A stretch of DNA of 36,787 nucleotides from Thiotrichaceae bacterium (lineage in GTDB: Bacteria; Pseudomonadota; Gammaproteobacteria; Thiotrichales; Thiotrichaceae): contig WFWY01000013.1 of the NCBI GenBank assembly GCA_015490895.1, positions 1-36,787 of the forward strand. The letters run 5' to 3'. How positions within the stretch are numbered: the first letter of the stretch is position 1; every line of letters starts with the position of its first letter. The notes under the pieces were generated by a model. The model saw nothing but the letters and a program-made list of their open reading frames with translations, made no database searches and was not told where the DNA came from. A program made the position numbers and the translations under genes. This document shows positions 1 to 36,787 of the stretch, in pieces.

Positions 1-156
1 ACTCTGATCAAGTCCCAGCCGTTTCCCTGAGGCTGAAATATCGCCATTATTTCGCTATAAAAGTGACCCATAGAATGACTATTGCTAACTTTTCTATCAA
101 AAAACTGACGAATTTCATCTCACAGGTAATTCGACCGGACTTAATCAGAGTCTCCT
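1..156. repeat. MITE-like palindromic repeat, copy A (left end cut by window)
   Basis: This is an imperfect inverted repeat centred near position 76. The first 15 bases (actctgatcaagtcc) pair with 137-151 (ggacttaatcagagt), and the match continues inward as a long imperfect stem to a small loop at 74-78. The right end finishes in gtctcct at 150-156. The left arm is nearly identical to 9330-9389, and the right tip to 29974-29991. Length, terminal inverted repeats and lack of coding capacity point to a MITE. The outermost few bases of the left end lie outside the window. Confidence 0.75.
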
Positions 157-227
157 AAAGTTCCAACCACAGCCTTCGAGACTTATTTCCTTTTTCTCCT
201 GACAAGAAATCACAAACTAATAAAAAT

Positions 228-1769
228 ATGTTTTCACTGATTCGAAAAAATTCTCCTAAAAATATCAAAAATGACACGCTTTCCGGTTTGACCGTTGCCC
301 TGGCTCTGGTGCCGGAGGCAGTTGCTTTTGCATTAGTGGCTCATGTACACCCTCTGGTAGGCCTGTATGCTGCCTTTATCATGGGGTTGCTAACAGCAAT
401 TCTGGGTGGGCGGCCGGGAATGATTTCCGGAGCCACTGGTGCCATTGCAGTCGTGGTCGTTGCACTGGTAATAAATCACGGTATTGAGTATCTCTTTGCT
501 GCAGTCGTCTTAATGGGGCTGATTCAGATTCTTTTCGGTGTGTTGAGACTGGGAAAGTTCATCCGTCTGGTGCCACATCCTGTCTTTTTGGGTTTTGTAA
601 ATGGTCTGGCCCTGGTTATTTTTCTTGCCCAGCTGCAACACTTTAAGGTAGGAGATGAGACGGGTGCTGTGCACTGGTTGTCAGGTAATGCTTTGTACAT
701 TATGGTGGGATTAGTTGTACTTACTATGCTGATTATCGAGTTTTTGCCCCGCCTAACGACCGCTATTCCATCAACACTGGTTGCTATTGTGGTGGGTACC
801 CTGATTACTATCGGGCTGGATCTGGATACACGCACGGTCGGAGATATGGCCTCCATCAAGGGTGGTTTGCCCCAGTTTCACCTCCCCGAGGTGCCGTTTG
901 ATCTGGAGACACTAAGGATCGTTTTGCCTTACGCGTTTATCATGGCAATGGTGGGTTTGATTGAAAGCCTGTTGACCCTGAATCTGGTTGATGAGCTGAC
1001 AGAAACCCGAGGGCAGCCAAACCGGGAGTGTATCGGACAGGGAGTTGCAAACTCCGTGACAGGTGTCTTCGGAGGTATGGGAGGCTGCGCCATGGTGGGA
1101 CAAAGTATTATTAATATCAAATCAGGTGGCCGTGGTCGGCTTTCTGGAGTTGTTGCAGCATTATTCCTGCTTAGCTTTATTCTGGTGGGGTCACCTTTGA
1201 TCGAGCAGATTCCGATAGGTGTGCTGGTTGGGGTGATGTTTATGGTGGTTATTGGTACTTTCGAATGGTGCAGTTTTCGCTTGCTTGGAAAGATTCCCCT
1301 GCCTGATACCCTTATTGGTATTTCAGTTGCAGTGATTACAGTTTTTGCGGATCTGGCTATCGCTGTGATTACCGGTGTTATACTTTCGGCACTTGTTTTT
1401 GCCTGGCAACATGCTAAACAAATACATGCTGAGATTTCGGAGAATAAAATGGGTGGTAAGGTGTATAGCCTGAATGGCCCCCTTTTCTTTGCTTCGGTGC
1501 AGAATTTCCAGGAAATATTTGACCCAAAAAATGACCCGGATGATGTAGTGGTGGATTTCAAAAACTCGCGTGTGGCAGACCATTCGGCGATACAGGCGAT
1601 TGATAAACTGGCAGAGCGTTATTTAAGAGAAGGCAAGCGGTTGCATCTTAAGCATGTGAGCCCGGAGTGCCGTTTATTGTTAAAAACGGCGGGGCACCTG
1701 GTGGAAGTTAACGTGGTAGAAGATCCTCAGTATCATGTCGCTGTAGATAAACGCGACTTTATAAGTTAA
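228..1769 (+). CDS. SulP family inorganic anion transporter with C-terminal STAS domain
   Basis: This 513-residue protein is an inner-membrane SulP/SLC26 permease. Such proteins move sulfate, bicarbonate or other anions, and the substrate cannot be read from the sequence. The N-terminal signature [18 protein letters not shown] lies at about residues 18-36. About ten or more hydrophobic segments follow to about residue 400. A cytoplasmic STAS domain fills about 415-510, with [20 protein letters not shown] typical of the fold. The conserved [12 protein letters not shown] stretch lies mid-protein. The length is normal for bacterial SulP. The gene stands alone: a palindromic repeat ends 71 bases upstream and 157 bases separate it from the next gene. 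No good Shine-Dalgarno sequence is visible before the ATG. Confidence 0.93.
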
Positions 1770-1926
1770 GGACTTGCAGTAGCTTCTCTATTCCCGGAAT
1801 TCTCAGACACCTGGGAGTCGGTGGATTGCGTCTTTTCCCCTAAAACAGGCGTATAAATGAACTCGCTTTAAAGACGGACTTGCCAGTCTGGAGTGACGTT
1901 TGTAAAAAACCAAGGAGAAAAAATAA

Positions 1927-2385
1927 ATGATGTGTCGTAAAAATTTGTTCAGCCTTATAATTGCATTAAGCTTTGTATTGCCTGCATCACTCAGTGCTGA
2001 TGTGGCCGGGATTAAAAACGGCCATCAGATGGTAAAAGAAATAGCCGCTAACGTACACGATATTCATACGGCTGATTTAAAAAAAGAGATTGATTCGAAC
2101 CCTGATCTGGTGCTTGTTGATATTCGAACCTATGGGGAGATTCGTTCGATGGGTGGCGCGATTGATGCCACGCAGAATGTCAATATCCCGCGTGGCTGGC
2201 TGGAATTCAGGATATCCGGGCAGGCTCAGAACAAAGACACACCTATTGTTGTTTACTGCGGTGGCAATATTCGCAGCCCTTTGGCCGCTTACACATTAAC
2301 CCGGATGGGCTACACCAATGTACGTAACTACAGTGACGGGTTTTTAGGCTGGAAAAAAGCAGGTCTTCCTGTTGCCAGACCCTGA
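1927..2385 (+). CDS. periplasmic single-domain rhodanese-like protein
   Basis: This 152-residue protein has a cleavable signal peptide (hydrophobic residues 7-22, likely cleavage after LSA at 24), so the mature protein should be periplasmic. The rhodanese domain spans about 45-150. Its active-site loop is YCGGNIRS with catalytic Cys111, and VDIRTYGEIR is the usual CH2A-type motif. Rhodaneses transfer sulfane sulfur via a cysteine persulfide; the donor and acceptor here are unknown. The domain is a close paralogue of the one in the next gene, sharing INIPRGWLEFRI-type and NIRSPLAA blocks, so the pair arose by tandem duplication. AAGGAG lies about 13 bases before the ATG. The next gene's start is 46 bases downstream, which suggests co-transcription. 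Confidence 0.9.
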   Translation: MMCRKNLFSLIIALSFVLPASLSADVAGIKNGHQMVKEIAANVHDIHTADLKKEIDSNPDLVLVDIRTYGEIRSMGGAIDATQNVNIPRGWLEFRISGQAQNKDTPIVVYCGGNIRSPLAAYTLTRMGYTNVRNYSDGFLGWKKAGLPVARP

Positions 2386-2431
2386 TATGGTACTATGCTG
2401 GTACCATTTTGGTAGAGAACAGGTGCTGATA

Positions 2432-3751
2432 ATGAAACGCTGGTTTTGGATTGTTGTGGTGTCCGGGTTACTTCACCCGGCAAGTTATGCTGAACAGGCT
2501 TCCGAGAGTATAGCTGGTTCAGCTGCTCCAGTGTCGACAAGTGTGGACAATATTAATACGCCAGCGTTGCAAGCCTTAATAAAGCAACAGAAGGATCTGG
2601 TGTTGATTGATGTGCGTACTCCCGGTGAAATTGGTGCATTGGGTGGGTCGATAGATTATCCGGGTGAAATCAATATCCCGCGTGGTTGGCTGGAATTTCG
2701 CATCAAGGATGAAGTTCCAGACAAGGCTGCTGCCATTGTTGTCTATTGCGGAACCAATATACGTAGCCCGCTGGCGGCCAGGACATTGATGCAAATGGGC
2801 TATAAAAATGTAAAAAACTATGAGAGTGGTTTTGTAGACTGGAAGAAAAGTGGCGCAGCGATCAAAACTCCGGATGCTGAACCCAATTCCATGTTGTATC
2901 GTAAGCCGGTGAAAGTCATCGAGGGTGTTTATTCGGCTTTCGGGGAAACAGGCCCCGCTTCCTATGAAAACTCGGGACATAACAATAACCTTACCTTCAT
3001 TGTAACAAAGGAGGGTGTCCTGGTTGTCAATGCCGGGGATAATTATTTGCTGGCCAAAGCCCTGCATGAGGAAATCCGGAAAATCACTGATCAGCCTGTA
3101 AAATATGTCGTACTGGAGAATGGGCAAGGACATGCCATGCTGGGTTCAAACTACTGGAAGGAACAGGGAGTGCCCATCCTTGCTCACAAGGACACTGCAC
3201 GCGAGATTGAGAAATACGGTTATGATGTCCTGGATGTCATGCAACAGGGGCGGAGAGATAAGGCGTTGGGAACGGAGTTGACTCTTCCGGATAAAACCTT
3301 TGATGACAAAATGGTCATTACGCTCGGTGGTAAAACCATCGAACTGCTACATCTGGGGCCTGCACATAGCCCCGGTGATATTATGGTCTGGTTGCCTGAT
3401 GACAGCCTTATTATTACGGGAGACATGGCCTTTCATCAGCGTATGCTGCCTGTCTTTGAACACACAGATACTGCTGCATGGCTTGAGACCTGGGAGAAGT
3501 TTGCCGCATTAAATGCCAAGGTTGTCGTACCCGGTCATGGTGTTACTACCACGATGCCGGAAGTCACAAAATATACCAGGGACTACCTGATGTATATGCG
3601 TGAACAGATAGGAAAAATAGTGGAAGAAGGTGGCAGTTTGCAAGATGCTTATGCAATCGATCAGTCAGCATATGCTCATTTGCCCACTTTTAAAATACTG
3701 GCAAAGCAAAATGCAGGGCGCATTTTCCGGGCAATGGAGTTTGGAGAGTAG
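2432..3751 (+). CDS. periplasmic rhodanese / metallo-beta-lactamase-fold fusion with degenerate metal motif
   Basis: The 439-residue product begins at ATG 2432, where a clear signal peptide starts (MKRWFWIVVVSGLL, cleavage near SYA-EQ). An upstream in-frame ATG at 2372 would bury that signal. Residues about 40-145 form a rhodanese domain with loop CGTNIRS and catalytic Cys106. Residues about 165-435 form a metallo-beta-lactamase fold. The usual HxHxDH zinc motif is replaced by ENGQGH at 229-234, so the first two His and the Asp are lost. His234, His312 (GPAHS), Asp331 (TGD) and His369 (PGHG) remain. Known rhodanese/MBL proteins act in persulfide or sulfur chemistry; with this altered site, catalysis may differ or be lost. 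The yigZ-like gene follows 7 bases later. Confidence 0.88.
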   Translation: MKRWFWIVVVSGLLHPASYAEQASESIAGSAAPVSTSVDNINTPALQALIKQQKDLVLIDVRTPGEIGALGGSIDYPGEINIPRGWLEFRIKDEVPDKAAAIVVYCGTNIRSPLAARTLMQMGYKNVKNYESGFVDWKKSGAAIKTPDAEPNSMLYRKPVKVIEGVYSAFGETGPASYENSGHNNNLTFIVTKEGVLVVNAGDNYLLAKALHEEIRKITDQPVKYVVLENGQGHAMLGSNYWKEQGVPILAHKDTAREIEKYGYDVLDVMQQGRRDKALGTELTLPDKTFDDKMVITLGGKTIELLHLGPAHSPGDIMVWLPDDSLIITGDMAFHQRMLPVFEHTDTAAWLETWEKFAALNAKVVVPGHGVTTTMPEVTKYTRDYLMYMREQIGKIVEEGGSLQDAYAIDQSAYAHLPTFKILAKQNAGRIFRAMEFGE

Positions 3752-3758
3752 TAAGCAG

Positions 3759-4364
3759 GTGTCTTACCTTGTACCCGTTGACAGTGGTGAGTATGAGCAA
3801 GTTATAAAGCGTAGTCGATTTATCGCCAGAGTGCGCCCTATTGATTCGGTCGAAACGGCTATACAATGGTTTGCAGATGTTCATGCTGAATTTCCCGATG
3901 CCAGGCATGTCTGCTGGGCTTATATTGCAGGAGCACCAGGGAGTTCACAGCAATCAATGAGCGATGCAGGTGAGCCTTCAGGTACAGCAGGAAGACCCAT
4001 ATTAAATAGCTTGCAGCATAGTGGTGCAGGTGAAGTGGCAGCGGTTGTTGTACGCTATTTTGGAGGTATCAAGCTGGGAGCTGGTGGCCTGACCCGTGCC
4101 TACTCTGGTACGGCTTCGAAAGCCATGAATCAGGTGCAGCTTTGCCCCAAAGTTGTCTACCAAACACTCTCCCTGAGATTTCCCTTTGCGGATGAACAAT
4201 ACTTACGTCATTGTCTGGAGCAAGAAAGTGGGCGGATCATTTCTATTCGATACGAAGAGCAGGTTTATGCCCGGTGCGAGTTGCCTGCGACCCGGGTAAA
4301 CAGATTCCTACAAAAGCTACCCCATCGTATGCTTTCACAAACAGTTGTAAATGAGGTGTCGTGA
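3759..4364 (+). CDS. yigZ: YigZ/IMPACT family protein
   Basis: This is a 201-residue member of the UPF0029/IMPACT family, whose bacterial members (YigZ, YvyE) have no settled biochemical role; the eukaryotic homologue regulates GCN2 signalling. Family hallmarks are KRSRFIARV near the N-terminus, SDAGEPSGTAGRPIL, and VVVRYFGGIKLGAGGLTRAY. I chose the GTG at 3759 because the resulting VSYLVPVDSGEYEQVIKRSRF aligns with the usual N-terminus, while the open frame upstream (from 3630) overlaps the preceding gene. GGAG lies about 12 bases upstream. The gene sits 7 bases after the rhodanese/MBL gene and overlaps apbE by four bases (ATGA), so it is in the middle of an operon. Confidence 0.88.
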   Translation: MSYLVPVDSGEYEQVIKRSRFIARVRPIDSVETAIQWFADVHAEFPDARHVCWAYIAGAPGSSQQSMSDAGEPSGTAGRPILNSLQHSGAGEVAAVVVRYFGGIKLGAGGLTRAYSGTASKAMNQVQLCPKVVYQTLSLRFPFADEQYLRHCLEQESGRIISIRYEEQVYARCELPATRVNRFLQKLPHRMLSQTVVNEVS

Positions 4365-5440
4365 TGATTCGTCCATTAAAAGTTGTGCTGGTGACGCTGA
4401 TCATGACCGTGCTTTTGACGGGTATGCTCGTGGCTTGCTCAAAAAATGACAAGAGTCCCCAGGTATTGCGCCTGTCCGGAAAAACCATGGGGACCAGCTG
4501 GCATATTGTTATTCCTCATACTGTGATTGAAAAAAACCCCGAGAAGTTGAATAAAGCCATCCTGGAACCTTTGATCCGGGAAGAGCTGGAAATAATAAAC
4601 AAACAGTTTTCAACCTACCGGAAGGACTCTGAAATAAGCCGCTTTAATGCTCGACAAAGCATAGAACCCTTCGAGGTGAGTCAGCCGGTGGTTGATGTGG
4701 TAAAAAAATCTTTGCAGTTAAGTCGTGAAACACAGGGAGCCTTTGATATCAGTATTGCGCCTCTGGTTGATCTCTGGGGATTTGGAAAGATTTTTGCTTT
4801 TACAGTACCGGATGACAAAAAAATACAACAAGCAAGAGCGCGGACAGGTTATCAGCACCTTGCGGTGATGCAATCTCCCCCTCGACTGATTAAAGCTATT
4901 CCTGATCTAGAGATTGATCTATCAGCCATTGCCAAAGGTTATGCGGTTGACCGGTTGTCAGAGCGGTTAAATGCACAGGGTGTCACAGATTTTCTGGTTG
5001 AGATAGGAGGCGAGTTAAGAGTACAGGGTTTAAATCCGCAAGGTGAGCGTTGGCATATTGCCATAGAAAAGCCACTTGAGAGTCGTCGCAGTGCACAGCG
5101 TATACTCTTTTTGGGGGGCTCGGCGGTGGCTACATCCGGTGACTATCATAACTACTATGAAGATAAGGGTAAGCGCTATAGTCATACGATTGACCCACAA
5201 ACCGGCAAGCCTGTTACCCATTCTCTGGCCTCTGTCACTGTACTGCATGATTCAGCCATGATTGCTGATGCGCTGGCAACTGCATTCATGGTGATGGGTG
5301 ATAAAAATGCCCTGGCTTATGCAAAAAAACATAATCTGCAAATATACATGCTACTTAGAGATGAAAAAGTGAGCGGAGGAATTCGTGAGATATCAACTCT
5401 CAGGCCGGACGTTGCAATGACTTCTTCCAGTGGGTCATGA
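4361..5440 (+). CDS. apbE: FAD:protein FMN transferase, lipoprotein
   Basis: This 359-residue ApbE covalently attaches FMN from FAD to a Ser/Thr of target flavoproteins such as RnfG or NqrC, in the periplasm. The N-terminus is a lipoprotein signal with lipobox-like LVAC at about residues 23-26. Conserved blocks follow: GKTMGTSWHI, DISIAPLVDLWGFG, DLSAIAKGYAVDRL, LVEIGGELRVQG, YSHTIDPQTGKPV, and the magnesium-binding region MIADALATAFMV. Length and motifs are normal. The start overlaps the yigZ stop by four bases. No obvious flavoprotein substrate is encoded in the window; the Rnf, Nqr or nitrous-oxide-type partners must lie elsewhere. The last residues are Ser-rich and unremarkable. Confidence 0.93.
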   Translation: MMIRPLKVVLVTLIMTVLLTGMLVACSKNDKSPQVLRLSGKTMGTSWHIVIPHTVIEKNPEKLNKAILEPLIREELEIINKQFSTYRKDSEISRFNARQSIEPFEVSQPVVDVVKKSLQLSRETQGAFDISIAPLVDLWGFGKIFAFTVPDDKKIQQARARTGYQHLAVMQSPPRLIKAIPDLEIDLSAIAKGYAVDRLSERLNAQGVTDFLVEIGGELRVQGLNPQGERWHIAIEKPLESRRSAQRILFLGGSAVATSGDYHNYYEDKGKRYSHTIDPQTGKPVTHSLASVTVLHDSAMIADALATAFMVMGDKNALAYAKKHNLQIYMLLRDEKVSGGIREISTLRPDVAMTSSSGS

Positions 5441-5447
5441 TCCTGGG

Positions 5448-5981
5448 ATGATGCAAACCCTGGATCGGGACTGGTATGGCAAACCTTGCCCTCATGCACA
5501 TTTCGAGGTGATAAATACAGTGGACTGGGTGTTTCGTGTGTATGTAGAACACCCGCCAGAGCAGTCATTTCTGGCAGCACCCGGTGACTATGCAGAAGGT
5601 TTGTGGGAGCAGAATGTTGCCGAATGGTTTATTGTCAACCCGCTATCCGGCAGGTATGTGGAATGTAACCTGGCGGCTAATGGCGCATGGTGGATGATGG
5701 TCTTCAGTGCGCCCCGGGTGCGGGATGAGCGTCGCTGGTTATGCATGCAGGCAGATAAAAAAACCGTCAGTACACAGTGCGTGACTAGCTCGAAGGACTG
5801 GCAGGCTGAGCTGATTATCCCGGCTTCTTTTCTGTTAAAACTGCTGGGTGGCTCAGACTGGGCACACAATGTGTGTTTTATATTGGGGCAACAACCCAGA
5901 CAGTATATAAGCCTGAATACACTGCATGCGGCGGATCCTGATTTTCACCGACCGCAAGATTTCATAACAAGGCTATGGTGA
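5448..5981 (+). CDS. DOMON-like (CBM9-superfamily) domain protein
   Basis: This protein of about 177 residues resembles the uncharacterised bacterial DOMON-like domain, a beta-sandwich related to CBM9 and cytochrome/sugar-binding DOMON domains. Supporting blocks are NVAEWFIVNPLSGRYVECNL, NGAWWMMVFSAPRVR and WQAELIIPASFLLKLLG. No signal peptide, membrane segment or heme motif is evident, and the ligand is unknown. The ATG at 5448 is taken as the start. A GTG at 5430 in the same frame would give 183 residues and overlap the end of apbE by 11 bases. The gene is 7 bases after apbE and 16 bases before the GIY-YIG/HIT gene, so it is probably co-transcribed with both. Confidence 0.72.
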   Translation: MMQTLDRDWYGKPCPHAHFEVINTVDWVFRVYVEHPPEQSFLAAPGDYAEGLWEQNVAEWFIVNPLSGRYVECNLAANGAWWMMVFSAPRVRDERRWLCMQADKKTVSTQCVTSSKDWQAELIIPASFLLKLLGGSDWAHNVCFILGQQPRQYISLNTLHAADPDFHRPQDFITRLW

Positions 5982-5997
5982 GAGAATTAGAGAATTG

Positions 5998-6675
5998 ATG
6001 AAAGTACAGTCATGGTTTGTATATATGGTGCGTTGTACGGATGGTAGCCTTTATACCGGTATTACCACAGAGCTAACGCGACGGGTTGCTGAGCATAATT
6101 CTGATAAAGCCGCACGCTATACCCGCTCACGTCAGCCTGTTACGCTGGTATACTACGAGCGAGCGGCATCACGATCTGTTGCCAGCCAGCGTGAATTTAT
6201 TATTAAGAAATTGAAAAAGAAACAAAAAGAGATATTGATAATGACCCAGTTCCTAAAAAAAACAGAGCAAGCGTTTAATCCGAATGACCCTTGTCTCTTT
6301 TGCCATCCAAGGCGTGATGAGATAATTCTGGAAACGGAACATGCACTGTTAATCAAAGATAGCTTTCCGGTTAGTCCCGGTCATTGTCTGGTGGTTCCAC
6401 GTCGCCATATTGCGACCGTCTTCGAGGCTTCTGAAGCAGAAAACCAGGATTTTTATTATTTGATTGGAGAGGCAAAAAAGCATATTGAAAAAACACAGAG
6501 CCCGGATGGTTATAACCTGGGCTGTAATAATGGAGAGGCTGCAGGGCAAAGTATTTTTCATCTGCATATGCATATTATCCCCCGTTATAAAGGGGATGTG
6601 GATAATCCCAAGGGGGGCGTGCGTTGGGTTGTGCCGAAAAAAGCTAGCTATCAGTTGCCGGAAGTGGCTCGTTGA
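5998..6675 (+). CDS. GIY-YIG (YhbQ-like) / HIT-family fusion protein
   Basis: One uninterrupted frame of 225 codons carries two domains usually found as separate proteins. Residues about 5-80 are a UPF0213-type GIY-YIG nuclease domain (FVYMVRCTDGSLYTGITT, RRVAEHN, ASQREFIIKKLKKKQKE). Residues about 82-225 are a HIT nucleotide hydrolase/transferase with PCLFCHP, SPGHCLVVPRRHIATVFE and the histidine triad HLHMH at 188-192. The first domain ends exactly where YhbQ-like proteins end. The HIT part has its own ATG at 6241 with a weak AAAGAGA upstream, so a separate HIT product by internal initiation is possible. A TTG at 5995 precedes the chosen ATG. It is the last gene of the operon. Confidence 0.85.
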   Translation: MKVQSWFVYMVRCTDGSLYTGITTELTRRVAEHNSDKAARYTRSRQPVTLVYYERAASRSVASQREFIIKKLKKKQKEILIMTQFLKKTEQAFNPNDPCLFCHPRRDEIILETEHALLIKDSFPVSPGHCLVVPRRHIATVFEASEAENQDFYYLIGEAKKHIEKTQSPDGYNLGCNNGEAAGQSIFHLHMHIIPRYKGDVDNPKGGVRWVVPKKASYQLPEVAR

Positions 6676-6960
6676 GTGGGGTGGACAAGAAAGACTTCAA
6701 CCTAAAATCCTCAGTTGGACCGGGTAGAGTGTGCGGCTATGGTGGTGTAGGGCAAGGTGTAATTGCGTGGAATAGTCATTTTTTCAATCAGTTACAAAGA
6801 AGGTATGCATCATCACAGATTGTGCAATCTGCCTGGTAGCGATCTCACCGATTGAGTGAGGCCTGAATAAGCACTATGTTCATGTGAAATCATAAGCTTG
6901 ATATTGACTCACAGCGGTCAACTGAGGAATTTAGGTTCAATATAACCATCCATATAGCCA
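6676..6960. other. gene-free spacer after the GIY-YIG/HIT gene
   Basis: No open frame with recognisable content occurs on either strand, and no terminator with a clear T-tract follows the GIY-YIG/HIT stop codon. There is an imperfect dyad TTGAC-N8-GTCAA at 6904-6921. Its spacing is wrong for an FNR/CRP site. I see nothing else to annotate here. Confidence 0.5.
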
Positions 6961-7056
6961 TAAAAAAGCCCGCTGGCAAGAGCGGGCTTGTTTGTGGTAG
7001 ACAGTGGTTTGTCTCCACACATCCTCCTAACGGTTAGGGGATCCTTTGGCATATTA
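6961..7056 (-). ncRNA. candidate small RNA, possibly FNR-activated
   Basis: On the minus strand, a TATATT -10 box (7068-7063) behind an FNR-type palindrome predicts transcription starting near 7056-7052. The strong terminator at 6962-6989 would end it, giving about 90-95 nt. Within it, 6993-7019 forms a second hairpin (TGTGG/CCACA plus GACA/TGTC arms, six-base loop). The 5' part is largely single-stranded and contains several GGA motifs (around AGGATC, AGGAGGATG and TGGAGAC on the minus strand). No protein family explains it. This layout, an FNR site, a short transcript and an intrinsic terminator, parallels E. coli FnrS in logic, not in sequence. A plain pheA 3' UTR is the alternative. Confidence 0.45.
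6962..6989 (-). terminator. rho-independent terminator (minus strand)
   Basis: There is a perfect 9-bp stem, AAGCCCGCT at 6966-6974 with AGCGGGCTT at 6981-6989, closing a 6-base loop. On the minus strand it is followed by a run of six T (AAAAAA at 6962-6967 on plus, partly in the stem). It faces away from pheA and would end either the long pheA 3' UTR or the candidate small RNA. The plus-strand tail (gtttg) is weak, so it acts mainly on the minus strand. Confidence 0.85.
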
Positions 7057-7062
7057 TTAACT

Positions 7063-7100
7063 AATATAGCCATAGTCCCCCCTAATTTGACTTATGTCAA
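7063..7100 (-). promoter_or_regulatory. FNR/ANR-type box with -10 element (minus strand)
   Basis: TTGACTTATGTCAA at 7087-7100 is a perfect dyad TTGAC-N4-GTCAA, matching the FNR/Anr consensus architecture TTGAT-N4-ATCAA. On the minus strand, TATATT (7068-7063) lies so that the dyad centre (7093.5) falls about 38-41 bases upstream of the expected start, which is class II activator spacing. An embedded TTGACA could also act as a -35, with GACTAT 17 bases on. The only thing downstream on this strand is the candidate small RNA and its terminator. No plus-strand gene starts within 2 kb. Confidence 0.5.
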
Positions 7101-7161
7101 CAAACTAAAACATAGGATAATATTACAATATTCTAATATACTTTTTGTTATCGCGGGCTCC

Positions 7162-8250
7162 TCAGGGAATAGCATTGGGGTAAGAACCCAGTACTTTTAA
7201 CAGGTCAGCTTGCTGCTCCAGCTCCTGCAATGCTTCACGTACAGGCTTGTCTTCAGCATGGCCCTTAATATCAAGGAAAAAAACATAATCCCAGTTACTG
7301 TTACGGGAGGGGCGAGATTCGATTCTGCTCATATCCAGGCCGTGATTTGCCAGTGGTTTAAGCAAATTAAATAAAGAGCCTGGCTCATTTTTGGCAGAAA
7401 TCATTAATGAGGTTTTGTCACGCCCGCTGGGGGGAACCTGCTGGTCACCAATAACCATAAAGCGCGTTGTATTATTGGCCATATCTTCAATATGTTTCTG
7501 GCGAACCGGCAAGGCATAGATTTCTGCTGCTGCGGTGCCGGCTATCGCCGCAGAGGTGTCATCCTCGCTTGCCATGCGGGCGGCTTCGGCATTGCTGGAG
7601 ACGGGGATGAGCCGGGCATGAGGTAGATGCCGGGAAAGCCAGTTTTTACATTGTAACAAGGATTGCTGGTGAGAGTAGATACGCTCAATAGTTTGCCAGT
7701 CTTCTTTTAGTGACATCAGGTTTTGATGGATGGGAAGCTGCACTTCGCCACAGATTTTTAAGCGTGAATTAATGAACATGTCCAGTGTGTGAGTGATGAC
7801 GCCACCCGTGGAGTTTTCGATAGGGATGATGCCATAGTGAGCACGTCCGGTATCAACCTCCTGAAAGACCTGGTTAATGGACTCTTGCGGCAGGCTGATC
7901 ACCCAGTTGCCAAAGTGCTTATTGACAGCGCTCTGGGTAAATGTGCCTTCAGGTCCAAGGTAGGCAACTTTCAGACATTCTTCCAGCGCCAGGCAGGAGG
8001 AGATGATATCGCGGTATATTTTGGTGATATGTTCATCCTTTAAGGGGCCGGAGTTATTTGCAACCATTCTCCTGAGGATCTGTGCCTCTCGCTCGGGACG
8101 GTAGAAACATACAGATTCTGTATCTTTACTGCTTGCACGCTTGGCAATAGCGACTTCTTCGGCGCAACGCGCCCGTTCGTTGAGTCGTTGTAGCACTTCA
8201 GTATCCAGTGCATCAATGCGTTGGCGTAATTGCAACAGTTTATCCGTCAT
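7162..8250 (-). CDS. pheA: bifunctional chorismate mutase / prephenate dehydratase (P-protein)
   Basis: This 362-residue cytoplasmic enzyme converts chorismate to prephenate and then to phenylpyruvate, committing carbon to phenylalanine. Residues about 3-90 are an AroQ chorismate mutase (LRQRIDALDTEVLQRLNERA, YRPEREAQILRR). Residues about 97-275 are prephenate dehydratase (VAYLGPEGTFTQSA, IPIENSTGG, NNTTRFMVIG). About 285-360 is an ACT regulatory domain (SLMISAKNEPGSLFNLLKPL, ESRPSRNSNWDYVFFLD), implying phenylalanine feedback. The ATG at 8250 is chosen because MTDKLLQLRQRID is the usual P-protein start; a longer frame to 8334 runs into the upstream gene. It overlaps the thioredoxin-HEAT stop by 11 bases. 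Its own terminator may be the hairpin about 170 bases downstream. Confidence 0.95.
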   Translation of the reverse strand: MTDKLLQLRQRIDALDTEVLQRLNERARCAEEVAIAKRASSKDTESVCFYRPEREAQILRRMVANNSGPLKDEHITKIYRDIISSCLALEECLKVAYLGPEGTFTQSAVNKHFGNWVISLPQESINQVFQEVDTGRAHYGIIPIENSTGGVITHTLDMFINSRLKICGEVQLPIHQNLMSLKEDWQTIERIYSHQQSLLQCKNWLSRHLPHARLIPVSSNAEAARMASEDDTSAAIAGTAAAEIYALPVRQKHIEDMANNTTRFMVIGDQQVPPSGRDKTSLMISAKNEPGSLFNLLKPLANHGLDMSRIESRPSRNSNWDYVFFLDIKGHAEDKPVREALQELEQQADLLKVLGSYPNAIP

Positions 8251-8914
8251 GGTTGTCTTCCAGTGTCTGGGCTGTGGACAGTGCTTGTAAACTTTCTGCA
8301 GCGACTTCACGAACCTCGGCATCTTCATCGTCAAGGCGATGCTGTACTACGGGGATAGCCTGCTTGCTTTGGGTAAGTCCCAGGTAATGCAAGGCATCGG
8401 CGCGAATACGCGGGTCGTTATGCTCGGTGAGTTGAGTGAGGGCGGGGATCTGTTGCTGAAGCAACGGAGTGGCGGCGAATTCCTCCATAATAACGCCAAT
8501 GCCGATACGTGTACTCAATACGGTTGCAGGGTCTCCCAATAGCTCCAGAATGACAGAAATAGCGCTGTTGTCTCGCTGAAGCTGTTCAATCACCTTCGAC
8601 ACCTTGCCATTAGAGAGCAGAAAATCAAATTCTCCGGCACGTGAGGAGTCTCTGGCTGACCACTGGATGCGCTGTCGAAAAGCTTCTATGTCCTGGGCGC
8701 CGGTCAGGACATAAGTGCCAATCTTTACCCAGGGTACAGAGCGAGCTCCCAGAGACCGGGCTTCTTCCGGGTGCTGTTCCATATTGGTGATTTGCAAGCG
8801 CCCAAGCTCTCCCGACTTGACCAGATCGGTCAGCTGTTTGAGTACACCTGGACAATGCGGACAGTGAGTACCCAGCAACATAATGGCATCAGGAGGGGTA
8901 TGAGGAACGGTCAC
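8240..8914 (-). CDS. thioredoxin-fold / HEAT-repeat fusion protein
   Basis: This is a 224-residue protein without a signal peptide. Residues about 8-85 look like a thioredoxin/glutaredoxin fold with a redox motif CPHC at 18-21 and a cis-proline region SVPW around 60, followed by VLTGAQ. Residues about 120-215 contain HEAT-type helical repeats (NDPRIRADALHYLGLTQSKQ, DDEDAEVREVAAESLQALS). A cytoplasmic thiol-disulfide role on a bound partner is a reasonable inference; the partner is unknown. It overlaps bamE by four bases upstream and pheA by 11 bases downstream, so the three are one transcription unit despite unrelated functions. Confidence 0.8.
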   Translation of the reverse strand: MTVPHTPPDAIMLLGTHCPHCPGVLKQLTDLVKSGELGRLQITNMEQHPEEARSLGARSVPWVKIGTYVLTGAQDIEAFRQRIQWSARDSSRAGEFDFLLSNGKVSKVIEQLQRDNSAISVILELLGDPATVLSTRIGIGVIMEEFAATPLLQQQIPALTQLTEHNDPRIRADALHYLGLTQSKQAIPVVQHRLDDEDAEVREVAAESLQALSTAQTLEDNHDG

Positions 8915-9216
8915 TTTTTTATTTGTGTCAATTTGTTGTTGTCGAAGAATAACACCAGGTCTTTGCGTTCTTTTTCCTTACCCGCCTGGCGTAAATAAAA
9001 GACGTAATCCCAACGGTTTGCCTGAAAGCTGTCACGGAGCAGAGGTGTTCCCAGCAACGCGATTACTTCGGCTTTACTCATGCCGGGTTTTAACTTGGCA
9101 ATCGCCTCTGGCGGCACTGCGTTACCCTGCTGAATTTCAAGTTTGTAACTGCTGCAATTGCCAAGTGTAAAGGCAAGCGTGAGCAACAACAGGATGCGAT
9201 ATATGTTTTTCATCAT
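8911..9216 (-). CDS. bamE: outer membrane protein assembly factor BamE (SmpA/OmlA lipoprotein)
   Basis: This 101-residue lipoprotein is the small BamE subunit of the BAM complex that inserts beta-barrel proteins into the outer membrane. A hydrophobic signal (residues 6-20) ends at Cys21 in LGNC; Asn at -1 is unusual for a lipobox. The mature part has the SmpA/OmlA core KLKPGMSKAEVIALLGTPLL and WDYVFYL followed by LVLFFDNNKLTQIK. Two ATG codons (9216 and 9213) are adjacent, so the exact start is ambiguous by one residue. It is the first gene of the bamE / thioredoxin-HEAT / pheA unit and is divergent from rpsU. A TATAAT-like element lies shortly upstream on the minus strand. Confidence 0.9.
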   Translation of the reverse strand: MMKNIYRILLLLTLAFTLGNCSSYKLEIQQGNAVPPEAIAKLKPGMSKAEVIALLGTPLLRDSFQANRWDYVFYLRQAGKEKERKDLVLFFDNNKLTQIKK

Positions 9217-9317
9217 GTTTACGCTATTTCTAAGGAAGTTTTATTATAAATAAGGGAACGATAATAGACCAGTTAGTGCTTGCAAAGCTAGTATCTCCTG
9301 TTAAAAACGGGAAATGC

Positions 9318-9390
9318 AGGGAGAACTTTGATCAAGTTCCAATCGTTTTCCTGAGGCTGAAATATCGCCATTTTTTCGCTATAAAAGTGG
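9318..9390. repeat. half copy of the MITE-like repeat (copy B)
   Basis: From 9330 to 9389 the sequence matches positions 6-65 of copy A without gaps, at about 54 of 60 bases. It includes the block ctgaggctgaaatatcgcca. The tip agggagaactttgatcaag (9318-9336) corresponds to the family's terminal repeat. The matching right arm is not recognisable: similarity fades after about 9415, where rpsU promoter sequence follows. It is therefore an eroded or truncated copy between bamE and rpsU. Confidence 0.65.
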
Positions 9391-9468
9391 TCAATGAAGA
9401 GTTAAGGGGAGGCCTGCTAACACCGTTATCAAGGATTTGGAGTATTAGATTATTAGTCGTCATTATTG

Positions 9469-9497
9469 TTTACTGTATTAATAATAAGGAGTATAAT
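9469..9497 (+). promoter_or_regulatory. sigma-70-type promoter of rpsU
   Basis: TTTACT (9469-9474) and a perfect TATAAT (9492-9497) are separated by 17 bases. Transcription should start near 9504, giving a leader of about 30 bases before the rpsU ATG at 9535. The leader has no strong Shine-Dalgarno sequence. Confidence 0.7.
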
Positions 9498-9534
9498 CCC
9501 GCGCTCCATAAAAAATGTTGAGTTACTATATCGT

Positions 9535-9750
9535 ATGCCAAGTGTAAAAGTAAGAGAAAATGAGCCGTTCGAAATCGCTTTACGCCGTTTCAAACGTGCG
9601 TGCGAGAAAGCAGGTGTTGTTGCTGAGGCCAGAGCACGCGAGTTTTATGAAAAGCCTACATCTGTGCGTAAAAGAGAACGTGCCGCAGCTATCAAGCGTA
9701 ATTACAAGAAAGTACAGCGCGAACTCAATCGCCGTGTACGTCTGTATTAA
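9535..9750 (+). CDS. rpsU: 30S ribosomal protein S21
   Basis: This is the 71-residue ribosomal protein bS21, a small-subunit protein that helps 30S particles engage mRNA. The sequence is canonical: [40 protein letters not shown] and a very basic C-terminus ending RRVRLY. The ATG at 9535 gives the standard length; a longer open frame from 9466 is spurious because it would start upstream of the mapped -10 box. No clear Shine-Dalgarno precedes it, which is of interest since S21 itself supports Shine-Dalgarno-dependent initiation. yqeY begins 24 bases downstream. Confidence 0.97.
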
Positions 9751-9774
9751 ACAGCTACACCTGCACCTGCCTCA

Positions 9775-10224
9775 ATGAGCACCTCCCTGAAAGAACGCAT
9801 CATTGCTGATATGAAATCAGCCATGCGGGACAAGAACAAAGAGCGTCTGCAAACGGTTCGCCTGATATTAGCTGCCATCAAGCAAGCTGAAGTGGATACT
9901 CGCAAGGTTCTGGATGATGCTGCTGTCTCCATGATCCTGGATAAGCTGGTCAAACAACGACGTGACTCCATTAGCCAGTATGATGGAGCAGGGCGTACTG
10001 ATCTTGCTGATCAGGAGCGTGCTGAAATGGCAGTTATTCAGGAATATTTGCCAGAGCAACTCAGTGATGCAGAAATTGAGGCACTTATCTCTGAGGCATT
10101 AGTGGCAACAGGTGCCTCTGGCATGAAGGATATGGGCAAAGTCATGAGTATGATTAAGCCCAGGGCGCAGGGTCGTGCCGATATGGGAAAAATAAGTGCT
10201 TTGATCAAATCTCGTTTGTTATAG
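9775..10224 (+). CDS. yqeY: GatB/YqeY domain-containing protein
   Basis: This 149-residue YqeY-family protein is related to the C-terminal tRNA-binding tail domain of GatB, the amidotransferase subunit. Its stand-alone function is not established. Typical blocks are ERLQTVRLILAAIKQAEVD, QRRDSISQY, EYLPEQLSDAEIEALISEA and MGKVMSMIKPRAQGRADMGK. The length is normal for the family. The gene follows rpsU at 24 bases, the usual gammaproteobacterial order. Here, however, dnaG and rpoD do not follow; hemE is next, 106 bases downstream. Confidence 0.9.
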   Translation: MSTSLKERIIADMKSAMRDKNKERLQTVRLILAAIKQAEVDTRKVLDDAAVSMILDKLVKQRRDSISQYDGAGRTDLADQERAEMAVIQEYLPEQLSDAEIEALISEALVATGASGMKDMGKVMSMIKPRAQGRADMGKISALIKSRLL

Positions 10225-10330
10225 TATCCTGTCTTATTTGTTACTGGTTTGTCTGATTGCTCTTGTATGCGTTCAATGTTAGCAGAGCGTGTTACCCATC
10301 CCTTGTTATCACTCAATGTAGAACAGCTTA

Positions 10331-11380
10331 GTGTCTGAACTTAAAAATGATCGCTTCCTGAGAGCGTTACTCAAAGAGCCTGTTGATAAGACTCCTGTCT
10401 GGATTATGCGTCAGGCAGGTCGTTATTTACCTGAATACCGGGCCACCCGTGCCAGGGCTGGCAGTTTTATGGATTTGTGTGAGAACCCTGAGTTGGCCTG
10501 CGAAGTGACCCTGCAACCATTACAACGGTTTGATCTGGATGCTGCTATCTTATTTTCAGATATTCTGACTATTCCTGATGCGATGGGGCTGGGCTTGTAT
10601 TTCTCTGAAGGTGAAGGCCCCCGTTTCAAGCACCCGGTCACTTCTGCGGCACAAGTCGCTGCCCTGGGTGTTCCTGATCCGGAAGAATCATTGCGCTATG
10701 TTATGGATGCGGTAAGAACGATCCGTCGGGAACTAGATGGGCGTGTTCCCCTGATTGGCTTTTCGGGTAGCCCCTGGACCTTGGCTACCTATATGGTGGA
10801 AGGGGGTTCCAGCAAGGATTTTGGTAAAGTCAAGGGTATGCTATATAGCGACCCGACAACCCTTCATCTTTTACTTGCAAAGCTTGCCGAGAGTGTTACG
10901 CATTATCTCAATGCACAAATCCGGGCAGGAGCCCAGGCAGTTATGATTTTCGACACCTGGGGCGGTAGCCTGGCTCCGCAGGCATATCGAGACTATTCCC
11001 TGAATTACATGAGCCAGATTATTGAAGGGTTGCAGCGAGAAGCACAGGGACGCAAGGTGCCCGTTGTATTGTTTACGAAAGGGGGAGCTCAGTGGTTAGA
11101 AAATATGGCTGAAACTGGTTGTGACGCACTGGGTCTGGACTGGACAATCAATATCGGAGAGGCACGACAGCGCGTCGGTGACAAGGTGGCCCTACAGGGT
11201 AATATGGATCCTTGTGTGTTGTACTCAGACCCGGAAACTATTCGTACACAGGTGCAGCAAATTATAAGGGATTTTGGTGAAGGTTCCGGGCATGTCTTTA
11301 ATTTGGGTCATGGCATACATCAGCATATTGACCCTGAAAATGTCAAGGTACTGGTTGATGCAGTACATGAATTCAGTTAG
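10331..11380 (+). CDS. hemE: uroporphyrinogen decarboxylase
   Basis: This 349-residue cytoplasmic enzyme decarboxylates uroporphyrinogen III to coproporphyrinogen III in heme synthesis. Conserved blocks include [16 protein letters not shown] at the N-terminus, [44 protein letters not shown] and [16 protein letters not shown]. The start is the GTG at 10331; no in-frame ATG gives a better N-terminus. The Shine-Dalgarno is weak. The stop codon TAG (11378-11380) lies at the left edge of MITE-like copy C, and the C-terminus stops at VDAVHEFS, a little earlier than many homologues. The insertion may therefore have trimmed the end of the protein. Confidence 0.96.
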
Positions 11381-11529
11381 GGGTTTGATCAAGTCGTGAG
11401 AGTCAGGAATCGCTCATTTTATAAGTTAAAAACGTAATGACTCAGCGTAATGATACGCTGAGTAGTTACGTAAAAACTAACAATTCTATCTATCGAGAAA
11501 CTCCACTCAGACTTTATCAGAAGTCTCCT
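11380..11529. repeat. MITE-like palindromic repeat, copy C
   Basis: This is a 150-bp element with imperfect terminal inverted repeats (GGGGTTTGATCAAGTC at the left; GACTTTATCAGAAGTCTCCT at the right) flanked by TA at 11378-11379 and 11530-11531. The core holds a perfect 10-bp stem, ACTCAGCGTA at 11440-11449 with TACGCTGAGT at 11454-11463. Its right arm, read on the minus strand, matches the left arm of copy D closely (AAGTCTGAGTGGA, TTTCTCGA, GATAGAATTGTT). Its left arm resembles copy D's right arm (AAGTCGTGAG, AATCGC). It carries no coding capacity. The core stem may also act as the hemE transcript end, although no T-tract follows. Confidence 0.75.
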
Positions 11530-11562
11530 TAGCCGAATCTAGGCTGTGCTGTATGGGGTGGG

Positions 11563-12588
11563 TTATGATTGTGTAAGTACCGAGATAATCTCCTCATAAC
11601 CTTTTTGGGTATCAACGGGTTTGAAACTCGCTTCTTGTGGTTGAAAAATACCAAGTTGACTGATTTTACTGCGTTGAATATGCTGCTTTTGCGCGAACCG
11701 GTCGATGACCGCTGCGTGACCTTTATTGATCTGTTTTTTCTGGCTGCTTAGAGTGGTGACAGGTTTTCCGGTAATGACAGCTTCACTGACCATGGATGTG
11801 CTGTCTTCGGTACAGAAAATTCTTTCAGCTACACCTAAATACCCTTGCATGATCTTTTCCGGTTTGCTATTAAAATACACCGCATGGGCAACCTCTTTTT
11901 GATGCTGTAACAGGGTGGATAAATAGGCTTCGTGAGTCGGGTCTGTTCTGCGTGATGTTGTGAGTAACCAGCGAATGCGGTATTTTTTTGCCAGTGTGAG
12001 CATACCGTCTGCAAGCTGATGATAATCTCCCTGGGTGAAAGTATAACCCGAGCCTTCCCCTCCTATCAGCATGGCCCATAAGGGGTATTGAGTATCGACT
12101 TGCGTGTGCTGAAGAAAGGTATGCGCCGCTTGTTGTAATGTCTCTCGATTGATCAGGGAAGGAGCGACATCCAATACAATACTGTTATCGACATCCGGCA
12201 TGGGGGTGGTGGTAATAACCGCTGAAAATAACACTGGGGCATGTTTTCTCAAAGAGCCAAGGTATAGGTTTTTGCAACCGTACTGCTGCGCCAGGGCGGC
12301 ATTGAGGCCGCAGGTATTACCGCCAGTAGAAATAATGACACCGGGTATCAAGGAGCGGGCTTGAGAGCTGTTGAAGCGATAAAGCAAAGAAAGCAGAAAG
12401 CCTGGTATTTTAATTTTTTTATTGAGCAAGGCACGTAACAGGTGGTTGGCAAGCTTAATCCGAGGCTTGATTTCGAGAACCTGGTGCCTGATGGGCAGTG
12501 TTTTTTGCAGGTTTTCTAACAAACCCAGTGATTGTGTGTAATGCCCTGGCTTGCCATCACTCAAAATAAGAAGATTGAGCGTGCTCAT
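11563..12588 (-). CDS. ELM1-like (DUF1022, mitochondrial fission ELM1 family) protein
   Basis: This 341-residue member of the bacterial ELM1/DUF1022 family has a GT-B-like fold. Bacterial members sit in lipopolysaccharide or glycan loci but have no proven reaction. Family features are SDGKPGHYTQSLGL at residues 10-23, IISTGGNTCGLNAAL, MLIGGEGSGYTFT, LLTTSRRTDP and CTEDSTSMVSEAVITGKPV. There is no signal peptide. It is the last gene of the minus-strand glycan cluster and overlaps the upstream glycosyltransferase stop by four bases. A second divergent member, 15586-16491, lies in the same cluster. A putative glycosyltransferase role is an inference from fold and context. Confidence 0.82.
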   Translation of the reverse strand: MSTLNLLILSDGKPGHYTQSLGLLENLQKTLPIRHQVLEIKPRIKLANHLLRALLNKKIKIPGFLLSLLYRFNSSQARSLIPGVIISTGGNTCGLNAALAQQYGCKNLYLGSLRKHAPVLFSAVITTTPMPDVDNSIVLDVAPSLINRETLQQAAHTFLQHTQVDTQYPLWAMLIGGEGSGYTFTQGDYHQLADGMLTLAKKYRIRWLLTTSRRTDPTHEAYLSTLLQHQKEVAHAVYFNSKPEKIMQGYLGVAERIFCTEDSTSMVSEAVITGKPVTTLSSQKKQINKGHAAVIDRFAQKQHIQRSKISQLGIFQPQEASFKPVDTQKGYEEIISVLTQS

Positions 12589-13604
12589 GATAAAACCTCT
12601 GTGTAAACCTGTTCTGTTTGTTGCAGCATATGATCGAAAGTCAGGTTACTCTGGGCCCATGCATAGCTTGCAGAATACTGCCTGGAAAAGGTGTCGTAGT
12701 GATCCAGTGCATTGACAAGTACGTGATGGAGTGACTGGGGGTCATTAACAGGGACAACTGATGCAGGAGGGAGTATGCGTTTCATGTCAGCGACATCTGT
12801 TGCAATAACCGGCGTCCTGATTAGCAAGGATTCTGCCATGACATAGGAAAATCCTTCCCGCTCCGACGAGATGATACACAGGTCGGCGGCTGAAAGTATT
12901 TTAATGGCATCGGTACGGTGACCCAGAAAGTGAATGGTGTGCAGATGGAGTCGTGCGGCCTGCTGCTCCAGTGACTTTCTTTCCCTGCCCTCGCCAATAA
13001 TAAGTAAATGCGCCTTGTTAACCCCCTTGAAGGCTTCGATTAGAATATCGAAGCGTTTTACGCTTACCAGTCGGCCTATTGCGACAAATACAGGCGCTTT
13101 TTCTGGGATGTTGAATTGGGAATGCAGCAAACTTCTGGGTAGCTCGTGGTCTGTTACAGGGTGAATACCATTATAAATAACATAGGTTTTTGGGTTGTTC
13201 AGTGTTTGTAGAACTCTTGAAGAAACACCAATAACGGCATCCATTTTTTCATAAGCGGAGAGTGTGCGTTTCATGCTGTGCAGGGTTGCAATGTGGCGTG
13301 TTGTTCTGGGAAGCCAGGGTTTGAGTGTGGCCAGTATGGAGGTGGCCTTATTGGCCTGGGCGTGGACGATATCAGGAGAAATCTCCCGGATTATTTTGAA
13401 CACGCGGTAGAGTAACAGGGGATTGTTGCGGCTTTGGGTCATGTCCAGAGCGTGTGCCGAGACAGCAGTAGCGAAGCGGTGATGATAAACCGGGTGAGCA
13501 ATCGCATGAACCTGATGATGTCGACTCAGGGCATTACAGATCTGGATAAAATGATTTTCCAGTCCACCTTCTTCGTTACCTCCCATCATCAGGCAAAGCT
13601 TCAT
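12585..13604 (-). CDS. GT4-family glycosyltransferase
   Basis: This 339-residue GT-B retaining glycosyltransferase should transfer a sugar from a nucleotide donor at the inner face of the membrane. The N-terminal domain opens with MMGGNEEGGLENHFI, the acceptor-side glycine-rich loop. The C-terminal domain has AIGRLVSVKRFDILIEAF, LLIIGEGRE and the E-x7-E motif in SEREGFSYVMAESLLIRTPV, followed by VIATDVADMKRIL. The specific donor and acceptor cannot be read. Four-base overlaps with the deacetylase gene upstream and the ELM1-like gene downstream indicate translational coupling within a surface-glycan operon. Confidence 0.88.
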   Translation of the reverse strand: MKLCLMMGGNEEGGLENHFIQICNALSRHHQVHAIAHPVYHHRFATAVSAHALDMTQSRNNPLLLYRVFKIIREISPDIVHAQANKATSILATLKPWLPRTTRHIATLHSMKRTLSAYEKMDAVIGVSSRVLQTLNNPKTYVIYNGIHPVTDHELPRSLLHSQFNIPEKAPVFVAIGRLVSVKRFDILIEAFKGVNKAHLLIIGEGRERKSLEQQAARLHLHTIHFLGHRTDAIKILSAADLCIISSEREGFSYVMAESLLIRTPVIATDVADMKRILPPASVVPVNDPQSLHHVLVNALDHYDTFSRQYSASYAWAQSNLTFDHMLQQTEQVYTEVLS

Positions 13605-14431
13605 TTTTTTATTCCTCGCTTGCCTGTTTTCAGTTTGAGTCTGAAGGCATAAAAGTTATCTTTACCGCTAATCGTTATGCGTTTTAGCTGAAAGGGGTCG
13701 GCATTACGTAAATCGCTAATGCCCTTTTCAACGGTTGTGGCACTGGTGTAGCCTGAGCTTTTAACCAGCTTCAGGTCTGTTTCATCATACAGACCAAACG
13801 GATAACAAAAGGCCTCGCAAGGAATGGCAAAGGTCTCTTGTAACTGTTTTCTTGAGTCACTGATTTCCTGTGTTTTACGTATCTCGTCCAGTAGGGGGAG
13901 GTTGTCGTGTGTTAGTGTATGAGAGCCGATCTCAATGAGCCCTGAATGTAATAATTCGTTGATCTGGGTATCTTGCAGTTTGGGTTCGTTGCGTAATTCA
14001 TGGGTGTTGTTTTTTTTCTTCCTTTTACTGGACCATTCACGTTGGTGTCGATCAACAACCAGGTAAATGGTGGCTTTGGCCTGGTATTTTTTTAACAGGG
14101 GCAAAGCATTCGTGAGGTTGTCTTCGTAGCCGTCATCAAAGGTGATGGCGACACTTTTTTCAGGCAGCGAGGATTTGTTCTGGATAAGCTCTGAAAGCGT
14201 ATAAAAAGACCATCCATGATGGTGCAAGAAGCTGAGTTGTTGTTCAAACTGCTGCGGGCTAACCCTTAAGGAGTTAAATTTTGCGCCCTTCACGGGAGGG
14301 CTGATCATGTGATACATCAATATACGTGGGTGGTGATATGGTACCGCCTTTTTCCACCAGGCATAACGATGTGAATAATATACAGCGAGTAACAGAACAA
14401 GGGTGAGTGTGGCAGCCATACCTAAAAACAA
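13601..14431 (-). CDS. membrane-anchored polysaccharide deacetylase family protein
   Basis: This 276-residue CE4 (NodB-type) deacetylase homologue has one N-terminal membrane segment (about residues 3-20), placing the domain outside the cytoplasm. Metal and catalytic motifs are present: AITFDDGYEDN (motif 1, with the Asp pair), SHTLTHDNLP (motif 2, two His) and CYPFGLYDETD (motif 3 region). Family enzymes remove N- or O-acetyl groups from glycans such as poly-GlcNAc or LPS sugars. An unusual basic stretch, WSSKRKKKNNTHELRN, interrupts the region before motif 2. It overlaps the downstream glycosyltransferase by four bases and starts 47 bases after the upstream one. Confidence 0.88.
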   Translation of the reverse strand: MFLGMAATLTLVLLLAVYYSHRYAWWKKAVPYHHPRILMYHMISPPVKGAKFNSLRVSPQQFEQQLSFLHHHGWSFYTLSELIQNKSSLPEKSVAITFDDGYEDNLTNALPLLKKYQAKATIYLVVDRHQREWSSKRKKKNNTHELRNEPKLQDTQINELLHSGLIEIGSHTLTHDNLPLLDEIRKTQEISDSRKQLQETFAIPCEAFCYPFGLYDETDLKLVKSSGYTSATTVEKGISDLRNADPFQLKRITISGKDNFYAFRLKLKTGKRGIKK

Positions 14432-14478
14432 GCTCCTACTGTGGAGGAAGTGATGGTCTATAGTAATACTTCTCCCGG

Positions 14479-15585
14479 TTAAGCGATATAGAGGTCAAGG
14501 GTTTTCTCCAGCATGGCTGCTTTCAGATATGTGGTTTGGGGGTACGGTGGAGGCTGAATTTCCCCAGTATATAATGCCAGACAGCGTTGTACTATTCGGT
14601 GTGTATCGTTAAGTGGAACACACCCTTGAGGATAAAGTGTTGCCAATGTCTCGCCTACGCCGCCATGGTCGTAGGCAATAACAGCTTTACCCAGGCTGAT
14701 AGCCTCTACGGTCGTTCTGCCAAAAGATTCGGGTTTGCCTGAAAGGGATAAAACAACCTGGGACAGAGCATAGATCTCTTTCATGTCAGGGCGATAGCCG
14801 GTGAATGTCACAAACTCTTGTAACCCCGCATTTTTAACTTGTTGATACAGTCCTTTTGCGTAGGCTCTGCGTCTGGTATCTTCCTCGCCTACAATGAGTC
14901 CATGCACACCGGGTATGTGTTGTTTTAACTGTTGCAGGATATCAATGAAGTCATGATGGCCTTTAAGTCGTGTCAGACGGCCTGGCAGGGTAATGAGCCA
15001 TTTATTCCGGGTTTGAGGGTAGCGTGCATACCACTGTTGTTTCCATTCTTCGGAGGGCTGATAGCCGAAAGGGAATTCGTGTGGATCAATGCCGCGGTGT
15101 ATGACCGTGATTTTACTTTCTGGTACATCAGGATAATGTTCGAGTATATAGTCTTTTACGGTACTGGATACGGCAATAACCTCTTCTCCAGCGGTCATAA
15201 CTTTACTGTATCGGCTGACCGAGTTGAGTCCATGTACCGTAGTGATAAAGCGTGGACGTTGTGTAACAGGCATTTTTTTCCAGGCGAGGTAGGCGACCCA
15301 GGCGGGCATACGCGATCGGGCATGAAGGATGTCGATGGAATGGTCTTGCAGCCAGTACCTGAGTTTTTTTGCTTGCAATAAGGTGGAAGGAGACTTCTTT
15401 CCCAGGTCCCATTGGACATGTTTGCTGCCCTCTTGTTGCAGGGTTTTTACCAGTTGGCCTCCTGCCGAGATAACGATGGACTGGTGGCCTGCCGCAACGA
15501 TAGCACTGGCAACTTCCAGTGTACCTTTTTCAACCCCGCCACTATGCAGTGACGGAAGTAACTGGGCGATTGTCAGTGTTTTCAT
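14479..15585 (-). CDS. GT4-family glycosyltransferase (LPS-core-like)
   Basis: This is a 368-residue GT-B enzyme. The N-terminus LLPSLHSGGVEKGTLEVA is the classic GT4 acceptor-side loop. ILHARSRMPAWVAYL, ITTVHGLNSVSRYSKVM and VIHRGIDPHEF follow. The donor-binding half has LPGRLTRLKGHHDFIDIL and the E-x7-E motif in GKPESFGRTTVEAISLGKAV. HGLNS and HRGID blocks are common in LPS-core and exopolysaccharide transferases. The ATG directly follows the TAA of the upstream ELM1-like gene, and the deacetylase gene follows by 47 bases. Sugar specificity is unknown. Confidence 0.88.
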   Translation of the reverse strand: MKTLTIAQLLPSLHSGGVEKGTLEVASAIVAAGHQSIVISAGGQLVKTLQQEGSKHVQWDLGKKSPSTLLQAKKLRYWLQDHSIDILHARSRMPAWVAYLAWKKMPVTQRPRFITTVHGLNSVSRYSKVMTAGEEVIAVSSTVKDYILEHYPDVPESKITVIHRGIDPHEFPFGYQPSEEWKQQWYARYPQTRNKWLITLPGRLTRLKGHHDFIDILQQLKQHIPGVHGLIVGEEDTRRRAYAKGLYQQVKNAGLQEFVTFTGYRPDMKEIYALSQVVLSLSGKPESFGRTTVEAISLGKAVIAYDHGGVGETLATLYPQGCVPLNDTHRIVQRCLALYTGEIQPPPYPQTTYLKAAMLEKTLDLYIA

Positions 15586-16491
15586 TTACAATCCCAGCCT
15601 TTCCAGCAGTTGTGTAGCACAGCGGGTGGCCTCATCAAGCGGAGGTAATGCGTGAGATTTGCCTTTCATGGGATGCATAAGATTGCCGACCCGGCCTTCA
15701 TCCAGAAGCCGCTGCATTTCCTCTGCTACCCGGCTTTTCTTGTGTGGCCTGAGTGTCATGATATTGACTTCGGCACCTGATGTAATAGCTTCATAGATCA
15801 TGGAGATACTGTCTTGCGTCCCCCATATCTGTTCACTATGCTGCATGGTTTTGGAGAGCCAGTTATTGTCTGTCTGTGCGGGGGTTTTGAGGGATATATA
15901 AGGAAGCTGCAAACGTATTTGCTCAATTATGTCATTCGGAGTTCGGCGTGAGGTGGCTATCTTCCAGTGTGTCTGTGGGCTTCTTTGGATAATATGTTGA
16001 ACCTGCTGCATGACGTCAGCAGTATCCCAGATAAAATGTTTTGAATGTCCACCAAGAACAATCAGCCCGCTATTCGGCGTTTTGTCGTCGGTGGGGTGGA
16101 TGCGGTTGACCGGGCCGAGCGTTTCTATGACGTTGGTTGTGCGCGTGACCTTGTCGTGTCGGGGGATAAGGCACAGATCAAACCATGAAAGTGGCAGGCT
16201 GGGCTTCATTAAAACGACAGCGGGCTTTTTCAGGGTGCGTTTCAAGGCCAGTAATTGCAGGTGTGTCCGATGCCCGGCAGCAATGAGTACATCGGGTGTA
16301 TGGCCCGGTGGAGATTTTTGGGTCAAGGTGTCAATAAGTCCCTGTGAATGCTTCTTGATACTGAGCCATTTAACTTTGGTGGTACGAAGTTCTGAGAGTG
16401 CTGATATCAAGCCTTCCAGCTGGTTGCGGTGGCCGGGTTTGTTATCGGTTAGTGCCCAGACAATAAGGGGACTGGTGTGGGGACTATTCAT
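15586..16491 (-). CDS. ELM1-like (DUF1022) protein, second copy
   Basis: This is a 301-residue paralogue of the protein at 11563-12588, clearly diverged but with the same block order: ALTDNKPGHRNQLEGLI at the N-terminus, VLIAAGHRTHLQLLALKR, IVLGGHSKHFIWD, IATSRRTPNDIIEQI and WGTQDSISMIYEAITSGAEV. No signal peptide is seen. The function is unproven; the fold suggests nucleotide-sugar handling or glycosyl transfer. It lies 50 bases after the FimV-like gene and abuts the next glycosyltransferase (TAA then ATG, no gap). A short GC-rich hairpin (GACCCG 16522-16527 with CGGGTC 16534-16539) lies in the spacer before it and could tune its expression. Confidence 0.8.
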   Translation of the reverse strand: MNSPHTSPLIVWALTDNKPGHRNQLEGLISALSELRTTKVKWLSIKKHSQGLIDTLTQKSPPGHTPDVLIAAGHRTHLQLLALKRTLKKPAVVLMKPSLPLSWFDLCLIPRHDKVTRTTNVIETLGPVNRIHPTDDKTPNSGLIVLGGHSKHFIWDTADVMQQVQHIIQRSPQTHWKIATSRRTPNDIIEQIRLQLPYISLKTPAQTDNNWLSKTMQHSEQIWGTQDSISMIYEAITSGAEVNIMTLRPHKKSRVAEEMQRLLDEGRVGNLMHPMKGKSHALPPLDEATRCATQLLERLGL

Positions 16492-16541
16492 AGCCGCTTC
16501 CCTGTGGCCGGTTGTAAGGGTGACCCGTTGTTTCGGGTCTC

Positions 16542-17909
16542 CTATGTGAGTGCTTCGGACTCATCCTTGCCAGAGATGACCCGCCATAGTAAGGCAAGGA
16601 CAAACAGAAGGCCGGCCAGCGTTAACATTAACCAAAACTTGGGTGAAATATGTTTGAGGGACTCGGAAACGGCAAGGGCGTTATTTGTGCCTGGTTTGTC
16701 CGCAAAGTTCACAATGGTTGGACTTTCGGCCACTTTTCCTGAAGGGGGGCTGGGGTCTGATGGGGCGCTGTTGCTGATGGCGGCTGCGGCACTATCCTGA
16801 TCTTTTTCCTGCTCTTTCTCCTTATCGGCTTTTTCCAGTGCATTAAGACGAGCGTACATCTTTTTGTTGACTTCAGCCTGTTCTTTGATTACCGCTGTTG
16901 CATGATCCAGTGATTTTTGCAGTTCTGCAATATGGTTATCTTTCATCTTTTCCAGTTCTTCGAGTTCTTTTATGCGGCTGCGTAATTGCCCAATGTCCGA
17001 GTTCAAAGCGGCGATAGTATCCGTAAACTTGCGATTGTTTTCCTTGCGCTCCTGTTCGGAAACATCCGCACTGGCCGTTTGTTCCCGTAATAGTTGGTTC
17101 TGTACTTTAATGGCCTCTAGCTGTTCGCGGGTTGTTGCCAGTTCTTGCCGGGTATCTGCAAGCAGCTTGGGATCAATACTCTCCAGTTGTAACTGTTTGT
17201 TTTTTTCAGCCAGTGTTTTTACAAGCTGCTGGGACTTGGCGAGTTCTTCCGTGACGGAGGCCAGTGCTTTTAGAGTAGCCTCCTGATCTTCGGGTATATT
17301 CTGTCTGACTCGCTCTTGCAAGGTGGTTTTTTCTGCTTCCAGCGTTTTAATGTGAGCCTGTGCTTCTTCCAGCTGTTGTGTGATGACAGCAAGCTTGCTG
17401 GTTTCTGTGGAAAGCTGGCTGGCTGTATGTTTCAGCTCTTCATTTTCTTTCTTCAGGCTTTCAACAAGTTGCTGAGCCTCCTGTAGCTTTTCACTTTCCT
17501 TATGCAGGGCTTGCAGGGTTTGTTTGGATTGTACCAGCTCTTCCTTAACGGTAGCCAGTTCACTGCGTAGGGTTTCCAGGTTTTTATTACGGTCGTCTTC
17601 TGTCGCAGCAACGGGAGAGGTGTTGCCAGCCAGAACCTGGCGAACCATTTTGCGGCTGGTAGGCAAGTGCAATATGGCGCCTTTTTTCAACAGGTTAATA
17701 TTTCCTTTTTCAAAAGCAGAGGGGTTAAGTTTATGAATGGCTCGCATCATATGCAGTCGAGAGATGCCCCTGGGGCGAGTTTTGTAGGCGATGGCCCAGA
17801 GTGTCTGTCCGGACTTGACGGGGCCATATTTTTTGGTATCTGGTGCCGCATTGACTGAGCCAAGGAGTAGCAAACAGGTGGTGGTAAGTAGAATAAGGAA
17901 CTGTTTCAT
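16542..17909 (-). CDS. FimV-like protein: LysM-type N-terminal domain, coiled coil, one C-terminal TM segment
   Basis: This protein of about 455 residues starts at the ATG at 17909, where a signal peptide begins (MKQFLILLTTTCLLLLGSVNA). A longer frame to 17954 would bury the signal. Residues about 25-85 match the FimV N-terminal LysM-related domain (YGPVKSGQTLWAIAYKTRP, MMRAIHKLNPSAFEKGNINL, GAILHLP). Residues about 110-370 are a long Glu/Gln/Lys-rich coiled coil. A Pro/Ser-rich stretch and one hydrophobic segment (FWLMLTLAGLLFVLALLWRV, about 424-443) close the protein. Full-length FimV continues with a large acidic TPR cytoplasmic part; here only about 12 residues follow the membrane segment. 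It may anchor peptidoglycan-linked polar functions. It leads the glycan cluster. Confidence 0.82.
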   Translation of the reverse strand: MKQFLILLTTTCLLLLGSVNAAPDTKKYGPVKSGQTLWAIAYKTRPRGISRLHMMRAIHKLNPSAFEKGNINLLKKGAILHLPTSRKMVRQVLAGNTSPVAATEDDRNKNLETLRSELATVKEELVQSKQTLQALHKESEKLQEAQQLVESLKKENEELKHTASQLSTETSKLAVITQQLEEAQAHIKTLEAEKTTLQERVRQNIPEDQEATLKALASVTEELAKSQQLVKTLAEKNKQLQLESIDPKLLADTRQELATTREQLEAIKVQNQLLREQTASADVSEQERKENNRKFTDTIAALNSDIGQLRSRIKELEELEKMKDNHIAELQKSLDHATAVIKEQAEVNKKMYARLNALEKADKEKEQEKDQDSAAAAISNSAPSDPSPPSGKVAESPTIVNFADKPGTNNALAVSESLKHISPKFWLMLTLAGLLFVLALLWRVISGKDESEALT

Positions 17910-17937
17910 AGCTTTGATTCGGTTAGTTAAGTTTGCA

Positions 17938-17949
17938 ATTATAATTATA
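17938..17949 (-). promoter_or_regulatory. tandem -10-like boxes before the FimV-like gene
   Basis: On the minus strand, two adjacent perfect TATAAT hexamers (17949-17944 and 17943-17938) lie about 30-40 bases before the ATG at 17909. No convincing -35 hexamer is seen at the matching distance, so an activator may be needed or the match may be chance in AT-rich sequence. Confidence 0.35.
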
Positions 17950-18194
17950 GTCACTCAGTGGGATAATAGTAGCATGGATACCCCAGCAGCTGAGTTCATG
18001 CTAACGCTTTTTAATTCTGTTGCTAAGCCCTTTTAGCGGATTATCAGACCAACTGTAACATTCTCTTTATAAAAAGAGACCTTTGCGTGAAACAACTGGA
18101 GAGACTGTGCGAGTATAGCACAGCACATCTGGATATGGCCAAGTGTAGTAGGGATTCTGTCGGGGGTGGTTGCTTGTTATCCAGAAAGTATGCC

Positions 18195-19238
18195 CTACCG
18201 TGAGTGATCCAGTGCCCACTGAATATGCTCACGCACCAGGGCTGAAGCTGATGGCAGTCGCTTTTCCAGGCAGGCAATAATGGCGTCATTTTGAGGCGCA
18301 TTTCCCATGGCAACGGCCAAATTTCTCTGCCAGCGCTCATACCCTATCCGGCGAATGGCAGAGCCTTCCATCTTTTGCAGGAATTCGGTCTCTGACCAGG
18401 TAAATAATTCAATGAGTGCTGGACTGTCCAGCTGGTGCCTTACATCGAAATCCGGGTGCAGGGAGGAGGTGGCAAAGCGATTCCATGGGCAGACAAGCTG
18501 GCAGTCATCACAGCCATAGATGCGATTACCCATGAGAGGTCTTAATGCTTCAGGAATAGCGCCCTTGTGTTCAATGGTCAGGTAGGAAATACAAAGCCGG
18601 GCATCCAGCACATAGGGTGCAATAATGGCCTGTGTCGGGCAAACGTCCATGCAGGCTGTACACGCTCCGCAGTGGTTACGGCGTGTGGTTGAGGGCTTAA
18701 GAGGCAGGTCTGTATAGATCTCTCCAAGAAAGAACCATGACCCCGCCTGGCGACTCAGGAGGTTCGTGTGTTTGCCAGTCCAGCCCAGTCCGGCTTTTTC
18801 GGCGATTGGCTTTTCCAGCACCGGGGCGCTATCTACGAAGACCCGGTAGCCAAACTCACCTGTTTCATGAGCAATGGTCTGTGCCAGTTTTTGTAACTGC
18901 TTACGCATGATTTTGTGGTAATCCCTACCCAATGCATAGCGGGAGATATAAGCCAGTTCAGGATGGTTCAGTACCATTATGGGGTCGGCCTGGTTTGCTG
19001 GTAAATAGTCCATACGGACGCTGATAATACTCTGGGTGCCTGCTACCAGTTCATGAGGGCGGCTGCGCCTGGTTCCATGGCGTTGCATCCAGTCCATATC
19101 TCCGTGATAGCCATTATCCAGCCATTGAATAAGTTGCTGCTCTGCGGCGGATAAATTAATATCACTAATACCTACATCCTGAAAACCCAGCTCGGTAGCC
19201 CATGTTGTGATTTTATTGTTGAGCGTGTTTATATCCAT
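18195..19238 (-). CDS. queG: epoxyqueuosine reductase
   Basis: This 347-residue cytoplasmic cobalamin- and iron-sulfur-dependent enzyme reduces epoxyqueuosine to queuosine in the wobble position of tRNA. The N-terminal part has NGYHGDMDWMQRHGTRRSRP, ISVRMDYLP and SRYALGRDYHKIMRKQL. Two 4Fe-4S motifs are complete: CGACTACMDVCPTQA and CDDCQLVCPWN. Between them lies ISYLTIEHKGAIPEALRPLM. The C-terminus ends in a HEAT-like region (EGSAIRRIGYERWQRNLAVA). The ATG at 19238 with AAGG about ten bases upstream is preferred to a TTG at 19256. It is divergent from nnr across 32 bases, as in many gammaproteobacteria. Confidence 0.95.
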   Translation of the reverse strand: MDINTLNNKITTWATELGFQDVGISDINLSAAEQQLIQWLDNGYHGDMDWMQRHGTRRSRPHELVAGTQSIISVRMDYLPANQADPIMVLNHPELAYISRYALGRDYHKIMRKQLQKLAQTIAHETGEFGYRVFVDSAPVLEKPIAEKAGLGWTGKHTNLLSRQAGSWFFLGEIYTDLPLKPSTTRRNHCGACTACMDVCPTQAIIAPYVLDARLCISYLTIEHKGAIPEALRPLMGNRIYGCDDCQLVCPWNRFATSSLHPDFDVRHQLDSPALIELFTWSETEFLQKMEGSAIRRIGYERWQRNLAVAMGNAPQNDAIIACLEKRLPSASALVREHIQWALDHSR

Positions 19239-19270
19239 GTGCCTTGATAACGTCAATGAGTTAAAGAACG

Positions 19271-20767
19271 GTGCGCGTTAAACTCCCCCGTACTGTTTAT
19301 ACAACCTGGCAAGTTCGGGAGCTGGATCGTATCGCGATAGAAGACCATGGTATCGGTGGTTATGAATTGATGCAACGTGCCGGGGCTGCCTGTCTCCATC
19401 ATTTACGTGATACCTGGCCAGACTGTCAGGCTCTTTGTCTCTATTGTGGGGTCGGAAATAATGGGGGGGATGGTTACGTCATTGCCAGGCTGGCAATGGA
19501 GGCTGGGTTGGCGGTTACAGTTACTGCTGTAGGGGATCTGGCTGCGCTGACAGGCGATGCATTAACTGCTTATGAAGATTGGGTGGCGTGCCAGTCTCAC
19601 CATTCTTTGGCTACACCTGTGGAGGATGCTGATCAATCCTGCACGGTTATTGTTGATGCTGTTTTGGGTACGGGGTTGTCACGGCCGGTAGCGGCTGAAT
19701 GGTTGCGGGTCATACAGGAGATCAACAGGGCGGGTTTGCCGGTCATGGCTGTTGATATTCCCTCCGGACTTGATTCGGATACGGGCATGCCTAAAGGTGC
19801 AGCAGTGATGGCTGATGTGACGGTTTGTTTCATAGGCCTGAAACAGGGGCTGCTAACGGGTAAGGCAGGTGATTATACCGGGACTCTGGTGTTTGACGAC
19901 TTGCAGCTTCCGGCTTCAGTTTACACCGGGATATCACCTGTTGCAGAACGGCTCAGCCACTCTTTATTGCCTCGATATCTAATGACACGTAAGCCCTCCA
20001 GCCATAAGGGTGATTATGGACATGCGTTGATTATTGGTGGCAGAGAAGGTTTGCAGGGCGCAGTACAGATGGCAGCGGAAGCCTGTGCCAGGACAGGAGC
20101 TGGGTTGACGACCTTGGTGAGCCATGCTGGGCAACCTCCCCGGCCTGAGATTATGAGTTGCCGAAGTAATGATAGTAGTGCATTACAACAGGCCTTTGGG
20201 CGGGCCAGTGTAGTTGCGATTGGTCCGGGGCTGGGGACAGATGAGGAAGCCAGGGAGCTTTTTGAGCAGTCCGTGTTATTACAAAAACCGCTGGTAGTTG
20301 ATGCAGATGCCTTGAGAATACTGGCCAGTGCACCCCGGAAACAGACACATTGGGTGTTAACACCGCACCCGGGGGAAGCGGCACGCTTGCTACAGACGAC
20401 AGCAGCTGATATCCAGCAGGATCGTATGCGAGCAATTCATGCAATCCAGCAGCAATATGGTGGTGTTTGTGTGCTGAAGGGGTCTGGTACCCTGGTGAGC
20501 GATGGTGGCGCGGTTTCAGTCTGTACAGGAGGTAATCCGGGCATGGCGAGTGGGGGAATGGGTGATGTACTAACGGGTGTTATCAGTGGCTTGTTGGCAC
20601 AGCATTTTTCACTCTATGATGCTGCCCGGTTGGGCGTGTACCTGCATGCACGAGCAGCAGATATGGCCGCTGAAGAGGGAGGGGGGAGAGGTTTACTGGC
20701 AATGGATCTGTTGCCTGCTATTCGACGTTTGGTTAATCCTGATGTTTTCCCCCTGTCAGCAGATTAA
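19271..20767 (+). CDS. nnr: bifunctional NAD(P)H-hydrate epimerase / ADP-dependent NAD(P)H-hydrate dehydratase
   Basis: This 498-residue cytoplasmic repair enzyme restores damaged NAD(P)HX to NAD(P)H. Residues about 1-220 are the YjeF_N epimerase domain (LMQRAGAACLHHL, YCGVGNNGGDGYVIARLA, DAVLGTGLSRPV, DIPSGLDSDTG). Residues about 230-490 are the ribokinase-like dehydratase (KGDYGHALIIGG, GPGLGTDEEARELF, VVDADALRIL, LTPHPGEAARLL, LKGSGTLV, GGMGDVLTGVISGLLA). The start is a GTG at 19271. The gene order nnr-tsaE-amiB is standard in the class; tsaE begins 17 bases downstream. Confidence 0.96.
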   Translation: MRVKLPRTVYTTWQVRELDRIAIEDHGIGGYELMQRAGAACLHHLRDTWPDCQALCLYCGVGNNGGDGYVIARLAMEAGLAVTVTAVGDLAALTGDALTAYEDWVACQSHHSLATPVEDADQSCTVIVDAVLGTGLSRPVAAEWLRVIQEINRAGLPVMAVDIPSGLDSDTGMPKGAAVMADVTVCFIGLKQGLLTGKAGDYTGTLVFDDLQLPASVYTGISPVAERLSHSLLPRYLMTRKPSSHKGDYGHALIIGGREGLQGAVQMAAEACARTGAGLTTLVSHAGQPPRPEIMSCRSNDSSALQQAFGRASVVAIGPGLGTDEEARELFEQSVLLQKPLVVDADALRILASAPRKQTHWVLTPHPGEAARLLQTTAADIQQDRMRAIHAIQQQYGGVCVLKGSGTLVSDGGAVSVCTGGNPGMASGGMGDVLTGVISGLLAQHFSLYDAARLGVYLHARAADMAAEEGGGRGLLAMDLLPAIRRLVNPDVFPLSAD

Positions 20768-20784
20768 ATACATATAAAAGGAAA

Positions 20785-21201
20785 ATGATGAAACATTATC
20801 TCGCGAATGAGTTCGATACCCTGGCACTGGGAGCCTCCCTTGTCAGTCGGTTTCCTGAGGGTGGAGTGATTTTTTTGCAGGGAGATCTGGGCAGTGGCAA
20901 GACGACATTAGTGAGAGGAATATTGAATGCCTGTGGTTATGATGGTGCAGTAAAAAGCCCGACCTATACCCTGGTAGAACCCTATGAGTTGACGGGTAGG
21001 CTCATTTATCATTTTGATCTCTACCGGCTGGGTGATCCTGAGGAGCTGGAGTATGTTGGGGGGCGTGATTACTTTCATGCGAAAGCTTTGTGCCTGGTTG
21101 AATGGCCGGAAAAAGCTGCGGGCTTTTTGCCCAGAGCGGATCTTGATATACATTTGTCTTATAAGGGAGCCGGAAGAGAGGCAAAAATTAAAGAGGTGTA
21201 A
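20785..21201 (+). CDS. tsaE: tRNA N6-adenosine threonylcarbamoyltransferase ATPase subunit TsaE
   Basis: This 138-residue P-loop ATPase works with TsaB and TsaD to make threonylcarbamoyladenosine (t6A37) on ANN-decoding tRNAs. Walker A is GDLGSGKTTLVRGIL near residues 33-47. Other family blocks are SPTYTLVEPYEL, IYHFDLYRLGDPEELEYVG and CLVEWPEKA. The ATG at 20785 is followed by another ATG, and AAAGGAAA gives a good ribosome site. It follows nnr by 17 bases. The spacer of 111 bases to amiB is AT-rich with no terminator. Confidence 0.95.
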   Translation: MMKHYLANEFDTLALGASLVSRFPEGGVIFLQGDLGSGKTTLVRGILNACGYDGAVKSPTYTLVEPYELTGRLIYHFDLYRLGDPEELEYVGGRDYFHAKALCLVEWPEKAAGFLPRADLDIHLSYKGAGREAKIKEV

Positions 21202-21312
21202 GATTAAATATATCAGTTAGTTACAAAATACTTCTAAATTCTACTTGAAATATGGGTCATATTATTATTTACTATAAGAACTTCTCATTAACTATTGATA
21301 ACTAAATAAGTT

Positions 21313-22746
21313 ATGGCCTTTTTTTCTAGAAATATAAAAACCATAGGATTAAGACTTGTTACGTCACAGTTATTTGTACTATTTGGGCTCGTATTAACTA
21401 TCACCCTGGGGATAACAGCAGGTGCTTCTGCGAGTGAATTACCTGCAACGCTTAAGCAGGTCAAGATTGAGACAGTAAAACAACAGGTGTTATTGCGTTT
21501 TACTCTGGATAAGGCGGTTAAATATCGTGTGTTCACATTAAAAGCCCCCTTCCGGGTTGTTATTGACCTGGAAAAAACCCGTGGAGTTGTCAAGCTGACC
21601 GGCAAGCAGCCTGCATTTTTTAATAAAGTGCGGTCTGCCAGGCGTCATAGTAATGATCTGAGAATAGTACTGGATCTTAAGCAAGCGATATCGCCCAAAG
21701 CGATAATGAAAGGCAATGAATTACGTATTACATTGAATGCTTCCGGGAGTAAGGCTGTTGGCAAGACGAAGCAACCGCTTAAGAAAGTCATTAAGCCGGT
21801 TAAGGAAAAAAAGAAGAAAGCACCTGCCAGACCAGCTGCACCTTCCCAGCCCACCTCTCCTAACCGCTTGCGACGTGGTGATTTTATCGTCGCTATTGAT
21901 GCGGGGCATGGAGGCAGGGATCCGGGCGCATTGGGCCCGGGAGGCTCACGAGAGAAAGATATTGTGTTGCAAATTGCCCGGCGTTTAAAACAAAAAATTG
22001 ATCGCACCCCTGGCATGAAGGGTGTCATGATCCGTGATGGTGATTATTATGTTCCTCTACGGGAGCGCATGCAAATAGCCCGGAAGAAACGGGCAGACCT
22101 GTTTGTTTCCATACATGCAGATGCGAATCCAAACCGGCATTTGACGGGGTCATCAGTCTATATCTTATCGCAAAATGGTGCTTCCAGCGAGGCTGCCAGG
22201 TGGCTCGCATCGAATGAAAATTCTTATGAAAGCAGGCTGGGTGATACCAGTTTGCACGGTAAGGATAATACTCTGGCTACCATGTTGATGGATCTTTCTC
22301 AGGCGGCAACCATTGATAACAGTTTGACACTTGCTAACAATACACTACGTGAGCTGGGTCGGGTAACTCGTCTATTGCATAAGAGGGTAGAGAGCGCCGC
22401 TTTTGTAGTACTCAAGTCGCCAGATATTCCCTCCATGCTGGTGGAAACTGCATTTATTAGTAACCCGGTAGAAGAGCGTCGTCTGAATACAGCTGAGTAC
22501 CAAAATAAGTTGGCACATGCGGTATTTAAAGGAGTCAAGCGTTTTCAGCTTGTTCATGCGCCTGGAGGCCGGTTACGAATGTATGCGGGTGATGATGGGA
22601 AGCGGCATATTGTGAAGCCGGGAGACTCCCTGTCGGAGATTGCCAGAAAATATGGGGTGAGTATGAACCGCTTAACACATCATAATAACCTGAGCAGCCA
22701 AATGATTCGTGTTGGACAAAAGCTTTATATCCCGACACGCTCCTGA
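21313..22746 (+). CDS. amiB: N-acetylmuramoyl-L-alanine amidase with AMIN and LysM domains
   Basis: This 477-residue periplasmic amidase cleaves the stem peptide from septal peptidoglycan during daughter-cell separation. A signal peptide ends near ASA-SE at about residue 38. The AMIN targeting domain spans about 45-135 (FRVVIDLEKTRGVVKL). A Lys/Pro-rich linker follows (about 140-180), then Amidase_3 at about 190-410 with zinc ligands in AIDAGHGGRDPGA, SREKDIVLQ and VSIHADANPN and the catalytic-Glu region LVETAFISNP. A LysM repeat closes the protein (HIVKPGDSLSEIARKYGVS). The tsaE-amiB order supports AmiB. mutL, the common next gene, is absent; a terminator follows. Confidence 0.93.
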   Translation: MAFFSRNIKTIGLRLVTSQLFVLFGLVLTITLGITAGASASELPATLKQVKIETVKQQVLLRFTLDKAVKYRVFTLKAPFRVVIDLEKTRGVVKLTGKQPAFFNKVRSARRHSNDLRIVLDLKQAISPKAIMKGNELRITLNASGSKAVGKTKQPLKKVIKPVKEKKKKAPARPAAPSQPTSPNRLRRGDFIVAIDAGHGGRDPGALGPGGSREKDIVLQIARRLKQKIDRTPGMKGVMIRDGDYYVPLRERMQIARKKRADLFVSIHADANPNRHLTGSSVYILSQNGASSEAARWLASNENSYESRLGDTSLHGKDNTLATMLMDLSQAATIDNSLTLANNTLRELGRVTRLLHKRVESAAFVVLKSPDIPSMLVETAFISNPVEERRLNTAEYQNKLAHAVFKGVKRFQLVHAPGGRLRMYAGDDGKRHIVKPGDSLSEIARKYGVSMNRLTHHNNLSSQMIRVGQKLYIPTRS

Positions 22747-22787
22747 GGGTTCAGACAAAAAAGAAATTATCTCCTTCGTTGTGACTT

Positions 22788-22816
22788 GGCCACGGTTTTA
22801 TACTGTGGCCTTTTTT
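22788..22816 (+). terminator. rho-independent terminator after amiB
   Basis: A 9-bp stem with one G-U pair (GGCCACGGT 22788-22796, ACTGTGGCC 22802-22810) and a 5-base loop is followed by six T. It ends the nnr-tsaE-amiB transcript ahead of the convergent LamG/beta-helix gene. Confidence 0.88.
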
Positions 22817-22887
22817 ATGTACAAGACAAGCCCAGTTGATTGCTATCCAAGGATTTGCAACCAAACAGTGTTAAGTCCGACAGCCTC

Positions 22888-24963
22888 CTAGGGGCTATAT
22901 TCATAAGCACCCCGGTCGTAGCCCTTACCCTGAGGTCTTTTTTTACCGGTCAGGTCATAACTGGGGGCGCCAGTTGAAATGCCGGTGTCAATACAGGGGG
23001 ATCCCGGAAGCAAGTTGAAATCTCCCTTGTCTGGCTGCTTAAAACGCGGGGCTTTTTGAATGGCGTGTTGGCCGGTATCCCCTCCCTGTTGATTATTGCC
23101 AATACAGTTATGTGTTACGGCTCTGGTATTGCGGTGTCCGAGCTTGAGTGCTGATGGCTTGCTGTTGGCAATAACATTGTTATAGATAGAGCCATGAAAC
23201 TGGGATTCGGTCATGATACCCCACCCCCAGCCATTACTGTAACCTGCATTGTAAATAGTATTGTTGTAGATATTGATATTTGTTCTGGGTTGCAGGGGAT
23301 ATTTTGCACGCTCACTGTTCGGATCATAATCGTAGAAAGCGATACCGGAGTAACCACTGGTTTCAATCAGGTTGTTAAAAACATCAATCCTGTCCAGTTT
23401 CCCTCCATCTTCTCCGGCAATCGAAATACCGTAACCAGATACATTCTTTACCACATTTTGATAGACCTTGATATTAACGGCTTCCGACTCCCCGGCATCG
23501 ACATAAATCCCGTTACTGGGGATATTTTCTACGGTATTATGGTGTATGACACCATTCCGTACTCCCGTTTTAACATCTATTCCTACAGGGTGAATATGAT
23601 AGTCCTTGCTATTGTAGGCATTGACGTAGTTATAACTAATTTCGAAGTTTTCTATTCCTCCTGCCAGGGTAATATCTTCTTGCCAGATGAGGTTGCCATC
23701 TCCTGCACCTTCCTGTGGCCAGAGAACTTTATTATGTGAAATGATGACATTGTTAATATGGTATCCGGTAAAAGGCCATTGTCCATAAATATAGATCCCT
23801 GCTCCTCGTGTGTGTTCAGTTTTGCAATGGCGGATACGGATATGTGAACCTTTTCCGGTATAATAGATACCATGGGTGAGTGCATTTCTTACCGTAATGC
23901 CTTCCAGGATAATGTAGCTGGCATCTTTAATCGTCACCAGCCCTTTGCTGGCATCATCATAGCCAAAACCACCATCAATAATGGCGCCTTTTTCACCGAC
24001 TATCTTGATATAGTTATCTGGAGTACCTGAGTGAGTAAAGGTAACATTTTCTTTATAGATGCCAGCTTTGATATGGAGTGTCCCACACTTTAGCTGACTG
24101 GCGGCATAGGTCAGTGTTTTCCAGGGCGCCAGGCGGTTACCCGAGTTTTCATTATTTCCCGTGGGTGATACATAGTAGTGGGGTTTTGTCTTGCTGCGAC
24201 AGGGGTCACGGGCTGGTTTTCTTGCTATTGACCTGGGCGCTGTTTTTTGCTGCTGGCTCATATGCTTGAGCTGGTGAATTTCTGTATCTGATAATGCGCC
24301 GCGGTAGACACGAATATCATCAATATCTCCAGCCAGGAGGCGTTCGCCCTGCATGGAGCCTATAGTAAACTGGTTGCCTGTGGTGTAACGAATGGCTCGG
24401 TTTTCCGGAGTGTTGGCAACTTCACTACCGTCGAAATAGACTTTCAGTGCCTGTCCATTATAACTGCCGGCAATATGATGCCATTGATTATCGATAAAAT
24501 TCAGGTGCTGTGCCATGGCAGACATCCAGCCATCATCATGGCGGGCATAAAAGACTAGCTGATGGTTTTCATTCAGGTACAAGCCGTAGTTGTCACCCTG
24601 TGCAGCTACCCATTGCCAGCTTCCCTGCTTGACCCGAATCCAGCCACTCAGCGTTAAATGGGGGGGTTGTAGGTCTTTTGTGACCTGATAATTGATAACC
24701 TTGTCATCAATCCCGTCGAGATGCAAAGCACCGTTTACTTTTCCCGGAATCCAGGCGTTATTGAGGTCGACATTTTCAAGCTGGAGGTTGTTGCTACCCC
24801 GGGTATCGCTGACGGTGCTGCTGGTATTGGTATCATCGAAAGTCCAGTGAGCGATCAGGTTATTGTCAAAAGGCAGGGATGGGGTTTCCGTGTTGACAGC
24901 TTCTCCACAGGCAGCCAGAGAAAAAAAGAATATACTAAGAAAAAACGGTTTAATTTTTGTCAT
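22888..24963 (-). CDS. LamG / right-handed beta-helix lipoprotein
   Basis: This 691-residue exported lipoprotein has a signal ending in LAAC at about residues 16-19. Residues about 35-230 are a LamG/concanavalin-like domain (LIAHWTFDDTN, GALHLDGIDDKV, WHHIAGSYNGQALKVYFDGS, GDIDDIRVYRGALSD). A short Lys/Arg/Pro linker follows. Residues about 265-690 are a DUF1565/parallel beta-helix domain (YYVSPTGNNENSGN, APWKTLTYAAS, IKAGIYKENVTF), with many PbH1-type repeats rich in NNVI and HNTV steps. Such proteins bind or cleave uronate-containing polysaccharides, but no catalytic residues can be assigned here. A surface-glycan-acting role fits the neighbouring glycosyltransferase, methyltransferase and O-antigen ligase genes. 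Confidence 0.85.
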   Translation of the reverse strand: MTKIKPFFLSIFFFSLAACGEAVNTETPSLPFDNNLIAHWTFDDTNTSSTVSDTRGSNNLQLENVDLNNAWIPGKVNGALHLDGIDDKVINYQVTKDLQPPHLTLSGWIRVKQGSWQWVAAQGDNYGLYLNENHQLVFYARHDDGWMSAMAQHLNFIDNQWHHIAGSYNGQALKVYFDGSEVANTPENRAIRYTTGNQFTIGSMQGERLLAGDIDDIRVYRGALSDTEIHQLKHMSQQQKTAPRSIARKPARDPCRSKTKPHYYVSPTGNNENSGNRLAPWKTLTYAASQLKCGTLHIKAGIYKENVTFTHSGTPDNYIKIVGEKGAIIDGGFGYDDASKGLVTIKDASYIILEGITVRNALTHGIYYTGKGSHIRIRHCKTEHTRGAGIYIYGQWPFTGYHINNVIISHNKVLWPQEGAGDGNLIWQEDITLAGGIENFEISYNYVNAYNSKDYHIHPVGIDVKTGVRNGVIHHNTVENIPSNGIYVDAGESEAVNIKVYQNVVKNVSGYGISIAGEDGGKLDRIDVFNNLIETSGYSGIAFYDYDPNSERAKYPLQPRTNINIYNNTIYNAGYSNGWGWGIMTESQFHGSIYNNVIANSKPSALKLGHRNTRAVTHNCIGNNQQGGDTGQHAIQKAPRFKQPDKGDFNLLPGSPCIDTGISTGAPSYDLTGKKRPQGKGYDRGAYEYSP

Positions 24964-25193
24964 TCCACGCTGTTTTCATGATAGGCCCATTGAAAAAGAA
25001 GGTATAAGTCAGATTGGAGGCTGTATGAATGCCAGGCACTACAGGAAGTGCTTGTTGTATTGTGTTGAGCATTCAATCGGGAAATTTATACCAACGGGTT
25101 ATCAGTATACCCCATCTTTTCCCCTGGCTTGTCCGTTTTATCTGTGGATTTGGTGTGTTGGTAGTGATTTTTCTTCGGACTCTTTATCCAGGG

Positions 25194-26252
25194 TTATTCT
25201 ATTTCAAGCATTTGGCGAGCAATATTTTCGACGGAAAGGTGTTCAACAGAGGTTTTGGCATTGGCTCTTAACTGTTTACTAAAGTCTCGGTCAAAATAGA
25301 CTCTATCAATCGCATCAGCAAGCGCCTGTGCATCCCCAACAGGTGTAAGCAGGCCGTTTTTTTCGTGGTGAATGATCTCTCTTGGGCCCGTTGGACAGTC
25401 TGTGGATACAACAGGAATGCCCAAACTTAAAGATTCGATAAGTGACATAGGGAAGGCTTCATGGTGACTGCTACTGACGAGGAAGTGGGATCTGGCAATA
25501 TACTTGAAAGGATTTTCATCAAAGCCCATGAGGATGAGTTGATCTTCGAGGCCTGTTTCCCGGATCTGCTGTGTGAGCTCTTCACGTAGCTCCCCTTCGC
25601 CCAGAATCAGTAAGGCACACTGCTCTTTCGTTTTAGTTAGTGCAAAAGCCTCTATGAGCAATTTGAAGTTTTTCTGATGCGTTAGGCGTCCCAGTGCCAC
25701 GATAAATTCACCGTTGAAATCAATCGGTTCTTCAGCGGCTTTCTCGGCATGTGAAAAATCAACCGGGTTGTAAACACGGATAACATTTTTTAACTTCAGG
25801 TGTTTTTTTATAATTTCGGCGACATCGTCGGAAACAACAATCATTTTTTTTGCATAAGGATAAACGAGCCGGGAGAAAATCCATTCGCGTCGGGTATATA
25901 GCATCAATGGGTTACAGTGCATGGATGCTATGACATTTCTATCTGCCAGAATAGCAGGATAGTTGGCACCTTCCATATAGGTAAAAATACGGTCAAATTC
26001 TTCTTGTTTGAAATAACCGCGTAGTATTTTGCTAAGCCGGAGAATGTTAAGTACCTTTGCGATGGCACCTCCCTTCGTGTAAAAGTTGAAGTTCAGGCAA
26101 ACAGTTTTACCGCCTTGAGGATAGATAGACTCACTATCCTCGAAAGTGATGAAGGTGACATCATGTTCTTTGGCGAATTCCAGTGAAAGCGTGGAAGCAA
26201 CGCGTTGCGCTCCACCCAGATCCATTGCGTGTAAAACCAGTGCTATTTTCAT
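25194..26252 (-). CDS. GT4-family glycosyltransferase
   Basis: The 352-residue GT-B retaining glycosyltransferase starts at the ATG at 26252 with MKIALVLHAMDLGGAQRVAS, the family's acceptor-side loop. An upstream ATG at 26291 adds 13 residues with no family match. The donor half has VALGRLTHQKNFKLLIEAFA, LLILGEGELREEL and the E-x7-E motif in HHEAFPMSLIESLSLGIPV, followed by STDCPTGPREII. That last block is frequent in GalNAc- and galactosyl-transferases of the group, though specificity is not certain. It lies 230 bases upstream, in the direction of transcription, of the LamG/beta-helix gene. Confidence 0.9.
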   Translation of the reverse strand: MKIALVLHAMDLGGAQRVASTLSLEFAKEHDVTFITFEDSESIYPQGGKTVCLNFNFYTKGGAIAKVLNILRLSKILRGYFKQEEFDRIFTYMEGANYPAILADRNVIASMHCNPLMLYTRREWIFSRLVYPYAKKMIVVSDDVAEIIKKHLKLKNVIRVYNPVDFSHAEKAAEEPIDFNGEFIVALGRLTHQKNFKLLIEAFALTKTKEQCALLILGEGELREELTQQIRETGLEDQLILMGFDENPFKYIARSHFLVSSSHHEAFPMSLIESLSLGIPVVSTDCPTGPREIIHHEKNGLLTPVGDAQALADAIDRVYFDRDFSKQLRANAKTSVEHLSVENIARQMLEIE

Positions 26253-26699
26253 ATGCCGGTACTCGTAGTTTGCTTTGATGAGACTCCGCATACCTTAGCA
26301 GGTCTAAACGGTATTTCAATTTTCTGTGACAAGCCATATTGGTTCAAAGTGGCTACCTGTCAGGTCATCAGTTGTTAGTTTACAAGTCTATGAGTTTTAC
26401 TATACTTGTCCGGGAGGCTGCCTGAGAATAGCGAAGCTACAGTAAACCCCATGAGCACCCTAATTTGAGCTTGTTTGAAATCACGGGTTCAGGCAGGAAA
26501 TACATGTTTTAATTTAGTGCATCTTACAATTAACAAAACCAAGGCCAGCTAACTTTATCTGGATATCACGATACACAAATTCCGGTTTTCAAGGCAGACG
26601 CCAATACGAATGAGAGTAGTATGGTTGTTCTCCGGTACTGGAAGTCAATTTGTTGATCTATGATATAAAGTAGACTGTCCTCCATCGAGATAATGTTTT
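26253..26699. other. 447-bp gene-free region with a candidate plus-strand promoter and a long stem
   Basis: No supported gene occurs on either strand. A possible plus-strand promoter is TTTACA (26379-26384), 16 bases, TATACT (26401-26406). Downstream of it, CTGCCTGA (26418-26425) is perfectly complementary to TCAGGCAG (26489-26496), so the leader could fold into a long-range stem. If used, this promoter would give the methyltransferase mRNA a 5' leader of about 290 bases. There is no terminator hairpin with a T-tract between them. Confidence 0.35.
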
Positions 26700-27569
26700 A
26701 TGGAATCAACTTCAACCACAGATTTAGACGCTGTGATGGAAAATACCACAGCCTATAAAGTTCAAGAACACTACGAAATAGAAAAAGAACTGTCATCCCG
26801 GTTGCGTCACGCTTCAACGGAGGAAAGAAAAGTGCTTTATGGCAAGCTGTATGATGAACTTTTCAGGCGTGTTCCCCAGCATCCACAGCTGGTAAAAAAA
26901 GCATCATCCGATGATCAGGCAGTCAGAGCCAGAGAGATTCAGGAGCAGTTTGATTTACTGAAAGGATACCTGAATAAAGACGTGGTTTTCGTTGAAGTAG
27001 GGGCTGGTGACTGCGAGGTCTCCTTTATGGTGGCAGAGCATGTGAAACAGGTCTTTGCGGTAGATGTTAGTGAGGTGATCACGGATAGCCAAAGTACCCC
27101 GGAAAACTTTCAGTTATTGTTGACCGATGGAACCCGTATTCCCGTGGAAAGAGGCAGTGCCCATGTGATTTATTCCAACCAGCTCATGGAACATTTGCAC
27201 CCTGATGATGCTAAAGCACAGTTAAAAAATATCCATCAGGCACTTGCAGAGAAGGGCATCTATTTTTGTCAGACGCCAAACAAGCTGAATGGGCCACATG
27301 ATGTATCCTACGGTTTTGACAGGGAAGCGACCTGTTTTCACCTGAAGGAATATACCACAGCTGAGCTTGCCAGGCTTTTCAGGGAGATTGGTTTTTCCAA
27401 AGTGCAGGTCGTGATAGGTGCAAGAGGGTTATACCTGACAATCCCGGTTTTTCCTGTGGCCCTTGTTGAGTCTATGCTGAATCTTCTTCCCCATAAACTT
27501 CGCACAGCCACTGCCCGGACAAAGCTATTCAAAGCCTTGCTGGATATACGCCTGATTGGGACAAAGTAG
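26700..27569 (+). CDS. class I SAM-dependent methyltransferase
   Basis: This 289-residue protein has a Rossmann methyltransferase core at about residues 90-220. Motif I is VFVEVGAGDCEVSFMVAE, motif II is the acidic FAVDVSE, and the post-motif region has VIYSNQLMEHLHPDDAKAQL and IYFCQTPNKLNGPHDVS. About 85 residues of mostly helical, charged sequence precede the core. The C-terminal third has a hydrophobic stretch (LYLTIPVFPVALVESMLNLL), perhaps for membrane contact. Context between a GT4 enzyme and an O-antigen ligase-like gene suggests methylation of a glycan or lipid-linked sugar. Alternative small-molecule substrates cannot be excluded. Confidence 0.82.
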   Translation: MESTSTTDLDAVMENTTAYKVQEHYEIEKELSSRLRHASTEERKVLYGKLYDELFRRVPQHPQLVKKASSDDQAVRAREIQEQFDLLKGYLNKDVVFVEVGAGDCEVSFMVAEHVKQVFAVDVSEVITDSQSTPENFQLLLTDGTRIPVERGSAHVIYSNQLMEHLHPDDAKAQLKNIHQALAEKGIYFCQTPNKLNGPHDVSYGFDREATCFHLKEYTTAELARLFREIGFSKVQVVIGARGLYLTIPVFPVALVESMLNLLPHKLRTATARTKLFKALLDIRLIGTK

Positions 27570-27701
27570 CACCGCCCCAGACGGCGGAGCGGAGTAGTGG
27601 GTGTTTTTGATTAAAAGGTGTAAGATATTCGTCATTAATGCGTAGTGCGTCATTGCTACTTGCTAAAGAAATAACTACTCCCCAGACGGATATATCCACA
27701 T

Positions 27702-28904
27702 ATGCTTGATAATATTAAGATTATACTGGTCTTTGTGCTGGTTTTTGCGTTTGCCAGTAATGGATACGAAATCATGGATTCGTTTTACCAGTCCCCTATC
27801 AGGGAAGCTTACTGGTACCTGTTATTGCTGGGTATAACAGCGGTTGTACTCTTGTTGACACCAATGGATTCCCTGTCCAATATTCCCAAGCCTGTTTTTA
27901 TCTGGGTGCTTGTTTATCTGACAACGATTGTTGTGTCTTATGCCCTGTCTACTCGAAGTGAACTGGTACTGCGGTTAGCGACTCTGGAGTTAAAAGCACT
28001 CAGTGTTTTTGTCAGCATGTTTATACTGATAACCAATGAAAAGATATTAAAAGCAGGCTTGTGGGCGTCATTCCTGGTATTGGTGGTTGCGGTAGGCGCG
28101 AATGTTTATGAGTTTTTTGATGACTCTATAGAGTGGTCTTATATCCCGGGGCGTTCTTCTGGCTGGTATTACGATGCCAACCTGTCAGCAAGAAATATTG
28201 TGATGAGCTTGTTGTTTGCTTCTCTGGTTATTTCCAGACAGTTTCTGTGGCCGGTTATTTTATTTGCAACGCTGGGTGTCTTTTTAACCTTTAGCCGAGG
28301 TGGTTGGCTAATGCTGTTTCTGGTCATTTTGGGCGTAAGTTTGTTGCAGGCGGCAAAACCCGGTAAAAAAATCAATATACTGGACATCAGACCCTCTAGT
28401 TTCATGGCAATGGTGTTTGGAGGCATGGTAGCTACAGCCTTACTCGTTCTGCTGGTCTCCGGTGAGGCCTACCAGCTCGTAAAAGATACCCCGCTTGAAG
28501 AGTACCTTCGAGAGGATACAATCGGGAGGTTAAGTGGGGAGTTCAAAGACGATTCTACCGATTACAGAAAAACGGTGTTGCTGGGTGCGCTTAAGCTGGG
28601 TGCTGAACATCCTTTTTTAGGGGCGGGTCTGGGCAGTACCCATGAGTGGCAATATACGGTTGCTCCGCATAATGATTACGCCACGCTTTTTGCCGAAAGA
28701 GGGATATTTGGGTTGGCTAGTTATCTGTTTTTATTAAGTGTTTTATGGTATAGTGGGAGTGGCTATGCGAAGCTGTTTACCCTGATCCTGGCATTCTCCA
28801 GTATTACATCACATACGACATTTCATGAGCCGGCAACGTTTATATTTGCAGCCTTTGCTTTACTTTATAAAGAGGCTGCTCCACCCCCAGATGATTGGGG
28901 ATAG
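27702..28904 (+). CDS. O-antigen ligase / polymerase-like membrane protein
   Basis: This 400-residue polytopic inner-membrane protein has about ten or more hydrophobic segments. The Wzy_C/WaaL-type signature is clear: VFLTFSRGGWLMLFLVILG at mid-protein, then a periplasmic loop (about residues 255-325) that ends HPFLGAGLGSTHEW and APHNDYATLFAERGIFGLA. Conserved Arg and His in these blocks are the usual ligase residues. Such proteins join or polymerise lipid-linked glycans on the periplasmic side; whether this one is a ligase or a polymerase is undecided. It lies 132 bases after the methyltransferase gene. The decamer ccccagacgg occurs twice in that spacer (27575-27584 and 27680-27689). Confidence 0.85.
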   Translation: MLDNIKIILVFVLVFAFASNGYEIMDSFYQSPIREAYWYLLLLGITAVVLLLTPMDSLSNIPKPVFIWVLVYLTTIVVSYALSTRSELVLRLATLELKALSVFVSMFILITNEKILKAGLWASFLVLVVAVGANVYEFFDDSIEWSYIPGRSSGWYYDANLSARNIVMSLLFASLVISRQFLWPVILFATLGVFLTFSRGGWLMLFLVILGVSLLQAAKPGKKINILDIRPSSFMAMVFGGMVATALLVLLVSGEAYQLVKDTPLEEYLREDTIGRLSGEFKDDSTDYRKTVLLGALKLGAEHPFLGAGLGSTHEWQYTVAPHNDYATLFAERGIFGLASYLFLLSVLWYSGSGYAKLFTLILAFSSITSHTTFHEPATFIFAAFALLYKEAAPPPDDWG

Positions 28905-28922
28905 TGAATATTGTGCTGTTTA

Positions 28923-29091
28923 AGGGACCTCTTGTATCTGATTAAGTCTGAGTGGAATTTCTCGAATGATAGAATTGTTCAGTTTTTGCTTAAAAATGGA
29001 GCTAATGGTCACTCTATTAGGGAGATTTTTAAGCAAAAAATGGGCGATTCTAGCTTTGAGAAAACCGCTCACGACTTATTCAGAGTCTCCT
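28923..29091. repeat. MITE-like palindromic repeat, copy D
   Basis: This is a 169-bp imperfect palindrome flanked by TA at 28921-28922 and 29092-29093. The ends are AGGGACCTCTTGTATCTGAT and, inverted, AGGAGACTCTGAATAAGTC. The core has a perfect 15-bp stem, TTTTTGCTTAAAAAT at 28983-28997 with its complement at 29025-29039, extended by CTAAT/ATTAG. It sits between two convergent genes and supplies the last codons and stop of the acetyltransferase gene. It is homologous to copy C in the opposite orientation and more distantly to copy A. It has no coding capacity of its own. Confidence 0.8.
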
Positions 29092-29709
29092 TAAACAACC
29101 GCACACAGCTCCGGATTGCTGGCAAGTATCGTAGTCGGTATTGTTAATATAGCCTTCGGCTCCATTTTGTGAAATGACTTTACCGGGGATGCCAACTACT
29201 ACGGAGTTATCTGCAATATCTTTTGTTACAACGCAGTTTGCACCAATGGCGACATTGTTGCCAATTTTAACAGAGCCAACAATTTTGGCACCCGGGCCTA
29301 TATAAATATTATCGCCCAAGGCGGGGCAACCTTTGTTTTTTCCCCGGTTGGACTGCCCTAATGTGACACCGTGAGATAGATTACAGTTTTTTCCAATAAT
29401 ACTCTCTTTGTTGACGACAATCCCGCCGAAGTGTCCAATGTAGAAGCCACTACCTATTTGTGTATCAACAGGGATAACAATGCCGTACTTGAAGCGGAGG
29501 TGTTTCCGTATGGATTTTGCTAGCGGATAAATCGTATATTTTAGGTAGGGCTTACTCTTTGTATAGCGACAGGTTCGCATCCAGAAGATGTACTTGAATC
29601 CCTCCTCCCCGTTGAAAATATTTTTCAGGAGTGCAGACAGTGTAACTGTCTGGCCTGTAATGCGGTAGAGATCAGAATAAATCAGGTATTTATAATTTTG
29701 AAAGTGCAT
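29080..29709 (-). CDS. serine-acetyltransferase-like left-handed beta-helix acetyltransferase
   Basis: This 209-residue protein belongs to the CysE/LPS O-acetyltransferase branch with hexapeptide repeats. About 75 residues of helical N-terminus (YLIYSDLYRITG, FKYIFWMRTCRY) precede a beta-helix at about 80-185: GSGFYIGHFGGIVVNKESII, NLSHGVTLGQ with catalytic-type His, YIGPGAKIVGSVKIGNNVAI, ANCVVTKDIADNSVVVGIPG. It uses acetyl-CoA; glycan context makes an O-acetyl transferase for a polysaccharide as likely as cysteine synthesis. The C-terminus CGCLRRL and the stop codon are read from the end of MITE-like copy D. The insertion has therefore altered the tail, which may originally have been different. 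Confidence 0.85.
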   Translation of the reverse strand: MHFQNYKYLIYSDLYRITGQTVTLSALLKNIFNGEEGFKYIFWMRTCRYTKSKPYLKYTIYPLAKSIRKHLRFKYGIVIPVDTQIGSGFYIGHFGGIVVNKESIIGKNCNLSHGVTLGQSNRGKNKGCPALGDNIYIGPGAKIVGSVKIGNNVAIGANCVVTKDIADNSVVVGIPGKVISQNGAEGYINNTDYDTCQQSGAVCGCLRRL

Positions 29710-29960
29710 AGTTTGGGCTTCGTTGTTTCTTTATAAATTTTTCGTACTCAGGTTTAACCTGGGATACTCAGTTGAACAGGTTTGGCTCTGTAGCGGGATT
29801 CAGCCTCTGGGAGAATTGACTGACTAATTAAATGTCAGTATGTCATTTACATGTGATTGTGATGGTGATCATCTGAGGCGTCTAGGTTTAATAAGGTTCA
29901 GTGTATCATTGCACTTTATTCAGCCGTCAATTAATCGGCTTAAAGGGCATTCCTGTCCAT

Positions 29961-29985
29961 CTTGATAATCAGGTCAGAGTCTCCT
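29961..29985. repeat. lone terminal-repeat end of the MITE family (copy E)
   Basis: TCAGAGTCTCCTAAAGTT at 29974-29991 is identical to 145-162 of copy A, including flanking bases, and the preceding CTTGATAATC resembles the family tip. A matching left end is not convincing; GGGAGAATTGACTGAC near 29811 is the best candidate. The 293-bp spacer around it (29710-30002) holds no gene that I can see. Confidence 0.45.
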
Positions 29986-30002
29986 AAAGTTGGATTGAGG
30001 TA

Positions 30003-31001
30003 TTAGCAGTAGCTCAATGGAGGTTCGTTCATGGCCGCCATTTGCTCCCGCAAGCTCAGGATATGATCTTCCCAGTAGCGCGTGGTATTGAACCAGGGGA
30101 AGGCCAGGGGGAAGGCAGGGTCACCCCAGCGTGATGCCAGCCATGCGGCATAATGTATCATGCGTAGGCTGCGTAAAGCTTCTATTAGATAAAGCTCCCG
30201 TGTATCGAAGGGATAGAATTGCTCATAGCCGGTCAGCAGGTCTTTCAATCGAGCCTGCATGAACTCCCTGTCGCCTGACAGAAACATCCACAAGTCCTGA
30301 ATGGCGGGGCCTGTTCTGGCATCATCAAAGTCAACGATATGAGGCGTATCGCTCCGGTACAGGATGTTGCCAGGATGACAGTCACCATGTAGTCGAATAC
30401 GACGATAGGAGCCACTGATATCAAAAGTTTGCCGAATCTGTGTCAGTAAATCCGCTGTTAGTGACGCGTAGGGTTCGCGCAGGTAGTCCGGAATAAAGCC
30501 TTGTTCCAGCAGGAGTGCCCTGGAGTGATCTCCCAGCGATTCTATACTTAGTACCGAGCGGTGCTGGAAGCTTTTGGTGGCACCTAGTGCGTGTATGCGG
30601 CCAATAAAGCGACCGAGCTGTTGCAGCTGTTCGGTGTCATCCAGTTCAAGCGGACGTCCTCCACGGTTGGGATACAGGGAAAAGCGGTACTTTCCCTGCT
30701 TGTACAGACTGCGGCCTTCCGTATTGACAAGAGGAGCAATCACAGGGATTTCCTGGGCTGCCAGATCCAGGGTAAACTGGTGCTCTTCAAGAATCGCTGC
30801 ATCGGTCCAGCGGTGGGGGCGATAGAATTTGGCTACAACCGAATCACCCCCCTCTACGCCTACCTGATAAACCCGGTTTTCATAACTATTTAAGGCTAAA
30901 AAACGGCCATCACAGCGTATTCCCTCTGCTTCAACTGCATCCAGTAAGGTGTCTGGTGTTAGCTGTCGAAAAGCGGCTTCTTCTGTTTCTATTGACATCA
31001 T
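30003..31001 (-). CDS. srkA: stress response serine/threonine kinase SrkA (YihE family)
   Basis: The protein of about 332 residues has an aminoglycoside-phosphotransferase-type kinase fold. E. coli SrkA (YihE) is a Ser/Thr kinase that protects cells from stress-induced death. The ATP-binding N-lobe has NSYENRVYQVGVEGGDSVVA and KFYRPHRWTDAAILEEH with Lys. The catalytic loop is RLHGDCHPGNILY (HGDxHxGN) and the metal motif HIVDFDDAR. The family C-terminus has MIHYAAWLASRWGDPAFPLA. The start is the ATG at 31001, overlapping the amidotransferase stop by one base (TGATG). The open frame further upstream is inside that gene. A neighbouring ATG at 30998 is equally possible. Confidence 0.93.
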   Translation of the reverse strand: MMSIETEEAAFRQLTPDTLLDAVEAEGIRCDGRFLALNSYENRVYQVGVEGGDSVVAKFYRPHRWTDAAILEEHQFTLDLAAQEIPVIAPLVNTEGRSLYKQGKYRFSLYPNRGGRPLELDDTEQLQQLGRFIGRIHALGATKSFQHRSVLSIESLGDHSRALLLEQGFIPDYLREPYASLTADLLTQIRQTFDISGSYRRIRLHGDCHPGNILYRSDTPHIVDFDDARTGPAIQDLWMFLSGDREFMQARLKDLLTGYEQFYPFDTRELYLIEALRSLRMIHYAAWLASRWGDPAFPLAFPWFNTTRYWEDHILSLREQMAAMNEPPLSYC

Positions 31002-32782
31002 CACAAACCGTTTGTCTGTAGCCAGAATTCGAGCAAGGCCATATGCCATAACTTACTGCCTTTAATACGGGTGAGGTAGGCTTCCGGTTTTTTCAGCAGC
31101 TTGTCTACATAATTGCGCTGATAGAGGCCACGTTCCCGGCATGGTTGTGAATTGAGAATATCACGCATGAAGTCCAGAAATTCACCGCGTACAAATTTGA
31201 GTGCAGGAACCGGGAAATATCCTTTGGGGCGATCAATGACACTGTCTGGAACCAGGCCGCGGGCAATTTTCTTTAATACATATTTACCTCCATCCTGAAA
31301 CTTCAGGGAGGCGGGCATAGAGGCTGCCAGCTCCACCAGCTCCTGGTCTAGAAACGGAACTCGGGCTTCTAGTCCCCATGCCATGGTCATATTATCAACA
31401 CGCTTGACTGGGTCATCGACAATTAAGGTAGTGATATCAGCGCGTAATACTGCATCAATATAGTCTTCTGCATGGAGTGTTTGCAGTAAGGTACGCATGG
31501 CATCTGCGGTAAAATCTATACTGATAAAGTCGGGTGAGAGCATCCTGGCCATCTCATCATGATCACGATCAAAGTAATGTTGCCGGAAGCTTTCCAGTGC
31601 TTCTCCGGTTTTTTCATAAGCCGCTTGCATTTGCGGGTACCAGAAGTATCCGCCAAAGACTTCATCAGCTCCTTGTCCGGACTGTACCACTTTCACGTGT
31701 TGCGAGACGTGTTCAGAAAGCAGGTAAAAGCCAATGGCGTCCTGCCCAAACATTGGCTCGGACATGCTGGCAACAGCCTCTGGAAGGCGCTGCAAGGTTT
31801 GCTCATTGGGAATATGGACTTTCTGGTGAGTCGTCTGGAAGCGTTCCACCACGGCATCAGAAAATTCGTACTCACTGCCCTTTTCCTCTGGCTGGTCATC
31901 AAAGCCGATGGTAAAAGTGCGAATATCGCTAATGCCGATTTCATCCAGCAGGCCCACCAGCAAGCTGGAGTCCAGGCCGCCGGACAGGAGAACACCGACC
32001 GGTACATCAGCAATAGCATTGCGGCGCTGGACAGCGGTTTTTAGAGCACCGTGAATGGCTTCGATCCATTCGTTTTCTGTCAGGGAGGCAGCAGGCCTTC
32101 TGGCGTCCAGTGTCCAGTATCGCTGTAACTGTTGTTCGCCCTTTTCCGAGAGGGTTAACGTATGTGCAGGTTCCAGTTTGCGGATACCTTTTAACACGGT
32201 CGCAGGGGCAGGAACAACAGCATGCAGGGTAAACAGGTTATGCAGCGCCATGGCATCCAGTTGGGTGTCTATTCCCGGTGTAGCTAATAGCGCCTGAACA
32301 GTAGAGGCAAAGCGAAAGCCCTGCTCAGTAAAGGCATAGTACAGGGGTTTGATGCCCATACGGTCACGTGCCAGAAACAGACTTTTTTCCCGCATGTCCC
32401 AGATAGCAAAGGCAAACATGCCCATGAAGTGTTTAACACAGTCTGCCCCCCATTCTGCATAGGCCTTTAGAATGACTTCCGTATCGCCGGAAGACGTAAA
32501 ATGATGTCCTTTTGACTGTAGTTTCTGACGTAGTTCCGGGTGGTTGTAAATGGTGCCGTTAAAGACCAGAGCCAGGCTGTTTTCCATATCAACCATGGGT
32601 TGGTTAGATTTTTCGGAGAGGTCAATTATGGAAAGGCGTTGATGCCCAAAGGCCAACGCGCCGTCTGAATAGCTACCGGCATGATCCGGGCCACGTTTTT
32701 TCAGTTCCCCCATCATGTTTTGAACCATGTCCAGGTCGGCTAATGAGCCGTCGAATCGGTATTCACCACAGATACCACACAT
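31001..32782 (-). CDS. asparagine-synthase-type amidotransferase, N-acetylglutaminylglutamine amidotransferase-like
   Basis: This 593-residue cytoplasmic enzyme has an N-terminal class II glutaminase (Cys2 in MCGICGEYRFDG, RGPDHAGSY, FNGTIYNHPELR, GDTEVILKAY) and a C-terminal synthetase domain with PP-loop LLSGGLDSSLLVGLL. Blocks VVQSGQGADEVFGGYFWYPQ, DDPVKRVDNMTMAWGLEARV and IDRPKGYFPVPALKF fit the N-acetylglutaminylglutamine amide (NAGGN) amidotransferase group, which amidates a dipeptide osmolyte, better than ordinary AsnB. The partner NAGGN synthase is not adjacent; srkA follows with a one-base overlap. Generic asparagine synthetase remains the alternative. It is divergent from dnaB across 47 bases. 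Confidence 0.85.
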   Translation of the reverse strand: MCGICGEYRFDGSLADLDMVQNMMGELKKRGPDHAGSYSDGALAFGHQRLSIIDLSEKSNQPMVDMENSLALVFNGTIYNHPELRQKLQSKGHHFTSSGDTEVILKAYAEWGADCVKHFMGMFAFAIWDMREKSLFLARDRMGIKPLYYAFTEQGFRFASTVQALLATPGIDTQLDAMALHNLFTLHAVVPAPATVLKGIRKLEPAHTLTLSEKGEQQLQRYWTLDARRPAASLTENEWIEAIHGALKTAVQRRNAIADVPVGVLLSGGLDSSLLVGLLDEIGISDIRTFTIGFDDQPEEKGSEYEFSDAVVERFQTTHQKVHIPNEQTLQRLPEAVASMSEPMFGQDAIGFYLLSEHVSQHVKVVQSGQGADEVFGGYFWYPQMQAAYEKTGEALESFRQHYFDRDHDEMARMLSPDFISIDFTADAMRTLLQTLHAEDYIDAVLRADITTLIVDDPVKRVDNMTMAWGLEARVPFLDQELVELAASMPASLKFQDGGKYVLKKIARGLVPDSVIDRPKGYFPVPALKFVRGEFLDFMRDILNSQPCRERGLYQRNYVDKLLKKPEAYLTRIKGSKLWHMALLEFWLQTNGL

Positions 32783-32829
32783 AAAAATTCCACGCTTCTA
32801 AAATTGGAACACCATGGTAAGATGTTTCC

Positions 32830-34194
32830 ATGCCTGAAACAATCGAATCACTGAAAACTCCCCCCCACTCTATTGAAGCCGAACAATCGGTACTAGGTGG
32901 TTTATTACTGGATAATAATGCCTGGGACCAGGTGGCAGACCAGGTATGTGAGACGGATTTCTATCGCCATGATCATCGTCTTATTTTCCGCTCTATTGTA
33001 CATCTGGCGGAGGAGCAACAGCCTTATGATGTGGTGACATTATCGGACTGGTTAAAAACCCGCGGGGATCTGGAAGATGCGGGTGGGCTGGCCTATCTGG
33101 GAACACTCGCGAAGGACACCCCCAGTGCTGCGAATATCAGTGCTTATGCCAAGATTGTGCGTGAAAAGTCCATATTAAGACAGCTGATTACAGTAGGGAC
33201 TGATATTGCCGATATGGCGTTTAACCCTGAAGACCGGGATAGTAAGGATATTCTGGATCTTGCTGAAGGTAAGGTGTTTGAAATTGCAGAACAGGGGATG
33301 CGTCACGACAAAGGTTTTCGTCCTGTCAGAAGCATCCTGAAAAATACCCTGGCACAAATTGAAGAGCTGGGTAAGCTGGGTGAGGGTGTTACAGGTGTCT
33401 CGACAGGCTATGATGACCTTGATGAACTCACCAATGGACTCCAGAAAGGCGACCTGGTGATTGTCGCAGGCCGGCCATCCATGGGAAAAACCACTTTGGC
33501 GATGAATATCGCTGAGTTTGCCTCAGCACATAAAAAAATTCCTACGGCAGTATTTAGTCTGGAAATGCCAGGCGAACAGCTCACCATGCGGCTGTTATCA
33601 TCCATGGGGCGGGTTGATCAGACCCGCTTGCGAAATGGACGCTTGCTGGATGAAGACTGGCCTCGTATTGCTACCGCTGTCAAGCTCTTCTCGGACGTCC
33701 CTCTGTATATTGATGATAGTGCCGGTTTGACGCCGAATGAAGTACGTGCCAGAGCACGCCGTCTGGTGCGTGAGCATGGAGATCTAGGCCTGATTGTGCT
33801 GGATTATTTACAGCTGATGCAAGGCAATACCGGGTTTAATGAGAACCGGGCGACAGAGGTATCGGCTATATCGCGTGCACTTAAAGCTCTGGCAAAAGAG
33901 CTGGATGTGCCGGTAGTGGTATTGTCCCAGTTGAACCGAAGCCTGGAGCAACGACCCAATAAGCGCCCCATTATGTCGGATTTACGGGAGTCCGGTGCGA
34001 TAGAACAGGATGCGGATGTGATCATGTTTATCTATCGGGACGAAGTGTATAACCCGGAAAGTGAACACAAGGGTATGGCAGAAGTGATTATTGCCAAGCA
34101 ACGAAATGGCCCTATAGGAACGGTACGGCTCACTTTTCTGGGCAAATATACCCGCTTTGAGAGTTTTGCACCCAACATCTATGCGCCGGAGTAG
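32830..34194 (+). CDS. dnaB: replicative DNA helicase DnaB
   Basis: This 454-residue hexameric helicase unwinds DNA at the replication fork. The N-terminal collar domain has PPHSIEAEQSVLGGLLLDN and the linker follows. The RecA-like C-domain has Walker A AGRPSMGKTTLAMNIA at about residue 213, FSLEMPGEQLTMRLL, Walker B LGLIVLDYLQLM, ALAKELDVPVVVLSQLNRSL, DLRESGAIEQDADVIMFIYR and AKQRNGPIGTVRLTF. There is no intein insertion and the length is standard. It starts 47 bases from the divergent amidotransferase gene and is followed 13 bases later by alr, as in E. coli and relatives. Confidence 0.98.
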   Translation: MPETIESLKTPPHSIEAEQSVLGGLLLDNNAWDQVADQVCETDFYRHDHRLIFRSIVHLAEEQQPYDVVTLSDWLKTRGDLEDAGGLAYLGTLAKDTPSAANISAYAKIVREKSILRQLITVGTDIADMAFNPEDRDSKDILDLAEGKVFEIAEQGMRHDKGFRPVRSILKNTLAQIEELGKLGEGVTGVSTGYDDLDELTNGLQKGDLVIVAGRPSMGKTTLAMNIAEFASAHKKIPTAVFSLEMPGEQLTMRLLSSMGRVDQTRLRNGRLLDEDWPRIATAVKLFSDVPLYIDDSAGLTPNEVRARARRLVREHGDLGLIVLDYLQLMQGNTGFNENRATEVSAISRALKALAKELDVPVVVLSQLNRSLEQRPNKRPIMSDLRESGAIEQDADVIMFIYRDEVYNPESEHKGMAEVIIAKQRNGPIGTVRLTFLGKYTRFESFAPNIYAPE

Positions 34195-34207
34195 CAGCAG
34201 CTAGTTT

Positions 34208-35302
34208 ATGTCACGTCCTGCACGCATTCGTATTCACTCCGCGGCATTGAGACACAATTTACAGGTTGTGCGTGAGGCGGCACCTCAGGCCAGGGTCATG
34301 CCGGCTATCAAGGCCGATGCTTACGGACATGGCATGTTGCAAGTAGCAGAAATCTTGCATGAGGCCGACGGCTTTATGGTTGCCTGCTTGTCCGAAGCGG
34401 TGCAGCTACGTGAAGCAGGTATCCGGCACCCATTGCTGGTGATTCAGGGGCCTCAGTCAGAGCAGGATCTTGTACTGGCGGCACAAAAAAATATTCGGCT
34501 AGTATTACACCATGAAGCCCAGCTACTCCTGTTGGACAGGCTTTGTGCATCAACGGTTATCCAGGTTGCGCTAAAGCTGGATACCGGGATGCACCGCCTG
34601 GGGATTCGGGCACAGCGTGCAAAGGTCGTGTATCAGGCACTACAGAGCCACCCCAATATTCATCCTGATATTTGGCTAATGACACACCTGGCATGTGCTG
34701 ATGACAGGGAAAACACTTATACCCACCAGCAAATTACCGAGTTTGATGATGTAACAGAGTCGCTGCAGGCGAGCAGGACGATTGCTAACTCGGCAGGGAT
34801 TCTCGGCTGGAGCGCATCACATCGCGACTGGGTGCGCCCTGGAATTATGCTGTATGGCTCCTCTCCTTTTCTGGCTTCCGCTGATTTTCCCAGTAGCCGT
34901 GATGACCTGGGTTTGCAAGCCACCATGACTTTATTTGCACCGCTCATTGCGATCAATCGCTTAAAAAAAGGAGACTTGATTGGTTATGGCTCCACATGGC
35001 GTTGTCCCACAGATATGCGGGTAGGTATTGTAGCCTGTGGTTATGCGGACGGTTATCCCCGACATGCACCCAGTGGCACACCGCTTTGGATCAATGGTCA
35101 GCAGACACAACTGCTGGGCCGGGTATCCATGGACTTGATTGTGATAGACCTGACCGATATTGAGGCAACACTTGGCACAAGAGTCGAATGCTGGGGTAAG
35201 CAGATTGATAGCGATCATGTTGCAAGCCTGTCAGACACCATTAGCTATGAATTATTTTGTCATGCGGGCGCATGCTGTGAAAAAAATGTGGAACCTTCCT
35301 GA
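34208..35302 (+). CDS. alr: alanine racemase
   Basis: This 364-residue pyridoxal-phosphate enzyme interconverts L- and D-alanine for peptidoglycan. The PLP lysine lies in PAIKADAYGHGM near residue 33. Other conserved blocks are VACLSEAVQLREAGIRHPLL, LKLDTGMHRLGI, NSAGILGW, VRPGIMLYGSSPF, KGDLIGYGSTW with the catalytic Tyr, CGYADGYPRHAPSGTPLWI and GRVSMDLIVIDLTD. The length is normal. The gene is 13 bases after dnaB and presumably co-transcribed. Seventy-six bases separate it from the next gene, with no obvious terminator. Confidence 0.97.
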   Translation: MSRPARIRIHSAALRHNLQVVREAAPQARVMPAIKADAYGHGMLQVAEILHEADGFMVACLSEAVQLREAGIRHPLLVIQGPQSEQDLVLAAQKNIRLVLHHEAQLLLLDRLCASTVIQVALKLDTGMHRLGIRAQRAKVVYQALQSHPNIHPDIWLMTHLACADDRENTYTHQQITEFDDVTESLQASRTIANSAGILGWSASHRDWVRPGIMLYGSSPFLASADFPSSRDDLGLQATMTLFAPLIAINRLKKGDLIGYGSTWRCPTDMRVGIVACGYADGYPRHAPSGTPLWINGQQTQLLGRVSMDLIVIDLTDIEATLGTRVECWGKQIDSDHVASLSDTISYELFCHAGACCEKNVEPS

Positions 35303-35378
35303 CAAGTCTCTGTCGTAATGTTTAGAATTTAACTCATAGCTACATAAAACATAGAGACATATTGCGGAGAATAAAAGA

Positions 35379-35882
35379 ATGAATATCATGTCAAAAGGCT
35401 TGCTGGCCGGAGCATTAACAACAACACTAACACTCTCGGGCTGTGCCACTGGTCCCAACGGAGGCTACGGAGGTTACGGAAACCCGGGTGGTATCACGAA
35501 TGACCAGGCAAAGGTCATTGCCGGAACGGTACTAGGTGGTGTGATTGGTCGTCAAATGGGCAAGGGCAACGGGAGAACAGTCGCAACCATTGTGGGTGCG
35601 TTGATTGGTGGCTACCTGGGAAGTGTCATGTCAAGCCAGAGTCGCCAACGTACAAATTATGCACTGGACAGAACGCCAGATAATCATTCAACTCGATGGA
35701 CAGAGCCAGATACACATAACCAGTATACCGTGACACCTACTAGCACTTACCGTGCCCAGGTAAATGGGCAGCAAAGCGTCTGTCGTGATTACAAAATGGA
35801 TGCCTACATAGATGGACGTTTGCAGCAGGTGACAGGTCGTGCCTGTAAAGATGCCAGTGGTCAGTGGGTAGCGGTGCGTTAA
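35379..35882 (+). CDS. glycine-zipper 2TM lipoprotein (surface-antigen-like)
   Basis: This 167-residue lipoprotein has the signal KGLLAGALTTTLTLSGCAT with lipidated Cys at about residue 22. Residues about 23-38 are Gly/Tyr/Asn-rich (NGGYGGYGNPGG). About 45-90 is a glycine-zipper (VIAGTVLGGVIGRQMGKGNG, TIVGALIGGYLGSVMSS). The C-terminal 60 residues match the RT821/17-kDa antigen type end with a conserved Cys pair (SVCRDYKMDAYIDGRLQQV, TGRACKDASGQWVAV). Such proteins sit in the outer membrane with an envelope-stabilising or unknown role. GGAG lies nine bases before the ATG at 35379. A strong terminator follows. Confidence 0.85.
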   Translation: MNIMSKGLLAGALTTTLTLSGCATGPNGGYGGYGNPGGITNDQAKVIAGTVLGGVIGRQMGKGNGRTVATIVGALIGGYLGSVMSSQSRQRTNYALDRTPDNHSTRWTEPDTHNQYTVTPTSTYRAQVNGQQSVCRDYKMDAYIDGRLQQVTGRACKDASGQWVAVR

Positions 35883-35922
35883 CACTATAATTTATCCCAC
35901 CATAGAATACTAATAATAATAA

Positions 35923-35950
35923 GGGGGCTGCAAAGCCCCCATTTTTATTT
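35923..35950 (+). terminator. rho-independent terminator after the glycine-zipper gene
   Basis: A perfect 7-bp stem (GGGGGCT 35923-35929, AGCCCCC 35934-35940) with a GCAA tetraloop is followed by ATTTTTATTT. Confidence 0.9.
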
Positions 35951-36104
35951 ACCTCAACTTCCTTCCCCCTTGTTTTCCTTTATTATTTCCTGTGTCATTC
36001 TGTTGCCAGTATCATAGGTCGTGGCAAGTTGCATTCATGATTGTGGCGGTGCAAAATGGTTCATAATCAGACCCCCTTATTGAGTGAGCAACAGAGCTGT
36101 AATT

Positions 36105-36458
36105 ATGAAACCGGATCAACGTGTGTATAGCCATGAGCAACCTGTCTATAGCTCTTTTAAGCGTGCTACGCCTGAGAATCAGGTTAAAGTCTATGCCGAT
36201 GAACAGGGTATCTATGAAAAACACCCTATTACAGCACGCGAAGCGGACTGTTTGAGTTGGGCTGCTATGGGTAAAACGGCGTGTGAAATAGCAGGTATTT
36301 TAAAGGTTTCCGAGCATACCGTTCATTTTCATCTCAGAAATGCTATCCAGAAACTGGAGGCCACCAACAAAACCCACGCCGTGGCCAAAGCCATTGCTTT
36401 TTGCTACATCCACCCTGACCTTGGTAAGCCTGCCCGGGAGATCCCCAGGTCAGAATAA
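36105..36458 (+). CDS. LuxR-type HTH-only transcriptional regulator
   Basis: This 117-residue protein has one recognisable domain, a LuxR/GerE helix-turn-helix at about residues 44-105: ITAREADCLSWAAMGKTACE, IAGILKVSEHTVHFHLRNAI, QKLEATNKTHAVAKAIAF. The sequence is closest in style to quorum-sensing LuxR C-termini (LWAAEGKT, TVNFHLNNA, TQAVAKA). The autoinducer-binding domain of about 160 residues is absent; the 40 residues before the HTH match nothing I know. The ATG at 36105 is preferred to an upstream GTG at 36084. It is a stand-alone gene with its own short upstream region (from 35951) and a weak downstream hairpin near 36492. Confidence 0.82.
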   Translation: MKPDQRVYSHEQPVYSSFKRATPENQVKVYADEQGIYEKHPITAREADCLSWAAMGKTACEIAGILKVSEHTVHFHLRNAIQKLEATNKTHAVAKAIAFCYIHPDLGKPAREIPRSE

Positions 36459-36620
36459 TCAAAAAAACTTATAGATCGGATACAAAATAAACGTAAGCCG
36501 TGTGGCGTGTTTGTTTTATGGTCGCTTTGATTGAAAAAAATGCATAAACCTACTATTTATACTAGGTTGCACAGCGTACATTTACTGCTAAATTATTACC
36601 AGAACCTCTAGTCAGATCCC

Positions 36621-36787
36621 ATGATGTTTCAGAAACCTGATTGGCGCTTCATTGCAAAAAATACCGCTCAATTTTTTGTAGAGGATAACAACTGGCTAGG
36701 GGTTCACCATTTCACCCATTACTTTCAGGCAGCCCTTAAGAAAGACGGGGTACAGCAGCAAGCAGCTTTTGTGTATAAGTTTGTTGC
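36621..36787 (+). CDS. unidentified protein, N-terminal 55 residues only (cut by window edge)
   Basis: An open frame starts at ATGATG 36621 and runs off the right end without a stop. Its beginning is MMFQKPDWRFIAKNTAQFFV, followed by an aromatic and His-rich stretch (NNWLGVHHFTHYF). I do not recognise a family. There is no signal peptide or membrane segment in the visible part. It lies 162 bases after the LuxR-type gene on the same strand. The coding-like composition and the long open frame to the edge support a real gene, but this is tentative. Confidence 0.5.
   Translation, partial: MMFQKPDWRFIAKNTAQFFVEDNNWLGVHHFTHYFQAALKKDGVQQQAAFVYKFV

Follow-up and report, generated by a model that had tools for sequence, protein, structure and literature searches.

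A candidate small RNA with a conserved FNR-type dyad, restricted to one uncultured genus of Thiotrichaceae

Introduction

FnrS, from Escherichia coli and its relatives, is a short intergenic RNA that ends in a terminator and whose promoter carries an FNR-type site. It is activated by FNR from a site centred at -42.5; most FNR-activated E. coli promoters have sites centred near -41.5, and the sites of FNR-repressed promoters range from upstream of the -35 element to beyond +1 (PMC3688515). A site between -35 and -10 has been called incompatible with activation, and at the cld promoter an activator works with a weak -10 element (PMC7349173). PhrS of Pseudomonas aeruginosa, a 213-nt RNA with a 37-codon frame that is induced in low oxygen (PMC9308961), is likewise a small RNA tied to an FNR-family regulator (Anr) and has a short conserved, presumed pairing site. 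In Thiotrichaceae, regulatory RNAs appear hardly described: a full-text literature search combining the family name with 'small RNA' found nothing related.

We analysed a window comprising positions 1–36,787 of contig WFWY01000013.1 (GCA_015490895.1), from a Thiotrichaceae bacterium, in which a structured small RNA, activated by FNR or Anr when oxygen is low, had been predicted downstream of pheA (the original prediction). The prediction likened this RNA to FnrS in architecture only, and the likeness goes that far and no further. Both are short, terminator-ended intergenic RNAs with an FNR-type site at the promoter, but the present RNA comes from a different order of Gammaproteobacteria, has no Rfam match, and carries its site on the -35 element and spacer or after the start. 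Instead of the class II position (about -41.5), the site centre falls at -37.5 relative to the -10 originally proposed, or at -28.5 or +9.5 relative to conserved promoter elements. PhrS resembles the present RNA in its tie to an FNR-family regulator, here putative, and in its short conserved, presumed pairing site; the present RNA differs in length (~100–140 nt), in having no conserved reading frame and probably in the sign of control, since repression by FNR, if true, would reverse the regulation known from the familiar FnrS and PhrS. A conserved small RNA with an FNR-type operator would give access to the post-transcriptional control of sulfur bacteria living under fluctuating oxygen.

Structure of the small-RNA gene

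On the minus strand, between the pheA stop (7162) and a MITE-like repeat (6696–6940), the order of elements is an AT-rich block, the dyad, a core hairpin, a second hairpin and a terminator. The pheA gene and the features of the RNA itself are as follows:

7162–8253, minus strand: pheA (chorismate mutase/prephenate dehydratase; NCBIfam prephenate dehydratase and CM_P2), the same-strand upstream neighbour in four of five carriers
6962–7049, minus strand: conserved body of the small RNA, supported by folding, a covariance model and alignments
7021–7042, minus strand: core hairpin AUCCCCUAACCGUUAGGAGGAU (also written ATCCCCTAACCGTTAGGAGGAT), in which one A is bulged; no other element is as well conserved
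6993–7019, minus strand: second hairpin UGUGGAGACAAACCACUGUCUACCACA; homologues have a hairpin of different sequence at the same place
6962–6989, minus strand: intrinsic terminator with a 9-bp stem and a T-run (stem-loop 6989–6966, then TTTT to 6962)

The segment 7056–6958 folds with -37.1 kcal/mol, compared with -22.2 ± 2.8 kcal/mol for its shuffles (z = -5.35), none of which folded equally well. With its own promoter block and its conservation in relatives, this bears out the predicted structured, terminator-ended RNA, and we consider a minus-strand small-RNA gene very probably real. All the elements named in the original prediction, namely the dyad (7100–7087), TATATT (7068–7063), one hairpin (7019–6993) and the terminator (6989–6962), are present on the minus strand; the first and most conserved hairpin (7042–7021) had been missed.

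This core hairpin is exact or near-exact in four genomes (G000, G003, G004 and G005) and occurs as a variant in G001. Its consensus, UCCCCUARCCGNWAGGAGG, is nearly invariant among homologues, and the sequence is kept on both strands; such constraint suggests pairing with another RNA or contact with a protein. In hairpin 2 and the terminator stem, by comparison, sequence drifts across homologues while pairing is retained, as in the changed yet paired terminator stems AAGCCCGC/GCGGGCUU, AUAGCCCAC/GUGGGCUAU and AAGCUCAUCAUA/UAUGAUGGGCUU. Formal covariation is modest, because only two of the 20 pairs in an RNAalifold analysis of four sequences show changes on both sides. An intrinsic terminator with a U-run is found in all five homologues. 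We also considered a small protein starting from the GUG after UUAGGAGG and rejected it; the reading frame is not conserved, since hairpin 2 differs by 2 nt in length between G000 and G003 and is replaced by an unrelated hairpin in G004 and G001.

Conservation and distribution

The promoter block, core and terminator occur together in five of six genomes of the same Thiotrichaceae genus (G000, G001, G003, G004 and G005), the relatives being uncultured Thiotrichaceae metagenome-assembled genomes. The unit lies directly downstream of pheA in four carriers and beside aroB in G001. BLAST yielded a 77% match in G003 spanning promoter and RNA, and a core match in G005, both directly after pheA. At the pheA 3' side of G004 stands a more diverged copy carrying UCAUCCCCUAACCGCUAGGAGG; its hairpin 2 and its terminator (AUAGCCCAC...GUGGGCUAUUUUUU) are peculiar to it. 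The sequence on the pheA 3' side of G001 and G002 contains no copy, and the absence from G002 is uninformative because that genome is 69% complete. Near aroB, G001 carries an AT-rich block and TTGACATTGATCAA, followed by the core AUCCCCAACGCUAGGUGGAU, then a hairpin and an eight-T terminator; this unit (L011 1825–2060, G001:C24) is flanked by aroB and a radical-SAM gene, not by pheA. What G001 has in common with the other carriers runs from promoter to terminator and excludes pheA, so the unit appears to be an independent gene.

Searches of Rfam at both thresholds brought no family to its gathering score; the weak matches did not include FnrS. When a covariance model built from three seed loci (R1) was run against 63 family genomes, only the seed loci scored high (91–103 bits), and the remaining matches (≤31 bits) resembled generic terminators or coding sequence. 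The weak R1 match in G004 could be told apart as genuine only by its position next to pheA, and the G001 copy aligned poorly with the other homologues. The core was absent from the 57 other family genomes, which are all those sampled of the order. Matches to a relaxed core within the family had TTGAC upstream and a terminator downstream only at the four small-RNA loci that fit the pattern. The core pattern was scanned in 369 genomes of the class; the 366 sampled from outside the family gave one isolated match, with one mismatch and without the architecture. Across 84,980 species, the core appeared outside the genus only in two contigs, of Chloroflexi and Clostridiales respectively, and the architecture was missing from both. 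These matches outside the genus (L096, L097 and L113) were dismissed as chance, since they have neither promoter nor terminator. Judged by the genomes sampled, the predicted RNA is restricted to one uncultured Thiotrichaceae genus and belongs to no described family, which makes it a lineage-restricted small RNA of an ordinary kind.

Promoter geometry and the FNR-type dyad

The region upstream of the conserved body holds the following elements:

7109–7136, minus strand: candidate promoter P2, TTAGAA (7136–7131), N16, TATGTT (7114–7109); predicted start ~7102, RNA of ~141 nt
7087–7100, minus strand: FNR-type dyad TTGACATAAGTCAA; the left half plus the next base reads as the consensus -35 element TTGACA
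7072–7100, minus strand: candidate promoter P1, TTGACA (7100–7095), N17, GACTAT (7077–7072); predicted start ~7065, RNA of ~104 nt
7063–7068, minus strand: TATATT, the -10 element of the original prediction, starting 18 nt past the dyad, whose centre then lies at -37.5; absent from the relatives

The pattern TTGAYN4RTCAA occurs exactly once in the 36.8-kb window, at the dyad, and genome-wide at 22 sites versus four for a reversed control pattern. Across the five homologues the dyad is conserved as TTGAC-N4-RTCAA, the right half reading GTCAA, GTCAT, GTCAA, ATTAA and ATCAA and the four central bases varying. The genome encodes, on contig C87, a four-cysteine FNR-like protein, with a CxxCx5C motif plus one more Cys and a recognition helix containing ETLSR, whose best NCBIfam model is Fnr (E = 4e-63, just under that model's curated cut-off). 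A conserved FNR-type site and an encoded FNR protein thus occur together, as in an FNR regulon. On sequence grounds the dyad is likely a site for an FNR-type protein, and it is reasonably probable that such a protein uses it; the binder need not be FNR itself, because six other Crp/Fnr-type proteins are encoded. The original proposal of FNR control is supported as regards site and protein, and not supported as regards the activating arrangement, as follows.

Class II spacing had been claimed for TATATT, which lies 18 nt after the dyad and scores 6.8 bits in the window versus -0.9 to -6.0 in the four relatives, none of which carries it. At ~22 nt after the dyad, the -10 position for a centre at -41.5, the window reads TTAGTT. 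A -10 element at 20–23 nt from the dyad is missing in the window and not conserved among the five homologues; hexamers with A2/T6 at 21–23 nt are found only in G003 and G001, and the G004 core starts 21 nt after the dyad, which would place a class II start within the core. We then added up the -10 scores of the five homologues, allowing ±1 nt, and compared the sums with 500 shuffles. The summed score did not exceed -0.4 at class II spacing, reached 17.4 at 8–12 nt past the dyad (shuffle fraction 0.014) and was highest in the region, at 27.3, 14 nt before the dyad (shuffle fraction 0.002; 0/500 at zero tolerance), although these fractions are not probabilities, because shuffles ignore relatedness.

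The upstream maximum is the P2 hexamer, the best-conserved -10-like hexamer (TATGTT, TATATT, TATAAT, TATGTT and AATATT in the five homologues); the corresponding -35 element is poor in G004 and G001. For P1, an A2/T6 hexamer lies 8–10 nt after the dyad in each of the five homologues, that is, 16–18 nt after TTGAC(A/G), and the -10 in the window is weak (3/6). The dyad centre would lie at about -28.5 relative to P1 and about +9.5 relative to P2, positions that are repressing or neutral and speak against the low-oxygen activation originally proposed. A protein bound on the P1 -35 element and spacer, or just after the P2 start, would block polymerase; given binding, repression rather than activation is therefore probable.

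Discussion

We weighed these results as a whole and find an even chance that the locus is an independent, genus-restricted small RNA with one or two sigma-70-type promoters and FNR-type repression, probably acting in trans with Hfq. Minus-strand transcription would start from P2 (TTAGAA-N16-TATRTT) and/or P1 (TTGACA-N16–18 plus a weak -10), both of sigma-70 type, and would stop at the RNA's own terminator near 6962. An FNR/Anr-type regulator bound at the dyad would most likely block RNA polymerase, so that the RNA would be produced under oxygen and silenced in its absence.

The closest competitor keeps the sigma-70 promoters and dispenses with FNR: the dyad would be mainly a -35 hexamer, its right half incidental or part of a 5' RNA hairpin (UUGAC-AUAA-GUCAA). 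In its favour, TTGAC(A/G) does not vary among the five homologues and stands at a suitable place for a -35 element in each, and the right half of G004 has degenerated to ATTAA. Against it, the right half-site persists in four homologues, the translocated G001 copy among them, and the G-to-A change in G001 suits the FNR consensus and would break a pair of the RNA hairpin; we hold this reading to be rather unlikely, if a serious one. The originally predicted class II activation by FNR/Anr, with the RNA on in low oxygen, can draw on the conserved dyad, the FNR gene, the good TATATT in the window and the fact that activators can use a weak -10, as at the cld promoter (PMC7349173). It is hard to reconcile with a spacing of 18 rather than ~22 nt and with the distribution of -10 hexamers described above, and appears unlikely.

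A reading without a separate gene, in which the hairpins belong to pheA as its 3' UTR and terminator and may yield a processed 3'-UTR RNA, is very unlikely. The hairpins do follow pheA directly on the same strand in four genomes, and in the sequence of G000, G003 and G005 no clear terminator lies between them and pheA, but in G001 the promoter block, core and terminator stand apart from pheA, and G004 has a terminator-like hairpin and TTTT after the pheA stop. An RNA that sequesters CsrA/RsmA, suggested by the four GGA motifs of the window copy, seems least plausible of all, to the point of near-dismissal: like RsmX/Y/Z and CsrB-type RNAs the window copy has several GGAs, but here they lie mostly in stems, three of the four are missing in G004, where one is kept, and there is no Rfam match. 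A CsrB/RsmZ-type sponge, with conserved loop-exposed GGAs, was accordingly rejected, and with it the originally proposed binding of RsmA/CsrA.

For the favoured repressed, trans-acting RNA, a putative partner protein is encoded. Hfq (PF17209) is encoded in five of the six genus genomes, which are all five near-complete ones, the sixth being 69% complete. U-run terminators are typical of Hfq-bound small RNAs, and two features expected of an Hfq-dependent small RNA, such a terminator and a host-encoded Hfq, are present in the sequence. The C-rich strand of the core hairpin, AUCCCCUA, could base-pair with G-rich ribosome-binding sites on target mRNAs, and AUCCCCUAACC may be the seed for target pairing. 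The simplest form of this idea, the target pattern GTTAGGGGA before ATG, gave no excess over control and no gene common to the genomes. A more specific version, which we regard as speculative and improbable, has FNR silence the RNA when oxygen is absent, inversely to FnrS, while the invariant hairpin combines an anti-RBS C-rich strand with an RBS-mimicking G-rich strand, UUAGGAGGAU; opening the hairpin could expose both.

Three further observations concern the surroundings. Another FNR-type site, TTGATTTATGTCAA (L102, G000:C22:23439-23452), occupies the gap within a divergent gene pair, one member of which encodes a DsrC/TusE-like protein. The gap, described as gene-free in the original prediction, also contains the MITE-like element at 6696–6940, 245 bp long, with 22-bp terminal inverted repeats (91% complementary) flanking 201 nt; it has 13 matches in its own genome and 12 in G003, at ~80% identity, and its ends alone occur by the dozen in G005. 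Finally, 5995–6675 of the window is one open frame, with a GIY-YIG-nuclease-like N-terminus and a HIT-family hydrolase, which may be a fusion or two in-frame genes with an internal start.
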